A stretch of DNA of 64,000 nt from contig WGNA01000021.1 of the NCBI GenBank assembly GCA_016124755.1, positions 1-64,000 on the forward strand, in the 5' to 3' direction. Below, piece by piece: positions 1-64,000 of this stretch. Source of the DNA: Bacteroidota bacterium. Lineage in GTDB: Bacteria > Bacteroidota > Bacteroidia > NS11-12g > UBA9320. Positions within the stretch are counted from its first letter, which is position 1. Every line of letters starts with the position of its first letter. The notes under the pieces are model-generated. The model was not told the DNA's origin and ran no database searches. It saw only the letters and a list, made by a program, of their open reading frames with translations. The translations under genes and the position numbers were made by a program.

Positions 1-1
1 C

Positions 2-679
2 CTGTATGATGAGACACAAGTATCACTTACGCGCACTACGAATGTGAACCCATATATTTTGGGACTTTACACCGACACCTATACAGCTACGGATGCATCT
101 GGTAACGTATCCGTTCGCAAACGTTGGGTACGTGTGTATGACGGAGAAAAACCAATCATCGCCGGTAAGTTTGGACCAATTGCAAGAATTGGTTTGTTCT
201 CAAACGTATCGTTACTGGATTATCTGAAGATGAGTGATAACTACGATGCACCTTCTGACCTCTTCAACAATGTTATGGTTACCTATAACGATATGAATGT
301 TTATGAAGAAGGTATCTACTCAGCAGTATTTAAAACAGTTGATAACTCTGGAAATATGTCATTACCGTATACTTTGATTATTGAAGTATCCAGAAAGTAT
401 GAAACCATCAATGGAATTGATGAGGTAGATACTAAGAATGTGATGACTGTATATCCGAATCCATCAAATGGAATCTTCAATGTAAAAGTTGATCTTCCAA
501 CCAGAGAGCAGGTAAGCTTGTCAGTATACGACATGGTAGGCAACCTGGTTCAGGAAGTAACGAGCGATCAACTACAATCTGGAAGTTTCACTGTAGATAT
601 GCAGGGAGCATCCGGAGTATACTTTGTTCGTCTTACGGTTCAGGGTAAAACCTACAATCAAAAGATTGTTGTGAACTAA
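2..679 (+). CDS. T9SS-sorted adhesin-like protein, C-terminal part (cut by window edge)
   Basis: The reading frame is open to the left edge, so this is only the end of a longer gene. The visible 225 residues match the C-terminus of the next gene (888-4985) almost position by position: an Ig-like DUF5011-type domain (NVNPYILG, YTATDASGN), a conserved block around GPIARIGLFSNVSLLDYLK, then a type A T9SS sorting domain beginning near VYPNPSNGIFNV and ending KIVVN. By family knowledge the product crosses the outer membrane by T9SS and is anchored or released at the surface. The two copies differ at many synonymous sites, so the duplication is not recent. A good terminator follows. The ligand or role is unknown. 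Confidence 0.9.
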   Translation: MYDETQVSLTRTTNVNPYILGLYTDTYTATDASGNVSVRKRWVRVYDGEKPIIAGKFGPIARIGLFSNVSLLDYLKMSDNYDAPSDLFNNVMVTYNDMNVYEEGIYSAVFKTVDNSGNMSLPYTLIIEVSRKYETINGIDEVDTKNVMTVYPNPSNGIFNVKVDLPTREQVSLSVYDMVGNLVQEVTSDQLQSGSFTVDMQGASGVYFVRLTVQGKTYNQKIVVN

Positions 680-710
680 ACTTGTATCGTATCAAACCTT
701 AATATTAAAA

Positions 711-735
711 GGGAGGCAATTCGCCTCCCTTTTTT
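711..735 (+). terminator. Rho-independent terminator
   Basis: GGGAGGC (711-717) pairs perfectly with GCCTCCC (723-729) across a 5-base loop and runs straight into a T tract (730-735). It lies 32 bases after the stop of the partial T9SS gene. Confidence 0.9.
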
Positions 736-758
736 ATTTATTTATTTTTTAGTTGTTA

Positions 759-786
759 TTGTTATTCTGACATTAACTTAAATTTG
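759..786 (+). promoter_or_regulatory. Bacteroidota-type promoter for the 888-4985 gene
   Basis: TTG at 759-761 is followed 17 bases later by TAAATTTG at 779-786, an exact TAnnTTTG -7 box. Transcription would start near 790, giving a leader of about 95 bases. The preceding terminator makes a promoter necessary here. Confidence 0.55.
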
Positions 787-887
787 GTTCAGTAAGTAGT
801 ACGAATTCTATCGTGTGGGCTGTGCGCGACCTATATTGGGTTAAATCCACATCAATTCACGACGTACGTTTTATAGTTTTTATATAG

Positions 888-3800
888 ATGAAAAGACATT
901 TACGAATCAATGTCCTGAAGCTGTTTAGCTTCGGGCTACTGTTGGCCTCGACCCATATAGCAGTGGGTCAATCTTATTGTGCATCTGGAGCATCCACAAC
1001 GTATGACTCCAAATGTGACAGAGTTCGAATTCAGGGAAATACTCTTTCTCTTGACAACAAGTCTAATCCTACGACGTGTGAAACCTATTCTGATTTCACA
1101 AGTTTTGTTGCTGTAGACCTTACAGCCGGTCAGGATTATACGATCATCCTAACGAATGGCACCTGTGGTGGAGCCTATACCCGTTATGGTAATGCATGGA
1201 TTGATTACAATCAGGATGGAGTTTTCGACACATGGGAGATGCTCGGAAAAGGTAATGTTGGAAGCTCAACAACCGGGTACGAACACGTGATTAACTTCAA
1301 AGTTCCTTGCAACATTAAAAGTGGTAACACTCGAATGAGATGTATTGTAATTGAAGGAACGGCAACTAATCCATGTGGATCCTACACTTACGGTGAAACA
1401 GAAGATTACACAGTGAATCTTGGTATTTCGGGAACGCTTGCAGCAGGATTTTTCATGGTTGATACCGCCTATGTGAAAACTGCGGTTGCTCTGGTCAATT
1501 CGAATCCGGAAGGGTATTTCTACCATGGTTGGGATATCGGAGACGATGGTAAAATTGATTACACTACTGTTAATGCAACTCATAAGTTTAATTCTCCTGG
1601 ATCCTATTGTGTGAGACTTTATTCTGAAAATTGTTTGGGTCGTGATTCAGTTGTACACTGCCTCACTATTATTAAACCAACCCAACCACCTGTGGCAGAT
1701 TTTATCGCTGATCGTGGTGAAGTGGAACTTTACAACACCTTTAAACTAACCGATCTTTCAACGAATGGAGCTATCTACTGGGATTGGTTTTTATATCTGG
1801 AAGTAGATTCTGCAGGTACCCGAATCGACGGTGATGATTATCCTGACCTGAGAGGAGGGGATGAAACTGTAAATCAAAATCCCGAGATTTTTACGGCTAA
1901 AGCAATTCCCGGTTTTCCGGATGTAGGAAAATGGTGTGTTGGTTTAACTGCATCTAATGATGTTGGTGCTTCGGTTACACTAATCAAGAAGAACTATGTT
2001 GAAGTAATAAAAGGATGTGATGTTGAAATGGGGCCCGGAACGGTAACCGGCATTCCAGGAAATGTTATCACATGTGAAGCCGGTACTTTAAAGAATAAGG
2101 ACGATGGTTCAGGAAATTATTCATCTCCGGAAGCGAATTTGGATGCTTTGATTGCTCCTTGTGGTGCGAAGACTATTACATTCACATTTGATCAATGGAA
2201 GGTTAAAGCAAACGTTAACCTTAAGGTTTATGACGGTCAGAATGCGAATGGAACTCCGCTTCATCCAAAGAGTGGTTTTACCGCATCAGACACACCCTCT
2301 GCACCTCTGGTAGCTCAATCAGGTGCTCTTTATTTTCTGTGGAATTCATCCGGTACTCAAACGGACAAGGGATTTTTAGGACACTGGACTTCTACCATTG
2401 GTTCTCAGGCTCCACCGACTGCTAAATTTAGCTCCCCAGACACATTGTATAATGCTGTTTACAACACATTCACCAACACTTCTTTGAACGCTGGCGGAGA
2501 AGTATTTTTTGATTGGACAATTGATGGAACTTCCATGGCAAATACAAGGGATATGGAACAAATATTCCTGAGCAATGCCACTTATAATGTCTGTTTAAAT
2601 GTTGAAACATGCGCAGGTAAAGACAAGTGGTGCAAGAATGTGGTGGTTTCTCCTATTACCTCTAAGGCTAAACTTGATTTCACAGCCGACATTCGCCGTC
2701 CTAAAGCAGGTGAAAAAACTACTTTCACTGCGGAAACAGATAAAGCAAATTCTTTTCAATGGACATTCTTTCCGGGAACTACTGTTCAGTTCGTAGACGG
2801 AACCAATGCAAATTCAAGAAATCCGGTTGTGACTTTTAGTGCTCCTGGTAATTACACAGTTTCATTAAAAGGCTGGAACAATTTGTCTAAAACGGATTCT
2901 GCGGTTTCTTACAATCAGGTAATCCGAAACCAATACATTATTGTAATTGATTACTGTAAACCTTTGATAAGCGTTACAAGTAGTGCAGACATTGCAACTA
3001 CGAGAGTATTACTCGAAGACCGGGGTAATCCGAAGAAAGCATTAATCGACAACTCTTCTTCTGAGTCTGACTATACCGATTATACTGATGACGATAATGT
3101 ACGACCAGCCAATCTCACCTTTGGTGGAGTTTACGACATTACCCTCTTTAGAAAGACATCCGTTAATAAGATGTCCAGAAAGATCTGGATTGATTGGAAT
3201 ATTGATGGTGATTTTGATGATTACGGTGAATTGGTGGCTACTGAAACACCGGCGAATTCAAGCTCATTTACGACCTCATTCACAGTTCCTGATCTTTCAT
3301 CATCATTTGAAGGAAAGACCAGAATGAGAATCGGAACCAGTTACAATGCCGATCCGAATATGCCATGTGGAGCGTCAAGTGGAGTTAAAAATGCGAACAG
3401 AATCGGAGAGTTTGAAGATTACACACTGATTCTTTCTAATGACAATACCTTCCCGTATATTACTATGAATGGAGACGACACCGTTTATGTTGAAGTTGGT
3501 AAAACCTATACAGATCCTGGTGCCATCGCCACTGACCCAACGGAAGGAGACATAACTTCAAGATTGATTACAACATCGGATGTTGACGCTACTGCAGCGG
3601 GTATTTACTATGTAACTTATTGTGTTAAGGATGCATCCGGTAATGAAGCACCTTGCAAAACCAGAGTTGTTTATGTAGTAGTGGATCAATCTGCACCGGT
3701 ATTGGCACTAAAAGGAAATAACCCTGAATATGTTGAGGTGATCACAGGAAGTTATACAGAAGCAGGTTGGACTGCGACTGATGTTACCGATGGCAATCTG

Positions 3801-4985
3801 GAAACAGCTGTTCAAGTGAGTGGTACTGTTAACATCTTTAAAATTGGCACTTATAATTTGGTTTACTCTGTTCAGGATGCTCAAGGTAATTTGGCAACTG
3901 CAAAACGAACTGTAATTGTTCGGGATCAGGTGCTACCAACCATCACGAATGATGATATCACTGTAAAAAATGGAAGGAATGTAGTTCAGGTTCAATTGCA
4001 ATCTGTTTTTGTTGATAGAACTGTGCCCAATGACAATTATAACAACGGCACATTCGGACCGATGTTCGAATACAAGATAACACCGGCAAATGCGCAGGGT
4101 GAAGCCGATGTAGATACAAGAGTTAAGGGAACAACGATCGTAACCTATTCTGCGACCGACGAATCCGGAAACTCAGCAACGCTGATCATTGATTATGTCG
4201 TTGAAGATTTCATTGCTCCGGTTATCAGTTTGAATACACTGGATTCTGTTTATCATCCGGTAAACTCAAAATACACTCCTGTGGAAGCAAGTGTGACCGA
4301 TAACTTCTATAATGAAACACAGATCTCCCTTGTGAGAACATCCAATGTAAACCCCTACATTCTCGGCAAGTACACTGATACTTATACCGCAACTGATGCC
4401 TCCGGGAATCAGGCAATTAAAAAGAGATGGGTGATTGTTTACGATAGCAGTGCACCTGAAATTTCAGGCAAATTTGGCCCAATTGCCAGAATAGGGTTGT
4501 TCTCAAACGTTAGTCTTCTCGATTATCTTAAAATAATTGACAACTATGATTCTCCATCTGATTTGTTTAAGAACATATCGGTTATTGATAACGACATGAA
4601 TGTGTACGAAGAAGGATTCTACGCTGCTACATTCGAGACTACTGATAAATCAGGTAATCGTTCGTTACCATTTACACTTTATATTGATGTAAACAGAAAG
4701 TATGAAACGATAAACGGAATTTCTGATGTAGAAAATGGATCACTTTTAAAAGTTTATCCAAACCCATCAGAGGGAATATTTAACGTATTGGTGGATTTGC
4801 CAACAAGTGAATCTGTAACAATTCAGATTTACGATGTGGTTGGAAATCTGGTTCAGAATGTAACAACTCAGACAATGCAGAGTGGTTCATTCAATGTAGA
4901 CATGTCATCTAATTCTTCCGGAGTGTACTTCGTTAAAATGATGGTAGCCGATAAAGTTTACAATCAGCGAATTATTATCAAATAA
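888..4985 (+). CDS. Large multidomain T9SS-secreted surface protein
   Basis: This 1365-residue protein has a signal peptide (hydrophobic LLLASTHIAVG, cleavage near residue 27). In order I see: a GEVED-type domain at about 103-177 ending GETEDYTVNL; a PKD-like domain at about 184-264; a CUB-like segment at about 374-504 (LKVYDGQNANG); further PKD-like domains to about 690; a second GEVED domain at about 764-849; several DUF5011-type Ig-like domains at about 854-1184 with GNEAPC/ATDESGNSAT motifs; and a T9SS type A sorting domain at about 1284-1365 (VYPNPSEGIFNV). Such domains are typical of secreted adhesins or matrix proteins, but no catalytic motif is seen and the function is open. It is a tandem paralogue of the partial gene at the left edge. 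Its own promoter and terminator make it monocistronic. Confidence 0.92.
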   Translation: MKRHLRINVLKLFSFGLLLASTHIAVGQSYCASGASTTYDSKCDRVRIQGNTLSLDNKSNPTTCETYSDFTSFVAVDLTAGQDYTIILTNGTCGGAYTRYGNAWIDYNQDGVFDTWEMLGKGNVGSSTTGYEHVINFKVPCNIKSGNTRMRCIVIEGTATNPCGSYTYGETEDYTVNLGISGTLAAGFFMVDTAYVKTAVALVNSNPEGYFYHGWDIGDDGKIDYTTVNATHKFNSPGSYCVRLYSENCLGRDSVVHCLTIIKPTQPPVADFIADRGEVELYNTFKLTDLSTNGAIYWDWFLYLEVDSAGTRIDGDDYPDLRGGDETVNQNPEIFTAKAIPGFPDVGKWCVGLTASNDVGASVTLIKKNYVEVIKGCDVEMGPGTVTGIPGNVITCEAGTLKNKDDGSGNYSSPEANLDALIAPCGAKTITFTFDQWKVKANVNLKVYDGQNANGTPLHPKSGFTASDTPSAPLVAQSGALYFLWNSSGTQTDKGFLGHWTSTIGSQAPPTAKFSSPDTLYNAVYNTFTNTSLNAGGEVFFDWTIDGTSMANTRDMEQIFLSNATYNVCLNVETCAGKDKWCKNVVVSPITSKAKLDFTADIRRPKAGEKTTFTAETDKANSFQWTFFPGTTVQFVDGTNANSRNPVVTFSAPGNYTVSLKGWNNLSKTDSAVSYNQVIRNQYIIVIDYCKPLISVTSSADIATTRVLLEDRGNPKKALIDNSSSESDYTDYTDDDNVRPANLTFGGVYDITLFRKTSVNKMSRKIWIDWNIDGDFDDYGELVATETPANSSSFTTSFTVPDLSSSFEGKTRMRIGTSYNADPNMPCGASSGVKNANRIGEFEDYTLILSNDNTFPYITMNGDDTVYVEVGKTYTDPGAIATDPTEGDITSRLITTSDVDATAAGIYYVTYCVKDASGNEAPCKTRVVYVVVDQSAPVLALKGNNPEYVEVITGSYTEAGWTATDVTDGNLETAVQVSGTVNIFKIGTYNLVYSVQDAQGNLATAKRTVIVRDQVLPTITNDDITVKNGRNVVQVQLQSVFVDRTVPNDNYNNGTFGPMFEYKITPANAQGEADVDTRVKGTTIVTYSATDESGNSATLIIDYVVEDFIAPVISLNTLDSVYHPVNSKYTPVEASVTDNFYNETQISLVRTSNVNPYILGKYTDTYTATDASGNQAIKKRWVIVYDSSAPEISGKFGPIARIGLFSNVSLLDYLKIIDNYDSPSDLFKNISVIDNDMNVYEEGFYAATFETTDKSGNRSLPFTLYIDVNRKYETINGISDVENGSLLKVYPNPSEGIFNVLVDLPTSESVTIQIYDVVGNLVQNVTTQTMQSGSFNVDMSSNSSGVYFVKMMVADKVYNQRIIIK

Positions 4986-5009
4986 CACGCGTTTTACCGA
5001 TTTTTATAG

Positions 5010-5036
5010 AAGGGGGCTGATGCCCCCTTTTTTTAT
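5010..5036 (+). terminator. Rho-independent terminator
   Basis: AAGGGGGC (5010-5017) pairs with GCCCCCTT (5022-5029) over a TGAT loop and continues into T-rich sequence. It ends the 888-4985 transcript before the sigma operon. Confidence 0.9.
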
Positions 5037-5108
5037 TTTTGAAAAAAAGCAAAAAATTATTGCAACCATTCTAAGTTTTTGTGTCTATCAACCAACTGAG
5101 TTATCAAT

Positions 5109-5651
5109 TTGAGCAGCGAGGAAGAACTTGTTAAGCAATGTGCCAACAAGAACCGGGAAGCTCAAAAAGAACTCTTCGAGAAATACGCTTCAAGGATGAT
5201 GGGCATTTGCATAAGATACATGTCGAATACGGAAGACGCCAAAGACGTCTTGCAGGACGGCTTTGTAAAAGTCTTTATGCAAATAGAATCATTCAAGTTC
5301 AAGAGTTCCCTCTACACCTGGATGTCCCGCATTTTTGTAAATCTATGCATTAACCGATTAAACAGAACGGTTCAAACGCTGGAGTTAACTCAGGAACATG
5401 AATCCTCAACGTTAAACGAGGAAAATGAAAATCAACCCATTTGGGGAAACCTTAATAGAGATCAGATCATGTCAGAAATATTGGCATTGCCTGATATCTA
5501 CAGGGTGGTGATAAACATGTATGCTATTGATGGGCTGACCCATAGTGAAATAGCGAAGGCTCTCAACATTAGTGAAGGCTCCTCAAAAAGCAGGTTGTCG
5601 AGAGCACGTGTAATACTGAAAGAAAGAATTAATACCCTGAAGAAATCTTGA
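5109..5651 (+). CDS. ECF RNA polymerase sigma factor
   Basis: A 180-residue sigma-70 family protein of ECF size. Region 2 is at about 10-80 (AQKELFEKYASRMM, DAKDVLQDGFVKVF, SLYTWMSRIFVNLCINRLNR). Region 4 is at about 115-175, with the helix-turn-helix THSEIAKALNISEGSSKSRLSRAR. It would direct RNA polymerase to a small regulon, probably including its own operon. The start is TTG at 5109; no in-frame ATG lies early enough to keep region 2. The stop overlaps the TTG start of the next gene (TTGA), so translation is probably coupled to the membrane-anchored barrel protein downstream, a likely regulator of this factor. Confidence 0.93.
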   Translation: MSSEEELVKQCANKNREAQKELFEKYASRMMGICIRYMSNTEDAKDVLQDGFVKVFMQIESFKFKSSLYTWMSRIFVNLCINRLNRTVQTLELTQEHESSTLNEENENQPIWGNLNRDQIMSEILALPDIYRVVINMYAIDGLTHSEIAKALNISEGSSKSRLSRARVILKERINTLKKS

Positions 5652-6985
5652 AAGATCTGAACGACATAATGGATGACGCAATCAGATCGGCCTTTGCTGA
5701 TTTCGAGGGATCTGTGCCCACAGATTCTTGGGAGAAAATCTCGGGAATATTAGACGGCGATAAAAAACGACCACTTATGTGGTGGTGGGTTGCTGCTTGC
5801 TTTTTCATTGTGTTCTCCGGAATCGGAATCTTTATTCATTTGAATTCTGAAAAAGCCATTGAGTCTGCCCGACACTATTCAACCAAAGACCATTCAAATC
5901 GTGTTTCTGAATCTTCAAAAGAGATAATCTCTCATCATTCAGCACCAATAAATAACCAAGTTGAAAGTGATTTCAACTACAAACCTCATTCTGCTCAAGA
6001 GCATACATCAGAATTCGTTGTGAAACCAAAAATTGGTGACAAGATTCAGTTGATTGACTCTTCAGTTCAAAGTGTGTCAATCAATTATTCATCTGAACAA
6101 ATAGGTGAGATTCAAAATGCAATTGACCATCCTGAACTGCGTAATGCAGATGAAATTCTTAAGGCCATTTTTAACGCATCTGTGATAGGTGCAAACGATT
6201 CTTATAATATACCTACAACAATCAACAATGGACTAAAGCAGAAAGATTCTTCCTTCCCACAGGATAAGGGTAAGTGGGATCTGGGTCTTTCTGCTTCTCC
6301 TGCGTTGGCTGGTCTGATGGTAAGAACTAATGGCAAACTCAATGGATTACTGAATAAAAATTATAATAAAATATCTGAAAATGGTGAATCCTTCGGGTTC
6401 AGCTATCAGGTGGGAGTGTCGGCAAACCGATATATTACCAAAAATATTTACTTCGGCTTCGGTTTGAAATATGACGTCGTAAAAGAATCAACGCATTACG
6501 ATTACATCATTGATTCTAACCCGGAGTTCAATTTGGCCAAATCAAAAATTACCGGCTACACGGCCAGACGACCAGAGCAAATCGAACATGTGCAACATAA
6601 CGGCAACAATGAATATCAATTCCTTGAAGTACCATTAAAATTTGGTATCGTTGTTCCCGTAGTCCGAAATAGATGGGATTTCAGATCTGAGATGTCTCTC
6701 CAATACATGTACATGTTAAACAAAACAGGATCTAAGGTTGATCCGACTTATCTTGAATTGACAGATCTAAAATCCGATCAGAATTACAATAGACAGAATT
6801 TGGGTACGACCTTAAACATTGGCATGTATCGATATGTTAAAAGCAACCTCCAGTTAGGTGTTATTCCTTACTATCAGATTGCTTTTAATTCAATACGCAA
6901 TAACCAATCTGTGTTGAAGGATCGTCCGATTAGTTATGGTTTTAATGTTAGTGCGGTTTACCTGATCAGAAGACGTTTGCATTGA
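5648..6985 (+). CDS. Inner-membrane-anchored outer-membrane beta-barrel protein, putative anti-sigma regulator
   Basis: This 445-residue protein has an unusual layout. Residues 1-42 look cytoplasmic and carry the short motif FEGSVPTDSWEKISGIL, a kind I recall at the N-terminus of many Bacteroidota proteins encoded next to ECF sigma factors. Residues about 43-65 form one transmembrane helix with a WWW start. Residues about 66-205 are a polar, low-complexity stretch. Residues about 206-445 alternate like a beta-barrel (GFSYQVGVSANRYITKNIYFGFGLKYDVV). Inference: the N-terminus holds the sigma factor, the linker crosses the periplasm and the barrel sits in the outer membrane. The TTG start is shared with the sigma stop codon, and the gene ends inside the next start the same way. 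No cleavable signal peptide is evident. Confidence 0.8.
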   Translation: MKDLNDIMDDAIRSAFADFEGSVPTDSWEKISGILDGDKKRPLMWWWVAACFFIVFSGIGIFIHLNSEKAIESARHYSTKDHSNRVSESSKEIISHHSAPINNQVESDFNYKPHSAQEHTSEFVVKPKIGDKIQLIDSSVQSVSINYSSEQIGEIQNAIDHPELRNADEILKAIFNASVIGANDSYNIPTTINNGLKQKDSSFPQDKGKWDLGLSASPALAGLMVRTNGKLNGLLNKNYNKISENGESFGFSYQVGVSANRYITKNIYFGFGLKYDVVKESTHYDYIIDSNPEFNLAKSKITGYTARRPEQIEHVQHNGNNEYQFLEVPLKFGIVVPVVRNRWDFRSEMSLQYMYMLNKTGSKVDPTYLELTDLKSDQNYNRQNLGTTLNIGMYRYVKSNLQLGVIPYYQIAFNSIRNNQSVLKDRPISYGFNVSAVYLIRRRLH

Positions 6986-9390
6986 AAAAATTGTTCTCCA
7001 TATTGACACTAATACTTTTCAACCTGATGGTTCAGGCGGAAGGTGTTTTGCCTTTGGGAAGCAATCAAAGTGATCCGGTAGTTGCAAGTACGACCAATGG
7101 AGAATCAATTTATACCATCACTTACGACAACCAAAAAGTTTATCATTTAAATTATTGGAATGGACTTGAGTGGACCGACAAGGGAACTATAAAAGATCTT
7201 CCTAAACACGGAGAAAACGGAAGCGGTGAATTCACAGTTCGAGATATTATTTGGTTTAACAACAACCTTTATCTCTTAGGTGACTTTTACATTAGTTCCG
7301 GGGTTGATCAGTCTGATATGGTCTATCTGTTTGATGGTACCGGTTGGAGTGATATTAGTGATGATGTTATTCGCAACAGCAGATCTCTCAACCGCTTCGT
7401 CGTATTAAATAACAAGTTGTCTTTAGTCGGAATTTTTGAATCCCTGAAAAGCAACCTTATTCAGTGGGATGGGAACAGTTGGTCTGCAATCGGATCTTGG
7501 TTGACGTACAATCCCAACAAGGATTATATTATTGATGCCGAAGTTTATAATGGCAAACTCTATGTTTCCGGTCAGTTCACACGAGTTGGTGCAACCGATC
7601 CATATTTTACTGCCGTTCTGGAAAATGATAACTGGAATTCAGTGTTGCATCCTCCTTTTCTTAACGGAAGTTATTATTTTGCTTCAACCACAAACGGACT
7701 TGTACTAACCGGTTTCCCCTTTGGTACTGATATCGTTCAACGATTTAATGGTGCCGGTTGGGATAATTTATCAGATGGACTCGAGAATGTTTCAGTAAAT
7801 GAGTTCTGGGATGTAGTCGCAGATCAAAACTCAGTCTACATTTCCGGATCTTTCCACGACAACAATGTGAATAAGGATTTCTATCTAATGAAGTGGGATG
7901 GAAAGAAATGGGACTTCATTTATTGGCCCGAACCTTCTGGAACATTTAAGCTTATTCAAAGTAATAACAACATATATCTTGTTGGTGATTTTGAAATTTT
8001 CGGAATACAGAATATTGCTCAGCTCAGTTCAGGTAAAGCCCTTTTGAGAGGTTTGGCATTTGAAGATCTTAACGGAAATTGTTTGTTTGACGTTGGTGAG
8101 CCGTTAGTGAAGAATGAAGTCGTGAGATTAAATCCGGGAAATCACATGTTCTGGACAAATAACGAAGGAGCATTCAATATTCCCGTCGAATTAGGTAATT
8201 ATGAAATAGACTTCCCGTCACTCAGGAAATACGAAGCGTCTTGTAAATCATCTAACGTGCAGGTGTCCGCAAATGAAAATGGAAACTATGAATTTTCCAT
8301 AGGACTTGCCAGAAAATCGCAATACACCGATTTAAAGGTTGAGTCCGGTTTTGCCAACGGATATTATCTGATAGACAACCGGAATAATTCAGGTATGTTT
8401 AAAATTACCAATAATGGTAATGCACCGATTAAAAAAGCGCAATTTGATCTTGAGTCTTCAGATATGTGGTCTGAAGTTTCCTTTAATCCACCGTATGATA
8501 TTTATGAAAACGGACATTACATCTGGTTAATCAATGATTTGGGTATTGATGAAGTTTTCACAATTCAAATAAATGGGAAACTAAAATCAGGGTACAATGA
8601 ATCATTGTTACTGAAGTACAATGCGATAGTTATAAACCCGGAAGGAGATGATTATTCATTCGACAATCAAAATGCACTCACTTTTGAGAAAGGTGAACCG
8701 CTTCCTCCAATCTATAAACAATGCGGTAACGGTTCATATATTTATGAGGAACAACCGTTAAATTATAACATTCGATTCCAGAATGTTGGTAATACTGTTG
8801 TTCATAAAGTTACCTTAAAAGATACCCTTGATAGTGAAATTTGGATAGGTAGCAAAGGGATTGAATATCTGACCTCTCACGATGGGGCTAATCTTAAATC
8901 AGACTTTATCAATAAAGGTAACAACGAATATTGTTATGTATTAACATGGGTATTTAATGATATTAATCTTCAAGACAGTTCAACCGATTTTGATAAGAGT
9001 GTTGGATTTGTTCAGATGAATATAAACCTTGACAAAGGAAGACATCCAAACGGCACGGTGATTTGCAATGATGCGGATTTACAATTTGACAATCAGGAAC
9101 CTTATGTAACGAATGAAGTCTGCGCAGTGGTAAGTTCAATTGGAGTAAGTCCAGATCCGATCAAGTCTACAGTTTCAATTTATCCTAACCCATCATCCGA
9201 TATTGTTCATATTCGTAATCTGAGTAATGCGGATATTCAGATATCTGTTCTTGACATTAACGGTAAAGTAGTTATTGAGCAAAACGTGAAAGCCGGAGAT
9301 ACTTACGATTTCAGCTCTTCCGGTTGGTCTAAGGGTGTTTATCTTGTGAAAGTTGATGGTTACGAGTGCCACAAACTCATTCTACACTAA
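6982..9390 (+). CDS. T9SS-secreted protein with kelch-like and DUF7619-type regions
   Basis: An 802-residue secreted protein. The signal peptide is MKKLFSILTLILFNLMVQAEG. Residues about 25-350 hold repeats with recurring W-DG/W-G and VYNGKLYVSGQF elements, like a propeller. Residues about 355-440 resemble a SdrD-B/carboxypeptidase-like Ig domain (AFEDLNGNCLFDVGEPLV). Residues about 585-710 look like DUF7619 (PLNYNIRFQNVGNTVVHKV..LKDTLD). A T9SS sorting domain fills about 725-802 (SIYPNPSSDIVHI). Third gene of the sigma operon: its TTG start overlaps the stop of the barrel gene by four bases. It is therefore a plausible regulon product or surface partner of the barrel. No enzyme motif is seen. 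Confidence 0.87.
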   Translation: MKKLFSILTLILFNLMVQAEGVLPLGSNQSDPVVASTTNGESIYTITYDNQKVYHLNYWNGLEWTDKGTIKDLPKHGENGSGEFTVRDIIWFNNNLYLLGDFYISSGVDQSDMVYLFDGTGWSDISDDVIRNSRSLNRFVVLNNKLSLVGIFESLKSNLIQWDGNSWSAIGSWLTYNPNKDYIIDAEVYNGKLYVSGQFTRVGATDPYFTAVLENDNWNSVLHPPFLNGSYYFASTTNGLVLTGFPFGTDIVQRFNGAGWDNLSDGLENVSVNEFWDVVADQNSVYISGSFHDNNVNKDFYLMKWDGKKWDFIYWPEPSGTFKLIQSNNNIYLVGDFEIFGIQNIAQLSSGKALLRGLAFEDLNGNCLFDVGEPLVKNEVVRLNPGNHMFWTNNEGAFNIPVELGNYEIDFPSLRKYEASCKSSNVQVSANENGNYEFSIGLARKSQYTDLKVESGFANGYYLIDNRNNSGMFKITNNGNAPIKKAQFDLESSDMWSEVSFNPPYDIYENGHYIWLINDLGIDEVFTIQINGKLKSGYNESLLLKYNAIVINPEGDDYSFDNQNALTFEKGEPLPPIYKQCGNGSYIYEEQPLNYNIRFQNVGNTVVHKVTLKDTLDSEIWIGSKGIEYLTSHDGANLKSDFINKGNNEYCYVLTWVFNDINLQDSSTDFDKSVGFVQMNINLDKGRHPNGTVICNDADLQFDNQEPYVTNEVCAVVSSIGVSPDPIKSTVSIYPNPSSDIVHIRNLSNADIQISVLDINGKVVIEQNVKAGDTYDFSSSGWSKGVYLVKVDGYECHKLILH

Positions 9391-9396
9391 AAATTT

Positions 9397-10107
9397 TTAA
9401 CTATCAGTAAAGGCCAGTGTTACAACACTGATCGATTTTGGCTCATGCTTTTCAATGGTGTGAACCAGTGCCTCCACGGTTGCGCCAGTAGTGAAGACAT
9501 CATCAACTATGAGAACGTTTTTAAAGCTTATTTTTTCCGGTTCAACCATCTTGAAAAGTGCTTTCGAATTGATCCAGCGGTCGTAACGATCTCTTTTTGT
9601 TTGCGAACTGGTTGAAATTATTCTTTCACAATATTCGTCAGAAACAATTCCGTTTATCGCCTTTATTAAACCGGTCGCTATTAAAAAACTCTGGTTGTAA
9701 CCTCTTGAAATCATTCGGTCTGGGTGAAGTGGAACCGGCAGCATCACGAACTCATTATCGTGAAACCAGGAATTCTCATTGATTAAAATGTGACCGAATA
9801 TTTCACCACACCGTATTGCAAGTTTCTGGTTGTTTCTATACTTGATGTGATGTAAAATTTCCCGAACCGAATTTTGTTTTTCAAAAAAGTAAAGAGACGA
9901 AGCGTGCGTAATTCCACACCTTGCGTGAAGAATTTTATACATGGGGTTTTCACCGTCTTTCCAATAGCCGGTTTGAGGCAATATAGCCATACAACAACTG
10001 CAAATCAGATTTTCATCTGAGGTCAAGGCAGATTTACATTGAATACAATTTCTCGGAAAAATCAGGTGGCTCAGATCTTCCGCCATTTTGAGAAGTACAC
10101 TCATCAT
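9397..10107 (-). CDS. comF: ComF-family phosphoribosyltransferase-like protein
   Basis: The 236-residue protein has the usual ComF form. An N-terminal zinc-ribbon-like cluster (PRNCIQCK..ICSCC, residues about 19-40) is followed by a phosphoribosyltransferase fold whose PRPP-loop VLIVDDVFTTGAT lies near 197-209; PVPLHPDRMISRGYNQS is the other family signature. ComF proteins are linked to DNA uptake in competent bacteria, but the family is nearly universal and its biochemical role is unsettled. It converges on the sigma operon with only six bases between stop codons, and no terminator is visible there. A start one codon later (second M) is equally possible. Confidence 0.9.
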   Translation of the reverse strand: MMSVLLKMAEDLSHLIFPRNCIQCKSALTSDENLICSCCMAILPQTGYWKDGENPMYKILHARCGITHASSLYFFEKQNSVREILHHIKYRNNQKLAIRCGEIFGHILINENSWFHDNEFVMLPVPLHPDRMISRGYNQSFLIATGLIKAINGIVSDEYCERIISTSSQTKRDRYDRWINSKALFKMVEPEKISFKNVLIVDDVFTTGATVEALVHTIEKHEPKSISVVTLAFTDS

Positions 10108-10164
10108 CCGAAAGGTATCTCAGCTTGGTCTAAAAGCCTCATCTTTGCCGGAAAGTAAGCGTTT

Positions 10165-11202
10165 ATGTTTGAGAATGCCGAGAAAACGGAATTGTCTTCT
10201 CTTGGAGAATTTGGTTTCATCGAATTAATAAGAGGAGCTTTTCCCTTGAAGTTGGAACAAAATATTGTTGGTATTGGTGATGATGCGGCAGTTATAAAAC
10301 CTGAGGAAGGCAAGAATATACTGATATCAACAGATACGTTTGTTGAAAATGTACATTTCGATATTATGTATACGCCACTCAAGCATCTTGGCTATAAAAC
10401 GGTAGTTGCAAGTGTTTCGGATATATGCGCGATGAACGGTAAGGCGCATTCTGTTTTAATTTCAGTTTCATTCAGCAGCAAATACACATTAGAAGCTCTT
10501 GAGGAATTATTCGAAGGCGTTCGACTCGCATGTGATAAATACTCTGTGGATCTGGTAGGCGGCGATACTACTACTATTTCAAAAGGATTGGTTGTTTCAG
10601 TAACAGTTGTGGGTTCGGCTAATTCGGAACAAATTGCTAAACGTTCCGGCGCTAATTCGGGAGATCTATTATGTGTAACCGGAGATATTGGAGGTGCATA
10701 CATGGGGCTCCAACTTCTTGAACGAGAGAAAAGAGTTTTTCTGGAACACCCGGAAATGCAACCGGATCTTCAAAATCACGACTACATCGTCGGGCGGCAG
10801 TTAAAACCTGAAGCGCGAATTGATGTGGTCAAATGGTTAAACGATTCAAACATAATCCCGACTTCGATGATTGATATTTCTGACGGACTTGCCTCGGAAA
10901 CTCTGCATTTGAGCAAGGAGTCAGATGTGGCATTCGCAGTTCACGAAGAAAAGCTTCCGGTAGATCAGGATACTTATAATATGGCAGTTGAATTTGGAAT
11001 AGATCCGACAACAGCGGCAATGAACGGAGGTGAAGATTTTGAGTTACTTTTTACTGTTGACCAGAAACATTATGAGGAGTTAAGAAATCATCCGGATATT
11101 ACCATCATTGGCTATGCCCGTGAAAAATCAATGAAGAATCAAATGATTTCGAAACAAGGCAATATGTATGATTTGGTGGCTCAGGGTTGGAAACATTTCT
11201 AA
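10165..11202 (+). CDS. thiL: Thiamine-monophosphate kinase
   Basis: The 345-residue protein matches ThiL, which phosphorylates thiamine monophosphate to the cofactor thiamine pyrophosphate. Visible motifs are GIGDDAAVI at 36-44, STDTFVENVHF just after, VGGDTTTIS near 131 and MIDISDGLASE near 235, all nucleotide and metal-binding parts of the AIRS/ThiL fold. The gene is divergent from comF across 57 bases. A near-consensus -7 box (CATCTTTG) lies about 17 bases upstream. Its stop overlaps the end of the convergent lipoprotein gene by four bases. No TPP riboswitch is visible in the short upstream gap. Confidence 0.94.
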   Translation: MFENAEKTELSSLGEFGFIELIRGAFPLKLEQNIVGIGDDAAVIKPEEGKNILISTDTFVENVHFDIMYTPLKHLGYKTVVASVSDICAMNGKAHSVLISVSFSSKYTLEALEELFEGVRLACDKYSVDLVGGDTTTISKGLVVSVTVVGSANSEQIAKRSGANSGDLLCVTGDIGGAYMGLQLLEREKRVFLEHPEMQPDLQNHDYIVGRQLKPEARIDVVKWLNDSNIIPTSMIDISDGLASETLHLSKESDVAFAVHEEKLPVDQDTYNMAVEFGIDPTTAAMNGGEDFELLFTVDQKHYEELRNHPDITIIGYAREKSMKNQMISKQGNMYDLVAQGWKHF

Positions 11203-12173
11203 TTCCGCTTTATTCCATTAACAGCATTTAGTAAATCTTCTCCCTTCACACCATTAAAAATATCATCAGAGTGTTCGGATAGTTTTTGAGTAACAAAATC
11301 TGATTTACTGCTTTCTGTTGCTGAAACCAAAATGTTAAAATCCCCTCTTCCGTAGCAAGGTTCCAACTCGCCGTTGCTGCCAGTGCAGAATGTTCTGGAT
11401 CGGGGAATTATGTAACTTGAGCCGGATACCTGCATTCCTTTTAGCTTGTTAAAATATTCGGTGCGTTCCGGGTTATCCGGGTTCATCGGTATTTTTCTTA
11501 ATGGTAAGATGAATTGTCCGAATGGCTTGTCGTGATTAATAGTTCCATTTTCATCAATCCAATTGGCCGTTATTTTTATATCGAGATCCAGATTTATGTT
11601 GTAATCCTTTTTAATGAACCACGACCATGGCAGATACCATTTTTTATCGTTGAGTTTAACTTTACTATAATTCACAGAGATAGAATCTAACCGGAAGTAA
11701 AATTTGGAATTAAAATAGATATCCTGAAATTTGGATTCGTCCAGAACGAATCGTGCATAAACAGCCAACTCCCTGTTGTCTTCTTTTGATAAAAAAGTTC
11801 TGCTGATTTCAAATCCGCGAAATGAAATTTTATCCGGGTCCAACATCCCGGATTTAGAATTAGCCGAGTAAAATTTTAAGTTGTTAAGACCGCCGATATA
11901 GGTTTGGGTAAATTTTTCCTGTGATTTATCAATCACTGATTTTACTCCCTGAATAGCCAGATTCGCCCCCTCAATTAAAATGTCCGTGGTAATGAGTCCC
12001 CTTGAATTTTCGGAACTATTGGCATCAACCACCTCCATTAACGTAATGGGCTGTTCATATACCAGAGGATTCAGAGTGGTAATCTCTGATTTCGATTTAT
12101 TGGATGTTGGATAACTAGCACAACCAGAGAGCAACATCAGACTCAGAACTAATGACCGATTTTTACGGCTCAT
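11199..12173 (-). CDS. Lipoprotein of unknown function
   Basis: I do not recognise the family. I place the start at the third in-frame ATG (12173) because it gives a compact lipoprotein signal, MSRKNRSLVLSLMLLSGC, with lipobox LSGC and the Cys at residue 18. Upstream ATGs at 12200 and 12230 would add 9 and 19 residues. The mature protein, about 307 residues, is rich in beta-type segments (FYFRLDSISVNYSKVKL, YNINLDLDIKITANWI) and has a paired-Cys segment CTGSNGELEPC. It is probably attached to a membrane in the periplasm. It diverges from oxyR over about 120 bases. Confidence 0.75.
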   Translation of the reverse strand: MSRKNRSLVLSLMLLSGCASYPTSNKSKSEITTLNPLVYEQPITLMEVVDANSSENSRGLITTDILIEGANLAIQGVKSVIDKSQEKFTQTYIGGLNNLKFYSANSKSGMLDPDKISFRGFEISRTFLSKEDNRELAVYARFVLDESKFQDIYFNSKFYFRLDSISVNYSKVKLNDKKWYLPWSWFIKKDYNINLDLDIKITANWIDENGTINHDKPFGQFILPLRKIPMNPDNPERTEYFNKLKGMQVSGSSYIIPRSRTFCTGSNGELEPCYGRGDFNILVSATESSKSDFVTQKLSEHSDDIFNGVKGEDLLNAVNGIKRN

Positions 12174-12295
12174 CAATTTTTGATATAGGGACTTCGGCAT
12201 ATTGTTGCTAAATTTGATAACTATTAACAATCATAGTGAGGTTGGCAAATCAGTACGAATCTATGCCTAAGAGGTGTGAAAAGTAAATTTTTGAT

Positions 12296-13255
12296 ATGTC
12301 GAGAACCCTTAATATTTCCCTGATTCAGTTAGAATACCTTATTGCACTTGATGAACATCGTCACTTCATCAAAGCTGCTGAGGCATGTTTTGTAACTCAG
12401 CCAACCCTGAGTATGCAGATTAAAAAACTCGAAGACGAATTGGGAGTAAAACTTTTTGACCGAAGTCGTCAACCGGTAATTCCTACAGATGTTGGCTCGC
12501 TTGTAATTGAACAAGCCCGTAAAGTTCTTCGTGAAACCCAAAAAATTGATAATGTTTTACAGGAGTATAAAGGAACTGTTTCCGGTGATTTGGTTATTGG
12601 AATAATTCCTACGGTATCTCCTTATTTGATGCCTCACCTGATCAGCCGAATCTCAAAGGATTTTCCCGACATCCGACTTCATGTGAAGGAACTTATGACA
12701 GAAGAAATTGTGCGAATGCTTCGGGAGGATCATCTCGATGTCGGCATTTTGGCAACTCCGTTAAATGAAGACGGAATTATCGAAAAACCGGTATTCAACG
12801 AAAAATTTTGTTTGTATCTGAACCCGGAACACCCTGCATTTGAAAAAGATCATCCGGATGTGAACGACCTTATTTCTAATAAACTTTGGTTGTTGAGCGA
12901 AGGCAATTGCTTCCGTTACCAAACCATTAATCTATGTTCGGTTAAAGACAACAGAGGTAATGGCCACTTCGATTATGAAAGCGGTTCGATTGAAACACTT
13001 ATACGAATAGTAAATCTGGAAGGTGGGGCGACCGTGATTCCCGAATGGGCTTCTCTTGAATTGCCGGATGAACAAAAGAAAAATCTTAGGATGCTGAATA
13101 ACGAAGCTGACCTACGGGAAGTGAGTTTGGTTTACACCCGAAATTTTGCCAAGGCTAAATTGCTGGACAGTTTATTTGAAGTGCTGATAAAATGCGTTCC
13201 GGAGAATTTGAAATCGAACTCTGAAGGTCGAATATTGAAGGTTACAACCCGTTAG
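12296..13255 (+). CDS. oxyR: OxyR, LysR-type peroxide-responsive regulator
   Basis: A 319-residue LysR-family activator. The N-terminal winged helix-turn-helix spans about 8-66 (AAEACFVTQPTLSMQIKKLE). The effector domain contains GNCFRYQTINLC, with C205 and C214 spaced nine apart exactly as the redox pair C199/C208 of E. coli OxyR, embedded in the same motif. It should sense H2O2 by disulfide formation and switch on catalase or peroxidase genes, none of which is in this window. A TAAATTTT element lies just before the ATG. It is followed at 72 bases by a small lipoprotein gene on the same strand. Confidence 0.93.
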   Translation: MSRTLNISLIQLEYLIALDEHRHFIKAAEACFVTQPTLSMQIKKLEDELGVKLFDRSRQPVIPTDVGSLVIEQARKVLRETQKIDNVLQEYKGTVSGDLVIGIIPTVSPYLMPHLISRISKDFPDIRLHVKELMTEEIVRMLREDHLDVGILATPLNEDGIIEKPVFNEKFCLYLNPEHPAFEKDHPDVNDLISNKLWLLSEGNCFRYQTINLCSVKDNRGNGHFDYESGSIETLIRIVNLEGGATVIPEWASLELPDEQKKNLRMLNNEADLREVSLVYTRNFAKAKLLDSLFEVLIKCVPENLKSNSEGRILKVTTR

Positions 13256-13301
13256 TGTAACCTGAGTATGAACGCAGCCGCGAATATTAGGGCTTTTTTG
13301 G

Positions 13302-13309
13302 TAAATTTG
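13302..13309 (+). promoter_or_regulatory. Candidate -7 box for the 13328 lipoprotein gene
   Basis: TAAATTTG matches TAnnTTTG exactly. It lies downstream of the first in-frame ATG (13268) and 19 bases before the GTG at 13328, so if used it supports the GTG start. No TTTG at the right -33 distance is visible. Confidence 0.35.
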
Positions 13310-13327
13310 CGATTAAATTTAGTCGCT

Positions 13328-13879
13328 GTGAAAAAGTTGTTTATACCCTTGATGCTGTGCCCGCTTCTCTTGTGGAATTGCAGCAGCCTCGACGAAAGAA
13401 CGAGGTTTAATCTTACTTATATTAATCGTGTCGCATTTGATTCAACCAGTACAAGTGTTGCAAAAGGTACTTTGGTTTCCGACACTTTGGTATTGGATTA
13501 CGAAAAGGATCTTATCGATCACGACACCAAATCTTCAAAAATTGAACATGTGAGAATGGTGCTTTTTAGTGTTGAGTTAGATAAAATAAAATCCTCTGAT
13601 AAGGTAACCAATCTCAATTTTATTAAAGGAATTGAGGTGTATCAGCTTGGAGATAATACAGACGATATTTTGGTTGCCAAAACCGATAGTATTCCGCCAA
13701 AAATTGGATATTTCGAATTAGGTGTTCGTTTCGATGGTGATCGAAATTTTGAAGCACTCCTGAATAATGAAATAAGTAACTACCGGGTGGTTTACACAGT
13801 GCGGGAGCAAATAAAGGAGAATGCGACCGTTAAACTGGGGGCGACTTACGAAGTAGATTCCAGAAAATTCGGAATCTGA
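13328..13879 (+). CDS. Small lipoprotein of unknown function
   Basis: I choose the GTG at 13328 rather than the ATG at 13268. From the GTG the protein reads (V/M)KKLFIPLMLCPLLLWNCSS, a clean lipoprotein signal with lipobox LWNC. The upstream ATG adds 20 residues ahead of the signal, and a -7-like promoter box sits between the two. The mature protein is about 165 residues with mixed beta segments and no recognised domain. It may be periplasmic or on the outer membrane. It ends 23 bases from the convergent odhB gene. Confidence 0.7.
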   Translation: MKKLFIPLMLCPLLLWNCSSLDERTRFNLTYINRVAFDSTSTSVAKGTLVSDTLVLDYEKDLIDHDTKSSKIEHVRMVLFSVELDKIKSSDKVTNLNFIKGIEVYQLGDNTDDILVAKTDSIPPKIGYFELGVRFDGDRNFEALLNNEISNYRVVYTVREQIKENATVKLGATYEVDSRKFGI

Positions 13880-13901
13880 TTTTCTGTTAAATATTCAGGA
13901 A

Positions 13902-15116
13902 TTAAAGTCCGAGCAGAATTTCACTTGGATCTTTCCCTCCGATTAAAGCATTGGGGTTTTCCAATAGGTTTTTAACCATTACGAGAAATCCTACCGATTC
14001 TCTGCCGTCGATTATCCTGTGATCATAGCTCAAAGCCAAATACATCATTGGTCGCGCCACGATTTGTCCGTTTTCGACAATCGGCCTTTCAATTATATTA
14101 TGCATTCCCAGAATCGCACTTTGCGGTGGATTGATGATCGGTGTGCTCATCATACTTCCAAATACACCGCCGTTGGAAATCGTAAAAGTTCCACCGGTCA
14201 TTTCATCAATACCAAGCTTGCCGTCCCGAGCGCGTATGGCAAGTCGCATCACTTCACTTTCTATTTCCGCCATTGAAAGTGTTTCTGCATTTCGTATTAC
14301 CGGAACCATTAATCCTTTGGGGCCGGAAACCGCTATTGAGATATCAACGTAATCGTGGTAAACCAACTCTTCACCGTCGATGTAAGCATTAACTGCCGGA
14401 TATTTTTTAAGCGCTAAAACGCATGCTCGGGTGAAAAAACTCATGAATCCGAGCCCTACTCCATGCGTTTCCTTGAACGACTCTTTGTACTTCGAACGAA
14501 GATCCATGATCGGTTTCATATTCGCTTCGTTAAAGGTGGTGAGCATGGCAGTTTCATTTTTAGCAGAAACCAATCTGCGAGAAACTGCTTTGCGAAGGTT
14601 CGACATCTTATCGCGTCGTTCGGTGCGTTCACCACCCGCAACCTGCATTTCAAGTGCGTTTAAGGCATCAGCTTTTGTTATGCGCCCTCCTTTCCCGCTT
14701 CCCTGCACAGACGACGGGTTAACATTATTCTCTGCAAGAATCTTTTTAGCCGCTGGGGAAGGAGTTCCGGATGCATTGGAAGAAACTTCTTTTGCCGGTT
14801 GTGGCTTGGCAACTTCTTTCGGTGCTTCTGGTTTAGCCGGAACGTCTGCAGATTTTGGTGTTGTATTCTCCGGTGCTTTTGCAGTTGTATCGATTTCTCC
14901 AACCACAGCCCCGATTGCCACATCGCTTCCTTCTTCTACCGATATTTTTAAAACTCCGGATTCAGGAGCGTTCAATTCTACCGTGGCTTTATCCGATTCT
15001 AATTCCGCAACCACTTCATCCATTTCCACATAATCACCATCACTTTTTAACCACTGACTAATGGTTACTTCGGTAACGGATTCCCCTACTGACGGGATTT
15101 TTAACTCAACGGCCAT
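13902..15116 (-). CDS. odhB: Dihydrolipoyllysine succinyltransferase (E2 of 2-oxoglutarate dehydrogenase)
   Basis: A 404-residue E2 subunit. The lipoyl domain is at 1-77 with the lipoylated lysine K43 in [10 protein letters not shown] Pro/Ala/Lys linker follows. A peripheral subunit-binding domain is near 118-152 ([27 protein letters not shown] reads across it). The catalytic domain carries [10 protein letters not shown] with H366 and D370. The single lipoyl domain and the [20 protein letters not shown] stretch favour the succinyl- rather than acetyltransferase. It passes succinyl groups to CoA in the TCA cycle. The E1 gene is not adjacent in the window; a dihydrolipoyl dehydrogenase is encoded at 44439. 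A TAAATTTG box lies just upstream. Confidence 0.93.
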
Positions 15117-15134
15117 GTTCGTTAATTAGGGTGG

Positions 15135-15142
15135 CAAATTTA
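15135..15142 (-). promoter_or_regulatory. odhB: Candidate -7 box of odhB
   Basis: On the minus strand this reads TAAATTTG followed by CCACCC, 18 bases before the odhB ATG. The same TAAATTTGCCACCC string precedes mfd. Confidence 0.45.
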
Positions 15143-15264
15143 GTCAACCCACATCAATAAGAAATTGAATTGATGCTTTTCAAAATCATTATCCTGTCGG
15201 CTTCTTCAAATCCTTGTCCTCCGAATTTTCGGGAAACGGTCTAATATTGCCATCTCGCCCGAAT

Positions 15265-16872
15265 ATGAATTTTCACAACCTGCGAAATTTTATTCAGCTC
15301 CTTTTTAATGCCGGATGCAGAACTGCTTTTACAAGTCCGGGCAGTAGAAATGCTCCGGTTCTTAAAGCATTATATGATCTCGAATTTGAAGTTTATTCAG
15401 ATGTTGATGAACGCTCATCTGCCTTTAAGGCTTTGGGATTTTCGAAGGCAACAGGCTATCCGGTAATACTCAATTGTACGTCTGGAACTGCGGGTCTCAA
15501 TTATTATCCCGCCATCGCAGAAGCATTTTATTCCAGGGTTCCACTAATTATTCTAACCGCAGACCGTCCGGCAAACCGGATTGATCAATGGGACGGACAG
15601 GCGATTCGCCAGACAAATGTTTTTGCAAACCACACTAGGCTTTCTGAAACTTTAAACCTTGGTTCTTCAACAAATGAGGAAAATGAACTCTGCGCGCTGA
15701 TAATTGAAGTGATCAACACCTTTCCAGGACCGGTTCACATTAATATTCCTCTCACAGAACCGCTTTATGATTTTGAAATTTCCAGTTTAAAAGAGAAGTA
15801 TTTCGGATCAAACTTCATAAAACCGGAAACCAGAACGATTGGAATTTCAGATCTTGAAAACCATCTGCCGGTTTCATCCGATTCGAAAATTCTCTTTTTT
15901 GAAGGAAGTCAGGGAATGGACGGAATCAGTTTTTCATCTGATCATCATCCGGTGTTCACAGATGTCTCCGCAGCTCATCATGGTAATTGTGTTGGGTGGG
16001 ATACGCTTTTACATTCTTCCATTTCCAACATTCAGGATTTGGAAAAGCTACGGCCAGACTTTCTTATTACAACCGGAACGACGACGGTTTCGAAAGGTCT
16101 GAAAATATTTTTGAGTCGGTTTAAGCCTCAACAACATATTCATATTTCTCCTTTCAAAGACATCGGAGACATGTTCGGAACAAACCCGGAAGTAATACAT
16201 CCCGATGCAATTAATAAAAGTGATAGAGCACTTCAACCGGTAAATTCCGAATACCTTGAGTTGTGGCATACGACCATTAATACGAGTAAACAGAAATTCG
16301 AAAATCTCGATTGGAAACTATTTACAGAGTTTGCCGCCATTCGAAAAATAATGGATGCAATTCCGGAAAACGCGATTCTTCATGTGTCGAACTCAATGCC
16401 GATACGCTATTGCTCCATTCTCGGTAATCGAAACGTGAATTGCAACCGGGCAACTAGCGGAATTGATGGTTGTACTTCAACTGCAATCGGAATAGCATTA
16501 GCCCAAAAAGACAAGCAGCATTTTCTGATTTCCGGAGATTTAGCTTTTCTGTACGATATCAATGCACTGTGGAATCCGATACCATTAAACGTTAAAATAA
16601 CGGTAATTAATAATTCTGGAGGTGGGATTTTTCGAATGATCGACGGTCCGGAAAAAATGCAGAATGCTTCCGGATTACAGGTAACTCCTCACAATCGAAA
16701 TCTCGAATCGTTGGCGGCCCATTTCAACTTGCCGTACTTTTGCGCGACCGATCACAATTCACTGAACAACAATTTATCTGATTGGTTACATACACGAGGT
16801 CCGGCTTTGCTTGAAGTACGAACCGACATGGAATTAAACGAGTCTTTTTTCAAAACATTTAAAAAGATATAA
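15265..16872 (+). CDS. menD: MenD, SEPHCHC synthase of menaquinone synthesis
   Basis: A thiamine-diphosphate enzyme that joins isochorismate and 2-oxoglutarate to make SEPHCHC. I start it at the ATG 15265 (535 residues) because homologues begin shortly before the [20 protein letters not shown] segment, and a near-consensus box TAATATTG (15242-15249) precedes it. The TTG at 15214 would add 17 unlikely residues. Visible features: the N-terminal PP domain motif [29 protein letters not shown], and the C-terminal ThDP region with [17 protein letters not shown] and [12 protein letters not shown]. The stop codon is shared with the start of menB (TAATG). Confidence 0.93.
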
Positions 16873-17690
16873 TGAGCAGAAACTGGGAACCGATTAAGCA
16901 ATACGAGGATATTCTGTTTGACTTTTTCGAAGGGATCGCCCGAATTACTATTAATCGTCCGGAGGTGTATAATGCCTTTACTCCGCAAACTAATATGGAG
17001 ATGATCGATGCGATGGAAATTGCCCGCGAACGTCAGGATATCGGAGTTGTAGTTTTAACCGGTGCCGGCGATAAAGCTTTTTGCAGCGGCGGCGATCAGA
17101 ACGTTAAAGGAAAAGGTGGTTACATCGGAACGGATGGCGTGCCCAGATTAAACGTTCTGGATTTACATAAAAAAATCCGGGAACTTCCGAAGCCGGTTGT
17201 TGCTATGGTTAACGGATATGCAATTGGCGGCGGTCACGTTCTTCATGTGGTTTGTGATTTAACTATTGCTTCTGAAAATGCCCGGTTCGGACAAACAGGA
17301 CCGAAGGTCGGAAGCTTCGACGCAGGTTTCGGGAGCAGCTATCTGGCCAGACACGTTGGACAGAAAAAAGCCCGCGAAATCTGGTTTCTCTGTCGGCAGT
17401 ACACAGCAGCAGAAGCCGAAGCAATGGGAATGGTGAATAAAGTTGTTCCTTTTGATCAGTTGGAAGATGAGGTGGTAGACTGGTGTAAAACCATGATGAT
17501 GCGAAGTCCGCTTGCGTTAAGAATGATCAAACGCGGATTAAACGCAGAGCTCGATGGGCAACGCGGATTAATGGAGTTTGCCGGCGACGCAACGCTCATG
17601 TACTATCTGATGGAAGAGGCGCATGAAGGTAAAAATGCCTTCCTCGAAAAACGAGATCCGGATTTCCAGAAATTTCCGAAGTTTCCCTGA
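16872..17690 (+). CDS. menB: MenB, 1,4-dihydroxy-2-naphthoyl-CoA synthase
   Basis: A 272-residue crotonase-fold enzyme that closes the second ring of menaquinone from o-succinylbenzoyl-CoA. The MenB signatures are present: [14 protein letters not shown] at about 72-85, [12 protein letters not shown] at about 115, [21 protein letters not shown] near 140, and the C-terminal end [14 protein letters not shown], diagnostic for MenB. It overlaps menD by one base, so the two are cotranscribed. menC, menE and menA are not in the window; the polyprenyl synthase at 23574 may supply the side chain. Confidence 0.96.
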
Positions 17691-17698
17691 TCATCAAA

Positions 17699-18199
17699 AT
17701 GAAAGAAGAGAAATTCACACATATCGATGAATCCGGAAGGGTGAAAATGGTGGATGTTGGTGATAAGGAAATCACTAAAAGAACTGCTCTTGCCTCGGGA
17801 TTTATTGAACTTCCGGTAATGGTTTTATCCCAATTTACCGATGGTGAATTTTCAACTAAAAAAGGTCCGGTAATTCAGACTGCGACAATTGCCGGAATCA
17901 TGGCTGCCAAGCAAACTTCCAGTCTCATTCCTCTTTGTCATCCCTTGCCGCTGAGTAAATGCGATGTTAAAATGGAGGTGCGCCAAACCGGTGTTTTTAT
18001 TACATGTGAGGTTTCCTGCACCGGTAAAACGGGAGTGGAAATGGAGGCTTTAACCGGCGTTTCGGTTGCGGCGCTAACCATTTACGATATGTGTAAAGCC
18101 TTTGGTCATGAAATGAATATTCGGGACATCCGGCTGGAATCAAAGTCTGGCGGCAAATCTGATTTTCAGAATGGGGAATCACAGAAAACACGGGAATGA
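17699..18199 (+). CDS. moaC: MoaC, cyclic pyranopterin monophosphate synthase
   Basis: The 166-residue protein converts the MoaA product to cyclic pyranopterin monophosphate, the second step of molybdenum cofactor synthesis. Key family motifs are VDVGDKEITKRTA at about 19-31, LIPLCHPLPL near 75-85, and GKTGVEMEALTGVSVAALTIYDMCK near 108-132 followed by residues of the active site. It lies nine bases after menB and overlaps the next gene by 29 bases, so menD-menB-moaC-mobA-moeB could be one transcript. Confidence 0.95.
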   Translation: MKEEKFTHIDESGRVKMVDVGDKEITKRTALASGFIELPVMVLSQFTDGEFSTKKGPVIQTATIAGIMAAKQTSSLIPLCHPLPLSKCDVKMEVRQTGVFITCEVSCTGKTGVEMEALTGVSVAALTIYDMCKAFGHEMNIRDIRLESKSGGKSDFQNGESQKTRE

Positions 18200-19310
18200 A
18201 GTTCGGGTTCGAACGGGAAATTTCGCGAGAAACGAAATCGCATTTCTCGGTACGCCGTGCGAGGTAATTCAAAATCTCTCTGAACAAATCATTTCGGATT
18301 TATCCGATAATTTCCGGATTGATTATCTGGATGCCGATCACAAAAAAGCAGATCAACCGGAATTCCTTTCCCAAGGTGCTGAAGCATTTCACGAAGTTGT
18401 AAATGATTCATTTCTAAAAACCATACAGAAGGTTGGAAACGACTTCGATAATAAATTCCATTATCTGCAAACGGATTTGTTGCTGATCAACGGAAACCAT
18501 TTTGTCGCGGAAAACCAGATTGTATTTTTAGATAAAAGGAAAACAGAATCCATTTGCCGGAAGACAGAGCGGCTCACAAATATTTTGTGTTTTATTGATG
18601 TGGATGGTGATCGGAACATTCCGGATTGCATTCGTGAATTGCCTGTCGATATTTCTGAGATTCCGGTTTTTAAACTTTCCAATGGAAAAGCGATTTCAGA
18701 ATTCATCCATCAATTTACGAATGCTAAAAAGCCGGAACTAAAAGGTTTGATTCTCGTTGGCGGGAAGAGCAGCCGAATGGGTGAAGATAAATCCGATTTG
18801 CATTATCATGGAATGCCGCAACATCAGTATATCAGGGAACTGTTGAAACCATTTTGTTCGGAAATTTTCTATGGTGTTAATAAGGATCAGCAACAGTTTG
18901 ATGAATCCGAAATAATCAGAGATTCTTTTTTGGATATGGGGCCGTTAGCATCCATCCTTTCCGCTTTGCGATCTCATCCGGAAGCTGCCTGGTTGGTAAT
19001 TGCGTGTGATATCCCACTAATTGATGAGAATATAATCAATCAATTAGTTGATCAGCGAAACCCGAAAAAGTTTGCAACGGCATTCAGAAAAACCGATGCA
19101 GATTTTCCGGAACCTCTCTTCGCGATCTGGGAACCAAAGTCCTATTCCAGAATTCTTTCATTTCTTTCTTTAGGATATCAATGCCCGCGAAAAGTTTTGA
19201 TCAATTCGGATGTGGAACTGATCACGGCAAATACACCTGAATGGGTTTTTAATGCAAATACACCGGAAGAAAAGGAAACCGCATTGCAATTGATCCGTGA
19301 ACGACTTTAA
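18171..19310 (+). CDS. MobA-like nucleotidyltransferase with an N-terminal P-loop-less MobB-like domain
   Basis: The 379-residue protein has two parts. Residues about 188-379 are a MobA-type nucleotidyltransferase: GLILVGGKSSRMGEDKSDL with the GG..SRMG..K signature, MGPLASILSAL, and ACDIPLID metal site. It would attach a nucleotide to molybdopterin. Residues about 20-185 resemble MobB in layout (RIDYLDADHK, LLLINGNHF, ISEFI) but the P-loop position reads FLGTPCEVIQNLSEQII with no GKT. The first in-frame ATG overlaps moaC by 29 bases; true initiation could be slightly downstream at a non-ATG codon. It overlaps moeB by 14 bases. The MobA call is firm; the N-terminal relationship is inference. 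Confidence 0.82.
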   Translation: MGNHRKHGNEVRVRTGNFARNEIAFLGTPCEVIQNLSEQIISDLSDNFRIDYLDADHKKADQPEFLSQGAEAFHEVVNDSFLKTIQKVGNDFDNKFHYLQTDLLLINGNHFVAENQIVFLDKRKTESICRKTERLTNILCFIDVDGDRNIPDCIRELPVDISEIPVFKLSNGKAISEFIHQFTNAKKPELKGLILVGGKSSRMGEDKSDLHYHGMPQHQYIRELLKPFCSEIFYGVNKDQQQFDESEIIRDSFLDMGPLASILSALRSHPEAAWLVIACDIPLIDENIINQLVDQRNPKKFATAFRKTDADFPEPLFAIWEPKSYSRILSFLSLGYQCPRKVLINSDVELITANTPEWVFNANTPEEKETALQLIRERL

Positions 19311-20310
19311 CCGATATCTGCGACAAATGGTAGTTCCGGATTTTGGCGAATCGGGACAAACGAAATTAAAATCATCAATTGTTGTGGTGGTGGGTTGTGG
19401 CGGATTAGGTGCCTTAGCTGCCGAATATTTATGTCGTGCCGGCGTTGGAAAACTTGTGCTCATCGATGATGATGAAGTCTCACTTACTAATTTGCACCGA
19501 CAGGTAATTTTCCGTGAAACCGATTTGGGAAGTAAAAAAGCGGATGTGTTGTGCAGTGAATTAAAACGCATTAATAGTGAAGTTGAAATCGAATATGCAT
19601 TGGTTCGAATGGATGCTTCGAACCTCGAAAAATACATCCCGCAAAACAGCATCGTACTGGAGTGCTCCGACAATTTTGAAACGAAATATCTTCTCAATGA
19701 TTTCTGTGTTTCAAATGGTTTAATGATGGTGTATGGTGCAGTAAACCGAATGGAAGGACAGATTTCTGTTTTTAATGTTCCTTTTACGAATGGGCGTTCC
19801 GGCAACTTGAGAAACTGCTTTCGCGAACCGATATCCCCTAATGATTTTGGCAATTGTGAAATCAACGGCGTTCTCGGACCGGCGGCCGGTGTAGTGGCAT
19901 CGTGGATGGCATTAGAATGTGTAAAACTGATTACCAGTGTGGGTGAAATTTTAGCGAACAAACTTCTGACGATTGACATGGCATCGAACAGAACCTTTGT
20001 ACTAAAATACGGAGACGAGATTCAGATTAATAAAGGCCGTGATGCCCAATCAATAACCTGGGAAGAAATCAGAACGCATCCACAAAGAGATCGATTCGTC
20101 TTCTACGACATGAGGACAGATGCGGAAATCGCTGAAAAATCGGGTCCGGGAATAAAGATAGAAATGAGTGATGCAAAAACTCTGGAGTTGGAAGAAAATC
20201 AGATCGCTGTTTTCTATTGTGCCAGTGGAATAAGGGCCAAAGTGGCTTTAGAAGAATTCAAAATTCACCATCAAAACCGGGAAGCATTTTTTGTGAATGA
20301 CCGGTTGTGA
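19297..20310 (+). CDS. moeB: MoeB/ThiF-type adenylyltransferase with C-terminal rhodanese-like domain
   Basis: A 337-residue E1-like enzyme, GTG start, overlapping the mobA-like gene. It would adenylate the C-terminal Gly-Gly of MoaD before sulfur transfer. Residues about 1-240 contain the ATP loop VVGCGGLG, the R finger NLHRQVIF, and the NCEINGVLG segment whose C187 corresponds to the catalytic cysteine. Residues about 250-337 form a short rhodanese-like domain with YCASGIRAK, C308 being the sulfur-carrying candidate. The zinc-binding CxxC pairs usual in MoeB are not evident. ThiF is an alternative, but the moa neighbours and MoaD at 22577 favour molybdopterin. Confidence 0.88.
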   Translation: MNDFNRYLRQMVVPDFGESGQTKLKSSIVVVVGCGGLGALAAEYLCRAGVGKLVLIDDDEVSLTNLHRQVIFRETDLGSKKADVLCSELKRINSEVEIEYALVRMDASNLEKYIPQNSIVLECSDNFETKYLLNDFCVSNGLMMVYGAVNRMEGQISVFNVPFTNGRSGNLRNCFREPISPNDFGNCEINGVLGPAAGVVASWMALECVKLITSVGEILANKLLTIDMASNRTFVLKYGDEIQINKGRDAQSITWEEIRTHPQRDRFVFYDMRTDAEIAEKSGPGIKIEMSDAKTLELEENQIAVFYCASGIRAKVALEEFKIHHQNREAFFVNDRL

Positions 20311-21531
20311 TTACTTCCGTTTCTTTTTTTTCTTTTTGGGAGGATTCAGCGAATCATCAATCAACGTTTTCCAATCGGCATCTGCATCTCTTGAATAATC
20401 GAGAGTCTCTTCGTAGGTCGATGCACTGATCTGATGTATGGTAATTTCCTCACCGAGATATTTTTCGATATCAGCGAGTAATTCATTTTCTTCCTCACCG
20501 CAAAATGAAATCGCAACACCTTTCCGGTTTGATCGTCCGGTTCTTCCAACCCGGTGAACATATTGATCTGCCTGATCCGGCAAATCGTAATTCACGACAA
20601 GATCCACTTCCGGAATGTCAATACCTCTTGCCGCAACATCGGTTGATATCAGCATTTTCGTTTGTCCGGATCTGAAATCGTCCAGAATTTTAATGCGATC
20701 GTTTTGAGGAATACCGGAATGGATTGCGACGGCTTCAATTTCAACACGGGCCATTGCATTCACCACACGATCAGCTCGAACCTTTGTGCGGGTAAACACC
20801 ATAATTTTCTTTTCCGGATTCTCCCGAACAATCCGCTCCAGAAAAAAACGCTTGTCGTCGTGATTCAGAAACAAAACCGAATGATCCACCATTTTAGCAA
20901 CCGGATTTTTAGGTGAGATCTGAATTCGAATCGGATTATTCACTACGGAATACGCAAGCTTTTTAATCTTCTCATTAATAGTTGCCGAGAAAAAGAGTGT
21001 TTGTTTTTTGGCCGGCAATCGTTTCATCACATCCCGGATATCTTTAATAAAACCAAGATCCAGCATCCGGTCGGCTTCATCCAGAATGAGATATCGTATT
21101 CCTGAAAAATCAATAAATCCCTGATGATGTAAATCGAACATTCTTCCGGGAGTGGTGATCAGGATATGAATACCTTTTTTCAGTTTTTCAATTTGCTTAT
21201 CCTGTTCAACTCCTCCGTATAAAGCAAGAGATTTCAACCCCGTTCCGGCACTTATTTCTTTAAAAACCTTATCGATCTGTTCTGATAATTCCCGCGTAGG
21301 TACCATAATGAGGCACGACAATCCGGTGAGCGGTTTTGAAATAAGTGAATGAATTACGGGAATAGCAAAGGCCGCTGTTTTTCCGGTACCGGTTTGAGCA
21401 ATTGCCAGAACATCCTGTCGCTGCAAAATCGGTGGAATCGATTTGTACTGAATGTCGGTTGGTTTTCGAAATCCGAGACCGTTCAGATTTGCCTTAATGC
21501 GTTCGTCTATTCTGTAATCTTCGAATTTCAT
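20311..21531 (-). CDS. rhlE: DEAD-box RNA helicase (RhlE type)
   Basis: A 406-residue ATP-dependent RNA helicase with all core motifs: Q motif region GFRKPTDIQYKSIPPIL, AQTGTGKT, PTREL, TPGRM, LDEADRMLD, SATI, and HRVGRTGR. It ends in a lysine tail (NPPKKKKKKRK) likely to bind RNA. Such enzymes help ribosome assembly and mRNA turnover, especially in the cold. The TAACTTTG box 12 bases before the ATG implies its own promoter. It abuts the convergent moeB gene with no spacer. RhlE is the closest type by length and tail; the substrate cannot be told from sequence. Confidence 0.9.
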   Translation of the reverse strand: MKFEDYRIDERIKANLNGLGFRKPTDIQYKSIPPILQRQDVLAIAQTGTGKTAAFAIPVIHSLISKPLTGLSCLIMVPTRELSEQIDKVFKEISAGTGLKSLALYGGVEQDKQIEKLKKGIHILITTPGRMFDLHHQGFIDFSGIRYLILDEADRMLDLGFIKDIRDVMKRLPAKKQTLFFSATINEKIKKLAYSVVNNPIRIQISPKNPVAKMVDHSVLFLNHDDKRFFLERIVRENPEKKIMVFTRTKVRADRVVNAMARVEIEAVAIHSGIPQNDRIKILDDFRSGQTKMLISTDVAARGIDIPEVDLVVNYDLPDQADQYVHRVGRTGRSNRKGVAISFCGEEENELLADIEKYLGEEITIHQISASTYEETLDYSRDADADWKTLIDDSLNPPKKKKKKRK

Positions 21532-21542
21532 TCTGTGCGCTG

Positions 21543-21550
21543 CAAAGTTA
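21543..21550 (-). promoter_or_regulatory. Candidate -7 box of the rhlE-type helicase
   Basis: Minus strand TAACTTTG, an exact TAnnTTTG, 11 bases before the ATG, predicting a very short leader. Confidence 0.4.
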
Positions 21551-21556
21551 GCCGGA

Positions 21557-21988
21557 TCAGGGATGAGCCGACACCCAAACTTCGCCGTCGGCGTACACTT
21601 CCTTTTTCCAGATAGGAACGCTCTTTTTTAATTCATCAATCAGGAAACGACAAGCAACAAAAGCTGCATCACGGTGCGGAGAAGTAACGATAATTAATAC
21701 CGCTGTTTCTTCAGGATTCACAACACCCAAACGATGATGTACCAACGCCGAAGAAATTTCAAACAGTTTGTGTGCTTTTTCAATCAGCGTATTTATTTCA
21801 GAAACAGCCATCGGTTCGTATGCTTCAAACTCTAACCGAATTACTTCCCGGATTCCTGTTTTATTTCGAACCGTTCCAACGAAGTGACATTCTGCGCCGT
21901 TTTCAGAGCTACGGATTTTTTCTCTGCAATCATTCAGATCAATTTCTTCAGGTGATAGGGCCACAAAGGACCGGATCTCATTTTCCAT
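21557..21988 (-). CDS. moaE: MoaE, molybdopterin synthase large subunit
   Basis: The 143-residue protein carries MoaE landmarks: HFVGTVRNKTG, LEFEAYEPMA, VHHRLGVV, TSPHRDAAFVACRFLIDELKKSVPIWKKE with the catalytic lysines, and EVWVSAHP at the end. With MoaD it inserts two sulfurs into precursor Z. I use the ATG at 21988 (MENEIRSFVAL) because the earlier ATG at 22015 adds nine residues not expected in the family and deepens the overlap with the upstream lipoprotein gene from 11 to 38 bases. Confidence 0.93.
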   Translation of the reverse strand: MENEIRSFVALSPEEIDLNDCREKIRSSENGAECHFVGTVRNKTGIREVIRLEFEAYEPMAVSEINTLIEKAHKLFEISSALVHHRLGVVNPEETAVLIIVTSPHRDAAFVACRFLIDELKKSVPIWKKEVYADGEVWVSAHP

Positions 21989-22424
21989 TTTCACTCCGGA
22001 TTTTAAAATGAACATAGTAATCGCCTTTCGCTATTTCTTTCCCGTGAATGGGATACGGCGTTATTGAATCAACACTAAAATAATAATTGCCGGCACTGAA
22101 AACTTTTGACGGATCCTGACTACTGTAAATGAATCGGTGTTGATGTGAATTTTCAAACAGACTAACAGAAGCTTTTAACTCACCTTCCCAAACACACAAA
22201 ACATTTTTTGGGCAGCGGGAATCGGTTATTACTGAATCAAATGAGATGTAAACATTCTCGGCAACAATTCTTCTTTCTCCGTAATTCAGGTTTAGTAAAA
22301 GATTTTCGATGTGTAGCGGTTTACTCATTTTAGTCTGGCGACAACCGGAATTAAATGTCAAAAGGGCTGAAAGTATAAAAACGAATTTCCAAATACAGCT
22401 TGAAAATGTGCTATTATGTCTCAT
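21978..22424 (-). CDS. Small lipoprotein with DSRCP..C.W motif
   Basis: The start at ATG 22424 gives a lipoprotein signal (SALLTFNSGC, Cys at residue 28); the longer frame to 22475 adds 17 residues ahead of it. The mature part of about 120 residues has the segment DSRCPKNVLCVWEGELKASVSL, which I recall from many small Bacteroidota lipoproteins; the two cysteines may form a disulfide. No function is known to me. Its position between moaD and moaE with a short overlap into moaE suggests cotranscription, but a link to the cofactor is only guilt by association. Confidence 0.75.
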   Translation of the reverse strand: MRHNSTFSSCIWKFVFILSALLTFNSGCRQTKMSKPLHIENLLLNLNYGERRIVAENVYISFDSVITDSRCPKNVLCVWEGELKASVSLFENSHQHRFIYSSQDPSKVFSAGNYYFSVDSITPYPIHGKEIAKGDYYVHFKIRSENGK

Positions 22425-22475
22425 AAAAAACTTTTTCACCTTTCGGTCGTTTTTTTGTTTACCAACAGATAACAA

Positions 22476-22499
22476 ACGGTAAATACCTACGTTTACCGT
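22476..22499. repeat. Short inverted repeat in the moaD-lipoprotein gap
   Basis: ACGGTAAA (22476-22483) and TTTACCGT (22492-22499) are perfect inverted arms around eight bases. It lies upstream of the 22424 lipoprotein and downstream of moaD, so it could be an operator or a weak terminator. Confidence 0.4.
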
Positions 22500-22576
22500 C
22501 CAAGTCCTGAGAGTAAATGATATTGATAAGTTTAATCGTATTATCCGTAATACGCATGTTTGAATCGCGCAAATAA

Positions 22577-22813
22577 TTAGCCGCCGCTCACCGGTGGAAT
22601 AACTGCCACCACATCTTTTGAGTCAAGTCGCTGATCATCGTTTGCATACCGTTCGTTAACCGCGAACGCTATACTTTTTAATCCGGAAATTGCCGGATAT
22701 TTTTCTGCTAAAATCTTCCGCAGAGAATTAATGTTTTCGGGAATTTCCCCGTTCCATTCTAATTCGGATCTGCCGACAATCTCTTTGGTAATTCCAAAAA
22801 ATAAAATTTTCAT
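22577..22813 (-). CDS. moaD: MoaD, molybdopterin synthase sulfur-carrier subunit
   Basis: A 78-residue ubiquitin-like protein starting at ATG 22813 (MKILFFGITKEIVG); a TTG five codons earlier is less likely. The C-terminus VVAVIPPVSGG has the Gly-Gly tail that is adenylated by MoeB and thiocarboxylated before sulfur is handed to precursor Z with MoaE. It is about 150 bases upstream of the lipoprotein-moaE pair on the same strand and 1.1 kb from the moeB operon on the opposite strand. Confidence 0.94.
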   Translation of the reverse strand: MKILFFGITKEIVGRSELEWNGEIPENINSLRKILAEKYPAISGLKSIAFAVNERYANDDQRLDSKDVVAVIPPVSGG

Positions 22814-22944
22814 TTTCTCTCCCGACAAAGGTATTTCGATTTAGGAGGAAGATTAAATTTTAACCGTAAGAACAAAATCTTAAATCCTTCTCCGTTTGGA
22901 TACACCAAGATTGTAAATCGGTATGGGGATCGATGTAACATCTC

Positions 22945-23125
22945 TTTTTCTTCTCACTTTTTTCTTGATAAAAAAGTAAGCAAAAAATCAAGTCGGAAAG
23001 AAAGCTGCCCAAGCGCCCTTTATCATTTGTTGAAAATCAGGGGAAAGAAGTGTCAAGCACTTTCCCGATTTTCTACCAAATGACAAATTCCCGCCGGGGC
23101 TATCCCGCCTTTCCGACAACCCACC
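22945..23125. repeat. Hairpin-rich intergenic repeat of Bacteroidota type
   Basis: The 428-base gap between moaD and ybjQ holds nested inverted repeats: ACTTTTTT/AAAAAAGT (22956-22963, 22970-22977) around CTTGAT, which also pairs with ATCAAG (22987-22992); GTCGGAAAG/CTTTCCGAC (22992-23000, 23109-23117); TCATTTG/CAAATGA (23023-23029, 23077-23083); and GAAAATC/GATTTTC with GGGAAA/TTTCCC inside. I recall the string TTTCTTGATAAAAAAGTAA and the following palindrome from intergenic repeats in other Bacteroidota genomes. No coding frame in it looks real. The remaining sequence to 23241 shows nothing I can name. Confidence 0.7.
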
Positions 23126-23241
23126 CACGCGTTCCTATTTTTGTTTTAGGATCCGCTTCGCACAATTCATTTTGTTCTGTTTAACACTACAATGGAAGTT
23201 GATCCACAAGTTGGTGTAATCATGCGGGGAAACATTAAATC

Positions 23242-23574
23242 TTATTCCTTTTTTCTGATTTTTACGGCTGTTCCGTAAGCAAGTATTTCGGCAGTTGCCT
23301 GCATGATCATCGCGGTTGTGAGCCTGACGTTTAAAATTGCATCTGCGTTTAATTCCGTCGCTTCCGCAATCATTCTTTCCATCGCCTGATCGCGGGATTC
23401 TTTTTGAAGAACTGTGTATTCTTTGATTTCCCCGCCAATCAGATTGCGAAGTGATGCGATGATATCGCGACCGAAATTTCGTGCGCGTACCGAACTGCCG
23501 CGGCATATTCCGATTACTTCAACTATTTCATATCCGGGAATAAAATCGGTAGTGGTAACAATTATCTCAGACAT
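23242..23574 (-). CDS. YbjQ/UPF0145 family protein
   Basis: The 110-residue protein matches the YbjQ family (once called heavy-metal-binding): VTTTDFIPGYEIVEVIG at the start, GICRGSSVRARNFGRDI, RNLIGGEIKEYT, ARDQAMERM-like EESRDQAMERMIAEA, and NADAILNVRLTT. Members form pentameric rings and their function is not established. It overlaps the polyprenyl synthase gene by one base, so the two are cotranscribed. An overlapping frame at 23135-23506 is a shadow. Confidence 0.9.
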   Translation of the reverse strand: MSEIIVTTTDFIPGYEIVEVIGICRGSSVRARNFGRDIIASLRNLIGGEIKEYTVLQKESRDQAMERMIAEATELNADAILNVRLTTAMIMQATAEILAYGTAVKIRKKE

Positions 23575-24548
23575 TATTTATGACGATTAATTACGTAATC
23601 AACCAGAGATTGAAGCGGAACTTTATCTCCGGATGTTTCAATTTCCGAAAGACAATTTAACGCCTTTTCATGGAACTCATTCATTCGTCCCCTTGCATAT
23701 TCGATCCCGTTCATGTCCCGGACAAAATCCAAAACCACCTGAACATCTGCTTTCTTTTTCTGATCCGACTTCATAATGCGGATGATCTTTTTGCGAAGAG
23801 AATCATCTGCTTTTTGGAGAGAATAAATTAGCGGTAGAGTCATCTTCTTTTCCTTGATGTCGATACCGGTTGGTTTACCAATGTCGCTCACACCGTAATC
23901 CAGCAAGTCGTCTTTTATTTGAAAAGCAATGCCGGCATTCAGACCAAACTCACCCATTTTATTTACGTTGTTTTCATTGTCGCTGGTCGAGATGGCTCCA
24001 ATCGAACAGCAACTGGAAATGAGTGATGCGGTTTTTTTTGAAATGATGTCGAAATAAACTTCCTCAGTAATATCCAGACGCCGGGCTTTTTCCATTTGCA
24101 AAAGTTCGCCTTCGCTCATTTCTTCCACAGCTGTTGAGAGAATTTCAAGCATATCGAAATCTTTATTTCTCAATGAAAGGAGCAATCCTTTTGAAAGCAG
24201 ATAATCACCAACCAGAACGGCGACCTTGTTTTTCCAAAGCGCATTAATGGAAAAGAATCCGCGCCGCTTATCTGCATCATCAACCACGTCGTCGTGAACC
24301 AGAGTCGCGGTGTGAAGCAATTCCACCAACGAAGCCCCACGATAAGTTCGCTCATTGATATTTCCGAACAACCGTGCAGAATGCAAAACGAACATGGGGC
24401 GCATCTGCTTTCCTTTCCGTTTTACAATGTACGTCATGATCGTATCCAGAAGGGCAACCCTGCTCTTCATGCTCTGTCTGAATCTTTCTTCAAAAAGTTT
24501 CAGTTCACCGGCAATAGGTTCCTGTATCAGTTTCAGGTGGTTGCTCAT
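23574..24548 (-). CDS. Polyprenyl diphosphate synthase
   Basis: A 324-residue all-trans prenyl chain elongase. The first aspartate-rich motif is in VHDDVVDDADKRRG and the second in FQIKDDLLDYG; KKMTLPLIY is also conserved. It condenses isopentenyl diphosphate into the long side chain of menaquinone (an IspB-like role), in line with menD-menB elsewhere in the window. Product length cannot be read confidently. The gene follows the exbD operon terminator, so it has its own promoter, which I could not locate. Confidence 0.92.
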   Translation of the reverse strand: MSNHLKLIQEPIAGELKLFEERFRQSMKSRVALLDTIMTYIVKRKGKQMRPMFVLHSARLFGNINERTYRGASLVELLHTATLVHDDVVDDADKRRGFFSINALWKNKVAVLVGDYLLSKGLLLSLRNKDFDMLEILSTAVEEMSEGELLQMEKARRLDITEEVYFDIISKKTASLISSCCSIGAISTSDNENNVNKMGEFGLNAGIAFQIKDDLLDYGVSDIGKPTGIDIKEKKMTLPLIYSLQKADDSLRKKIIRIMKSDQKKKADVQVVLDFVRDMNGIEYARGRMNEFHEKALNCLSEIETSGDKVPLQSLVDYVINRHK

Positions 24549-24583
24549 GAATCAGATGAATGACTTTAGAAATGTTTTTTCGA

Positions 24584-24619
24584 AAATAAAAAAGGTGCCC
24601 GTGATAAACGGACACCTTT
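24584..24619 (-). terminator. Rho-independent terminator of the ExbBD operon
   Basis: Arms 24591-24601 and 24609-24619 form an 11-base-pair stem with one G-U pair. On the minus strand it is followed by a T-rich run (24584-24590). It sits 33 bases beyond the last exbD stop. Confidence 0.88.
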
Positions 24620-24651
24620 CGATATATAAAGTTTGATTCAGAAACCGATCA

Positions 24652-25119
24652 TCAATGTTGCTTAACCTGACCACCCGATGCAGAGTAGAGTAGTTTAAGC
24701 GAATTCACTTTTCTCAATTCCTGTTTAATATCCTGTATCAATCCCATTTTAACAGATCTGTCTGCCTTAATGGAAGTTGTGAGGTAGTCCCGGATCGCCT
24801 CCGGTTTTTCGCTTTGTTTGATAATAATATACTGTTGAACATCATCAACGGTAGCGAATTTATCATCAAGCTGAATTCTCGGAGATGTTCCCTGAGCCGG
24901 ATCCCTTGGAGGCCCGACCAAAATATAATTCACCCAGGATTTCTTTTGAACCTTCTCCACTTCGGAAACAGTAGGAACCGCAGTTTTCACCAGGATTTTG
25001 GGATCCCGCATCTTGGTTGCAACCATGAAGAAGAAAAGAAGCATAAACACGATATCTGGAAGGGACGACGTATTTATCGCAGGTGAATCACTCTTTTTAT
25101 TTTTTCTGAATTTAGACAT
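24652..25119 (-). CDS. exbD: ExbD/TolR-family protein (second copy)
   Basis: A 155-residue ExbD/TolR protein. A short basic N-terminus is followed by one transmembrane helix (SLPDIVFMLLFFFMVATKM, residues about 19-37) with the functionally essential Asp in its first turn (LPDIVF). The periplasmic domain follows. With ExbB it forms the proton-driven motor that powers TonB-type transport or other envelope work. It is the last gene of a four-gene operon, 14 bases after the first exbD. Confidence 0.92.
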   Translation of the reverse strand: MSKFRKNKKSDSPAINTSSLPDIVFMLLFFFMVATKMRDPKILVKTAVPTVSEVEKVQKKSWVNYILVGPPRDPAQGTSPRIQLDDKFATVDDVQQYIIIKQSEKPEAIRDYLTTSIKADRSVKMGLIQDIKQELRKVNSLKLLYSASGGQVKQH

Positions 25120-25133
25120 AGTTTCAGATAAAA

Positions 25134-25685
25134 TTATTTCCCGTAAGATTCCGGCTCTGCTTCCGAAATTTTTAGCGGGTATTTGTCTTTAACCTCTTTA
25201 TAACTTTTACCTTTTTCCGGAAGATCGCTGAATTTACGATTGAACTTTTTCAGTGCATATTCATCGCGCACTTCATTGTAGGCACGCATCAACTCATTAT
25301 AAACTTCCAGATAACGCTCATAAGAAGTACCGCGGTCGTTCTTAAGCGACACAATCGCATCTTCAGACTTGTCGGAATACTTGGGATTTCGTCCTTCATT
25401 CTGAAGATGTTCTTTCGTGATGTTGGTTAATTCTTCGATGTTCAATGGTTGTTTTTCAACCAGCAACTCATCATTGAAGTTTACCAATACCTCTAGAACA
25501 TTACGATCGTTTTGAGTACTTGTCGGCGGCGGACTGTTCGGATCCGGATATGGAGGCAGCTTCACACGCAATCCCTTATCGGTATCCATCGTCGTTGTTA
25601 CGAGGAAGAATACCAAAAGCAGGAAGGCGATGTCGGCCATCGATCCGGCATTGATTTCTGGTATTGCTCTGGGTTTTCTTGCCAT
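25134..25685 (-). CDS. exbD: ExbD/TolR-family protein (first copy)
   Basis: The 183-residue protein has the ExbD helix NAGSMADIAFLLLVFFLVTTTMD at about 10-32 with the key Asp in MADIAF, then a periplasmic domain with a longer Pro-rich stretch (YPDPNSPPPTSTQNDRN) and a lysine-rich C-terminus. Two different ExbDs after one ExbB are common in Bacteroidota and may build a hetero-oligomer. It is six bases downstream of the small membrane protein gene. Confidence 0.92.
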   Translation of the reverse strand: MARKPRAIPEINAGSMADIAFLLLVFFLVTTTMDTDKGLRVKLPPYPDPNSPPPTSTQNDRNVLEVLVNFNDELLVEKQPLNIEELTNITKEHLQNEGRNPKYSDKSEDAIVSLKNDRGTSYERYLEVYNELMRAYNEVRDEYALKKFNRKFSDLPEKGKSYKEVKDKYPLKISEAEPESYGK

Positions 25686-25691
25686 AATTTC

Positions 25692-26111
25692 TTATTGAAA
25701 AAATCCTCGGATTCCGGATGCAATTGTTATCAGAAGTGCAATTCCGATTAAAACAACGCTTACAAAAACTCCAGCTTCTGAAGCAGTGAGAGTTCCTACA
25801 GTAATACCTTCATCAGCCATCTTTTGCGGAAGCTCTGTTGAAGCAAGACCTTTTCCAATCAGGTAAATTAAACCCATTGCAACTACTCCAATGATTGCCT
25901 TAATACTGCCCCTAAAGTTGAGGACCATATTTAAAAGTGCAAAGACGAGAGTAATACCGGCCGCAATAATGCTGTATATAATTCCCTGCCAGAGGCTGAG
26001 ATCCACTTTTGGTAAGGCCGCGTCTGATCTAAAAATTATCGCCAATCCAACAATTGCCAGAATGGAGATAATAATATAGTAGACGTAGCGGATTATTCTG
26101 TCAATACTCAT
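25692..26111 (-). CDS. Small integral membrane protein of the ExbBD operon
   Basis: A 139-residue protein with four hydrophobic segments (YYIIISILAIVGLAIIF; IIYSIIAAGITLVFALLNMVL; IKAIIGVVAMGLIYLIG; VFVSVVLIGIALLITIA). It has no recognised domain. Its position between exbB and exbD with spacings of five and six bases is a recurring Bacteroidota arrangement, so an accessory role in the motor complex is a reasonable inference. Confidence 0.8.
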   Translation of the reverse strand: MSIDRIIRYVYYIIISILAIVGLAIIFRSDAALPKVDLSLWQGIIYSIIAAGITLVFALLNMVLNFRGSIKAIIGVVAMGLIYLIGKGLASTELPQKMADEGITVGTLTASEAGVFVSVVLIGIALLITIASGIRGFFQ

Positions 26112-26116
26112 AATGA

Positions 26117-26959
26117 TTAACCTTTGGTGTTAACAACGTTGTTTTTGATCAGCATGTCAACAAGCTTGATAGAAGAATCTTCCATGTTGTTAACGATTGC
26201 GTCGATCTTGGAAACAAGAAGGTTGTAGAAAATCTGAAGAATGATCGCAACGATCAAACCGGCAACGGTTGTTAACAGAGCGACCTTGATACCTTTCGCA
26301 ACGATTGCCGGAGAAATATCTCCCGCGTTTTCAATCGCGTCAAAGGCGTCGATCATACCGATTACTGTTCCAAGGAACCCGAGCATAGGTGCCAGAGCGA
26401 TGAAGAGAGAAATCCAAACCAGACCCCGCTCAAGCTGGCCCATCTGAACTCCACCATAAGAAATCACGGATTTTTCAACCATATCGATTCCTTCGTCGGC
26501 CCGGTCAAGACCCTGATAAAATATACTCGCAATTGGTCCTCGGGTGTTTCTGCATACGTCTTTAGCAGATTCAATTCCACCGGAAGTAAGTGCGTCTTCA
26601 ACCTTTTGAACGAATTTGTTTGAGTTGGTTCCGACTGAAAAAAGAGTGATCAAACGCTCGATCACAATAGCTAAACCGAAGATGAGACAAAGAAGCGGAA
26701 GAGCCATGAATTCGGCACCACCTTCAATGAATTTGTCGCGAATCACCTTGATTCCTTCACCTTTTTTCGGAGCTTCTTTTTTTACTGCCGGAGCTTCCTC
26801 TCCACCTTCCTCGGTGGCCGGAGCTTCTGCTGCAGTGTTTGAGTCGTTTTCAGAAACTTCCTCCTGTGCGGCTGCGTTATTTGCAGTGTTACCCTGTGCG
26901 AATGCATCAATGTTGAAAAGCATTCCAAGAGCCAGGATCAGAACGATTACTTTTTTCAT
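26117..26959 (-). CDS. exbB: ExbB/TolQ/MotA-family proton channel protein
   Basis: The 280-residue protein starts with a signal-like segment (VIVLILALGMLFNIDAFA), then an Ala/Glu-rich stretch of about 50 residues, then the MotA/TolQ/ExbB core: a helix near 82-100 (FMALPLLCLIFGLAIVIERL) and a paired-helix region with WISLFIALAPMLGFLGTVIGMIDAFDAI near 185-212 and VALLTTVAGLIVAIILQIFY. It is the stator of the ExbB-ExbD motor. The N-terminal extension is typical of Bacteroidota ExbB. First gene of the operon, with a -7-like box upstream. Confidence 0.92.
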   Translation of the reverse strand: MKKVIVLILALGMLFNIDAFAQGNTANNAAAQEEVSENDSNTAAEAPATEEGGEEAPAVKKEAPKKGEGIKVIRDKFIEGGAEFMALPLLCLIFGLAIVIERLITLFSVGTNSNKFVQKVEDALTSGGIESAKDVCRNTRGPIASIFYQGLDRADEGIDMVEKSVISYGGVQMGQLERGLVWISLFIALAPMLGFLGTVIGMIDAFDAIENAGDISPAIVAKGIKVALLTTVAGLIVAIILQIFYNLLVSKIDAIVNNMEDSSIKLVDMLIKNNVVNTKG

Positions 26960-26992
26960 TATTAACTACTGTTTTAGTGTATGAGTTTCGGG

Positions 26993-27000
26993 CAAAAATA
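26993..27000 (-). promoter_or_regulatory. Candidate -7 box of the ExbBD operon
   Basis: Minus strand TATTTTTG followed by CCC, an exact TAnnTTTG, about 33 bases before the exbB ATG. Confidence 0.4.
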
Positions 27001-27143
27001 GAGTTTTTTATTTATCGCCATCTTAAATTTTCCCATATTTCATTGGGTTTTCCGGCTGTTCAAATCAACGAAAGATGCGTTACTTGCACACGAATTTTAA
27101 CACAAGGTTTTAGCAAAAGATAGTTTACGTTAACAAACGGGAA

Positions 27144-28508
27144 ATGGCGAAAAGCAAAACGGTTTATTTCTGTCAGAACTGCGGGGCCTCTTCCGCTAAG
27201 TGGGTCGGGCATTGTCCCGTATGTAAACAATGGAATACCTATGTTGAAGAAGTGGTTGAAAGTTCTCCGACTGCTGTTCCGGCATGGGTCGGTGATTCGG
27301 ATCCGGAAGTTCAGGGAAAATCGCAACGCATTTCTTCTATTCAGGCCGGAAAGGAACAGCGAACCAAAACCCCCGACGAAGAACTCAACCGCGTTCTCGG
27401 TGGAGGAATCGTTCAGGGCAGTCTCGTACTGATTGGCGGTGAACCGGGAATCGGGAAGTCAACCCTGCTTTTGCAAATGGCTTTGAAACTGGATCGGCGG
27501 GTACTATATGTAAGTGGCGAGGAAAGCGAATCGCAACTGAAAATGCGTGCCGACCGACTCGGCATTGCCAATGAAGCCTGTTACATTCTCGCTGCAACCG
27601 ACATCCAGAATATTTTTAAAGAAGTGAAAAAACTAAAGCCTCAGGTTTTAGTAATCGATTCCATTCAAACACTTTTTTCCAGAACTATCGAGTCAACTCC
27701 GGGAAGCATTTCACAAATCCGTGAGTGCACCGGACAACTGTTGCGTTTTGCGAAAGACAGTAATACTCCGGTTTTTCTGATCGGACATATCACCAAAGAC
27801 GGCCATATCGCCGGACCGAAAGTTTTGGAACACATGGTTGATACGGTTCTTCAGTTTGAAGGCGACCGCCATCATATCTATCGGATTTTGCGATCGGTGA
27901 AGAATCGATTCGGGTCTTCGTCGGAACTCGGTATTTATGAAATGGCCGGAGAAGGACTTCGCGAAGTTTCAAATCCATCGGAAGTTCTCATTTCAGAAAC
28001 CGACGATAATCTTTCCGGAATTTCCATTACTGCCGCCATGGAAGGTGCTCGTCCGCTTATGATCGAAACTCAGGCTCTTGTGAGTTCAGCCGTGTATGGA
28101 ACTCCGCAAAGAAATGCAAACGGTTACGACCTGCGTAGACTAAATATGTTATTAGCCGTTCTCGAAAAGCGTTGTGGTTTTAAACTCGGAATGCAGGATG
28201 TTTTTGTAAATGTCGCCGGTGGTTTGCGACTCGACGATCCCGGCTCGGATCTCGGAATTGCTTCTGCAATTCTCTCCTCGTATGAAAATATTCCGCTCAA
28301 CCGGAAGACATGTTTTGTCGGCGAAATCGGATTGTCGGGAGAAGTACGAGCGGTAAACCGGATTGAACAACGAATCGCCGAAGCTCAGAAACTCGGATTT
28401 GAAGAAATGGTCGTTAGCAAAGCCAATCTGAAAAACCCCATTTCTTCCAATATGAAATTAAGTGGCGTCCGGAATATTATGGAAGTTGCCGAACTGCTTT
28501 TTGGTTGA
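27144..28508 (+). CDS. radA: RadA, DNA repair/branch-migration ATPase
   Basis: The 454-residue protein has the full RadA layout: an N-terminal C4 zinc finger (FCQNCG..HCPVCKQW, residues about 9-31), a RecA-like core with Walker A GGEPGIGKSTLLLQ near 94-107, the RadA-specific KNRFG motif in SVKNRFGSSSELGIYEM near 252, and a C-terminal Lon-like domain. It helps process recombination intermediates. It is divergent from the ExbBD operon and ends two bases from the convergent AlgJ-like gene. Confidence 0.95.
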   Translation: MAKSKTVYFCQNCGASSAKWVGHCPVCKQWNTYVEEVVESSPTAVPAWVGDSDPEVQGKSQRISSIQAGKEQRTKTPDEELNRVLGGGIVQGSLVLIGGEPGIGKSTLLLQMALKLDRRVLYVSGEESESQLKMRADRLGIANEACYILAATDIQNIFKEVKKLKPQVLVIDSIQTLFSRTIESTPGSISQIRECTGQLLRFAKDSNTPVFLIGHITKDGHIAGPKVLEHMVDTVLQFEGDRHHIYRILRSVKNRFGSSSELGIYEMAGEGLREVSNPSEVLISETDDNLSGISITAAMEGARPLMIETQALVSSAVYGTPQRNANGYDLRRLNMLLAVLEKRCGFKLGMQDVFVNVAGGLRLDDPGSDLGIASAILSSYENIPLNRKTCFVGEIGLSGEVRAVNRIEQRIAEAQKLGFEEMVVSKANLKNPISSNMKLSGVRNIMEVAELLFG

Positions 28509-28509
28509 T

Positions 28510-29652
28510 TCACTTCAATACTTCATACGCTTTATCAATAAATCCCCAACCAAATCTCGACAGCGTTCCGTCGGTTGCGAGCAGAATTACCACATCCTGT
28601 TTGGTGAGTTCTCTTTTCAGATTTACCTGATCCACCGTTAATCCATTTTCAAAATTCTGCGGATAAATCTCCCGGAAATAATACCAGAATTCTCCTTTAA
28701 AAGAAGCCTGATTGCTGAAGCCGTGATCGAACAAACCCCAGAAATAACTGTCGGCAATTACCGCAGTTCGAACCGGTTGGGCGTTTGATGTGTCGAATCG
28801 CAGTTCGGGATAATACATTGCATTGTGATTCAACGACCGGAGCAGATTCATTCCGTCTTCGATATCGCTATCCGATTTGCGCATTTCATTGGAAACTTCA
28901 CCTCCAAAAATCTCATACTCCGGGAGTTTTCGATTTAAGGTTTTTGCTAAATAATGCTGAAGCGAATCTCCGGCGACCGCCATTCCGTAAGTCGACCAGT
29001 GAATTCCGGTTCTGGGGAATAATGCGAATTGCGAAGTGTCTTTCATCGATCGAAACCAGGCATTGAAATCCAAGAAGTGAATTCCGTTGGCAATCAGATT
29101 TCGCTTGTATGCATCGTAACAGCGCACATCTTTTTTGAATTTTAGATAATAGTCGGGAATGTATTCCGGATAAAAACTTGCCTTTCCGGGAGCGAGTACA
29201 ATGAGAAATTCAACACCCAAATCCCGCAACCGGTTCTGTATGGTTTTTAGTTTTAAACAACTGTCACGAATAGCCGACTCACCGGGAAAATCTCTCCCAT
29301 AGTATTCATCGATATACGCCGATTCGTATAAATAATCCTCTTTTCCGATTACCACATACCGCGCATTCGCCACATGAAAAACATCAAAATCAAATTGATT
29401 GATGTGTCGCACAAGCCAAGGATTAAAGCCAAAAGAATCGGCGGAATACAATTCAAATTTCTTTTGATAACTGCCGTTGAACCACGACTGCAAGGTGATG
29501 GAAGGCTTTTCCGATGTTTCGTGATAGCCTTTTAGTTTGTCGAAATGAAAAAACTGAAACTGCCGCTGAACAAAGGGAATGAGAAAAAGAAGCGCCATCA
29601 GCGTTATGCAAACCCATTCAGTTGTTGATTTTCGTTTCAGTTGCATTTTCAT
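28510..29652 (-). CDS. AlgJ/AlgX-like SGNH-family O-acetylation protein
   Basis: A 380-residue protein with one N-terminal helix (VCITLMALLFLIPFV) and a large periplasmic part. It contains VIGKEDYLYESAYIDEYYGR, LGVEFLIVLAPGKASFYPEYIPD, TGIHWSTYGMAVAGDSL (GxHW near residue 225) and IADSYFWGLF, the arrangement seen in AlgJ/AlgX proteins that move acetyl groups onto extracellular polysaccharide. Its ATG overlaps the stop of the MBOAT gene by one base, so the pair acts together. The acceptor glycan is unknown. Confidence 0.85.
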   Translation of the reverse strand: MKMQLKRKSTTEWVCITLMALLFLIPFVQRQFQFFHFDKLKGYHETSEKPSITLQSWFNGSYQKKFELYSADSFGFNPWLVRHINQFDFDVFHVANARYVVIGKEDYLYESAYIDEYYGRDFPGESAIRDSCLKLKTIQNRLRDLGVEFLIVLAPGKASFYPEYIPDYYLKFKKDVRCYDAYKRNLIANGIHFLDFNAWFRSMKDTSQFALFPRTGIHWSTYGMAVAGDSLQHYLAKTLNRKLPEYEIFGGEVSNEMRKSDSDIEDGMNLLRSLNHNAMYYPELRFDTSNAQPVRTAVIADSYFWGLFDHGFSNQASFKGEFWYYFREIYPQNFENGLTVDQVNLKRELTKQDVVILLATDGTLSRFGWGFIDKAYEVLK

Positions 29653-31046
29653 TAAAACCGGAAATAAATAAACGGGTTAAATGATCCGCTGCTGAGACTG
29701 GCGGTGGAAAACACAAAAAAGCAAACCGAAACTATAAAGCGAATGACCATTCCGGATTCGGTTTCAAATAATTTCGGCGGTATAATTCTTTGCGGAAGGA
29801 AAGACAACAGAATGGCAACTATTGCAACGGTCATGGTTTTGGCGTTGAATAATGCTAAATCCCAACCGGGTTCGAATGCGAACAATTTAGAATAAAACAT
29901 TGCCCAACGATCCGATTCCTCGATTCTGAATACCACCCAACCCAACACCACAATCAGAAAGGTGAGGGGAATTCGCACAATCTTTAATCGTTCGGTTTTA
30001 TTAAGACCGGTAAGTCTTTCGATTATTAAAAAGCTTCCGTGCCATACACCCCAAAGAATAAAATTCCAGTTCGCTCCGTGCCAGAAACCCGAAAGTAAAA
30101 ACACGATTCCGAGATTTCGGTAGGTTGAAAATTTACTATTTCTGTTTCCGCCAAGAGGCACATATAAATAATCGCGCATAAAATTTCCGAGCGTGATGTG
30201 CCATCGTCTCCAGAATTCGGTTATCGAAAAAGACCGGTAAGGCTGATTGAAATTTTCGGGAAACCGAAAGCCCATCATTCTTCCCAAACCAATAGCCATA
30301 TCGGAATAACCCGAAAAGTCGAAATAAATCTGAAACGTATAGAGCAAGATGGCGATCCAGGCAGAAACAGAATTGAGTTCCGCAAGATTACCGCGGAGAA
30401 CTTCGTCTACTTCTGCTCCGAGTGTATTGGCGATTAAAACTTTTTTAGCCAATCCGCGACAAAACCGGTTGAAACCTTCGATGATGTTTTTACGACTGAA
30501 AACCCGGTTAACTAATTCGTCGGCTATTTCGTGAAACCGCACAATCGGCCCGGCAATGAGTTGCGGAAACATTATGATGTACAACACGTAATCGCGAACA
30601 TTTCTCAATGGTTTGTGCGTGCCGCGATAAACATCTATCGAGTAGGTGAGGGTCTGAAATGTATAAAAGGAAATCCCGATCGGAAGAATAATTTCCATCC
30701 AGTGATAACCCGACATGCCCAGATTCATGAGAAAGGAATTCAGGTTTTCGGCGAAGAAGTTTGCGTATTTAAACCATAAGAGAAGTCCGAGATTTAATGC
30801 AATCGAAAGCAGAAGCCACCGCTTTTTACGTCGGGTATTTCCTTCTTTATAAATCTGGTTTACGATGTAATAATCAGCAACTGTGGATGCGATAAGGATA
30901 AAAATAAAACGGGGAGCGCCCCACGCGTAAAAGACTAAACTGAAAATAAGCAGAACCCAATTGCGAAATCGTTCCGGAGATAATGCATACGTCAGCAGCC
31001 AAATCGGAAAGAAGTAAAAGAGGAAAACTATACTGCTGAAAACCAT
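29652..31046 (-). CDS. MBOAT-family O-acyltransferase (AlgI/DltB-like)
   Basis: The 464-residue membrane protein has about ten hydrophobic helices and the MBOAT signature. FRSFSITEFWRRWHITLGNFMRDYLYVPLGGNR is typical of the AlgI branch, and SGFWHGANWNFILWGVWHG carries the invariant histidine. These proteins pass acyl groups from the cytoplasm across the membrane to a periplasmic partner, here the AlgJ-like protein directly downstream. No alginate polymerase genes are nearby, so the substrate is probably another surface polysaccharide. Confidence 0.92.
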   Translation of the reverse strand: MVFSSIVFLFYFFPIWLLTYALSPERFRNWVLLIFSLVFYAWGAPRFIFILIASTVADYYIVNQIYKEGNTRRKKRWLLLSIALNLGLLLWFKYANFFAENLNSFLMNLGMSGYHWMEIILPIGISFYTFQTLTYSIDVYRGTHKPLRNVRDYVLYIIMFPQLIAGPIVRFHEIADELVNRVFSRKNIIEGFNRFCRGLAKKVLIANTLGAEVDEVLRGNLAELNSVSAWIAILLYTFQIYFDFSGYSDMAIGLGRMMGFRFPENFNQPYRSFSITEFWRRWHITLGNFMRDYLYVPLGGNRNSKFSTYRNLGIVFLLSGFWHGANWNFILWGVWHGSFLIIERLTGLNKTERLKIVRIPLTFLIVVLGWVVFRIEESDRWAMFYSKLFAFEPGWDLALFNAKTMTVAIVAILLSFLPQRIIPPKLFETESGMVIRFIVSVCFFVFSTASLSSGSFNPFIYFRF

Positions 31047-31093
31047 TCGCTGTCAAAGATGTGATAAGATTCAGAATGTTTTAAAGCAGGCAA

Positions 31094-31825
31094 TCAGGCG
31101 GATTGTTCTTTCAATCGTTCGAGTTCCTGTTTGGATACCGGAAGATCAATTCCATTTTTAAAACTCAACTGACCTTTAATGAGCGAAACCGGATCGATAA
31201 GATCTTTATTAACCAACATGCGCTGACCAATCGAGAGAAATTTATTATGCATTATGATCTCAGCGAATTCCTGAAGATCTCTTTTACTCTGGATATTTTC
31301 GCCTTCGAGTGTGTGCACCATCACGCCTTCCGGATTTTTTTCAATAAAGGTGATTTCGGAAACATCGGTAAATCTCAAACCGCCGGAAGTTATAATCGGA
31401 ATGCGGGTGAATTTGCTTTTCAAAATTCCGTTAACCATTTCATACGCAAGTCCGGTGTTGGTTGCCCGGTTTCGCACCAAACGAATCGCCGATTGCAATT
31501 CTTCAATATCCAATGGCTTGAATAAACAGGTGATTCCCGAAAATTTTAATGCGCGAACCGAATATTCATCGTAGGCCGTAACGAAGATGATGTCGAAATC
31601 GATCGACTCGAGCTTTTGTAAAATCTGAAACGAATCGCCTTCCTTTAATGTAATGTCGAGAAAGACGAGATCGGGTTTAAATTGATGGATGATTTTCAGA
31701 CTTTGCTCTATGTCTCCGGCTTCCGAAACCACTTCAACATCTTCACAAAAATTCGCAATCAGTGCTTTGATCACTTCCCTGCTTTTCACTTCATCGTCGA
31801 TAACGATGGCTCTAATCTTCTGCAT
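31094..31825 (-). CDS. LytTR-family response regulator
   Basis: The 243-residue protein has an N-terminal receiver with the acidic pocket DDE, phosphoacceptor D57 in LVFLDITLKEGD and K in FKPLDIEEL, then a LytTR DNA-binding domain (about 140-240). I start it at ATG 31825 (MQKIRAIVIDDE); the longer frame to 31891 puts 22 odd residues before the receiver. It overlaps the propeller kinase gene by 14 bases and is its likely partner. Confidence 0.92.
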   Translation of the reverse strand: MQKIRAIVIDDEVKSREVIKALIANFCEDVEVVSEAGDIEQSLKIIHQFKPDLVFLDITLKEGDSFQILQKLESIDFDIIFVTAYDEYSVRALKFSGITCLFKPLDIEELQSAIRLVRNRATNTGLAYEMVNGILKSKFTRIPIITSGGLRFTDVSEITFIEKNPEGVMVHTLEGENIQSKRDLQEFAEIIMHNKFLSIGQRMLVNKDLIDPVSLIKGQLSFKNGIDLPVSKQELERLKEQSA

Positions 31826-34800
31826 TTTCTGATTTAAGTATAATCGGTATGCCCAGAACCACGCGGGTTCCGGCAGCTTCACCGTTTTCAAAAAGGTCGA
31901 TAATTTTCAACTCCGGTTTCACCTTTAAATCCTGAGTAAGAATTTCAAGTCGTTCCCCGGTTAGCTTTATTCCCTGTGATTTGTATTTGCGGGTACGCTG
32001 TTCGTTCAGCTCCCGACTTTTAGCTCTTCCGATTCCATTGTCTTCAATTACACAATGAATGTGTTCGCCATGACGCGAAAACTGAACGGTTAGTTTTCGT
32101 TCATCGTTTTTCGGCAACAAACCGTGAATAATTGCATTCTCCACATACGGTTGAATGAGCATACTCGGAATCATGATTTCTTTCGGATTGAGATCTTCCG
32201 CCACATCGATCTGAAACTCCAGTTCATTTTCTAACCGCAGTTTTTCAAGTTCCAGATAAGTGGTAAGCCATTCGGTTTCATCTTTTAATGAAATGTATTT
32301 AACTCCCGAATTCTGGAGGATCATCCGCATCAGCGTCGAGAATTTTGTGAGGTACGTGTACGCTGCTTTAGGTTCATTCTTCAACACAAAATACTGAATC
32401 GAGTTAAGGCTGTTAAAAATAAAGTGCGGGTTCATTTGGCTGCGCAAAGCCTGCAATTCGAGGTCGACGAGTTTGTGTTTGTAGGATCGCGAAATGGCTT
32501 TGGTGCGCAGAAAGAATATTAATCCGATTAATGCGAGAATTATCGCACCTACTAAAATCCGGAACCACCAGGTTTGCCAGTAAGGTGGGTGAACAATAAT
32601 CTGAATCACCTTCTCTCCATCGCTTCGAACCCCGTCGTGATTGATGGCACGAACCCGGAAAGTGTACATGCCGGGAGAAAGGTGGCCGTAATAGGCAGCC
32701 CGACGTTTCCCCGATTTTATCCAGTCTTCATCGTAACCTTCGAGCCAGTATTCATAAGTGTTTTCGTGCGAATTAGTAAATGATAAAGAGGCAAATTCGA
32801 AACTGATGAGATCTTCGTTGTAGCGTATTTCGAGTTTGTCTCGGTAATTAATGTCAACCGGTAATTTCACTTCCTGATCGAGTACCCGGAAAGCGGTTAA
32901 CACAACCGGCTGTGGTTTCGATTTTGGAATAATGCTTTCGGGCTGGAAATAATTAAACCCGTTTTGTCCGCCGAAATAAAATGTTCCGTCACTCGCTTTC
33001 CAATAAGCTCCTTCGTTAAACTCAAGTCCCTGTAAATAATGACTCATGTTAAACTGAGTGAACGAATTGCTTTTTCGGTCGTACCGAATTAAACCGTCGT
33101 TCGTGCTTAGCCAGAATACATTTCGGTTTTCCTTTAAAATTCCATACACCACGTCGTTTGGCAGCCCGTCATTAGAATTGATAGCAGAAAAGCTTTGGTT
33201 TTTTCGATCAAAAATATTGAGACCTCCGCCGTATGTGCCGATAATAAAAGAATCGCGGGTGATCTGATCGATGCACATCATGGAGTTTACACTCGGGCTG
33301 GTGGAATCATTGCCGTGTTGCAAAACGGTGAATGCATTTTTTTCCTTGTTATAAATATGTAAACCGCTGCGAAAAGTTACCAGCAATAATTCCTTGCGGC
33401 TTTTGTCTTCCAGTATCTGATAAATGGGATTGTTGTTGAGAAACCGTGACGGATATAATTTGAAATCGTCTTCATCGCGCAGATATTCCACCAAACCCCA
33501 ACGCGTTCCAATCCACATTCTGCCTTCGCTGTCTTCCATAATGCAGCGGATTTCGTTTTGTTTAATCTCCGGATTGGAAGGAGAGTGGTGCTCAAATTTT
33601 TCGGTTTGCCGGTTAAAACTAAAAAGACCTTCATCGCGCGAACCAACCCAGAGTACGCCATAGGAGTCTTCGAAAATGGCACGAACTGCTTTTGTCTCAA
33701 TGTTTGCTTTCTCATCGCGAATGGAAGCATACACTTTCAATTCTTCCGTCTTCGGATTAAAAGCAGCCAACCCGCTGCCGAGTGTACCAAGCCAAATGGT
33801 TTTATCGCGACTTTCAAAAATTGAATAAACGATGTTGTTGGTGGGTTCACCTTCGTATTCAAAATTTTCAAAAAGATTAAAAAGCTGAAGGTTCGGATCG
33901 TATTTACTAATGCCATTAATACAGCCAAACCACAGAATTCCCTGCCGATCCATAAAACCGCAATTCACCTGATCGCCGATCAGACTGCGATAGTTATAAG
34001 GGTTGTTGCGATAGGTTACATACGTGTCGCCGTTAAACTTCATGAGTCCACCGCCGTCGGTCCCGATCCACAGATTTCCGCTGTTGTCGTGAACCACAAA
34101 ATTGGTGAGGTTGGTTCCCCGAATTCTTGGTGAGGGAATTGGCAGTACGTAATCTTTTCTCACATCCCAAACCTGAAGCCCCTGTCCGCGGGTGGCGATG
34201 TACACCATTGATCCGTGTTGCAGAATCCCGTTTACATTTTGGTTGAAGAATAATTCGAGTGACGAAAACTCTTTGAAAATTCCATTGTGATAAAGAATTA
34301 TTCCCTGATCCGTTCCAACCCAGACTCCCAATCCATTGAGTTCTGGAGCAAAACAATTCACATAATTATTGGGGAGTTTGCTGTTTTCTTTCAGATACGA
34401 TTTATAACTGCCGTTTTCCATGTTAATGGAAATCATTCCGCCACCATCAAGACCTACCAGCAATTCGTTTTCGGCAGATTGACGGATGCAGGTTATGGAA
34501 TACCGGTTTTCATTGAGATCCTGATCCCGGATCCGGAACTTTTGGAACTTGTGAGTAATCTTATCGAACCGGTTGACTTCACCGGTATAAGTTCCAACCC
34601 AGATATATCCCCGGCTGTCTTCGTAAATGGTTGTAATGTGATTGTTCGACAGTGATGTTGAATCGCGGGCATCGTGCTTAAAAACTTTGAACTCATAGCC
34701 GTCGAACCGGTGAAGTCCTTCGGCAGTAGCAAACCACATGAACCCTTCCTTACCTTGAAGAATTCCGTTGATCGTACTCTGAGCCAGACCGTTTTCTCGT

Positions 34801-34895
34801 CCTATATTTTCGAAATGAATTACATCTCTCTGAGCCGTAACCCAAACAGAAATTCCGGAAAAAAACAGGAGCAGAAAATATTTCAGTCGGCTCAT
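31812..34895 (-). CDS. Two-component propeller sensor histidine kinase, LytS type
   Basis: A 1027-residue hybrid-like sensor. A signal or anchor helix at 1-21 precedes about 14 Reg_prop repeats (IWVGTYTGEVNRFD, LWIGTDGGGLMKFNG, MWIGTRWGLVEY), forming two propellers to about residue 690. A Y_Y_Y domain (YEYWLEGYDEDW..SPGMYTFRVRA) follows, then a transmembrane helix near 765-790, then a His_kinase domain with H824 in QMNPHFIFNSLNSIQ and an ATPase part with IQPYVENAIIHGLL and EDNGIGR. Similar periplasmic propellers sense glycans in gut Bacteroides, but the ligand here is unknown. It sits between two LytTR regulators. Confidence 0.93.
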   Translation of the reverse strand: MSRLKYFLLLFFSGISVWVTAQRDVIHFENIGRENGLAQSTINGILQGKEGFMWFATAEGLHRFDGYEFKVFKHDARDSTSLSNNHITTIYEDSRGYIWVGTYTGEVNRFDKITHKFQKFRIRDQDLNENRYSITCIRQSAENELLVGLDGGGMISINMENGSYKSYLKENSKLPNNYVNCFAPELNGLGVWVGTDQGIILYHNGIFKEFSSLELFFNQNVNGILQHGSMVYIATRGQGLQVWDVRKDYVLPIPSPRIRGTNLTNFVVHDNSGNLWIGTDGGGLMKFNGDTYVTYRNNPYNYRSLIGDQVNCGFMDRQGILWFGCINGISKYDPNLQLFNLFENFEYEGEPTNNIVYSIFESRDKTIWLGTLGSGLAAFNPKTEELKVYASIRDEKANIETKAVRAIFEDSYGVLWVGSRDEGLFSFNRQTEKFEHHSPSNPEIKQNEIRCIMEDSEGRMWIGTRWGLVEYLRDEDDFKLYPSRFLNNNPIYQILEDKSRKELLLVTFRSGLHIYNKEKNAFTVLQHGNDSTSPSVNSMMCIDQITRDSFIIGTYGGGLNIFDRKNQSFSAINSNDGLPNDVVYGILKENRNVFWLSTNDGLIRYDRKSNSFTQFNMSHYLQGLEFNEGAYWKASDGTFYFGGQNGFNYFQPESIIPKSKPQPVVLTAFRVLDQEVKLPVDINYRDKLEIRYNEDLISFEFASLSFTNSHENTYEYWLEGYDEDWIKSGKRRAAYYGHLSPGMYTFRVRAINHDGVRSDGEKVIQIIVHPPYWQTWWFRILVGAIILALIGLIFFLRTKAISRSYKHKLVDLELQALRSQMNPHFIFNSLNSIQYFVLKNEPKAAYTYLTKFSTLMRMILQNSGVKYISLKDETEWLTTYLELEKLRLENELEFQIDVAEDLNPKEIMIPSMLIQPYVENAIIHGLLPKNDERKLTVQFSRHGEHIHCVIEDNGIGRAKSRELNEQRTRKYKSQGIKLTGERLEILTQDLKVKPELKIIDLFENGEAAGTRVVLGIPIILKSENAED

Positions 34896-34903
34896 CCGCC
34901 TTT

Positions 34904-35650
34904 CTAAAGTTTACTGAGTGCTGCGAGAAACGATTCCTTTCTTCGTTTGGAAACATCTACTGTATCTCCATTCGACATTACCACATATCCACCCTCTCCG
35001 CGAACGTATTTCTTCATTTCAACAAGGTGAATCAGAAAGGATTTGTGCACTCTGAAAAAATCGTAATCCGACAAAAGTTCTTCGTATTCTTTCAGGTTTT
35101 TGGAAACCGTAATTCGTTCACCGGTTTTCAGAAAGAAATACGTATAGGCTCCATCACCACGCAGATATATAATGTTATCAATTTTAATAAAAAGCAGTCC
35201 GTCTGAACTTGAAATTGCGATCTGATGATGCGATCCTCCGTTTTTCATATTGCTTACAAAGACTTCAAAATTCTTGTTCACTTTTTCTTTTTGTCGTTTC
35301 TCACGGGCTTTGTCAACGGCTTCCTGAAGAAGTTTCACGTCGATGGGTTTTAGCAAATAATCAATGGCGGTGGTTCGAAATGCTTTTAGTGCATATTGCT
35401 CATGAGCTGTTGTAAAGATCACTTCGAAGTTTACCGGGTTAAAGGCCTCGAATAATGCGAATCCGTCTCGTTTGGGCATTTCGATGTCGAGAAAGACAAT
35501 ATCCGGTTGATTTTTTTCAATAGCCTTCACACCAGACGCAACCGAATCGGCGGTGGCCACTACAGAAACGTCTTTAACATAGGTTTGCAGTAAGGCTTCG
35601 AGGCCTTCTCTGCCATGTGCTTCGTCGTCGATAATTACAGCTCTCAGCAT
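34904..35650 (-). CDS. LytTR-family response regulator
   Basis: The 248-residue protein has a receiver domain with DDE, D55 in IVFLDIEMPKRDG and LLKPID, and a LytTR DNA-binding domain from about residue 140 (IIYLRGDGAYTYFFLKTGERITV, FFRVHKSFLIHL). It lies nine bases upstream of the propeller kinase and three bases after the short kinase-like gene, so one operon carries two regulators and two kinase-like proteins. Which pairs with which cannot be decided from sequence. Confidence 0.93.
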   Translation of the reverse strand: MLRAVIIDDEAHGREGLEALLQTYVKDVSVVATADSVASGVKAIEKNQPDIVFLDIEMPKRDGFALFEAFNPVNFEVIFTTAHEQYALKAFRTTAIDYLLKPIDVKLLQEAVDKAREKRQKEKVNKNFEVFVSNMKNGGSHHQIAISSSDGLLFIKIDNIIYLRGDGAYTYFFLKTGERITVSKNLKEYEELLSDYDFFRVHKSFLIHLVEMKKYVRGEGGYVVMSNGDTVDVSKRRKESFLAALSKL

Positions 35651-35653
35651 AGT

Positions 35654-36247
35654 TTACAGATTTTCAGTTGAGGTTAGGTTTAAATGTATAAAGTGGTTTT
35701 GGTTCCACTCAAATTCTATAAGACCTTCTTTCTTCAGAATTTCCAGTCTTTGCAGGGCAAGATTATATTTTGCCTCGATTTTAGGATGAATTTTTTTATC
35801 GGGGACAGGTTGAATATCCGCACGAAACTGAACCTGGTTTTCGGAACATTCGAGATGAACTTTTACCATTTCCGCATCAACTTCAAGACTCAGTAAAACA
35901 ATATTTTCGAGAAGCGACTGATATACAAAAGAAGGAAGCCACAGATCCGGATCCAGATTTTTAGTAGTAACAGATTTCGGAAATCTCCCGTTTCCGAAAC
36001 GTTTTTGCTCCATGTCGAGATACTGATTAAGAAAGGCAACTTCCTTTTCAACAGGGGTTAATTGTTCGTTACTCGAAGAAAGGGCGTATTTGTAGAGCCG
36101 GTTAAAACCCTGAAGAGTTTGAAAGGCATCTGAAGTTCTGGAAAGTAAGAGATCCGATTGAATGGTATTAATCACATTCAGCATAAAGTGCGATCCAATG
36201 AACGCTTTGAATGAGTTGAGCAGATTATGATCGGATTGATGATCCAT
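35654..36247 (-). CDS. Degenerate LytS-type histidine kinase lacking sensor and ATP motifs
   Basis: The 197-residue protein has no transmembrane or sensor region. Residues about 10-70 match the His_kinase (LytS) dimerisation block, with the phosphoacceptor-like His kept: GSHFMLNVINTIQ against PHFIFNSLNSIQ in the neighbouring full kinase, and NQYLDMEQKRFG against the YLELEKLR segment. The ATP-binding half is eroded: YQSLLENIVLLSLE replaces QPYVENAIIHGL and no DNG box is seen, only IQPVPDKK. Inference: a phosphotransfer or scaffold protein rather than an active kinase. First gene of the four-gene operon. Confidence 0.78.
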   Translation of the reverse strand: MDHQSDHNLLNSFKAFIGSHFMLNVINTIQSDLLLSRTSDAFQTLQGFNRLYKYALSSSNEQLTPVEKEVAFLNQYLDMEQKRFGNGRFPKSVTTKNLDPDLWLPSFVYQSLLENIVLLSLEVDAEMVKVHLECSENQVQFRADIQPVPDKKIHPKIEAKYNLALQRLEILKKEGLIEFEWNQNHFIHLNLTSTENL

Positions 36248-36327
36248 TTAGCAGGCAAATTACTGAATTTCAAAGTTCGTCTTGATGTGCAATTTCGTTA
36301 ACACACAAACAGGTCTGCCCGAATCAA

Positions 36328-36377
36328 CATCCGGATCGTGGAATCAGGGGGCAATGTGATTCCACCATTTCCGGATG
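36328..36377. repeat. Two-step inverted repeat beside a terminator
   Basis: CATCCGGA (36328-36335) pairs with TCCGGATG (36370-36377), and inside it GTGGAATCA (36338-36346) pairs with TGATTCCAC (36357-36365). The 50-base structure sits between the start of the degenerate kinase gene and the terminator of the 36423 gene. It has no T tract of its own. Its role is unknown. Confidence 0.6.
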
Positions 36378-36378
36378 C

Positions 36379-36414
36379 AAAAAAAATCCCCGTACCTTCA
36401 AAGAAAATACGGGG
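36379..36414 (-). terminator. Rho-independent terminator
   Basis: Arms 36388-36394 and 36408-36414 (TACGGGG/CCCCGTA) form a seven-pair stem, followed on the minus strand by an eight-base T run. It ends the sigma/barrel/T9SS unit eight bases after the 36423 stop. Confidence 0.85.
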
Positions 36415-36422
36415 AGTTATGG

Positions 36423-37055
36423 CTATTGTACAATGAGTCTTGTTGTTTCCGAATCAGTGCCGTTCGTGATTTGAACGAAGTACATTCCTGACGCCGGTTT
36501 ATCTATTGCAAATTCTGCAGAATCTGAACTAAGGGTATTTACTGTTTTGCCAGACATATCGGTTATCACGATAGTTACCGAACCTTTCAAATTGTGTTTA
36601 ACATGAATTTCGGCGTCGTTCTGGCTGGCCGGATTCGGGTAAATCTTACATTCGGTTTTAACCGCATGTACATCTGCAGGTGAAATATTCTGATTGTTAT
36701 TATCGGAATCAGAAATAATGGCGTTGCTGGAATAACCGGCATTTCCATTATCACTCACTTTGATGTTTGAATTATAAATACCGGTTTGCTCAGTAACGGT
36801 AATTTCATTCGTTGCAGGATGCTTCGCAATTAGTCCGTTACCTTCATCATAATCGTCGAACACTAATGTGTCATCAACCTGAACCTCTTTGGAATTGTGA
36901 TTTAAGAGAGTATCTGTTTTGTCTTTGCCAAGAGTACTCAGAACTGATTTGTCGTTCTGCTTGTCTTTCTTGTCATCACCTTCATCTGCCCGGCTGGTTT
37001 GAAAGCCAAGAAACACAACCCCGGCCAGTAAAACTAAATTGAACAGTACTTTCAT
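36423..37055 (-). CDS. Small T9SS-sorted protein
   Basis: A 210-residue protein with a signal peptide (MKVLFNLVLLAGVVFLGFQTSRA), a mature N-terminal half rich in D, N, K and S (GDDKKDKQNDKS, DSDNNNQNISPAD) with no domain, and a T9SS type A sorting domain from about 137 (CKIYPNPASQNDAEI to TRLIVQ). The cargo part is only about 110 residues and looks disordered. It lies 84 bases after the barrel gene and before a terminator, so it is probably the last gene of the sigma operon at 39337-36423. Confidence 0.85.
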   Translation of the reverse strand: MKVLFNLVLLAGVVFLGFQTSRADEGDDKKDKQNDKSVLSTLGKDKTDTLLNHNSKEVQVDDTLVFDDYDEGNGLIAKHPATNEITVTEQTGIYNSNIKVSDNGNAGYSSNAIISDSDNNNQNISPADVHAVKTECKIYPNPASQNDAEIHVKHNLKGSVTIVITDMSGKTVNTLSSDSAEFAIDKPASGMYFVQITNGTDSETTRLIVQ

Positions 37056-37139
37056 AAATTTCCAGATGTAAATGTATAACGGTTGATCAGCATCCTGATA
37101 ACTCAGTTCACCAACGGCGATATAGCCTTTACGAACGGA

Positions 37140-38744
37140 TTATTTCGTGCGGTTTGGAGCCGGACTGGTTCCCGGGAAGGAAGATTTTCCGCTGCCTCCG
37201 CTGCTTCCGGTTCCATACCAGGTGTGGTTTCTTGTGGTACCAGAACCGGATGTGCCCCGACCGGTTGAGCCACTTGATTTTTCCGGATAGGATTCGAACG
37301 GAAACGAACGATAATTCACATCTTCATCTTCTTCGTTGCTGCTGTATTTTTTCTTGTAACAGGGACAATCACAAGGAATCAAAACTTTGGAAGAATCTTC
37401 GGTAGACATGTACAGGTCTTCGGTAACTTCTTCCCAGTGCGCCGAATCAACAAGAACCTTTTCGCGTTCCTGACTGCTCAGGTCGAATATGAAACCAATC
37501 TTGAACATGGAGCCGCTCATATCCATTTTAGATTTTTTTACATCATAGGTCAATCCGTTGAATTTTGATGTTGAGTAATTCAAGATATCGGCGTTTCCGG
37601 CCATCATCATATCATACCTGAGATCTAATGATACCCAAGGACTGAGTTTAACGCGGGTTCCAACACCAAGGTCGATTACACTTGTGGCGGTTGTAAGAAC
37701 ATTATGACTTGTTGAACTCTCGTAATCTTTCGAAGTTATCAGTGCTTTTACGGTTTGTCCGGTGCTGAAAATACGGGTTCCGAAACCGAGGTTCACATAC
37801 GGAATAACCGGACCGCTTGCATACTCGATGTGAGTTTTCACCATCAGGTCGTTTACGTTGCTGTGGAGATACGAAAATCCCCGATCCTGATTTGCCGAGT
37901 TGATTATAATTTCATTTTTATCCGATCTTCCGTAAAACTGCATTCCCCAATCGAGTCCGGCATAGATGGCAAACCGTTCGGTTGGAAGAATATTCCCCGA
38001 CATAAACTGAAGGTTGAAACCATAGGTTTTTTGTCTTCTTCCGATTGAATCCCAAAGTGCAGGTTTCAAAAGGTTTTGTTGGGTGTAGTGAATTCCGAAC
38101 CAGAAGTCTTCGATGTCGTTTTCTGGTTTGAGGTACTTATATGTGTACCGGTCTTCAACCCAATATCGACGGGTGATGGTTTTGTAAAATTTGAATTCCT
38201 CTTGGCCGGTGGAATCTTTTTTAGTTACTGAAAGTTGTGGGGGATCCACATCTGATTTTCCCGCAGTTTTTGCAGGTATTTCGCTTGCTGTACCGGAATT
38301 TCCGTCGGCTTCACTAACAGCTTCAGCAGTTTTTGATCTGCTGCCGGAAACAGTGGTTACAGCAGAATTGAATTTTGAATTGGAATTGTTTTGATCGCTT
38401 GATTCGGTTTGATAGGTTAATGTCTCGGGTTTATCTGCCACAACAGCGGGAGAGGTAGTAATCGTCGGACTGACGAACATGGTTTCCTGGATTTTTTTAT
38501 TTCCTGATCCGGCAGGATTAATTAACAGTGCTATGCCTGTTGCGATGGTCATGAATGTCATGGTGAAAAGTTTTTTGAGTGATGTTTTCTGTTTGTCTGA
38601 AATGTTCAACGGCGGCAGAACAAGTGCATCTTCCTCCTCGAGTAAGGCGAGCATCTGATCCCAGTCTCCGGATTGAAACTCAGGTTCAAACGACCGGAGC
38701 TTTTCCTCGAAAGCTAAATCGGTATGTGTTCTTTCCTGGTTCAT
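37140..38744 (-). CDS. Inner-membrane-anchored outer-membrane beta-barrel protein, putative anti-sigma regulator
   Basis: The 534-residue protein repeats the plan of the 5648 gene. Residues 1-58 look cytoplasmic with FEPEFQSGDWDQMLALLEE, comparable to FEGSVPTDSWEKISGILD there. One helix follows at about 59-80 (LFTMTFMTIATGIALLI), then a long Ser/Thr/Asn linker to about 185. Residues about 185-445 look like a barrel (YTQQNLLKPALWD, NLQFMSGNILPTERFAIYAGLDWGMQF, YVNLGFGTRIF). A Gly/Ser-rich tail with a CDCPC cluster near 470 ends it. It overlaps the sigma gene by four bases. Inference: it restrains the sigma factor and responds to an outer-membrane event. Confidence 0.8.
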   Translation of the reverse strand: MNQERTHTDLAFEEKLRSFEPEFQSGDWDQMLALLEEEDALVLPPLNISDKQKTSLKKLFTMTFMTIATGIALLINPAGSGNKKIQETMFVSPTITTSPAVVADKPETLTYQTESSDQNNSNSKFNSAVTTVSGSRSKTAEAVSEADGNSGTASEIPAKTAGKSDVDPPQLSVTKKDSTGQEEFKFYKTITRRYWVEDRYTYKYLKPENDIEDFWFGIHYTQQNLLKPALWDSIGRRQKTYGFNLQFMSGNILPTERFAIYAGLDWGMQFYGRSDKNEIIINSANQDRGFSYLHSNVNDLMVKTHIEYASGPVIPYVNLGFGTRIFSTGQTVKALITSKDYESSTSHNVLTTATSVIDLGVGTRVKLSPWVSLDLRYDMMMAGNADILNYSTSKFNGLTYDVKKSKMDMSGSMFKIGFIFDLSSQEREKVLVDSAHWEEVTEDLYMSTEDSSKVLIPCDCPCYKKKYSSNEEDEDVNYRSFPFESYPEKSSGSTGRGTSGSGTTRNHTWYGTGSSGGSGKSSFPGTSPAPNRTK

Positions 38745-39337
38745 TGTCTGTTTATTCTCTCAATCAGGGTTTTCAATTGTTGACGTGCGCTGTGCAAATG
38801 CCACTTACTCGTACCTACTGAAATATCCAGCATTTCTGCGATTTCCGGATGGGTATATCCTTCAATTGCATACAGGTTAAACACGGCATTAGTCGCTTTT
38901 GGAAGTTGGTGAAGGAGCCTCATGATATCCTGGGCATCCATGTTCCGGACGATGTCGGGATCCATCGAATCATCCGGAAGCTCTTCTTCCGTCATCTCAT
39001 GTTTGCTGCGTCTTACCTGTTTGCGCACTTCATCGATAGCAGTCCGCTGAATGATCCGGTAAACCCAACCTTCGAAATCGTACGAATGATCGAAGCCGGA
39101 AAGACTGGTGAACACTTTTAGAAATCCATGATTCATTACAGATAATGCATCATCGCGATTCACAAAGTATCTGAGACAGAGGGCGAGCATTTTTCCATGC
39201 AATCTTTGGTAAACTTCAGCCTGAGCTTTGCGGTCGTTTTGCCGGCATGCATCAATGAGCATTTGCCAGTTAAAACTACTGCCAGCCGAACTTTTGTTCT
39301 TCGATTCCTTCAGATCTGTGCAGGTGTCTGCCTCCAT
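38741..39337 (-). CDS. ECF RNA polymerase sigma factor
   Basis: A 198-residue ECF sigma factor. Region 2 is at about 28-100 (RKAQAEVYQRLHGKMLALCLRYFVNRDDALSVMNHGFLKVF, GWVYRIIQRTAIDEVRKQ). Region 4 is at about 135-190 with the helix-turn-helix TAIEGYTHPEIAEMLDISVGTSKWHLHSARQQL. The layout and the YTHPEIA motif are close to those of the 5109 factor. The start ATG at 39337 gives a polar N-terminal extension of about 25 residues. It heads an operon with the barrel protein and the small T9SS protein. Confidence 0.92.
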   Translation of the reverse strand: MEADTCTDLKESKNKSSAGSSFNWQMLIDACRQNDRKAQAEVYQRLHGKMLALCLRYFVNRDDALSVMNHGFLKVFTSLSGFDHSYDFEGWVYRIIQRTAIDEVRKQVRRSKHEMTEEELPDDSMDPDIVRNMDAQDIMRLLHQLPKATNAVFNLYAIEGYTHPEIAEMLDISVGTSKWHLHSARQQLKTLIERINRQ

Positions 39338-39456
39338 TTCGCGGGTGCTTTCATCAGAAACTACGCCAGCCTCCGGAACAGGGTTGGGTAGTTCGCAAAA
39401 AAAAATTCACTTCCTACAAAAATCGCTTTATGTGAATGTGGTTTAATCCCGATTCT

Positions 39457-39489
39457 TAAAAAAACAAAAAGACACACCGAAGTGTGCCT
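39457..39489 (-). terminator. Rho-independent terminator of tonB
   Basis: On the minus strand AGGCACAC pairs with GTGTGTCT (one G-U pair) around a TTCG tetraloop, then a T-rich run (39458-39470). It is about 35 bases past the tonB stop. Confidence 0.88.
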
Positions 39490-39523
39490 CTCTGATATTA
39501 TGTACTGAAAGTAAGCTTAGACT

Positions 39524-40204
39524 TTATTTATAATTGAAACTGAAAGTTTGTATAAAATACGATTTAACCGGTCGTCCGTTTTTCGTTGCCGGAGTCCATT
39601 TCGGCATTCCGTTCAAAGCTTTTATTGCTTCCCTCGAAGCGGAACAACCCAACTCATCTTTCAATATTACCGGTTGTGAAATGTATCCGAATTCATCAAC
39701 AATAAACTTCACCACAACCTTTCCGGATCGGTTCGTTTCAAGGCAGATTTCGGGATACTTCACATTTCTTTCTAAGTATTTGGTTAAAGCAACCTGACCA
39801 CCGGGATAGGCTGCGAGAACATCCGGATTTATTTCTAACGGACTTGGTTTTACCGGTTCCGGATCCGGAAGTGTGCGACTGAATAAATCCTGAGATTTAA
39901 ACAGATCGATTGGAGTTGAAATCTGAAGAGGGATTTCTACCACTTGCTCCACGATTTTTATTTTATCTCCTTCTTCAAATGGTTTTTCCTCTGTTAGTCG
40001 CTTTATTATTTGTTTTGGCGGTGGCGGAGGAAGTGTAAATGCATAAATCTGAACTCCATCGTCATCCGGTTCTTCAATTATGTAAATTGAATTTTCCGAT
40101 GGAACTCGCTCTACATTAAAAGCCCATAAGGTGAATGTGCAGGATCCGATTATTCCAATGAGGAAATTTCGGTACCGGTTTCGGTTGATGTTTCTTCGGT
40201 TCAT
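39524..40204 (-). CDS. tonB: TonB-family energy transducer
   Basis: A 226-residue protein with a short basic N-terminus, one helix (NFLIGIIGSCTFTLWAF, about 13-29), a periplasmic stretch with a proline run (FTLPPPPPKQ), and a C-terminal TonB domain from about 140 (YLERNVKYPEICLETNRSGKVVVKFIVDEFG, PKWTPATKNGRPVKSYF). It links the ExbB/ExbD motor to outer-membrane receptors. It is 13 kb from the ExbBD operon and monocistronic by its terminator. Confidence 0.93.
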   Translation of the reverse strand: MNRRNINRNRYRNFLIGIIGSCTFTLWAFNVERVPSENSIYIIEEPDDDGVQIYAFTLPPPPPKQIIKRLTEEKPFEEGDKIKIVEQVVEIPLQISTPIDLFKSQDLFSRTLPDPEPVKPSPLEINPDVLAAYPGGQVALTKYLERNVKYPEICLETNRSGKVVVKFIVDEFGYISQPVILKDELGCSASREAIKALNGMPKWTPATKNGRPVKSYFIQTFSFNYK

Positions 40205-40302
40205 AGCGGGTCATTTAAACTCTTAATGTCCGAATGACATCATTGGTTACATCCGAATCGGCGGTGATATACCAAAGGCGGATTTCACTTCATAAAAAAG
40301 CG

Positions 40303-41493
40303 TTACCAGAAATAAAACGGGAATGTGTTTTCTGTGGAGTGTATGGTTTCGTGCGCCGGAAGTTCAACGAAGCCATCTGTACCAACCAGATTGGCCAGAT
40401 CGCCCGAACCATGCCCGGGTTTTGGAATGGCTTTTCCGGTTGAGCGGTCAATTATTACAGGTAGAAAATATGTGAGGTTCGGTTTAAACTCAATTTCACT
40501 TTCGATTTGCATAAATTGATTTAGCGGGCTAATTCCCATACTTCGCCAGAGCCATGGAAGAAAAAATCGTCGGGCACAAATGGTCGTGGAAACCGGATTG
40601 CCCGGAAATGCAAAAACCGCCTTTGAATCTTCCGTAACACCGAACCAAAACGGTTTCCCGGGCCGCTGTTCTACCCGATGAAACAAAGGTTTTACGCCCA
40701 AACGGATTAATACTTCCGGCAGAAAATCGAACTTGCCCATGCTCACCGCTCCACTCAACAGCAGACAATCGTGATCCTTTAAAACCGACTTTAAACCCGC
40801 CTCCATTTCATCCCGGTCATCGTTGAAATGAAACAGATTTCCAGCGATTCCATTTCTCTCACACATCGAGCGCAGCACATGCACATTACTTTTTCGTATT
40901 TGATGCGGAAGTGGTATTTCTTTAATATCTACTAATTCGTTTCCGGTGCTGATGACGGCAATTTCCGGAAGGGATTTAACCTTAATATTCTGTATCCCAA
41001 CAGTTGAGATCACACCGGTTTCAGGGTAGTTAATTTTGATTCCTGCCGGCATTACCTCATCACCCTTTTTATGATCCGAACCCATCAGGTGAATATTCTG
41101 CCATTCGCGAACGGATGAAATTTTTAGTGTTGCTTCATCATCGACAATTTCCAGATCTTCATACCGAATTACCACGTCTGCATTTTCCGGAAGAATCGCT
41201 CCCGTCATCACCTCAATAGCGTTTCCTGTTCCTGTTAATGCGACAGATTCTGCGCCGGCAGCCTGAACACCGGTTATCTTAAAATTCCGAATCCCTTTTG
41301 AGTAATCTTCGAATCTGATGCAGATGCCATCCATGGCAACCCGGTTGAAAGGTGGGAAATCCCGATCCGCTTTAATGTCTTCTGCCAGAACGCGACCTTG
41401 CATGGCAGAGGAGGAAACAGTTTCCTCTCTGGGAATAAAAAGGTTGCTGAGAATAATCGATTCTGCTTCGGCAACGGAAATATTGGTTTTCAT
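40303..41493 (-). CDS. moeA: MoeA, molybdopterin molybdenumtransferase
   Basis: The protein inserts molybdate into adenylated molybdopterin. I start it at ATG 41493 (MKTNISVAEAESIIL, 396 residues), one base past the moaA stop; the longer frame to 41556 runs back into moaA with 21 unrelated residues. Signatures: DRDFPPFNRVAMDG near 44-57, MTGAILPENADVVIRYED near 100, ISTGNELV near 180, GAVSMGKFDF near 245, and FAFPGNPVS near 285. The C-terminal domain IV is present but short. Confidence 0.95.
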   Translation of the reverse strand: MKTNISVAEAESIILSNLFIPREETVSSSAMQGRVLAEDIKADRDFPPFNRVAMDGICIRFEDYSKGIRNFKITGVQAAGAESVALTGTGNAIEVMTGAILPENADVVIRYEDLEIVDDEATLKISSVREWQNIHLMGSDHKKGDEVMPAGIKINYPETGVISTVGIQNIKVKSLPEIAVISTGNELVDIKEIPLPHQIRKSNVHVLRSMCERNGIAGNLFHFNDDRDEMEAGLKSVLKDHDCLLLSGAVSMGKFDFLPEVLIRLGVKPLFHRVEQRPGKPFWFGVTEDSKAVFAFPGNPVSTTICARRFFLPWLWRSMGISPLNQFMQIESEIEFKPNLTYFLPVIIDRSTGKAIPKPGHGSGDLANLVGTDGFVELPAHETIHSTENTFPFYFW

Positions 41494-41494
41494 T

Positions 41495-42478
41495 TTAACC
41501 ACCGATTGTTGCCATACTTTCTTCCACTTGATGGGATCGGAGTTTTTCCGCTTCAAAACCGTCGACAGGTTTTTTGCTCACCGCAAACCGGATTGCATCA
41601 GCGATCTCAAAATCGGATGCGCCGGATCGCAACAGATCCCGAAGATTGAGTGAACTATCGGCATACAAACAAGTGCGTAAATCTCCGGTTGGTGTTATGC
41701 GCAGCCTGTTACACGATCCGCAGAATGTTCTGGAATAGGAAGCAATTATTCCGAGCTTTCCTTTAAATCCGTTCACGCGAAACCGCTTGCTGGTATCGCC
41801 GGGTTTTGATATTACCGGTTCGAGATTTCCGAATTCTTCCTGCAGTATATTTTCAATTTTCCGGTAATTCAGAAAATGCTGTTTTTCTTCTCCGATTCCG
41901 TTGAACGGCATTTCCTCCAGAAATCGAACATCGGCAAATCCATCACGGGCAAGCTGGGCCATGGGAATAATATCTTCTTCGTTAACTCCCGCCATCACTA
42001 CCATGTTCACCTTCATTTTTATTCCGAGACTTTTAAAAGTGTGCATGCAGGTAAGCACATTTTCCAATTCATCCCGACGGGAAATTTGAAGAAAACGTTT
42101 TCGGTCTAATGTATCCAGACTAATATTCACATTCCGGATTCCGGCTGATGCAAATCGATCTGCAAAAGGTTCGGTTAAGGTTGCGTTTGTTGTGAGGTTA
42201 ATTTCAGAAAATCGATTGAGCGAGTGAATGTTTTCAATAAAATCCATCACACCTTTTCGAACAAAAGGTTCTCCGCCGGTAATTCTGATTTTTTCAATTC
42301 CGAGATCTGCCAGAATGTTGAGCAATTTCAGCATCTCCTCGTACGTGAGAAGTTCCTTTCGCTCGACGAAACTGATTCCATAAGCCGGCATGCAATACGT
42401 ACATCGCAGATTGCACCGGTCTGTTACGGCTAATCTCAGATAGGTTATTTTTCTGCCATGCGAATCAATCAGCGACAT
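41495..42478 (-). CDS. moaA: MoaA, GTP 3',8-cyclase
   Basis: A 327-residue radical SAM enzyme that starts molybdenum cofactor synthesis from GTP. The N-terminal cluster motif is CNLRCTYCMPA (residues about 22-32); RITGGEPFVRKG follows. The C-terminal cluster cysteines are in FCGSCNRLRITPTGDLRTCLY, and the essential tail ends ATIGG. The four bases between its start and the preceding gene, and the one-base gap to moeA, show one operon. Confidence 0.96.
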   Translation of the reverse strand: MSLIDSHGRKITYLRLAVTDRCNLRCTYCMPAYGISFVERKELLTYEEMLKLLNILADLGIEKIRITGGEPFVRKGVMDFIENIHSLNRFSEINLTTNATLTEPFADRFASAGIRNVNISLDTLDRKRFLQISRRDELENVLTCMHTFKSLGIKMKVNMVVMAGVNEEDIIPMAQLARDGFADVRFLEEMPFNGIGEEKQHFLNYRKIENILQEEFGNLEPVISKPGDTSKRFRVNGFKGKLGIIASYSRTFCGSCNRLRITPTGDLRTCLYADSSLNLRDLLRSGASDFEIADAIRFAVSKKPVDGFEAEKLRSHQVEESMATIGG

Positions 42479-42482
42479 AGAA

Positions 42483-42842
42483 TCAACAGCTTTCGTTCGG
42501 ATTGGTAAACAGATCGCTTTCGTCTTCGTTTGGCCGGTCTGTCAAACATTTAAAATCCTTTTCAATTAACACATAAGGAATACGGTTTCTCGATGTTTCG
42601 AAACCAACCTGATCTGTATTTATTAATTGTTCGGCAAGATCAGCGCGAAGGGAAATTTTCATGTTTCCTTTTTGAAATCCGGTGGTAATTTCTTCACCGG
42701 TTTCGTGCGTCTTCAGTTCATACGAAAAAGTACCATCATTAAAATGAGTCAACTCTTCAACCGATTTTCCGCTGCCAATCCGGTCAACTTCTGTTTGAGA
42801 TAAACGAAGACGGATTGTATCCCCTTGAATTCTGATCTTCAT
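42483..42842 (-). CDS. DUF7009-like protein of the moaA-moeA operon
   Basis: The 119-residue protein begins MKIRIQGDTIRLRLSQTEVDRIGSGKSVEE, a pattern I recall from DUF7009 proteins encoded beside molybdopterin or related genes. The middle segment TTGFQKGNMKISLRADLAEQLI and DQVGFETS continue it. No catalytic or metal motif is evident and the function is unknown. It is the first gene of the operon with moaA and moeA, four bases upstream of moaA. Confidence 0.8.
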   Translation of the reverse strand: MKIRIQGDTIRLRLSQTEVDRIGSGKSVEELTHFNDGTFSYELKTHETGEEITTGFQKGNMKISLRADLAEQLINTDQVGFETSRNRIPYVLIEKDFKCLTDRPNEDESDLFTNPNESC

Positions 42843-42936
42843 GAATTTTCAAAATTAAAATTTAGTACTCATGAAACCGGATTGATGAAAAGATGATCCG
42901 CATACTTATTAATTAACAGAGAGTCAGACCATACGT

Positions 42937-42965
42937 TTTGAAATTGTTCATTTCTGCTACCTTTG
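42937..42965 (+). promoter_or_regulatory. Bacteroidota-type promoter of the 42996 gene
   Basis: TTTG (42937-42940), a 17-base spacer and TACCTTTG (42958-42965) match the TTTG-N17-TAnnTTTG pattern fully. The predicted start near 42970 leaves a leader of about 26 bases. This is the best promoter match in the window. Confidence 0.7.
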
Positions 42966-42995
42966 GCAATTCGATCGAATTTTCATTGAACTAAT

Positions 42996-43835
42996 ATGAG
43001 ACAAAGAATACTGTTTACCTTTTTGCTGTTTTGGACTTCTGCAGTTTTGGTTTTAGCACAGGATACAATTCGGGCAAGCTTTGAGTCTTCTCCGGTTTGT
43101 TACGGAACCCAGACTCAATTCATCAATAAATCCTACGTTCCCACTTCACTCGGTGGTGTGAATTACCTCTGGAAGTTCGGTGACGGAACTACTTCCACCG
43201 ATCAGTTCGGAAAGCATACATATAAACTTAGCGATACTTTAACCACGCAGAATTTCAACGTTACTTTAGTAATTACTTCTAAAACCAATCCACCCGACAT
43301 CGACAGCGTTACCAATACAACAACCGTCTATGGTTTGCCCCAGGTTTTCTTTAACTGGAAAGTAATTAATCACGGAAGCACTCAGGAAGTACAGGTCGAC
43401 TCAATCAGTATCGACAACGATAATTTCACGTACACTTACACTCTTGGCGGAGTGCTGAAAAGCAACAATAAAAAACCGGTTTTTTCTGGTAATGACCTAA
43501 AGCCTTACCTCGACGGAAAGGATCACACTTTTACTCTGTTTATGCGATCACCAGACGGATGTGAGAACTTATATTTGGCAACTTTCAACTACAACCCGTT
43601 GGGAATTGAAGATCTCATTCAACAGAATGTTCAGTTATTTCCAAACCCGACAACCGGAATTTTAAACATCCCTCAGGTTGTTGAGAATATTGAGATTCTT
43701 TCGATGGATGGAAGAATCCTGATTTCCGATCAGCAAACCGCATCGGTTAATGTTTCGGAATTTCCAGCCGGAATTTATTTAGCCCGCATTAAAACGGGTG
43801 ACAGAATTTTCCTGCAACAAATAATCAAACAATAG
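42996..43835 (+). CDS. T9SS-sorted PKD-domain protein
   Basis: A 279-residue protein with a signal peptide (MRQRILFTFLLFWTSAVLVLAQ), a PKD domain at about 25-108 (VNYLWKFGDGTTSTDQFGKHTYKLSDT), a second, weaker Ig-like region to about 195, and a T9SS type A sorting domain at about 207-279 (QLFPNPTTGILNIPQ to QQIIKQ). It is expected on the cell surface; no enzyme motif is present. It has its own promoter and lies upstream of gldH. Confidence 0.88.
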   Translation: MRQRILFTFLLFWTSAVLVLAQDTIRASFESSPVCYGTQTQFINKSYVPTSLGGVNYLWKFGDGTTSTDQFGKHTYKLSDTLTTQNFNVTLVITSKTNPPDIDSVTNTTTVYGLPQVFFNWKVINHGSTQEVQVDSISIDNDNFTYTYTLGGVLKSNNKKPVFSGNDLKPYLDGKDHTFTLFMRSPDGCENLYLATFNYNPLGIEDLIQQNVQLFPNPTTGILNIPQVVENIEILSMDGRILISDQQTASVNVSEFPAGIYLARIKTGDRIFLQQIIKQ

Positions 43836-43895
43836 TTTTCCATTTCTACGGCCTTTAGAATTCTGAAGCGAAAAGGCACAGGCGATTTGTTTGTT

Positions 43896-43903
43896 TAATT
43901 TTG
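43896..43903 (+). promoter_or_regulatory. gldH: Candidate -7 box of gldH
   Basis: TAATTTTG, an exact TAnnTTTG, followed by CC, 21 bases before the gldH ATG at 43925. Confidence 0.4.
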
Positions 43904-43924
43904 CCGCCGGTTTTAAAGTTTAAA

Positions 43925-44416
43925 ATGAAAACCGGAAACAAGGCAATTCTCTATATCGGATACTTCCTTTTCCTTATGGTCGGAATGATATCCTGTAACT
44001 CCTCTACTATAACCGATAACCGTATCGACAATTCCGGTGATATCTGGAGTATTACCGATACGCTCAAAACGGATTTTGAAATAGAGGATACCGCCTATTA
44101 TCACGACATACTTTTTACTTGTCGGGTAACGAATGAATATAAATTCTCCAACATTTATGTCTGGTATTCCATCACGGCTCCGGACGGAAGAATATCAGAA
44201 GGGATTAAAACCTTTGATGTGATGGATAAATCCGGTAAATGGCTGGGAAGCGGTTTTGGTGATGTTCATTCTTACGAACTTCCTTTATTAAATAACTGGA
44301 ATGCCGGGATGAAAGGAAAGTTCGAAATCCGGATCGTGCAGAATATGCGAACAGATGAACTTACCGGCGTACGAGGAGAAGGGGTAAAAGTGAATAGAGG
44401 GGAAGATATCTTTTAG
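43925..44416 (+). CDS. gldH: GldH, gliding motility lipoprotein
   Basis: The 163-residue protein matches GldH: a lipoprotein signal (FLFLMVGMISC, Cys at about residue 24), YHDILFTCRVTNEYKFSNIYVWYSITAPDG, GKWLGSGFGDVHSYELP, and the ending IVQNMRTDELTGVRGEGVKV. GldH is needed for gliding in Flavobacterium and is tied to T9SS function by family knowledge. I start at 43925 because a -7 box (43896-43903) makes the ATG at 43901 unlikely. Other gld/spr genes are not in the window. Confidence 0.9.
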   Translation: MKTGNKAILYIGYFLFLMVGMISCNSSTITDNRIDNSGDIWSITDTLKTDFEIEDTAYYHDILFTCRVTNEYKFSNIYVWYSITAPDGRISEGIKTFDVMDKSGKWLGSGFGDVHSYELPLLNNWNAGMKGKFEIRIVQNMRTDELTGVRGEGVKVNRGEDIF

Positions 44417-44438
44417 AAACAATTCAATTTGATTTGAG

Positions 44439-45830
44439 ATGAAATATGATGTAACCGTTATCGGATCGGGCCCGGGAGGATATGTGGCGGCAATCCGCTG
44501 TGCTCAACTGGGAATGAAAACCGCCATCGTTGAAAAATACAATACCCTCGGAGGAACATGCCTCAACGTGGGATGCATTCCTTCTAAAGCACTTCTTGAC
44601 AGCTCTGAACATTATCATGCTGCCGCGCATAAGTTCGAAAAACACGGGATTGAAATCACCGGACTGAAAGTAAATCTCGCCCAGATGATGAGCCGCAAAG
44701 ATGGCGTGGTTGAACAAATGACCAAGGGTGTTGATTTTCTGATGAAGAAGAACAAAATCGATGTTTACCGGGGAGTCGGGAGCTTTGTTAATGCCAACCA
44801 GATTTTAGTAAAAGGGGAATCGGATACAACCATTGAAACCGACAAGGTGATTATTGCCACCGGTTCTAAACCGTCTTCGTTGCCGGGAATGGAGATCGAT
44901 AAAAAGAGAGTTATTTCTTCAACCGAAGCGCTGAAACTCACCGAAATTCCAAAACATCTTGTGGTGATAGGTGGCGGCGTAATTGGTATGGAGCTCGGAT
45001 CGGTTTACGGTCGTTTGGGTTCTAAGGTAAGTGTTGTCGAATACATGGATTCCATTATTCCGACAATGGATGCGGATCTCGGTAAAGAACTTCAACGCGT
45101 GATGAAGAAACAGGGATTCGATTTTTACACCGGACACAAGGTTACTTCCGTAACAACCAAAGGAAAAAAGGTTACCATAAAGGCTGAAGGTAAAAAGGGT
45201 GAAGTGGTTTTGGAGGCAGATTACTGTCTGGTCTCTGTTGGCAGAAAACCCTACACCGAAGGTTTAAATCTGGAAGCTGCCGGATTGAAAACTGACGATC
45301 GTGGAAGAATACCGGTTAACGAACATCTGCAAACATCCGTTTCAAATATTTACGCCATCGGTGATGTGGTTCAGGGAGCGATGCTCGCACACAAAGCGGA
45401 AGAAGAAGGAGTTTTTGTGGCGGAATGGATCAATGGTCAGAAACCGCATATCGATTACAATTTAATTCCGGGAGTGGTTTATACCTGGCCGGAAGTTGCG
45501 TCTGTGGGCAAAACCGAAGATGAATTGAAGAAAGGCGGGATTGCTTATAAGACCGGAAAATTTCCTTTTCGGGTTAATGGTCGTGCGGTTGCGGGAATGG
45601 ACATCGACGGTTTTGTAAAGATTCTAGCAGATGAAAAATCCGATGAAATTCTCGGCGTACATATCATCGGGCCCAGAGCGGCAGATCTGATTGCAGAAGC
45701 AGTGGTTGCCATGGAATTCAGAGCAAGTGCAGAAGACATAGCCCGAATTTGCCATGCTCACCCGACAACGAGTGAAGCCACCAAAGAAGCAGCGTTAGCC
45801 GCAACAGCCGATCGGGCACTTCACGTTTAG
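44439..45830 (+). CDS. lpdA: Dihydrolipoyl dehydrogenase (E3)
   Basis: A 463-residue flavoprotein. It has the FAD loop GSGPGGYVAAI, the redox disulfide GGTCLNVGCIPSKALL near residues 43-50, the NAD loop VIGGGVIGMELGSV near 173, the FAD motif YAIGDVVQGAMLAHKA near 305, and the catalytic His-Glu in HAHPTTSEATKEA near 440. It reoxidises the lipoyl groups of E2 proteins such as OdhB (13902) in the TCA cycle. It follows gldH by 22 bases, with no functional link evident. Confidence 0.97.
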   Translation: MKYDVTVIGSGPGGYVAAIRCAQLGMKTAIVEKYNTLGGTCLNVGCIPSKALLDSSEHYHAAAHKFEKHGIEITGLKVNLAQMMSRKDGVVEQMTKGVDFLMKKNKIDVYRGVGSFVNANQILVKGESDTTIETDKVIIATGSKPSSLPGMEIDKKRVISSTEALKLTEIPKHLVVIGGGVIGMELGSVYGRLGSKVSVVEYMDSIIPTMDADLGKELQRVMKKQGFDFYTGHKVTSVTTKGKKVTIKAEGKKGEVVLEADYCLVSVGRKPYTEGLNLEAAGLKTDDRGRIPVNEHLQTSVSNIYAIGDVVQGAMLAHKAEEEGVFVAEWINGQKPHIDYNLIPGVVYTWPEVASVGKTEDELKKGGIAYKTGKFPFRVNGRAVAGMDIDGFVKILADEKSDEILGVHIIGPRAADLIAEAVVAMEFRASAEDIARICHAHPTTSEATKEAALAATADRALHV

Positions 45831-45845
45831 GATACAGGAATCTAT

Positions 45846-45853
45846 TACTTTTG
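45846..45853 (+). promoter_or_regulatory. Candidate -7 box of the 45870 gene
   Basis: TACTTTTG, an exact TAnnTTTG, 16 bases before the ATG. Confidence 0.4.
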
Positions 45854-45869
45854 ATGGGATTGTGATTCC

Positions 45870-46481
45870 ATGAAAGTAAAATCATTTCTAATTTGGATGT
45901 GTCTGGCCGTGTTCGGATCGTCCTTTAGTTCGGCACAGAAAGCTGAAAATCCTTCAGTATTCGCGATTCAGGCGGGTGCCGGTATTGCCGGTGGCGTATA
46001 CCAACCGGGAGGCATAAGTGATGACCGCGACACAGACACTTCTCAGGTTAGCAGAGGAGCTGTATGGATGTTCTCTTACGACTATCTTGTTGGCAAACGG
46101 TTTTCGGTTGGCGGATTAATCGCATCACAATCTTTGGAGGTGAGTTCAAAATTAAAAGCGACGAATACCTCTTCCGAAAACGGACACATTCTGAGGACGT
46201 ATATCGGGTTTCGCGGAAACTGGCATTATGGAAAAAATGATAAAATCGATCTGTACAGTGGTTTTAAAATCGGTATTGTGAATTTTAACACAACACGGGT
46301 CGACAACTTTGTACCATTTCGCGAATCGTACATTGAAGCAAAGAACAATTACTCAAGATTGGCTGTAGGTTTCACACCGATTGCCGCCCGGTTTTTCGTG
46401 TCGGATAATCTCGGAATTAATCTTGAAACCAGCATTGGTGCACCTTCGTTCATTTCCATCGGAATGAATTACAGAATGTGA
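45870..46481 (+). CDS. Small outer-membrane beta-barrel protein
   Basis: A 203-residue protein with a signal peptide (FLIWMCLAVFGSSFSSAQ) and alternating strands throughout (FAIQAGAGIAGGVY, GAVWMFSYDYLVGKRFSVGGLIAS, HILRTYIGFRGNWHYG, KIDLYSGFKIGIVNF, IGMNYRM), ending in an aromatic-rich strand like an eight-stranded barrel. No specific family is recognised. Its stop overlaps the GTG of the WG-repeat gene by four bases. Confidence 0.75.
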   Translation: MKVKSFLIWMCLAVFGSSFSSAQKAENPSVFAIQAGAGIAGGVYQPGGISDDRDTDTSQVSRGAVWMFSYDYLVGKRFSVGGLIASQSLEVSSKLKATNTSSENGHILRTYIGFRGNWHYGKNDKIDLYSGFKIGIVNFNTTRVDNFVPFRESYIEAKNNYSRLAVGFTPIAARFFVSDNLGINLETSIGAPSFISIGMNYRM

Positions 46482-47101
46482 TTCTCAGAAAAATTGCTTT
46501 TGGATTTGCGTTCGCATTTTTATTTACAGATTCGACGCGTTCTCAAAATGTTAAATTTTCCGATACATCAAATCGGATGGCTTTGGTAAGTCCTTCGGGT
46601 AAGTTTACCGGATTCGAATTCACAGAGATTTCTTCATTTTCGGAAGGGAAATGTTTTATCAATAAAGGTGAACTGTATGCATTTGCCGATTCCGGTTTAA
46701 CGCTACTAACCGAATATGTTTATGCAATTGTTTCGGGTTATAAAAATGGATTCGCCATTGTATCGAGAGATTCGGTTCATTATGGTTTTATCGATTCGGC
46801 AGGTTCTGAAATCTGTGAATTGAAATACGAAGCAGTAAAATCCTTTAAACGCGGATTCGCCCCGGTTTCAATTCAGAACAAATGGGGATTAATAAACGAT
46901 TCCGGTAAATTAGTTTATGGTTGTGAACTCGATTATCCTCCGAACATTTTAAACAATGGATTGATTCTTATTATCCGCAATTCGAAATGGGCGGTGCTCA
47001 ATAACGACCTTTCTTTTTTCAGAGAATTTCAATACGATTTTATTCTTCCATCCGGTGAGGCGTGGCTGGGAAGAGAAAAGCAGATTTTATGGAATAAATA
47101 G
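46478..47101 (+). CDS. WG-repeat secreted protein
   Basis: The 207-residue protein starts at GTG 46478, overlapping the preceding stop as GTGA. A signal peptide (IAFGFAFAFLFTDSTRSQ) is followed by WG-type repeats: FTEISSFSEGKCFINKGELYAF, YVYAIVSGYKNGFAIVSRDSVHYGFIDSAG, YEAVKSFKRGFAPVSIQNKWGLINDSGKLV. The family's function is unknown; it is probably periplasmic and made together with the barrel protein. Confidence 0.78.
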   Translation: MILRKIAFGFAFAFLFTDSTRSQNVKFSDTSNRMALVSPSGKFTGFEFTEISSFSEGKCFINKGELYAFADSGLTLLTEYVYAIVSGYKNGFAIVSRDSVHYGFIDSAGSEICELKYEAVKSFKRGFAPVSIQNKWGLINDSGKLVYGCELDYPPNILNNGLILIIRNSKWAVLNNDLSFFREFQYDFILPSGEAWLGREKQILWNK

Positions 47102-47129
47102 ATTTTCAATCAGGCTAATTTCCTTGGAT

Positions 47130-47137
47130 TAATTTTG
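47130..47137 (+). promoter_or_regulatory. kynU: Candidate -7 box of kynU
   Basis: TAATTTTG followed by CC, an exact TAnnTTTG, only four bases before the ATG at 47142. If used, the mRNA is effectively leaderless. Confidence 0.4.
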
Positions 47138-47141
47138 CCCG

Positions 47142-48401
47142 ATGCAATGGGAAAATACTCGACAATTTGCGCTAAAGCAGGATGAAGCGGATGAATTAAA
47201 AACTTACCGACAAAGATTTTTTATTCCGCAACACAATGGAATCGACTGTGTTTATTTAACCGGTAACAGTTTGGGTTTGCAGCCAAAAACGGTACGGGAA
47301 AAACTACAGCAAGAACTTGATGACTGGGCGGAGTTTGGAGTCGAAGGGCATTTCGAAGGCCAGAATCCATGGTTTCACTACCACAAATTTTCAACAGAAT
47401 CGGTAGCGAGAATCGTTGGGGCCAAACCTGTTGAGGTTGTCGTAATGAACAACCTCACCGTAAATCTACATTTAATGATGGTCTCCTTTTATCGGCCATC
47501 CGGAAGCCGGTATAAAATCGTAATGGAAGCCGGAGCTTTCCCTTCCGACCAATACGCAATGGAGTCACAGGTGAAGTTTCATGGTTACGAATACGACGAT
47601 GCAGTAATTGAAATAAAACCCAGACCCGGAGAAAACGCGCTGCGAAATGAAGATATACTGCAGGTGATTCGTGATAACGGAGATTCGATTGCTCTGGTGA
47701 TGTTCAGCGGAGTTCAGTACTATACCGGTCAGGCTTTTAACATAAAAGAAATAACAATAACTGCTCATGAAGTGGGTGCCAATGCCGGATTTGATCTCGC
47801 ACACGCTGCCGGAAATTTGGAATTATCACTACACGACTGGGATGTGGATTTCGCGGTGTGGTGCAGTTATAAATATCTGAACTCTGGTCCGGGTGGAGTT
47901 TCCGGTGCTTTTGTTCACGAAAGACATTCGAACAATCCTGATTTGCCAAGATTTGCGGGTTGGTGGGGACACAAAGAATCGGATCGCTTTTTAATGAAAC
48001 GCGGATTTATTCCGGAATCAGGAGCTGCCGGTTGGCAATTGAGTAACGCGCCGGTATTAACCATGGCTGCACATCGTGCTTCCCTCGATATTTTCGACGA
48101 GGTGAACATGGCACAACTCAACCGAAAATCCGTTCGATTAAACGCTTATTTGGAGTATGTGGTTTTAGAATCAGTCAGGTCGAATCCAAAACTTTCGTTC
48201 ACGATCATTACCCCAGAAGACCGGGGATGTCAGCTCAGTGTGTTAACCGGAGAAAATGGAAAATCCCTTTTTGATCATCTTACGGAAAATGGCATAATCG
48301 CAGATTGGCGCGAACCGAATGTGATTCGTATGGCACCGGTTCCTTTGTACAATTCTTTTGAAGACATACATCGATTCGGAGAAGTTTTGAAATCATTTTA
48401 G
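47142..48401 (+). CDS. kynU: Kynureninase
   Basis: A 419-residue PLP enzyme that cleaves kynurenine to anthranilate and alanine (or hydroxykynurenine in NAD synthesis). Family landmarks: YLTGNSLGLQPKTVREKL near 34-51, FPSDQYAMES near 134, GFDLAHAAGN with the PLP-pocket Asp near 218, and WCSYKYLNSGPGG near 245 with the PLP lysine. HERHSN, RFAGWWGH and FIPESGAAGWQLSN follow as expected. No other kynurenine pathway gene is in the window. Confidence 0.95.
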   Translation: MQWENTRQFALKQDEADELKTYRQRFFIPQHNGIDCVYLTGNSLGLQPKTVREKLQQELDDWAEFGVEGHFEGQNPWFHYHKFSTESVARIVGAKPVEVVVMNNLTVNLHLMMVSFYRPSGSRYKIVMEAGAFPSDQYAMESQVKFHGYEYDDAVIEIKPRPGENALRNEDILQVIRDNGDSIALVMFSGVQYYTGQAFNIKEITITAHEVGANAGFDLAHAAGNLELSLHDWDVDFAVWCSYKYLNSGPGGVSGAFVHERHSNNPDLPRFAGWWGHKESDRFLMKRGFIPESGAAGWQLSNAPVLTMAAHRASLDIFDEVNMAQLNRKSVRLNAYLEYVVLESVRSNPKLSFTIITPEDRGCQLSVLTGENGKSLFDHLTENGIIADWREPNVIRMAPVPLYNSFEDIHRFGEVLKSF

Positions 48402-48415
48402 AACTGTAAAGCACA

Positions 48416-49345
48416 ATGGCAAGAGAGTTCAGACAATCGGGATTCAGCAACCGTGCGGAGAATGAAGGTCACCGCTTGATCAACAAAGACGGAAGTTTTA
48501 ATGTTGAGAAAACCGGATTGCGATTCTTTGAGCGGTTTAGCCTGTTTCACTGGTTAATTCATCTCTCTCTTCTCCGGTTCGTAAGTATTCTGTTCGCAAC
48601 TTATCTTGTTGTGAATGCAATTTTTGCGATAATCTATATGTTGTGCGGACCGGAGGCGATCAGTGGTCCAATACCGGAAACCTCATCCGAAAATTTTTTG
48701 CATGCATTCTTTTTTAGTACGCAAACTTTGACCACTGTCGGTTACGGATCTCTTTATCCGATAAGCAAGGCCGCTTCTCTGGTGGCTTCGGTTGAAGCCT
48801 TTCTGGGTTTGCTCGGATTTGCCATGGCCACCGGTTTATTGTATGGAAGATTTTCAAGACCCAAAGCGCGAATCCTGTTTAGTAACCGGGCACTCATTGC
48901 GCCGTATCGCGATGGTAAAGGTCTGATGATTCGTTTGGCGAACGCGAAGGAAAGTCAGATTACAAACCTTTCGGTAATCATGACATATTCAGAATTGTGG
49001 AACGAAGACGGCGAAATCAAAAGAAAGTTTTTTGCCCTTGATTTAGAAATACAGGAGATCTCTGCATTGGTTACTTCCTGGACTTTGGTTCATCCGGTTA
49101 ATGAAGACAGCCCGCTTTGGGACATCAGTGAAGAAAAACTCAAAAACAAAAAATCAGAAATTATTATTCATCTGCGCGGGTACGATGAAACCTATTCTCA
49201 GATTGTTCAGACCCGGGCGTCGTTTACTTCCGATGAGATAATTCTCAATGCTCGTTTCCGAAAAATCCTCGGTCATAACGAAGAAGGAAAAGCGACCATT
49301 GATTTAAGTACGTTGAGTGATTTCGAAGTGGTTTCGGTATCCTGA
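48416..49345 (+). CDS. KirBac-type inward-rectifier potassium channel
   Basis: A 309-residue bacterial Kir homologue. It has a cytoplasmic N-terminus with a slide-helix-like FSLFHWLIHLS, the outer helix (FVSILFATYLVVNAIFAIIYML), the pore helix and filter FFFSTQTLTTVGYG (T107-G111), the inner helix (EAFLGLLGFAMATGLLYGRFSRP) and a large C-terminal Ig-like cytoplasmic domain (ILFSNRALIAPYRDGKGLMIRLAN). It should conduct K+. It starts 14 bases after kynU and ends with a terminator. Confidence 0.92.
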   Translation: MAREFRQSGFSNRAENEGHRLINKDGSFNVEKTGLRFFERFSLFHWLIHLSLLRFVSILFATYLVVNAIFAIIYMLCGPEAISGPIPETSSENFLHAFFFSTQTLTTVGYGSLYPISKAASLVASVEAFLGLLGFAMATGLLYGRFSRPKARILFSNRALIAPYRDGKGLMIRLANAKESQITNLSVIMTYSELWNEDGEIKRKFFALDLEIQEISALVTSWTLVHPVNEDSPLWDISEEKLKNKKSEIIIHLRGYDETYSQIVQTRASFTSDEIILNARFRKILGHNEEGKATIDLSTLSDFEVVSVS

Positions 49346-49365
49346 TCCGGAAATTTTATAAATCA

Positions 49366-49392
49366 AAAAGTCCGGCACAAGACCGGACTTTT
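49366..49392 (+). terminator. Rho-independent terminator
   Basis: AAAAGTCCGG (49366-49375) and CCGGACTTTT (49383-49392) form a ten-pair stem over a seven-base loop, with its own T-rich arm. It ends the kynU-channel transcript and is symmetrical enough to act on both strands. Confidence 0.82.
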
Positions 49393-49403
49393 CGGAACTA
49401 AAA

Positions 49404-49530
49404 TTACTAACCATGCTTATCTGATGATAAGATCTTTTATGATGAATTACTTCATCGACACGTCTGTAAGATTAGGCTGAAAGGACAAGGTCTCTGGATC
49501 AGCACATGGTCAATCTTTAGTAGTTAGTAG
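49404..49530 (+). ncRNA. Candidate structured RNA between the channel gene and mfd
   Basis: A 280-base gap with no gene holds a nested set of helices: a closing stem TACTAAC/GTTAGTA (49405-49411, 49523-49529); hairpin CTTATC-TGAT-GATAAG (49416-49431); hairpin GATGAA-TTAC-TTCATC (49441-49456); and an arm AAGATT/AATCTT (49468-49473, 49512-49517) enclosing GCTGA/TCAGC (49476-49480, 49499-49503). Together they resemble a multi-branched junction. I do not match it to a known RNA family, no promoter is clear, and the strand is uncertain; chance pairing in AT-rich DNA is possible. Confidence 0.3.
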
Positions 49531-49625
49531 TTCAAATGTAATTCGAAAAATTAAAAATTAAAGAAAATTTTTTCTGATGCAGATCTTAAAATTAAATGTG
49601 ATCGGGTTCTTAAAAATGAATTCTC

Positions 49626-52600
49626 TTATTTTACAAGCAATTGCAGGCATTGAGTGAAGTCCCGGATGTCCTGAAAATTTTTTTCCGTGACTAATAAAAG
49701 TTGATTCGTTTTTTGTTTCAGACTAAAAATATCAGCATGTTCACCAACCTTCGCCACTATTTTTCCGAATCGTTCCGACTGATAATAGCGCTGATCATTT
49801 TCATTCGGGAAATAACCGATGAGCTTACCCATTTTGATCCGGATTTTCCCGAAGCCAAGTTCGTTCCCCAGAAATTTCAAACGCATACTATAAATGAGAT
49901 CGGCCACCGCTTTTGGTAACGGACCAAATCTGTCTTTGAGCGAATCGCGGAATTGGATCAAACCTTCTTCGGTTTCAATTCTCGAAAGTTCCGTATATAA
50001 ATTCAACCTCTCCGCAATGTTCGAAACATACGCGTCGGGAATCATAATGTCGAGGTCGGTTTCTACCTGACAATCCTCGGCCGACTGAAACTCCTCTTCA
50101 AAAACATCTTTGAATTCTTCTTCCCGAAGTTCCTTCACCGCTTCATCCAGAATTTTATGGTACATGTCAAAACCGATTTCGGAAATGAAACCGCTCTGTT
50201 CTCCGCCCAACAAATTTCCGGCGCCCCGAATATCCAAATCGCGCATGGCCACATTAAATCCGCTGCCGAGATCCGAAAATTCTTCAATAGCGTGAAGTCT
50301 TCTTTTTGCATCGTCGGTTAACATGTGAAATGGCGGAGCGATCAGATAACAGAATGCTTTTTTATTACTTCTCCCAACACGACCCCGCATCTGATGTAAA
50401 TCACTCAAACCAAAAAACTGAGCGTTGTTTACCAGAATTGTATTGGCATTCGGAATGTCGAGACCGCTTTCAATAATGGTGGTTGAAACCAAAACATCGT
50501 ACTCACCTTCGATAAACCGGAGCATAACATTTTCCAATTCATCGCCCGGCATTTGTCCATGACCCACAACCACTTTAGCCTCCGGACAAGCATCTGCAAT
50601 CATCGAAGCGAGATCGTAAATATCCTTAATCCGGTTGTGCACCACGAAGACCTGGCCGCCCCGTTTTAATTCATTTTCGACAGCATGCTTAAAAACATCC
50701 GGACTAAAAACCTGAAGAGAAGTCTGAATAGGTTGACGGTTTGGAGGAGGCGTATTAATTACAGACAAGTCGCGCGCACCCATTAATGAAAAATGCAGTG
50801 TTCTCGGAATCGGCGTTGCTGTGAGAGTTAATGTATCAACATTAGCCCGAAGCTTTTTGAGCTTTTCTTTCGCACCAACTCCAAACTTTTGTTCCTCATC
50901 AATAATGAGCAGACCCAAATCCTGAAATTTGATTTTATCACTCAGAATTTTATGCGTTCCGATGAAGATATCGGTCTTTCCCTCGGCCAGATCTTTCAAC
51001 GACTGACTTTGTTGCTTCGCCGTTCTGAACCGGTTTATGTAATCGACATTGCACGGAAAACCATCAAGCCGGTCTTTAAAAGTATGATAATGTTGCTGGG
51101 CTAAAATGGTTGTCGGTACCAAAACAGCCACCTGTTTATTATCGCAAACTGCCTTGAATGCAGCCCGCAGAGCAACTTCCGTTTTCCCGAAACCAACATC
51201 GCCGCAAACCAGTCTGTCCATCGGATGGTCAGACATCATATCGCGCTTTACATCTTCAGTTGCTTTGCTCTGATCCGGCGTGTCTTCGTACAGAAAGCTC
51301 GCTTCCAGTTCGGTCTGCAAATAATTGTCAGGAGCAAACCGGAATCCGGGTTGAGCCTTTCGCTGAGCGTACAGTTTAATGAGATCGCGGGCAATATCTT
51401 TAACCTGTTTTTTAGTCTTCTTCTTAAGATTCGTCCAGGCTTCTGATCCGAGTTTGTTGATCTTCGGAGTAAAACCTTCCTTGCCCGTATAACGACTGAT
51501 TTTATGAAGAGCTCCGATATTCACATACAGTAAATCGTTGTTGCTGTATGAAATCCGGACCGCTTCCTGAATTCGTCCGCCCATCTCAATTTTCTGCAAT
51601 CCTTCGAACCTTCCAACTCCATGATCGACATGAACGATGTAATCGCCGGGTTTCAGATTTCCGAGTTCGCGTAAAGTGAGCGCCTGATTTTTAGAAAAGC
51701 GCTGTTTGCTCTTGTATTGATAATGCCGACCGAAAATCTGATGTTCGGTGTACAGTGCTAATGAAAATTCTTTGTCGATGAAACCTTCGCTCAAACCCAG
51801 ATAAACCGGCGTGAATTTTACGTTAGCTCCGAGATCTTCGAAAATGCTTTCGAGTCGCTCGATCTGTTTGCTGGTTTCCGAAAAAATGTGTTGATCGAAA
51901 CCCAATCGCGACTGTTCCTGAAGGTGTTCAATCAGTAGTTTAAAATTCTTTCCGAAAGTTGATTGCGCAGTCTGATTGAATTTTAGTTCGGTTCGGTTCC
52001 GGAAATGCGGCGATCCTCCCAATTCTATTCCCGACAATTTTGAAAGTTTGTCTTTCACTTCATCGGTCGACATAAAGAAATCCGAATTTTCTTCTGTTAC
52101 TCCGGCAGAAAGAAGATCGAAAGATTCGTGCAAACGATTTCCGACAAACACAACATCTTCCGGGAGGTGATGAAACAAACTCACACGGTTTCCGGCAACA
52201 GACTCGTGTTGGATATTCGGAACAACCGAGGTGAATTTTAATTCGGTCACCGATAACTGAGTAATCGGATCAAACTGCCTTATCGATTCGATGTGTCGTC
52301 CGTCGAGTTCAATCCGCAGTGGCAGGTCGTGGGCAAAACTGAAAATATCGATGATGCCGCCGCGAATGGAATAATGGCCGGGTTCGTACACAAAATCTTC
52401 CCGGGAAAAGGCGAACGTGTTGAGTACTTCCATCATAAATTCGATGTCGAGTACTTCCCCTACCTGAATCTGAAACTGGTTTTTCTCTAACTCTTCTCGG
52501 TCGATTACTTTTTCGGCCAACGACTCAGCTCGACAAACCAAAACCAACGGTTCCGATCTTTTCCGGAGTCGGAGAATCAACTCAGATCGCTGCTGAATGG

Positions 52601-52901
52601 CATTGTTGTCGGGCGTATCCGTTTCAAAAGATTTGCGGAACGAAGGCGGTAAAAGAGCCGCGTGATTCGAACCGAGAATATTTGAAATATCCTGAAAATT
52701 ATACTGAGCCTCTTCGTCTTCATTACAAATAAAAACAACGCTTCTCCCGGTTTCGGTAAAAATGAGGGAAGCTAAAAAGGCTTTGAAAGATCCTGAAATT
52801 CCGGCAATATGAATGTGGCTCCCTTTGGTTTCAAGGGTTTTTATCATTTCCCGGATTTGAGAAGTCTGACTGTAAAAACTGAGAATTTCCCGGGTATTCA
52901 A
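49626..52901 (-). CDS. mfd: Mfd, transcription-repair coupling factor
   Basis: The 1091-residue protein carries the full Mfd layout: an N-terminal UvrB-like part (GSFKAFLASLIF, HYSIRGGIIDIFS), the RNA polymerase-interaction (CarD-like) domain LKPGDYIVHVDHGVGRFEGLQ near 415-435, the translocase with GDVGFGKTEVALRAAFKA near 568, DEEQKFGV, TATPIPRTL, and QMRGRVGRSNKKA, and a C-terminal TRCF domain. It removes stalled RNA polymerase and recruits UvrA. A TAAATTTG box precedes it; no terminator is obvious downstream. Confidence 0.97.
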   Translation of the reverse strand: MNTREILSFYSQTSQIREMIKTLETKGSHIHIAGISGSFKAFLASLIFTETGRSVVFICNEDEEAQYNFQDISNILGSNHAALLPPSFRKSFETDTPDNNAIQQRSELILRLRKRSEPLVLVCRAESLAEKVIDREELEKNQFQIQVGEVLDIEFMMEVLNTFAFSREDFVYEPGHYSIRGGIIDIFSFAHDLPLRIELDGRHIESIRQFDPITQLSVTELKFTSVVPNIQHESVAGNRVSLFHHLPEDVVFVGNRLHESFDLLSAGVTEENSDFFMSTDEVKDKLSKLSGIELGGSPHFRNRTELKFNQTAQSTFGKNFKLLIEHLQEQSRLGFDQHIFSETSKQIERLESIFEDLGANVKFTPVYLGLSEGFIDKEFSLALYTEHQIFGRHYQYKSKQRFSKNQALTLRELGNLKPGDYIVHVDHGVGRFEGLQKIEMGGRIQEAVRISYSNNDLLYVNIGALHKISRYTGKEGFTPKINKLGSEAWTNLKKKTKKQVKDIARDLIKLYAQRKAQPGFRFAPDNYLQTELEASFLYEDTPDQSKATEDVKRDMMSDHPMDRLVCGDVGFGKTEVALRAAFKAVCDNKQVAVLVPTTILAQQHYHTFKDRLDGFPCNVDYINRFRTAKQQSQSLKDLAEGKTDIFIGTHKILSDKIKFQDLGLLIIDEEQKFGVGAKEKLKKLRANVDTLTLTATPIPRTLHFSLMGARDLSVINTPPPNRQPIQTSLQVFSPDVFKHAVENELKRGGQVFVVHNRIKDIYDLASMIADACPEAKVVVGHGQMPGDELENVMLRFIEGEYDVLVSTTIIESGLDIPNANTILVNNAQFFGLSDLHQMRGRVGRSNKKAFCYLIAPPFHMLTDDAKRRLHAIEEFSDLGSGFNVAMRDLDIRGAGNLLGGEQSGFISEIGFDMYHKILDEAVKELREEEFKDVFEEEFQSAEDCQVETDLDIMIPDAYVSNIAERLNLYTELSRIETEEGLIQFRDSLKDRFGPLPKAVADLIYSMRLKFLGNELGFGKIRIKMGKLIGYFPNENDQRYYQSERFGKIVAKVGEHADIFSLKQKTNQLLLVTEKNFQDIRDFTQCLQLLVK

Positions 52902-52920
52902 ACCTCTGTAAATTGGGTGG

Positions 52921-52928
52921 CAAATTTA
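52921..52928 (-). promoter_or_regulatory. mfd: Candidate -7 box of mfd
   Basis: Minus strand TAAATTTG followed by CCACCC, 19 bases before the mfd ATG; the same 14-base string precedes odhB. Confidence 0.45.
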
Positions 52929-53031
52929 AACCGATCACAAAACGATTTTGTTTGAACTATAAAATCATGATGTGAAATGATGAACTTCTTTCACTTCACA
53001 ATTAATGAACATCAATCTGTTTTGTTTAAAA

Positions 53032-53039
53032 TAAATTTG
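53032..53039 (+). promoter_or_regulatory. Candidate -7 box of the DnaQ/GIY-YIG gene
   Basis: TAAATTTG, an exact TAnnTTTG, ends five bases before the ATG at 53045, which predicts a leaderless or nearly leaderless mRNA. Confidence 0.42.
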
Positions 53040-53044
53040 AATCC

Positions 53045-54427
53045 ATGCAGTACGCGGTAGTCGATGTTGAAACAAGTGGTCAGTCGAATAAGATCACTGA
53101 AATTGCCGTGTATGTTTATGATGACGAGCAAAGGGAAATTGTAGATACCTTTTCTTCATTAGTAAATCCCGAGTGCAACATCCCTGTTTTTATTTCCAAT
53201 CTCACCGGAATAACCGATGACATGGTTCGCTCGGCACCCCGCTTTTTTGAAATTGCCAAAGAGGTTTTTACCATTACCGAGAACCGCGTTTTTGTTGCTC
53301 ACTCAGTGGGTTTCGATTACAATGTGATCCGAAACGAATTCCGCGAATTGGGAGCCGACTTCCGACGCAAAAAAATGTGCACGGTTCGTCTCAGCCGAAA
53401 AGTATTTCCGGGTTTAAAATCCTATTCACTCGGAAATTTGTGTGAAAGTCTGGGAGTGGAAATTACCGACCGGCATCGCGCAACCGGAGACGCCAAAGCC
53501 ACAACCCGCTTACTCGAATTAATACTCGACCACGATCTCGATAACAGTGTCGGAAACGCATTAAATGTTAAAAGCCGCGAAGCCTCCTTGCCGCCAAATC
53601 TTCCGGCAAATGTGTTTCACGAGTTGCCGGAACAAACCGGAGTGTATTACATGCACGACGAAGAAGGAAAGGTTATATATGTAGGAAAGGCCATCAACAT
53701 TAAATCAAGAATTGAGGGACATTTCGCGGATACCAGCATTCGAAAATGGAAATTTAAAGACCAGATTTACGACATCAGTTATATGCTTACCGGCTCTGAA
53801 TTGCTGGCGCTATTGGTTGAATCGGCAGAAATTAAAAAGTGGTTTCCAACCTATAACCGGGCTCAGAAATATACGGGAAGTGGTTATACGCTTTGCCGGT
53901 ACCGCGATCAAAATGATGTGGAGCGACTTGAGGTTATTAAACAACAAAAGGCAGTGGGAAGTCCGTTGGCAGCCTTTTCAAATCCCACAAAAGGCCGGGA
54001 ATTTTTGCGTCGGCTTTGTGATGAATTCTCATTGTGCGCCCGAATGACCGGTTTGCAGAATACACAGGGAAGTTGTTTTGATTACCACTTAGGGAAGTGC
54101 AAAGGCGTTTGTGCGGGAGAGGAAAGTCAACAGGATTACAACAATAGAGTGGAAGAAGCCATCGCGAGTTTTGCTCTGGAATTCGGCAATTATCTTTTCT
54201 GGATTAAAGGTAGAAACCGCGATGAGAAGGCTTTTGTGCTGATTGAAAACGGTCGGTATAAAGGTTATGGTTTCGTGGATACCCTTACTCAGATTTCATC
54301 ATTCGAAGACATCACAGATTTGCTGGTTCATCAGAATCACAATCCCGATATACAGCACATTCTCCACGGCTATCTCACCAAATTATCTTCACAGGACATC
54401 GTGCGGTTCGACAAAATTTCGGTTTGA
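53045..54427 (+). CDS. DnaQ-like exonuclease fused to a GIY-YIG (UvrC-like) nuclease
   Basis: The 460-residue protein has two nuclease parts. Residues about 1-165 are a DEDD 3'-5' exonuclease (VVDVETSGQSNKITEIAVYVYD, FVAHSVGFDYNVIRNEF, HRATGDAKATTRLLELI). Residues about 195-275 are a GIY-YIG domain (LPEQTGVYYMHDEEGKVIYVGKAINIKSRI, ESAEIKKWFPTYNRAQK). A UvrC-like cysteine segment, SCFDYHLGKCKGVCAGEES, follows near 340. This arrangement is known from DnaQ/Cho-type repair proteins; it may process damaged or flap DNA. The divergent mfd gene fits a repair role. Confidence 0.9.
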   Translation: MQYAVVDVETSGQSNKITEIAVYVYDDEQREIVDTFSSLVNPECNIPVFISNLTGITDDMVRSAPRFFEIAKEVFTITENRVFVAHSVGFDYNVIRNEFRELGADFRRKKMCTVRLSRKVFPGLKSYSLGNLCESLGVEITDRHRATGDAKATTRLLELILDHDLDNSVGNALNVKSREASLPPNLPANVFHELPEQTGVYYMHDEEGKVIYVGKAINIKSRIEGHFADTSIRKWKFKDQIYDISYMLTGSELLALLVESAEIKKWFPTYNRAQKYTGSGYTLCRYRDQNDVERLEVIKQQKAVGSPLAAFSNPTKGREFLRRLCDEFSLCARMTGLQNTQGSCFDYHLGKCKGVCAGEESQQDYNNRVEEAIASFALEFGNYLFWIKGRNRDEKAFVLIENGRYKGYGFVDTLTQISSFEDITDLLVHQNHNPDIQHILHGYLTKLSSQDIVRFDKISV

Positions 54428-54480
54428 AAAAATATCCGGGAATATTTAAGAACTGTGAAATGTCTATTGGGTAAAGAACC

Positions 54481-55032
54481 TTGGCGGAAAACATTTATAC
54501 CGACGAAGAGATCATCCGAAAGGTGGTTGACGGCGACAGGGATGCCTTTCGACTCATTGTTCGAAAATATCAGAGCACCGTGGCCGGAATTTGTTTCAAC
54601 ATGCTGAAAGATGAAAACCTCGCCGATGAGGTTGGGCAGGATGTCTTTATCCGGTTGTTTAAATCTTTAGCGCATTTCCGGTTCGAGTCGAGTTTGAAAA
54701 CCTATGTTTCGAGAATCGCAATGAACCTGTGTCTGAACAAACTGAAACAACAAAATACATGGTGGAACCGGTTTTCGGGAACATCTGAAGACTTGGAATT
54801 GATGCCAACAAAGAGTGCTGCCCATGATTTTGAAAACAAAGAGATTCTGGCTAAAGCGCTGCAGCAACTTGACGATAAACCGAGAGCTCTGGTTGTTCTT
54901 CGAATGATCGAAGGCTACTCAATAAAAGAAACCGCTGAAATTCTTGAAATCCGTGAAGGCACTGTTATGTCGGGGCTGAAACGGGCTTTAGATAAACTAA
55001 AAAACATCTTAGAAAAACTGGGTTATGAATAA
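54481..55032 (+). CDS. ECF RNA polymerase sigma factor
   Basis: A 183-residue ECF sigma factor starting at TTG 54481. Region 2 is at about 20-90 (DAFRLIVRKYQSTVAGICFNML, ADEVGQDVFIRLFKSL, SLKTYVSRIAMNLCLNKLKQ). Region 4 is at about 125-180 (LQQLDDKPRALVVLRMIEGYSIKETAEILEIREGTVMSGLKRALDKL). It differs clearly from the two sigma factors paired with barrels. Its stop overlaps the next start in ATGAATAA, so the anti-sigma gene is translationally coupled. Confidence 0.93.
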   Translation: MAENIYTDEEIIRKVVDGDRDAFRLIVRKYQSTVAGICFNMLKDENLADEVGQDVFIRLFKSLAHFRFESSLKTYVSRIAMNLCLNKLKQQNTWWNRFSGTSEDLELMPTKSAAHDFENKEILAKALQQLDDKPRALVVLRMIEGYSIKETAEILEIREGTVMSGLKRALDKLKNILEKLGYE

Positions 55033-55330
55033 CATGGATAAACTTAATGAGGAACTGAAATCGCTAAAAAGGGATTTTGCTTCCGGCTTCGATGATCGGG
55101 TGATTTCGTCGATTCAACATCATGGTATGACCCGAACCGCTAACCGGACAGTTACCCTCTGGACAAAACGGGTATCCACTCTCGCAGCGGCCTGTGTGGT
55201 TGCCTTGTTCTTGATTACCTATTTCACATACGGACGAATTTCAAAAGACAGCCTGCTCGGAATAGACGGCTACAGCTCGGTTGATATCTCCGAAAGTTAC
55301 GAAACCTATAGCTACCTGTACAATGAATAA
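55025..55330 (+). CDS. Small single-pass anti-sigma factor (CnrY-like position)
   Basis: The 101-residue protein has a cytoplasmic part of about 48 residues (ELKSLKRDFASGFDDRVISSI), one transmembrane helix at about 50-70 (VSTLAAACVVALFLITYFTYG), and a short periplasmic tail of about 30 residues. The size and topology are those of minimal anti-sigma factors such as CnrY. It overlaps both neighbours by eight bases with the same ATGAATAA string. Function is inferred from position and topology. Confidence 0.82.
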   Translation: MNNMDKLNEELKSLKRDFASGFDDRVISSIQHHGMTRTANRTVTLWTKRVSTLAAACVVALFLITYFTYGRISKDSLLGIDGYSSVDISESYETYSYLYNE

Positions 55331-55721
55331 AAGAATCATCATCATCGTAATTTCTTCTTTGCTTGTGGGATTTGCCGCCGGTGTATTCTCCATGCAAATT
55401 ATGACGCGGAAGCGAATTCACGACATTATTGAAATGCAACGCCCGCCTAAATTCAGAGACGATCTCAAAGAGCAACTAAAACTTACGCCTGAACAAGCCG
55501 AAAAATTTGATAACATCTTTAAAGAACATATTCAACAAGTACGTGGAATAAGAGAAGGCGAGCGGGAAGCACTGAAAAATGCCATGGACGGATTATACAA
55601 TGATCTTGCGAAAGAACTCAACGAAGATCAGGTGAAAATTCTTCGGGATTTCGAAATGCGCATGAGAAGAAATCATCAGAAAAAAATGCAACGGGATCGG
55701 GAATATCACCGACCTGAATAA
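55323..55721 (+). CDS. Membrane-anchored CnrX/Spy-like periplasmic sensor
   Basis: The 132-residue protein starts at ATG 55323 inside the anti-sigma stop region. An N-terminal helix (IIIIVISSLLVGFAAGVFSMQIM) anchors it; the rest is helical and charged, with LKLTPEQAEKFDNIF (LTxxQ-like), EREALKNAMDGLYNDLAKELNEDQVKILRDFE and a His/Arg-rich end. This matches the metal-resist/Spy/CpxP fold group. In the order sigma, anti-sigma, sensor it parallels CnrH-CnrY-CnrX, where the sensor binds metal and releases sigma. The metal is unknown. Confidence 0.8.
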   Translation: MNKRIIIIVISSLLVGFAAGVFSMQIMTRKRIHDIIEMQRPPKFRDDLKEQLKLTPEQAEKFDNIFKEHIQQVRGIREGEREALKNAMDGLYNDLAKELNEDQVKILRDFEMRMRRNHQKKMQRDREYHRPE

Positions 55722-55755
55722 TGTCAAAACAATAAACACAGTAATTATCCAAGCT

Positions 55756-56754
55756 ATGAAAAGTCTGAAATCATTCGCACTGCTACTTGCCCTGGGGGCA
55801 GCGCAGGCATTCGCACAAGGACCGGGAAAACCTCATCATTTTAAAGGAGGTCCGGGTCACGAAATGAACATACAAAAACTCGATTCTATTCTGAAACTAA
55901 CCGACGATCAGAAAGCGAAAATCGAAGCACTTCACAAAGAACAACGCGATAAAATGAAAGCGGCTCGCGAGAGCGGACAGAAGCCTGATCGCGAGGAAAT
56001 GATGAAAGCGATGAAGGAGAATCGTGAAAAGTTCATGAATATCTTAACTCCCGAACAAAAGCAAATTCTTGAAAAGAAAAGAGAAGAGCAAAAGGAAAAG
56101 ATGAAAGCCATGCAGGCTGAAATCAAAACTTACCGCGACACCCGGATTAAACCCACAATGGAAAATCTGAGAAACGATTTCGACTCCAAACTCAGCGATC
56201 AGGAACGGGCCAAAGTAACGGAAGTAAGAGCGAAATCCACCGAAATGAGAGAAGGCTTTAAAAAGGAAAATGTCAAAGCCGAATCATCAGCACCTGCAGA
56301 GGATGATATTCACAGAGGTCATCGCGCCGGAAGATTAACCCCAGATCAGCACAAACAAATAAAAACCTATGTCGACTCCGAACTCAAGCCGATTTTGGAT
56401 GCCCACAAAGCCGACCTCGATAAAGTTGCGGAAGATCTCAAACCTCTGCGAGCAACCTGGAAAGCAGACATGAAGGCCATTCGCGATAAATACATCGAAC
56501 CCGACACTGCCAAATCAAACTGCGGTCATTGCAAAAAAGGAGATGGAAAATGTGAAGGTGGAAAAGGAAAAGGTAAAGGAAATGGAACCGGAAAAGCAGA
56601 TGGTAAAGCACATAGTAACTCTGGCGGTTCAAATGGAAAACCTACCTACGGACATGCGAAACGACCCGATGAATCACAAAGCAATCAACGGGTAAAAGCT
56701 GAAAGCGTAAGATTCATCCTGATGTCTCCCGAAGACGAAACGGAAGATCGGTAA
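55756..56754 (+). CDS. Spy-like LTxxQ periplasmic protein with a Cys/Gly/Lys-rich tail
   Basis: The 332-residue protein has a signal peptide (FALLLALGAAQAFA), a His-rich start of the mature chain (GKPHHFKGGPGH), and two helical LTxxQ segments: residues about 38-110 (LKLTDDQKAKIEALHKEQRDKM, ILTPEQKQILEKK) and about 185-245 (RLTPDQHKQIKTYVDSEL). The C-terminus has NCGHCKKGDGKC followed by a Gly/Lys-rich repeat stretch, unlike Spy. It may be a chaperone or metal-binding protein of the periplasm. It lies 34 bases after the sensor gene and before a strong terminator. Confidence 0.8.
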   Translation: MKSLKSFALLLALGAAQAFAQGPGKPHHFKGGPGHEMNIQKLDSILKLTDDQKAKIEALHKEQRDKMKAARESGQKPDREEMMKAMKENREKFMNILTPEQKQILEKKREEQKEKMKAMQAEIKTYRDTRIKPTMENLRNDFDSKLSDQERAKVTEVRAKSTEMREGFKKENVKAESSAPAEDDIHRGHRAGRLTPDQHKQIKTYVDSELKPILDAHKADLDKVAEDLKPLRATWKADMKAIRDKYIEPDTAKSNCGHCKKGDGKCEGGKGKGKGNGTGKADGKAHSNSGGSNGKPTYGHAKRPDESQSNQRVKAESVRFILMSPEDETEDR

Positions 56755-56771
56755 GATAATCTGCTGTTGGC

Positions 56772-56820
56772 TAACCGACCGCCGGAGTGTTGAGAGAGAG
56801 CTCCGGCGTCGGTTATTTTA
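56772..56820 (+). terminator. Strong hairpin terminator after the Spy-like gene
   Basis: Arms 56772-56787 and 56801-56815 pair over 15 bases with one bulged C, followed by TTTTA. It separates the sigma/sensor genes from the YHYH gene, though some read-through is possible. Confidence 0.75.
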
Positions 56821-56850
56821 AATCCCTCTCACGACCCAATTGAAAGCATT

Positions 56851-57615
56851 ATGAAATCTAAAAACGCAGCATTACTGCTGTCTCTTCTCGTTTTTCTAAT
56901 GGTTAGTTGTAAAGACAAAGACGACGACACCGTAACCACAAACACAAACAATTCTTCGGACGAAATTCCGGCTGTTTACAAAAAGATCTACGGCACCACG
57001 GATATGTATATTGATGGTGACTACATTGTTTTTAAGACTAATGGAATTCCGGATCATCCCAGTCCGTATTACCAAAATACCCAGTGGTCTGATAAATATG
57101 AAGCGTACAATGGAAGCAACCCTCAGTGGAATCAGAATCCGAATACCATTTCATCCGCGAATTACACTTTCAAAATTCCATTGCATCCCACTGAAGACGC
57201 AAGTCATGCGGCAACTCCATTAGGCCCGATCGGTATTTCTTTAAACGGGGTGGCTTTTTATAATCAGTACGCCGGACCCAACAATCAGAAACTTACCGGT
57301 GAGATAAATTCTTTCGATCAATACAACGGTCATCCTCAACAACAAGGTCAGTATCACTACCACGTAGAACCACTTTATCTCACAAAAAACAGCGGTACAG
57401 ATGCTCTGCTCGGATTTTTATTAGACGGATTTCCGGTTTACGGACCGATGGAAAACGGCAAATCTGTTTCGAACGACGATCTCGACGACTATCACGGTCA
57501 CAGTCACGCAACCGCAGATTACCCGGATGGTATTTATCATTATCACATTACTGCAGATGATCCTTACATAAATGGAAGCGGATTCTGGGGAAAGGCCGGC
57601 ACGGTTTCATTTTAA
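56851..57615 (+). CDS. YHYH-domain lipoprotein
   Basis: A 254-residue lipoprotein (signal LLSLLVFLMVSC) with the YHYH domain: GQYHYHVEPLYLT near 165, LLGFLLDGFPVYGPMENG near 185, DDYHGHSHATADYPDGIYHYHIT near 210-232. The clustered His and Asp residues look suited to metal binding; no function is proven for the family, though copper-related neighbours are common. It comes after a terminator and 14 bases before the MORN lipoprotein gene. Confidence 0.88.
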   Translation: MKSKNAALLLSLLVFLMVSCKDKDDDTVTTNTNNSSDEIPAVYKKIYGTTDMYIDGDYIVFKTNGIPDHPSPYYQNTQWSDKYEAYNGSNPQWNQNPNTISSANYTFKIPLHPTEDASHAATPLGPIGISLNGVAFYNQYAGPNNQKLTGEINSFDQYNGHPQQQGQYHYHVEPLYLTKNSGTDALLGFLLDGFPVYGPMENGKSVSNDDLDDYHGHSHATADYPDGIYHYHITADDPYINGSGFWGKAGTVSF

Positions 57616-57628
57616 TTTTTAACAGGTT

Positions 57629-58198
57629 TTGAGGGCAACTTTCCGGCTTGGATTCTTCTTTATTCTGGTTGTTTTTATAGCATGTTCAAAAAGGATGGCT
57701 TCAGAACCGTTACCCGAAATTGCCCTGCAAAGCAACATCCTCATCCCGGTGAAAGGCAGATATTACATTGGCGATTCTTTGGCTAATGGAATCTACTTTT
57801 TACCGGGTAAAGAGGGTGACACGATTTGGATCAAATCCATTCGAAAAGGGAGAGCCGATGGCATCTGGAAAAGTTTTTATCCTAATCACCGGATTGAAGA
57901 GCAACGGGTTTTTATCAACGGATTGAAAGAAGGAGAACTCATTCAATGGTGGCCCAACGGACAATTAAAATTAAAATTCAATTTTCTTCACGACGAATAC
58001 GAAGGAACCTGTCGGGCATGGAATCAAAATGGTGTTTTAATTTCTGAAATGAATTACCACCGCGGGCATGAAGAAGGAAGTCAGAAAGTCTGGTACGACG
58101 ACGGAAAAATCAAATCGAATTATGTGGTGAAAAATGGCAGGCGATACGGAATGCTGGGTACTAAAAATTGTATTAATGTTTCGGATAGTCTCTATTAA
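57629..58198 (+). CDS. MORN-repeat lipoprotein
   Basis: The 189-residue protein starts at TTG 57629 and has a short lipoprotein signal (FFFILVVFIAC). MORN-type repeats follow: RADGIWKSFYPNHRIEEQRVF, GLKEGELIQWWPNGQLKLKF, DEYEGTCRAWNQNGVLISEM, GHEEGSQKVWYDDGKIKSNY. Such repeats are often misnamed YwqK antitoxins. The function is unknown. It overlaps the SCO1 gene by 23 bases, so the two are coexpressed. Confidence 0.82.
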   Translation: MRATFRLGFFFILVVFIACSKRMASEPLPEIALQSNILIPVKGRYYIGDSLANGIYFLPGKEGDTIWIKSIRKGRADGIWKSFYPNHRIEEQRVFINGLKEGELIQWWPNGQLKLKFNFLHDEYEGTCRAWNQNGVLISEMNYHRGHEEGSQKVWYDDGKIKSNYVVKNGRRYGMLGTKNCINVSDSLY

Positions 58199-58820
58199 TT
58201 TCCTGGTCTTAACAGGGATGGTGTTTCTTTCATCCTGTTCTAAAAAAGAGCAGAGTCTCCCGTATTTCAACGATCCCGCTTTTACCCCGTTTTTTTATTC
58301 TAAAGCCGAAGCGGAAACCAAAATCACACATACAATCGGTGATTTTACCTTTACGGATCAAACCGGAAAATCATTTGGGAGCCAACAACTCAAAAATAAA
58401 ATTCAGGTTGCTTCATTCTTCTTTACCGGGTGTGGAAGTATTTGTCCGATCATGACGAACCATCTCACCGAAATTCAGGATTCATTTCCCGGAAGTAAAG
58501 AAATTGTTCTGGTCTCTTTTTCGGTAATGCCCTGGGTTGATACCGTCGGTCGATTGAGTGAATATGCCGCATCACACCGGATAAATTCTGAACAGTGGCA
58601 TCTGCTTACAGGTGCAACATCGGAGATCTATGCTGTGGCAAGGCAGCAATATTTCGCTGAAGAAGAAACCGGATTCACAAAAGACAGTTCCGATTTTTTA
58701 CATACCGAACACATCATTCTTGCAGATCGGAATGGAAGAATTCGCGGTATTTATAACGGAACCCTTTTAACCGATATTCACCAACTCATCGCCGATATCC
58801 GGGTTTTGCAAAATGATTAA
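58176..58820 (+). CDS. SCO1/SenC-family copper chaperone lipoprotein
   Basis: I start at ATG 58176 (MFRIVSINFLVLTGMVFLSSC), which puts a lipobox at the end of the signal; the ATG at 58134 adds 14 residues. The 214-residue protein has the thioredoxin fold with the copper-binding CxxxC in FTGCGSICPIM and the conserved His in LHTEHIILADRNGRIRGIYNG. SCO proteins deliver copper to or reduce cytochrome oxidase. It converges on the amylase gene with a four-base overlap. Confidence 0.9.
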   Translation: MFRIVSINFLVLTGMVFLSSCSKKEQSLPYFNDPAFTPFFYSKAEAETKITHTIGDFTFTDQTGKSFGSQQLKNKIQVASFFFTGCGSICPIMTNHLTEIQDSFPGSKEIVLVSFSVMPWVDTVGRLSEYAASHRINSEQWHLLTGATSEIYAVARQQYFAEEETGFTKDSSDFLHTEHIILADRNGRIRGIYNGTLLTDIHQLIADIRVLQND

Positions 58821-61606
58821 TTTGACATCACCACATGTTGGAAGCTGAACGTTCTTCCATCACCGGAAATAAAACGAACCCAATACATACCCGGCATTAA
58901 ATTAACTGAAACCGGAACTTCGCTGTTCGGTGGAATATTCGTCCATTCACGATTTGTAATTTCTTTACCCTGCAAATCCGTAATCTGTATTTTCAATAGA
59001 GCAATTGACTTATCTCCGCTTTGAAATGCGAAAGATCCGGTTGATGGATTCGGATAAAGCTGAAGTGCAAACAACTCATTAATCTCCGGCACAGATAACA
59101 CCGCCGTGTCTTTTCGATCGATCTTTTTATTTGTGTAGATGTGATATTCACCGGGGAGGAAGAACAATTTTTCTCCGCTGGATTCAACTGTAATACTATC
59201 GCCCGAAAAGTAATCGTACCAGGTTCCGTTGGTTGCAAACCCCATCGTAATATCAAGACTTTTAACATCGAAATTGCCGGCAACAACTACTTCCATATCG
59301 TCGTGATGCAAGTGAATGGTTTTTCCCATACCGGTTAGATTAATTACAAAATCATCTGTATCAAAAAGTCCTTTTTCGGTTTTGAGATAATTGAGTTCTC
59401 TGAAAACTCGGAAGAGATGATAGCGGTCTTTGTCATTGAGATATTGCCACCGGATCGGCTTGTTGCCTACTCTGCCGTTGCTGTCGATGGAAACATCATA
59501 ACCCAGTTCGCCAAACTGCCAGATCATTTTTGGACCCGGAACACCCAAAAAGAAACAAGCTGCAAGTTCGATTCGATCTAATGCGGTGGATTTATCCTGA
59601 ATTTTATAGCTGCCGGAAGAAGATCCGAAATGAAGGTTTTTGTACATCAATCGCTCTTCATCATGGCTTTCCATATACATTACCCAATCGGGCTCATCCT
59701 GACCGCGGGATGCATACGAGCTATAACTCAGATCGGAAGCATAACCCATTGCGGCTTCATTAAAGGCATAGTTCATATTGCCCCAAAGTAAAAATCCATA
59801 CTTGCCGAGTTCTCTTTCTTCCACCACGTGGGCGAAATGTTCGAGGATCAGAATTGCATCTGATTTATAGCTGCGGATGGCATCCGACATTCGTTTGAGA
59901 AGCGCGATACGGGAAGCATCGTAACTGCCCCAGGCATTTACATCCGAACCGTAATCGATCTGAGTAAATCCCTTACTCAGATCGAACCGAAAACCATCGA
60001 TATGAAATTCTTCAATCCAATATTTATTCACCCGGTCGAGCCAGATTTTGGTCGCTGCACTTTCATGGTTAAAATCATAACCCACATTGAAAGGGTGTTT
60101 TGCAACCGGATTCAAATACGGATTTGCAGTTGAAGGTCTGGAGTTAGCTGCGTCCCACCACATTTTGCAGAGCGGACTTTGGCCGAATGCGTGATTATAA
60201 ACTACGTCCATTATTACCGCAATCCCTTCTTTATGACAGGCATCTACAAGGGCCCGAAAGTCATTTTCATTTCCATAATATTTGTCGAGCGCCATGTGAA
60301 AAGACACATTGTATCCCCAACTTTCATTTCCCTCAAATTCAGAGACCGGCATAAGTTCAATGGCATTTATTCCGAGTTTTTTCAGATACGGAATTGTATC
60401 TATTAAGGACTTGTAGTCGTGAGCGGCAATAAAGTCGCGGATTAATAATTCGTACACAACCAAATCCTTTTTGGCAGGAGGCGAGAACGAATTATTCTGC
60501 CATACAAAAGGTGTTTTATTAAATGTAAATACACTTACAATGTCTGTGGTTTTACCGGTCGGGTAAGCCATTAGATTCGGGTACGTGGTTGAGTTGATAT
60601 AACTGTCGTTCCAGGGGTCGAGAACCTTAGTACTAAAAGGATCTGCAACCGACATATTACCATTAATTAAATACTGATAGGCATACTCTTTATCGGCTTG
60701 TAAACCCGGAACATCGAGCCAGTATGTATTGCCATCGGCAGAAAGTCGCATGAGATAATTGGTGTCAACCTGCCAGTTGTTAAAATCACCAATTACATAC
60801 ACATAGTTTTTATATGGGGCGTATAGTGTAAACCGGGCCGTTTGATTATCGAGTGTTGTTGCTCCGAGCGGCATACTTACCGATGGATTTGTTCTCGGAC
60901 GATTTGGTGTGATAACGATCTGAACCGAGTCTGCAATTTCAGAAGTCCCGTTGTCGGCAGTGATCTTCACATTGTGCACTCCGCTGGTTGTGAAACTCAA
61001 TAAATAATCAATGGAAGTTGCCGTATCAGCGGATGTTTTTTCAACTCCATCTACATATAAGTGAATATCCGATGGCTGGGAAACATACGCCAGGAAATCG
61101 ATGAATTCACCAGTATTGGCGAATCGTACTTTTTCGGCGGGTGATTGAATGGAAAGCGCAAAGCCGTCGTATAAATCATAAAATATATCACTACCATCCG
61201 AAGTTCGGCCGACTTTGCTTCCATCGGCATTTCTAAAAACAAATGCGAGTCGTTTAATTATTTCACCAGAGGGAACTCCATAAAAATTCCGTATGTGATA
61301 TTTTTTCTGATACGTGTTATTGCCGATATAGGTCATTAACACTTTGCTGTCGGCTTGTCCCCAGTTTCCCTGAACATATTTCCAGTCTGTTGCCGAGGAA
61401 CTTTTATCGGTAATTACTCCGGCATGCATATAAACAGAGGGAGGAGTGAGATTCTCGAGTTGTTTATTACCGAGCGATGCATTATAAGTAACGGTTATGG
61501 TGTCGTTTTGTCCGGGAAACGGCGGACTAACACTCACCTGAGCATAGGCAGAAAATACTCCCGTTAAAAGGCAAAGCAGAATTAGTTTTCGCATGTGTTG
61601 AGTCAT
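58817..61606 (-). CDS. T9SS-secreted alpha-amylase (GH13)
   Basis: A 929-residue secreted glycoside hydrolase. After a signal peptide (LILLCLLTGVFSAYA) come Ig-like segments to about 240, a CBM48-like domain at about 250-330 (FTLYAPYKNYVYVIGDFNNWQ), and the GH13 barrel from about 385: DVVYNHAF (region I), GFRFDLS with nucleophile D542, LILEHF with acid/base E589, and ESHDEER with D649. A T9SS sorting domain fills about 848-929 (QLYPNPSTGSFAFQ). It should cleave alpha-glucans outside the cell. It is downstream of the four-repeat T9SS protein, separated by a terminator. Confidence 0.93.
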   Translation of the reverse strand: MTQHMRKLILLCLLTGVFSAYAQVSVSPPFPGQNDTITVTYNASLGNKQLENLTPPSVYMHAGVITDKSSSATDWKYVQGNWGQADSKVLMTYIGNNTYQKKYHIRNFYGVPSGEIIKRLAFVFRNADGSKVGRTSDGSDIFYDLYDGFALSIQSPAEKVRFANTGEFIDFLAYVSQPSDIHLYVDGVEKTSADTATSIDYLLSFTTSGVHNVKITADNGTSEIADSVQIVITPNRPRTNPSVSMPLGATTLDNQTARFTLYAPYKNYVYVIGDFNNWQVDTNYLMRLSADGNTYWLDVPGLQADKEYAYQYLINGNMSVADPFSTKVLDPWNDSYINSTTYPNLMAYPTGKTTDIVSVFTFNKTPFVWQNNSFSPPAKKDLVVYELLIRDFIAAHDYKSLIDTIPYLKKLGINAIELMPVSEFEGNESWGYNVSFHMALDKYYGNENDFRALVDACHKEGIAVIMDVVYNHAFGQSPLCKMWWDAANSRPSTANPYLNPVAKHPFNVGYDFNHESAATKIWLDRVNKYWIEEFHIDGFRFDLSKGFTQIDYGSDVNAWGSYDASRIALLKRMSDAIRSYKSDAILILEHFAHVVEERELGKYGFLLWGNMNYAFNEAAMGYASDLSYSSYASRGQDEPDWVMYMESHDEERLMYKNLHFGSSSGSYKIQDKSTALDRIELAACFFLGVPGPKMIWQFGELGYDVSIDSNGRVGNKPIRWQYLNDKDRYHLFRVFRELNYLKTEKGLFDTDDFVINLTGMGKTIHLHHDDMEVVVAGNFDVKSLDITMGFATNGTWYDYFSGDSITVESSGEKLFFLPGEYHIYTNKKIDRKDTAVLSVPEINELFALQLYPNPSTGSFAFQSGDKSIALLKIQITDLQGKEITNREWTNIPPNSEVPVSVNLMPGMYWVRFISGDGRTFSFQHVVMSN

Positions 61607-61628
61607 AAATAATATTCGGCCTTATATA

Positions 61629-61664
61629 AAAAAAAGAGCAACCCGAATTTATCCGGATTGCTCT
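61629..61664 (-). terminator. Rho-independent terminator
   Basis: Arms 61635-61645 and 61654-61664 form an 11-pair stem (AGAGCAA core, one G-U) followed on the minus strand by a run of Ts. It ends the 61689 transcript. Confidence 0.88.
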
Positions 61665-61688
61665 TCAGCGTTAAAAATCAAAATATAC

Positions 61689-63437
61689 TTATTGAACAAT
61701 GAGCTTTTCATAGGCTGTTGATCCTTCGCCGTCGGAGATGATCAACAGATACATTCCCGGAACGAGATCCTGAATGTTCAGCGTTGTTGTTTTTTCTAAT
61801 CCGGTTGCTTGCTGAACGGTTCTTCCATTCAAATCAACCAATGAAAGAACATAGTGTACGGGTTCGTTTTTGAATTTTACGGTTACCTGATTTGTTGCCG
61901 GGTTAGGGAACATCCGGTAAACATTATCAAGGTTGGAAATACCAACCGACGATACGTCACAAGAATTGAAAACATACACCGGCAGAATGGTGTCATTCAT
62001 TGTACCGGCGAAGTCTGAATAGCGGTTCCAGCCTCCGACTCCGCTTTCAACTCCGCAACCGCCGGTTTTAAAATCGAACGATTCAGAACACTTGTCGTCT
62101 GAGCATATTCCGTTGTAAACTTTCCACTGGTAATCGTCAATAATTAAAGAGGTGAAGGTGTATTCATAAATATCATCACCATTATCGTCGGTCATTTCAA
62201 AAGAGTCTTTTTTCCAAATGGCACCGGGAAATGAACCGGCGAGGAATACTCCGTTTGCATCGGCGATTTCGTTGCTCATATCTACCCGGAAGGTAACTTT
62301 CACCGGAGGAAGTACAGACGGACAATTGGCTGTACACTCGCCAAAGCAAACCTTTACCTGATCGGTCAGAATATCCGCCCAAGCATCACCATTTCCGGCA
62401 GCTGTGTACAATCGGTTTCCGTTCGAATTGCAACCCGGAGGAATAGATTCATCGGTTCCCCAGGCATTTCCATTTAAATATTTGTGTTGATAAGACCCTT
62501 CGGAAAGTCGGAGGGTTACTTCATAAACATTATCTGAATTAGCGTCGGTCAGCATTATTCCCGCTGGATCCCAGTTGGGTTGACCTGCCTGACCGAATGC
62601 ACCAGCCAGATGAACACCATTGGCACCAACTGTCTGATTGGTCATATCAACCATAAAAGTCACATCAACCGAATCGGAAGGCGGGCATAATCCGTATGCT
62701 GCAATGTACGACGCAGTAAATCCGCTTTCACTCTGGTCGTCTCCGTCGCCTAAAAGTTTTTGGAAGCGGTTTCCACCGGAATTACATTCTCCCGGAACTC
62801 CTTCATCGCTTCCCCATGAATTTCCATTCACAAACTTGAAAGGATATTCTCCTTCGGGAAGATTGAGTGTAACCTCATAAACTTTATCGTTATCGCCGTC
62901 GGTTAATTCGATGGCAGCAGGATCCCAGTCGGCATATCCTCCGGCACCAAAACCACCGGCAACGTGAACTCCATTACTGGAAACCGTTTGCTGACTCATG
63001 TCAACCTTTAATGTAAATGCAATTGTGTCAACCGCAGTCGGGCAGGCTTCACAGCTACCAAAGCACACAACCGGAATTGAATAAGTACCGGATGATGGTA
63101 CGGTAAGTCCTCGGTTGCCACCAACATTGCAGGAAGAAGGAATTCCTTCATCGTTGCCCCATGCATTGCCATTAACAAATTTGTACTGGTAAACACTGTC
63201 GGCCGGAAGTGTTACTGTGAGTGTGTACACTCCGTCTCCGTCTCCATCAGTTAATGCAGAAGTAGAAGGATCCCAGTCACCGGCAAATCCGGCTTCATCC
63301 TGGAAGCTTCCTGCTACGTGAACACCATTGGCTCCTACCGTTTGCTTGCTCATGTCAACCTGAAAGGTAACCTGAACCTGAGCAAAGGAAAATGCAGAAG
63401 TCAAAAGCGACATCAGTAATAAGTATCCTTTTTTCAT
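61689..63437 (-). CDS. T9SS-secreted protein with four carbohydrate-binding-like repeats
   Basis: A 582-residue protein: signal peptide (LLLMSLLTSAFSFA), then four copies of a roughly 95-residue Ig-like module at about 20-115, 140-240, 258-365 and 378-490. Each begins V.F.VDMS.QTVGANGVH.AG.F and carries W.....L.DGD.D.VYE and Y.YKF.NGNAWG.DE. The fold resembles starch-binding or CBM48-type modules. A T9SS sorting domain ends it (about 505-582, RMFPNPATNQVTV). It has no catalytic motif. Lying next to the GH13 amylase, it probably binds alpha-glucan at the cell surface. A -7 box lies upstream. Confidence 0.85.
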   Translation of the reverse strand: MKKGYLLLMSLLTSAFSFAQVQVTFQVDMSKQTVGANGVHVAGSFQDEAGFAGDWDPSTSALTDGDGDGVYTLTVTLPADSVYQYKFVNGNAWGNDEGIPSSCNVGGNRGLTVPSSGTYSIPVVCFGSCEACPTAVDTIAFTLKVDMSQQTVSSNGVHVAGGFGAGGYADWDPAAIELTDGDNDKVYEVTLNLPEGEYPFKFVNGNSWGSDEGVPGECNSGGNRFQKLLGDGDDQSESGFTASYIAAYGLCPPSDSVDVTFMVDMTNQTVGANGVHLAGAFGQAGQPNWDPAGIMLTDANSDNVYEVTLRLSEGSYQHKYLNGNAWGTDESIPPGCNSNGNRLYTAAGNGDAWADILTDQVKVCFGECTANCPSVLPPVKVTFRVDMSNEIADANGVFLAGSFPGAIWKKDSFEMTDDNGDDIYEYTFTSLIIDDYQWKVYNGICSDDKCSESFDFKTGGCGVESGVGGWNRYSDFAGTMNDTILPVYVFNSCDVSSVGISNLDNVYRMFPNPATNQVTVKFKNEPVHYVLSLVDLNGRTVQQATGLEKTTTLNIQDLVPGMYLLIISDGEGSTAYEKLIVQ

Positions 63438-63461
63438 ATCAGACTATTAAATTGTTCTTGC

Positions 63462-63469
63462 CAAAAATA
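63462..63469 (-). promoter_or_regulatory. Candidate -7 box of the four-repeat protein gene
   Basis: Minus strand TATTTTTG, an exact TAnnTTTG, 24 bases before the ATG at 63437. Confidence 0.4.
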
Positions 63470-63509
63470 ATTTAATAAGTGTAATAATGACACTTTCTTT
63501 GTTTGGAAT

Positions 63510-63522
63510 TAACAAATTGTTA
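63510..63522. promoter_or_regulatory. Palindrome in the divergent glucan promoter region
   Basis: TAACAA-A-TTGTTA lies between the divergent 61689 and 63546 genes. It could be an operator for a glucan regulator, but it is short and AT-rich. Confidence 0.25.
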
Positions 63523-63545
63523 CGCTAATACCCAATATTAAATCA

Positions 63546-64000
63546 TGGTCGTATTGAAATATTTAAAGTCGCTCATGCTGATTTTCTTTTTGTTAGCATT
63601 GAATTTTCCATTGGCCGGCAACAATTCAGGGAATCAAAAAAAATTTATGATTTCCCCGCCATTCTGGTACATAGATCTGGGTTCAGATACTTTGATGCTG
63701 TTGATTAATGCCGAAAAAATAGCCGGAAAGGAAATTTCCTTCAGCTCTGAATCCATTAAAATCATATCCGATCAGAAGGGTATGTCGCAGAATTATCGGA
63801 TGATAAAAATTTCAGTTGGCACAAATGCACCGGACAGTTTTAACATTCTTGTTAATGGAAAACCGGAATATGTTTATCACCTTTTCAAACGCAAATCCGG
63901 GAGATCACCATTGGTTTCTTCTTCCGATAATATGTATCTGATTACACCGGATCGCTTCGCAAACGGAGATATTTCCAATGATGAAATCCGAAATTACCCG
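63546..64000 (+). CDS. Cyclomaltodextrinase/neopullulanase-like enzyme, N-terminal part (cut by window edge)
   Basis: The frame opens at ATG 63546 and runs off the right edge (151 codons). A signal or anchor segment (LMLIFFLLALNFPLAG) is followed by PPFWYIDLGSDTLMLLINAEKI, typical of the N-terminal Ig-like domain of cyclomaltodextrinases, and at the edge by the start of a GH13 barrel, MYLITPDRFANGDISND. By family knowledge such SusA-like enzymes degrade maltodextrins in the periplasm. It diverges from the four-repeat protein across 108 bases. Catalytic residues lie outside the window. Confidence 0.85.

Follow-up and report, generated by a model that had tools for sequence, protein, structure and literature searches.

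What role is played by an operon of Bacteroidota that encodes an ECF sigma factor, a protein with a membrane helix and a C-terminal beta-barrel, and a T9SS-exported protein, and could the barrel protein pass an outer-membrane event to the sigma factor encoded next to it? This question is raised by positions 5109–9390 of the analysed window, which comprises the first 64,000 nucleotides of contig WGNA01000021.1. We consider it probable that the barrel protein is a Dma-like anti-sigma factor which gates a regulon of T9SS surface proteins, including the co-encoded propeller-Ig cargo, and that the operon is autoregulated.

Operon layout and conservation

Positions 5109–9390 of the window contain three genes:

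5109..5651, + strand: ECF sigma factor, 180 aa, TTG start (Pfam Sigma70_r2, Sigma70_r4_2; TIGR02937)
5648..6985, + strand: Dma-like two-membrane putative anti-sigma factor, 445 aa, hereafter the 5648 protein (architecture; profile match to Bacteroidales counterparts)
6982..9390, + strand: T9SS cargo, 802 aa, with signal peptide, N-terminal beta-propeller, Ig-like domains, DUF7619 and type A sorting domain

The set of sigma factor, barrel protein and T9SS cargo recognised in the initial annotation is borne out by domain matches and gene coordinates. The sigma protein matches Sigma70_r2 (7e-13) and Sigma70_r4_2 (7e-15), and the presence of regions 2 and 4 without region 3 identifies it as an ECF sigma factor. 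Both gene junctions consist of a TTGA overlap, which makes translational coupling across them plausible.

Among 38 genomes of the family, 33 contain homologues. The order sigma gene, barrel gene and cargo gene of about 800 codons is kept in all 20 fetched family loci, indicating that the arrangement is not due to chance. Downstream of the cargo gene, most of these loci feature an opposing comF gene followed by thiL. The barrel gene is split in one of the 20 loci and the cargo gene in another. In relative G019 (L044:3192-4547), the barrel gene is present as two overlapping ORFs (142 and 309 aa), reflecting either a frameshift or an assembly error.

The three-gene module also occurs in other families and orders. 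The host genome itself harbours three copies, on contigs C35 (the window), C1 and C20; the two further copies (L233, G000:C1:154500-162500; L234, G000:C20:198000-205500) both have the layout sigma, barrel and T9SS cargo. Copies of the C1 type group together as one clade in each of the three trees, those of sigma, barrel and cargo (support 0.977, 1.0 and 1.0, respectively), which indicates that the module travels as a unit. A scan of the genome contigs with a single protein yielded no relative; since the barrel alignment was too variable to serve as scan query, the sigma alignment was used instead. SprA is encoded in the host genome, showing that a T9SS is present, and at least 150 T9SS domains are listed for it.

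Architecture of the 5648 protein

The 5648 protein can be divided into four regions:

5648..5773, + strand: N-terminal cytoplasmic region with conserved W28 motif, putative sigma-binding segment (conservation)
5774..5839, + strand: inner-membrane helix, residues ~43–64 (hydropathy peak 2.20; model helix 25–79)
5840..6262, + strand: polar, mostly disordered periplasmic linker, residues 65–205 (pLDDT <50 over most of 75–205)
6275..6967, + strand: 8-stranded outer-membrane-type beta-barrel, residues 210–440 (model pLDDT ~90; structural matches)

The protein has a single hydrophobic helix, with the best 19-residue window starting at residue 47 and the residues KKR on its N-terminal side. The linker spans about 141 residues and is not conserved in sequence. 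An AlphaFold2 model based on 13 sequences features helices at residues 2–17 and 25–79, a low-confidence linker and eight long strands within residues 210–440. The barrel superposes on the outer-membrane barrels OprF, NspA, OmpA and OmpW with Z values of 16.6–17.8. A Pfam search with the window protein alone gave no barrel hit, and when both barrel profiles were run against the sequences of solved structures, only chance matches were returned.

The short N-terminal motif noted before, SWEKISGIL, turned out to be this protein's version of a conserved D/E-W-x-x-I-x-x-x-L motif, in which W28 is invariant in 17 of 17 aligned sequences. In the distant relatives L062, L063, L072, L098 and L058, and in L038 of the same family, the DW-type motif is tandemly repeated before the membrane helix in two to about four copies. 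One such anti-sigma factor could hold several sigma molecules.

Hydropathy, the AlphaFold2 model and the superpositions thus agree with the initial annotation, which had described a single helix, a linker of about 140 residues and a C-terminal barrel. Sequence analysis and structure prediction lend good support to the proposed tether of both membranes, encoded beside a sigma gene: the predicted barrel resembles outer-membrane barrels, and by eye no cleavable signal peptide pattern was found.

The T9SS cargo protein

The C-terminal end of the cargo carries the feature by which it was assigned to T9SS export:

9178..9360, + strand: T9SS type A C-terminal sorting domain, residues 733–793 (Por_Secre_tail 3.7e-12)

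The matches to TIGR04183 (41.7 bits, cut-off 23) and PF18962 (46.8, cut-off 27) identify the protein as type A T9SS cargo. It also matches DUF7619 (6e-19), and its signal peptide was judged by eye. Cargo length is about 800–825 aa across families. In the model of the protein, an N-terminal propeller precedes Ig-like domains, with the sorting domain at the end. A Foldseek search placed integrin ectodomains and kelch propellers at the top, with low TM-scores that were about 0.26 for the integrins. We rejected homology to integrins, as the likeness at this TM-score corresponds to the arrangement of propeller plus Ig-like domains. Based on the modelled fold, a role as surface adhesin or receptor is most likely for the cargo.

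Promoter motif and putative regulon

Two elements were identified upstream of the sigma gene:

5012..5033, + strand: hairpin and T-run (GGGGGC-TGAT-GCCCCC-TTTTTTT), intrinsic-terminator-like, ending the upstream T9SS adhesin gene
5061..5088, + strand: ECF-type promoter motif TGCAACC-N15-GTCTAT, ~20 nt 5' of the sigma start (conservation upstream of sigma genes)

Most relatives have the same terminator-like arrangement 5' of the sigma gene. The motif TGCAACC-N15/16-GTCTA is located 41–49 nt before the sigma start in all 19 family loci whose upstream DNA was read, and also in L055. L062 and L063 feature TGCAACC with GTCAAA at −49 and −52.

Among the 38 genomes, TGCAACC-N15/16-GTCTA occurs at 60 sites, compared to 13 for the reversed and 13 for the scrambled pattern. 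About 28 of the 60 sites belong to sigma operons, and the 32 remaining sites were all read: 11 are located within genes and 21 are intergenic. Fourteen of the intergenic sites are followed, at a distance of at most 70 nt, by the start of an ORF beginning outside the site, and 13 of these 14 precede genes for secreted T9SS-type proteins or adhesins, the exception being RNase G. At an assumed base rate of 5%, this corresponds to p ~1e-16, a value which is overstated since sites in genomes of relatives do not count as independent and the classes were assigned by hand. All eight complete products pass the T9SS type A or B cut-offs. In the other five of the 13, a contig end or a broken frame interrupts the product; among these, L174, L178 and L180 yielded PKD/GEVED-type matches, while L169 and L179 comprise signal-peptide starts only. 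In the control, 11 of the 13 scrambled-motif sites fall inside genes and none is intergenic and within 70 nt before a T9SS gene. This recurrence of the operon's promoter motif before other T9SS cargo gives good support to the suggestion that the third gene is an output.

In the host genome, the two exact sites precede the window operon and a gene for a 216-aa T9SS protein (C5:1689). Allowing one mismatch gave nine sites, compared to 15 in the reversed control, and the one-mismatch sites at C13 and C23 are regarded as leads only. The sigma gene of the C1 paralogue is preceded by TGCAACC-N16-GACTA. This type of motif has six sites in the host genome, three of which, besides the C1 operon, lead to T9SS genes (C1:155704, C22:20834 and C20:304591). 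The last of these (L247:665-3876) is a gene pair, DUF1800 and DUF1501-T9SS, with the T9SS domain in the second gene. The GACTA sites at C31 (174 nt away) and C35:10757 (inside thiL) were set aside as background, and no clear promoter was found for the third paralogue, C20. Judged from these sequences, the paralogues appear to share the −35 element and to have paralogue-specific −10 elements (GTCTA and GACTA).

Directly 5' of the operon, the window encodes a T9SS adhesin of 1365 aa (888–4985) with GEVED, PKD and surface Ig-like repeats, and several relatives have similar adhesins 5' of the sigma gene. A paralogue of this adhesin on C13 has a one-mismatch promoter motif. The adhesin at 888–4985 itself was rejected as regulon member, as its promoter region contains no TGCAACC-type motif. 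A 211-aa ORF at 44–679 with a type A sorting tail (C35:449-676) resembles the C-terminal part of another copy of this adhesin.

Proposed mechanism and alternative explanations

From gene order and its conservation, domain architecture, barrel kinship and the motif with the genes behind it, we infer an autoregulated signalling operon made up of the three genes. The N-terminal segment of the 5648 protein would hold the sigma factor at the inner membrane, while the C-terminal barrel would sit in the outer membrane, with the flexible tether joining both ends. A change at the outer membrane would serve as the signal and free the sigma factor. The latter is the presumed reader of the TGCAACC-N15/16-GTCTA promoters and would transcribe its own operon, and thus the 802-aa cargo, together with a few other T9SS surface proteins.

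Two explanations concern the signal and are compatible with Dma-like gating. That the system senses envelope stress in general, in the manner of the known Dma type, with its T9SS targets forming a protective coat of this lineage, has close to an even chance. It fits with the response of the Phocaeicola vulgatus pair to an envelope-acting toxin (PMC9308784) and the altered vesiculation caused by Dma1 and Dma2 (PMC13088901), whereas the exact-motif sites have no chaperone or envelope-repair gene behind them and the targets are nearly all T9SS cargo. It is somewhat unlikely that the co-encoded cargo is the input, being displayed via T9SS, binding the barrel and reporting an outside ligand or, as feedback, T9SS traffic. 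The cargo is fixed in the operon at a similar length across families, its fold resembles adhesin or receptor ectodomains, and monophyly of the type-2 paralogue group in the sigma, barrel and cargo trees points to modules being inherited as units. A precedent is PorA of Porphyromonas gingivalis, for which an action on PorXY-SigP has been proposed (PMC7712824). On the other hand, the third gene of the Bacteroidales loci codes for an unrelated NigD-like lipoprotein, so that the class needs no cargo, and G038 has a cargo relative without adjoining sigma or barrel gene. A self-contained circuit, in which the anti-sigma factor reads its own integrin-like T9SS partner or T9SS traffic and the paralogues are insulated by GTCTA and GACTA with separate regulons, is a further reading that we regard as unlikely.

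The remaining two explanations challenge Dma-like gating itself. The motif might belong to another regulator or sigma factor, leaving the sigma factor of the operon with other targets; the host genome encodes three or more sigma factors of the group, and G025 has a site while its barrel gene was undetected. This is improbable given that most genomes of the family carry the motif at their sigma operon, that one or more sites occur in each of the 33 genomes in which the barrel gene was matched and that the paralogue has a different −10 element along with its own targets. Even more improbable is a periplasmic barrel or a cleaved protein, either of which would abolish the two-membrane tether. A barrel anchored in the inner membrane would indeed have to reach the assembly machinery, but the helix is preceded by a long charged N-terminus with basic residues on the inside, a cleavable signal peptide pattern is absent by eye and the barrel matches those of the outer membrane. 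Dma-like gating of a T9SS regulon thus remains our preferred explanation.

Comparison with known systems

In HHalign, the profile of the window family matched a profile built from 21 Bacteroidales proteins (Tannerella, Parabacteroides and others) with a probability of 99.7 and an E-value of 3.8e-25; this match spans part of the barrel (profile columns 248–442). The conserved DW-type N-terminal motif, compared visually, is common to both groups. The Bacteroidales proteins are encoded just after ECF sigma genes, and the third gene is NigD-like in the three loci checked; Dma1 is reported to control nigD1 (PMC13088901).

Dma proteins are, as summarised in PMC13088901 with reference to a PNAS 2024 article, a dual membrane-spanning anti-sigma class of Bacteroides. 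The view that no mechanism had been worked out for such N-terminal motifs next to sigma genes is outdated, as Dma1/Das1 and Dma2/Das2 (PMC13088901) and a Phocaeicola vulgatus sigma/anti-sigma pair (PMC9308784) have been characterised genetically. The 5648 protein shares with the class one helix, a long disordered tether, a predicted C-terminal barrel of outer-membrane type and the adjoining ECF sigma gene, and its N-terminal segment is a putative counterpart of the sigma-binding region of the class. Membership in the Dma class is strongly suggested, with sequence kinship running to the inferred Bacteroidales counterparts and the comparison with the B. thetaiotaomicron Dma proteins based on their described architecture. 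The Dma2 operon likewise has three genes, the third of other function, but this gene (BT_1557) encodes a DUF4943 protein, whereas a T9SS propeller-Ig cargo is found here. A further difference is that the putative regulon here consists of T9SS cargo in a lineage with a T9SS. The cognate sigma factors of the Dma class belong to group ECF21; the window sigma factor was compared with general ECF models and matches these.

In M0N98_03760-61 of Phocaeicola vulgatus, the anti-sigma factor likewise has a predicted periplasm-spanning segment and outer-membrane barrel, and it is encoded 3' of the ECF sigma gene (PMC9308784). EcfO and its partner in B. fragilis (2013, as cited in PMC9308784) are similarly described there as having a periplasm-spanning barrel anti-sigma factor after the ECF sigma gene. 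The roles reported in these accounts are toxin and oxidative stress responses, with no T9SS link.

PorXY-SigP with PorA of Porphyromonas gingivalis also ties an autoregulated ECF sigma factor to the T9SS (PMC7712824, PMC4800418), with a T9SS CTD protein (PorA) within the signalling route (PMC7712824). As a difference from the window operon, activation of SigP occurs through a two-component system, and the genes that SigP controls encode T9SS machinery rather than mainly cargo; no two-membrane anti-sigma factor is described (PMC7712824, PMC4800418). The SM6 promoters of Flavobacterium psychrophilum (PMC9723704) are an ECF-type class linked to the T9SS and to one sigma/anti-sigma pair. They differ in that the −10 element is CGT and T9SS components are among the targets, with no TGCAAC motif in the text of PMC9723704.

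Taken together, the central architecture is already known as that of the Dma class (PMC13088901; PMC9308784), which has been described from gut Bacteroides and linked to vesicles, PULs and stress (PMC13088901, PMC9308784). Novel are the three-gene module, kept in 20 of 20 family loci and in other orders, with three paralogous copies in one genome; the ECF-type promoter TGCAACC-N15/16-GTCTA ahead of the sigma gene; the same motif preceding T9SS-exported surface proteins away from sigma operons; and a second paralogue with GACTA, which also has T9SS targets. In a lineage other than gut Bacteroides, the Dma architecture is hereby tied to surface proteins of the T9SS. What is gained is a promoter code that can be read from the sequence (TGCAACC combined with GTCTA or GACTA), a short list of targets and a candidate ligand within the same operon, which makes it directly testable what the barrel senses.
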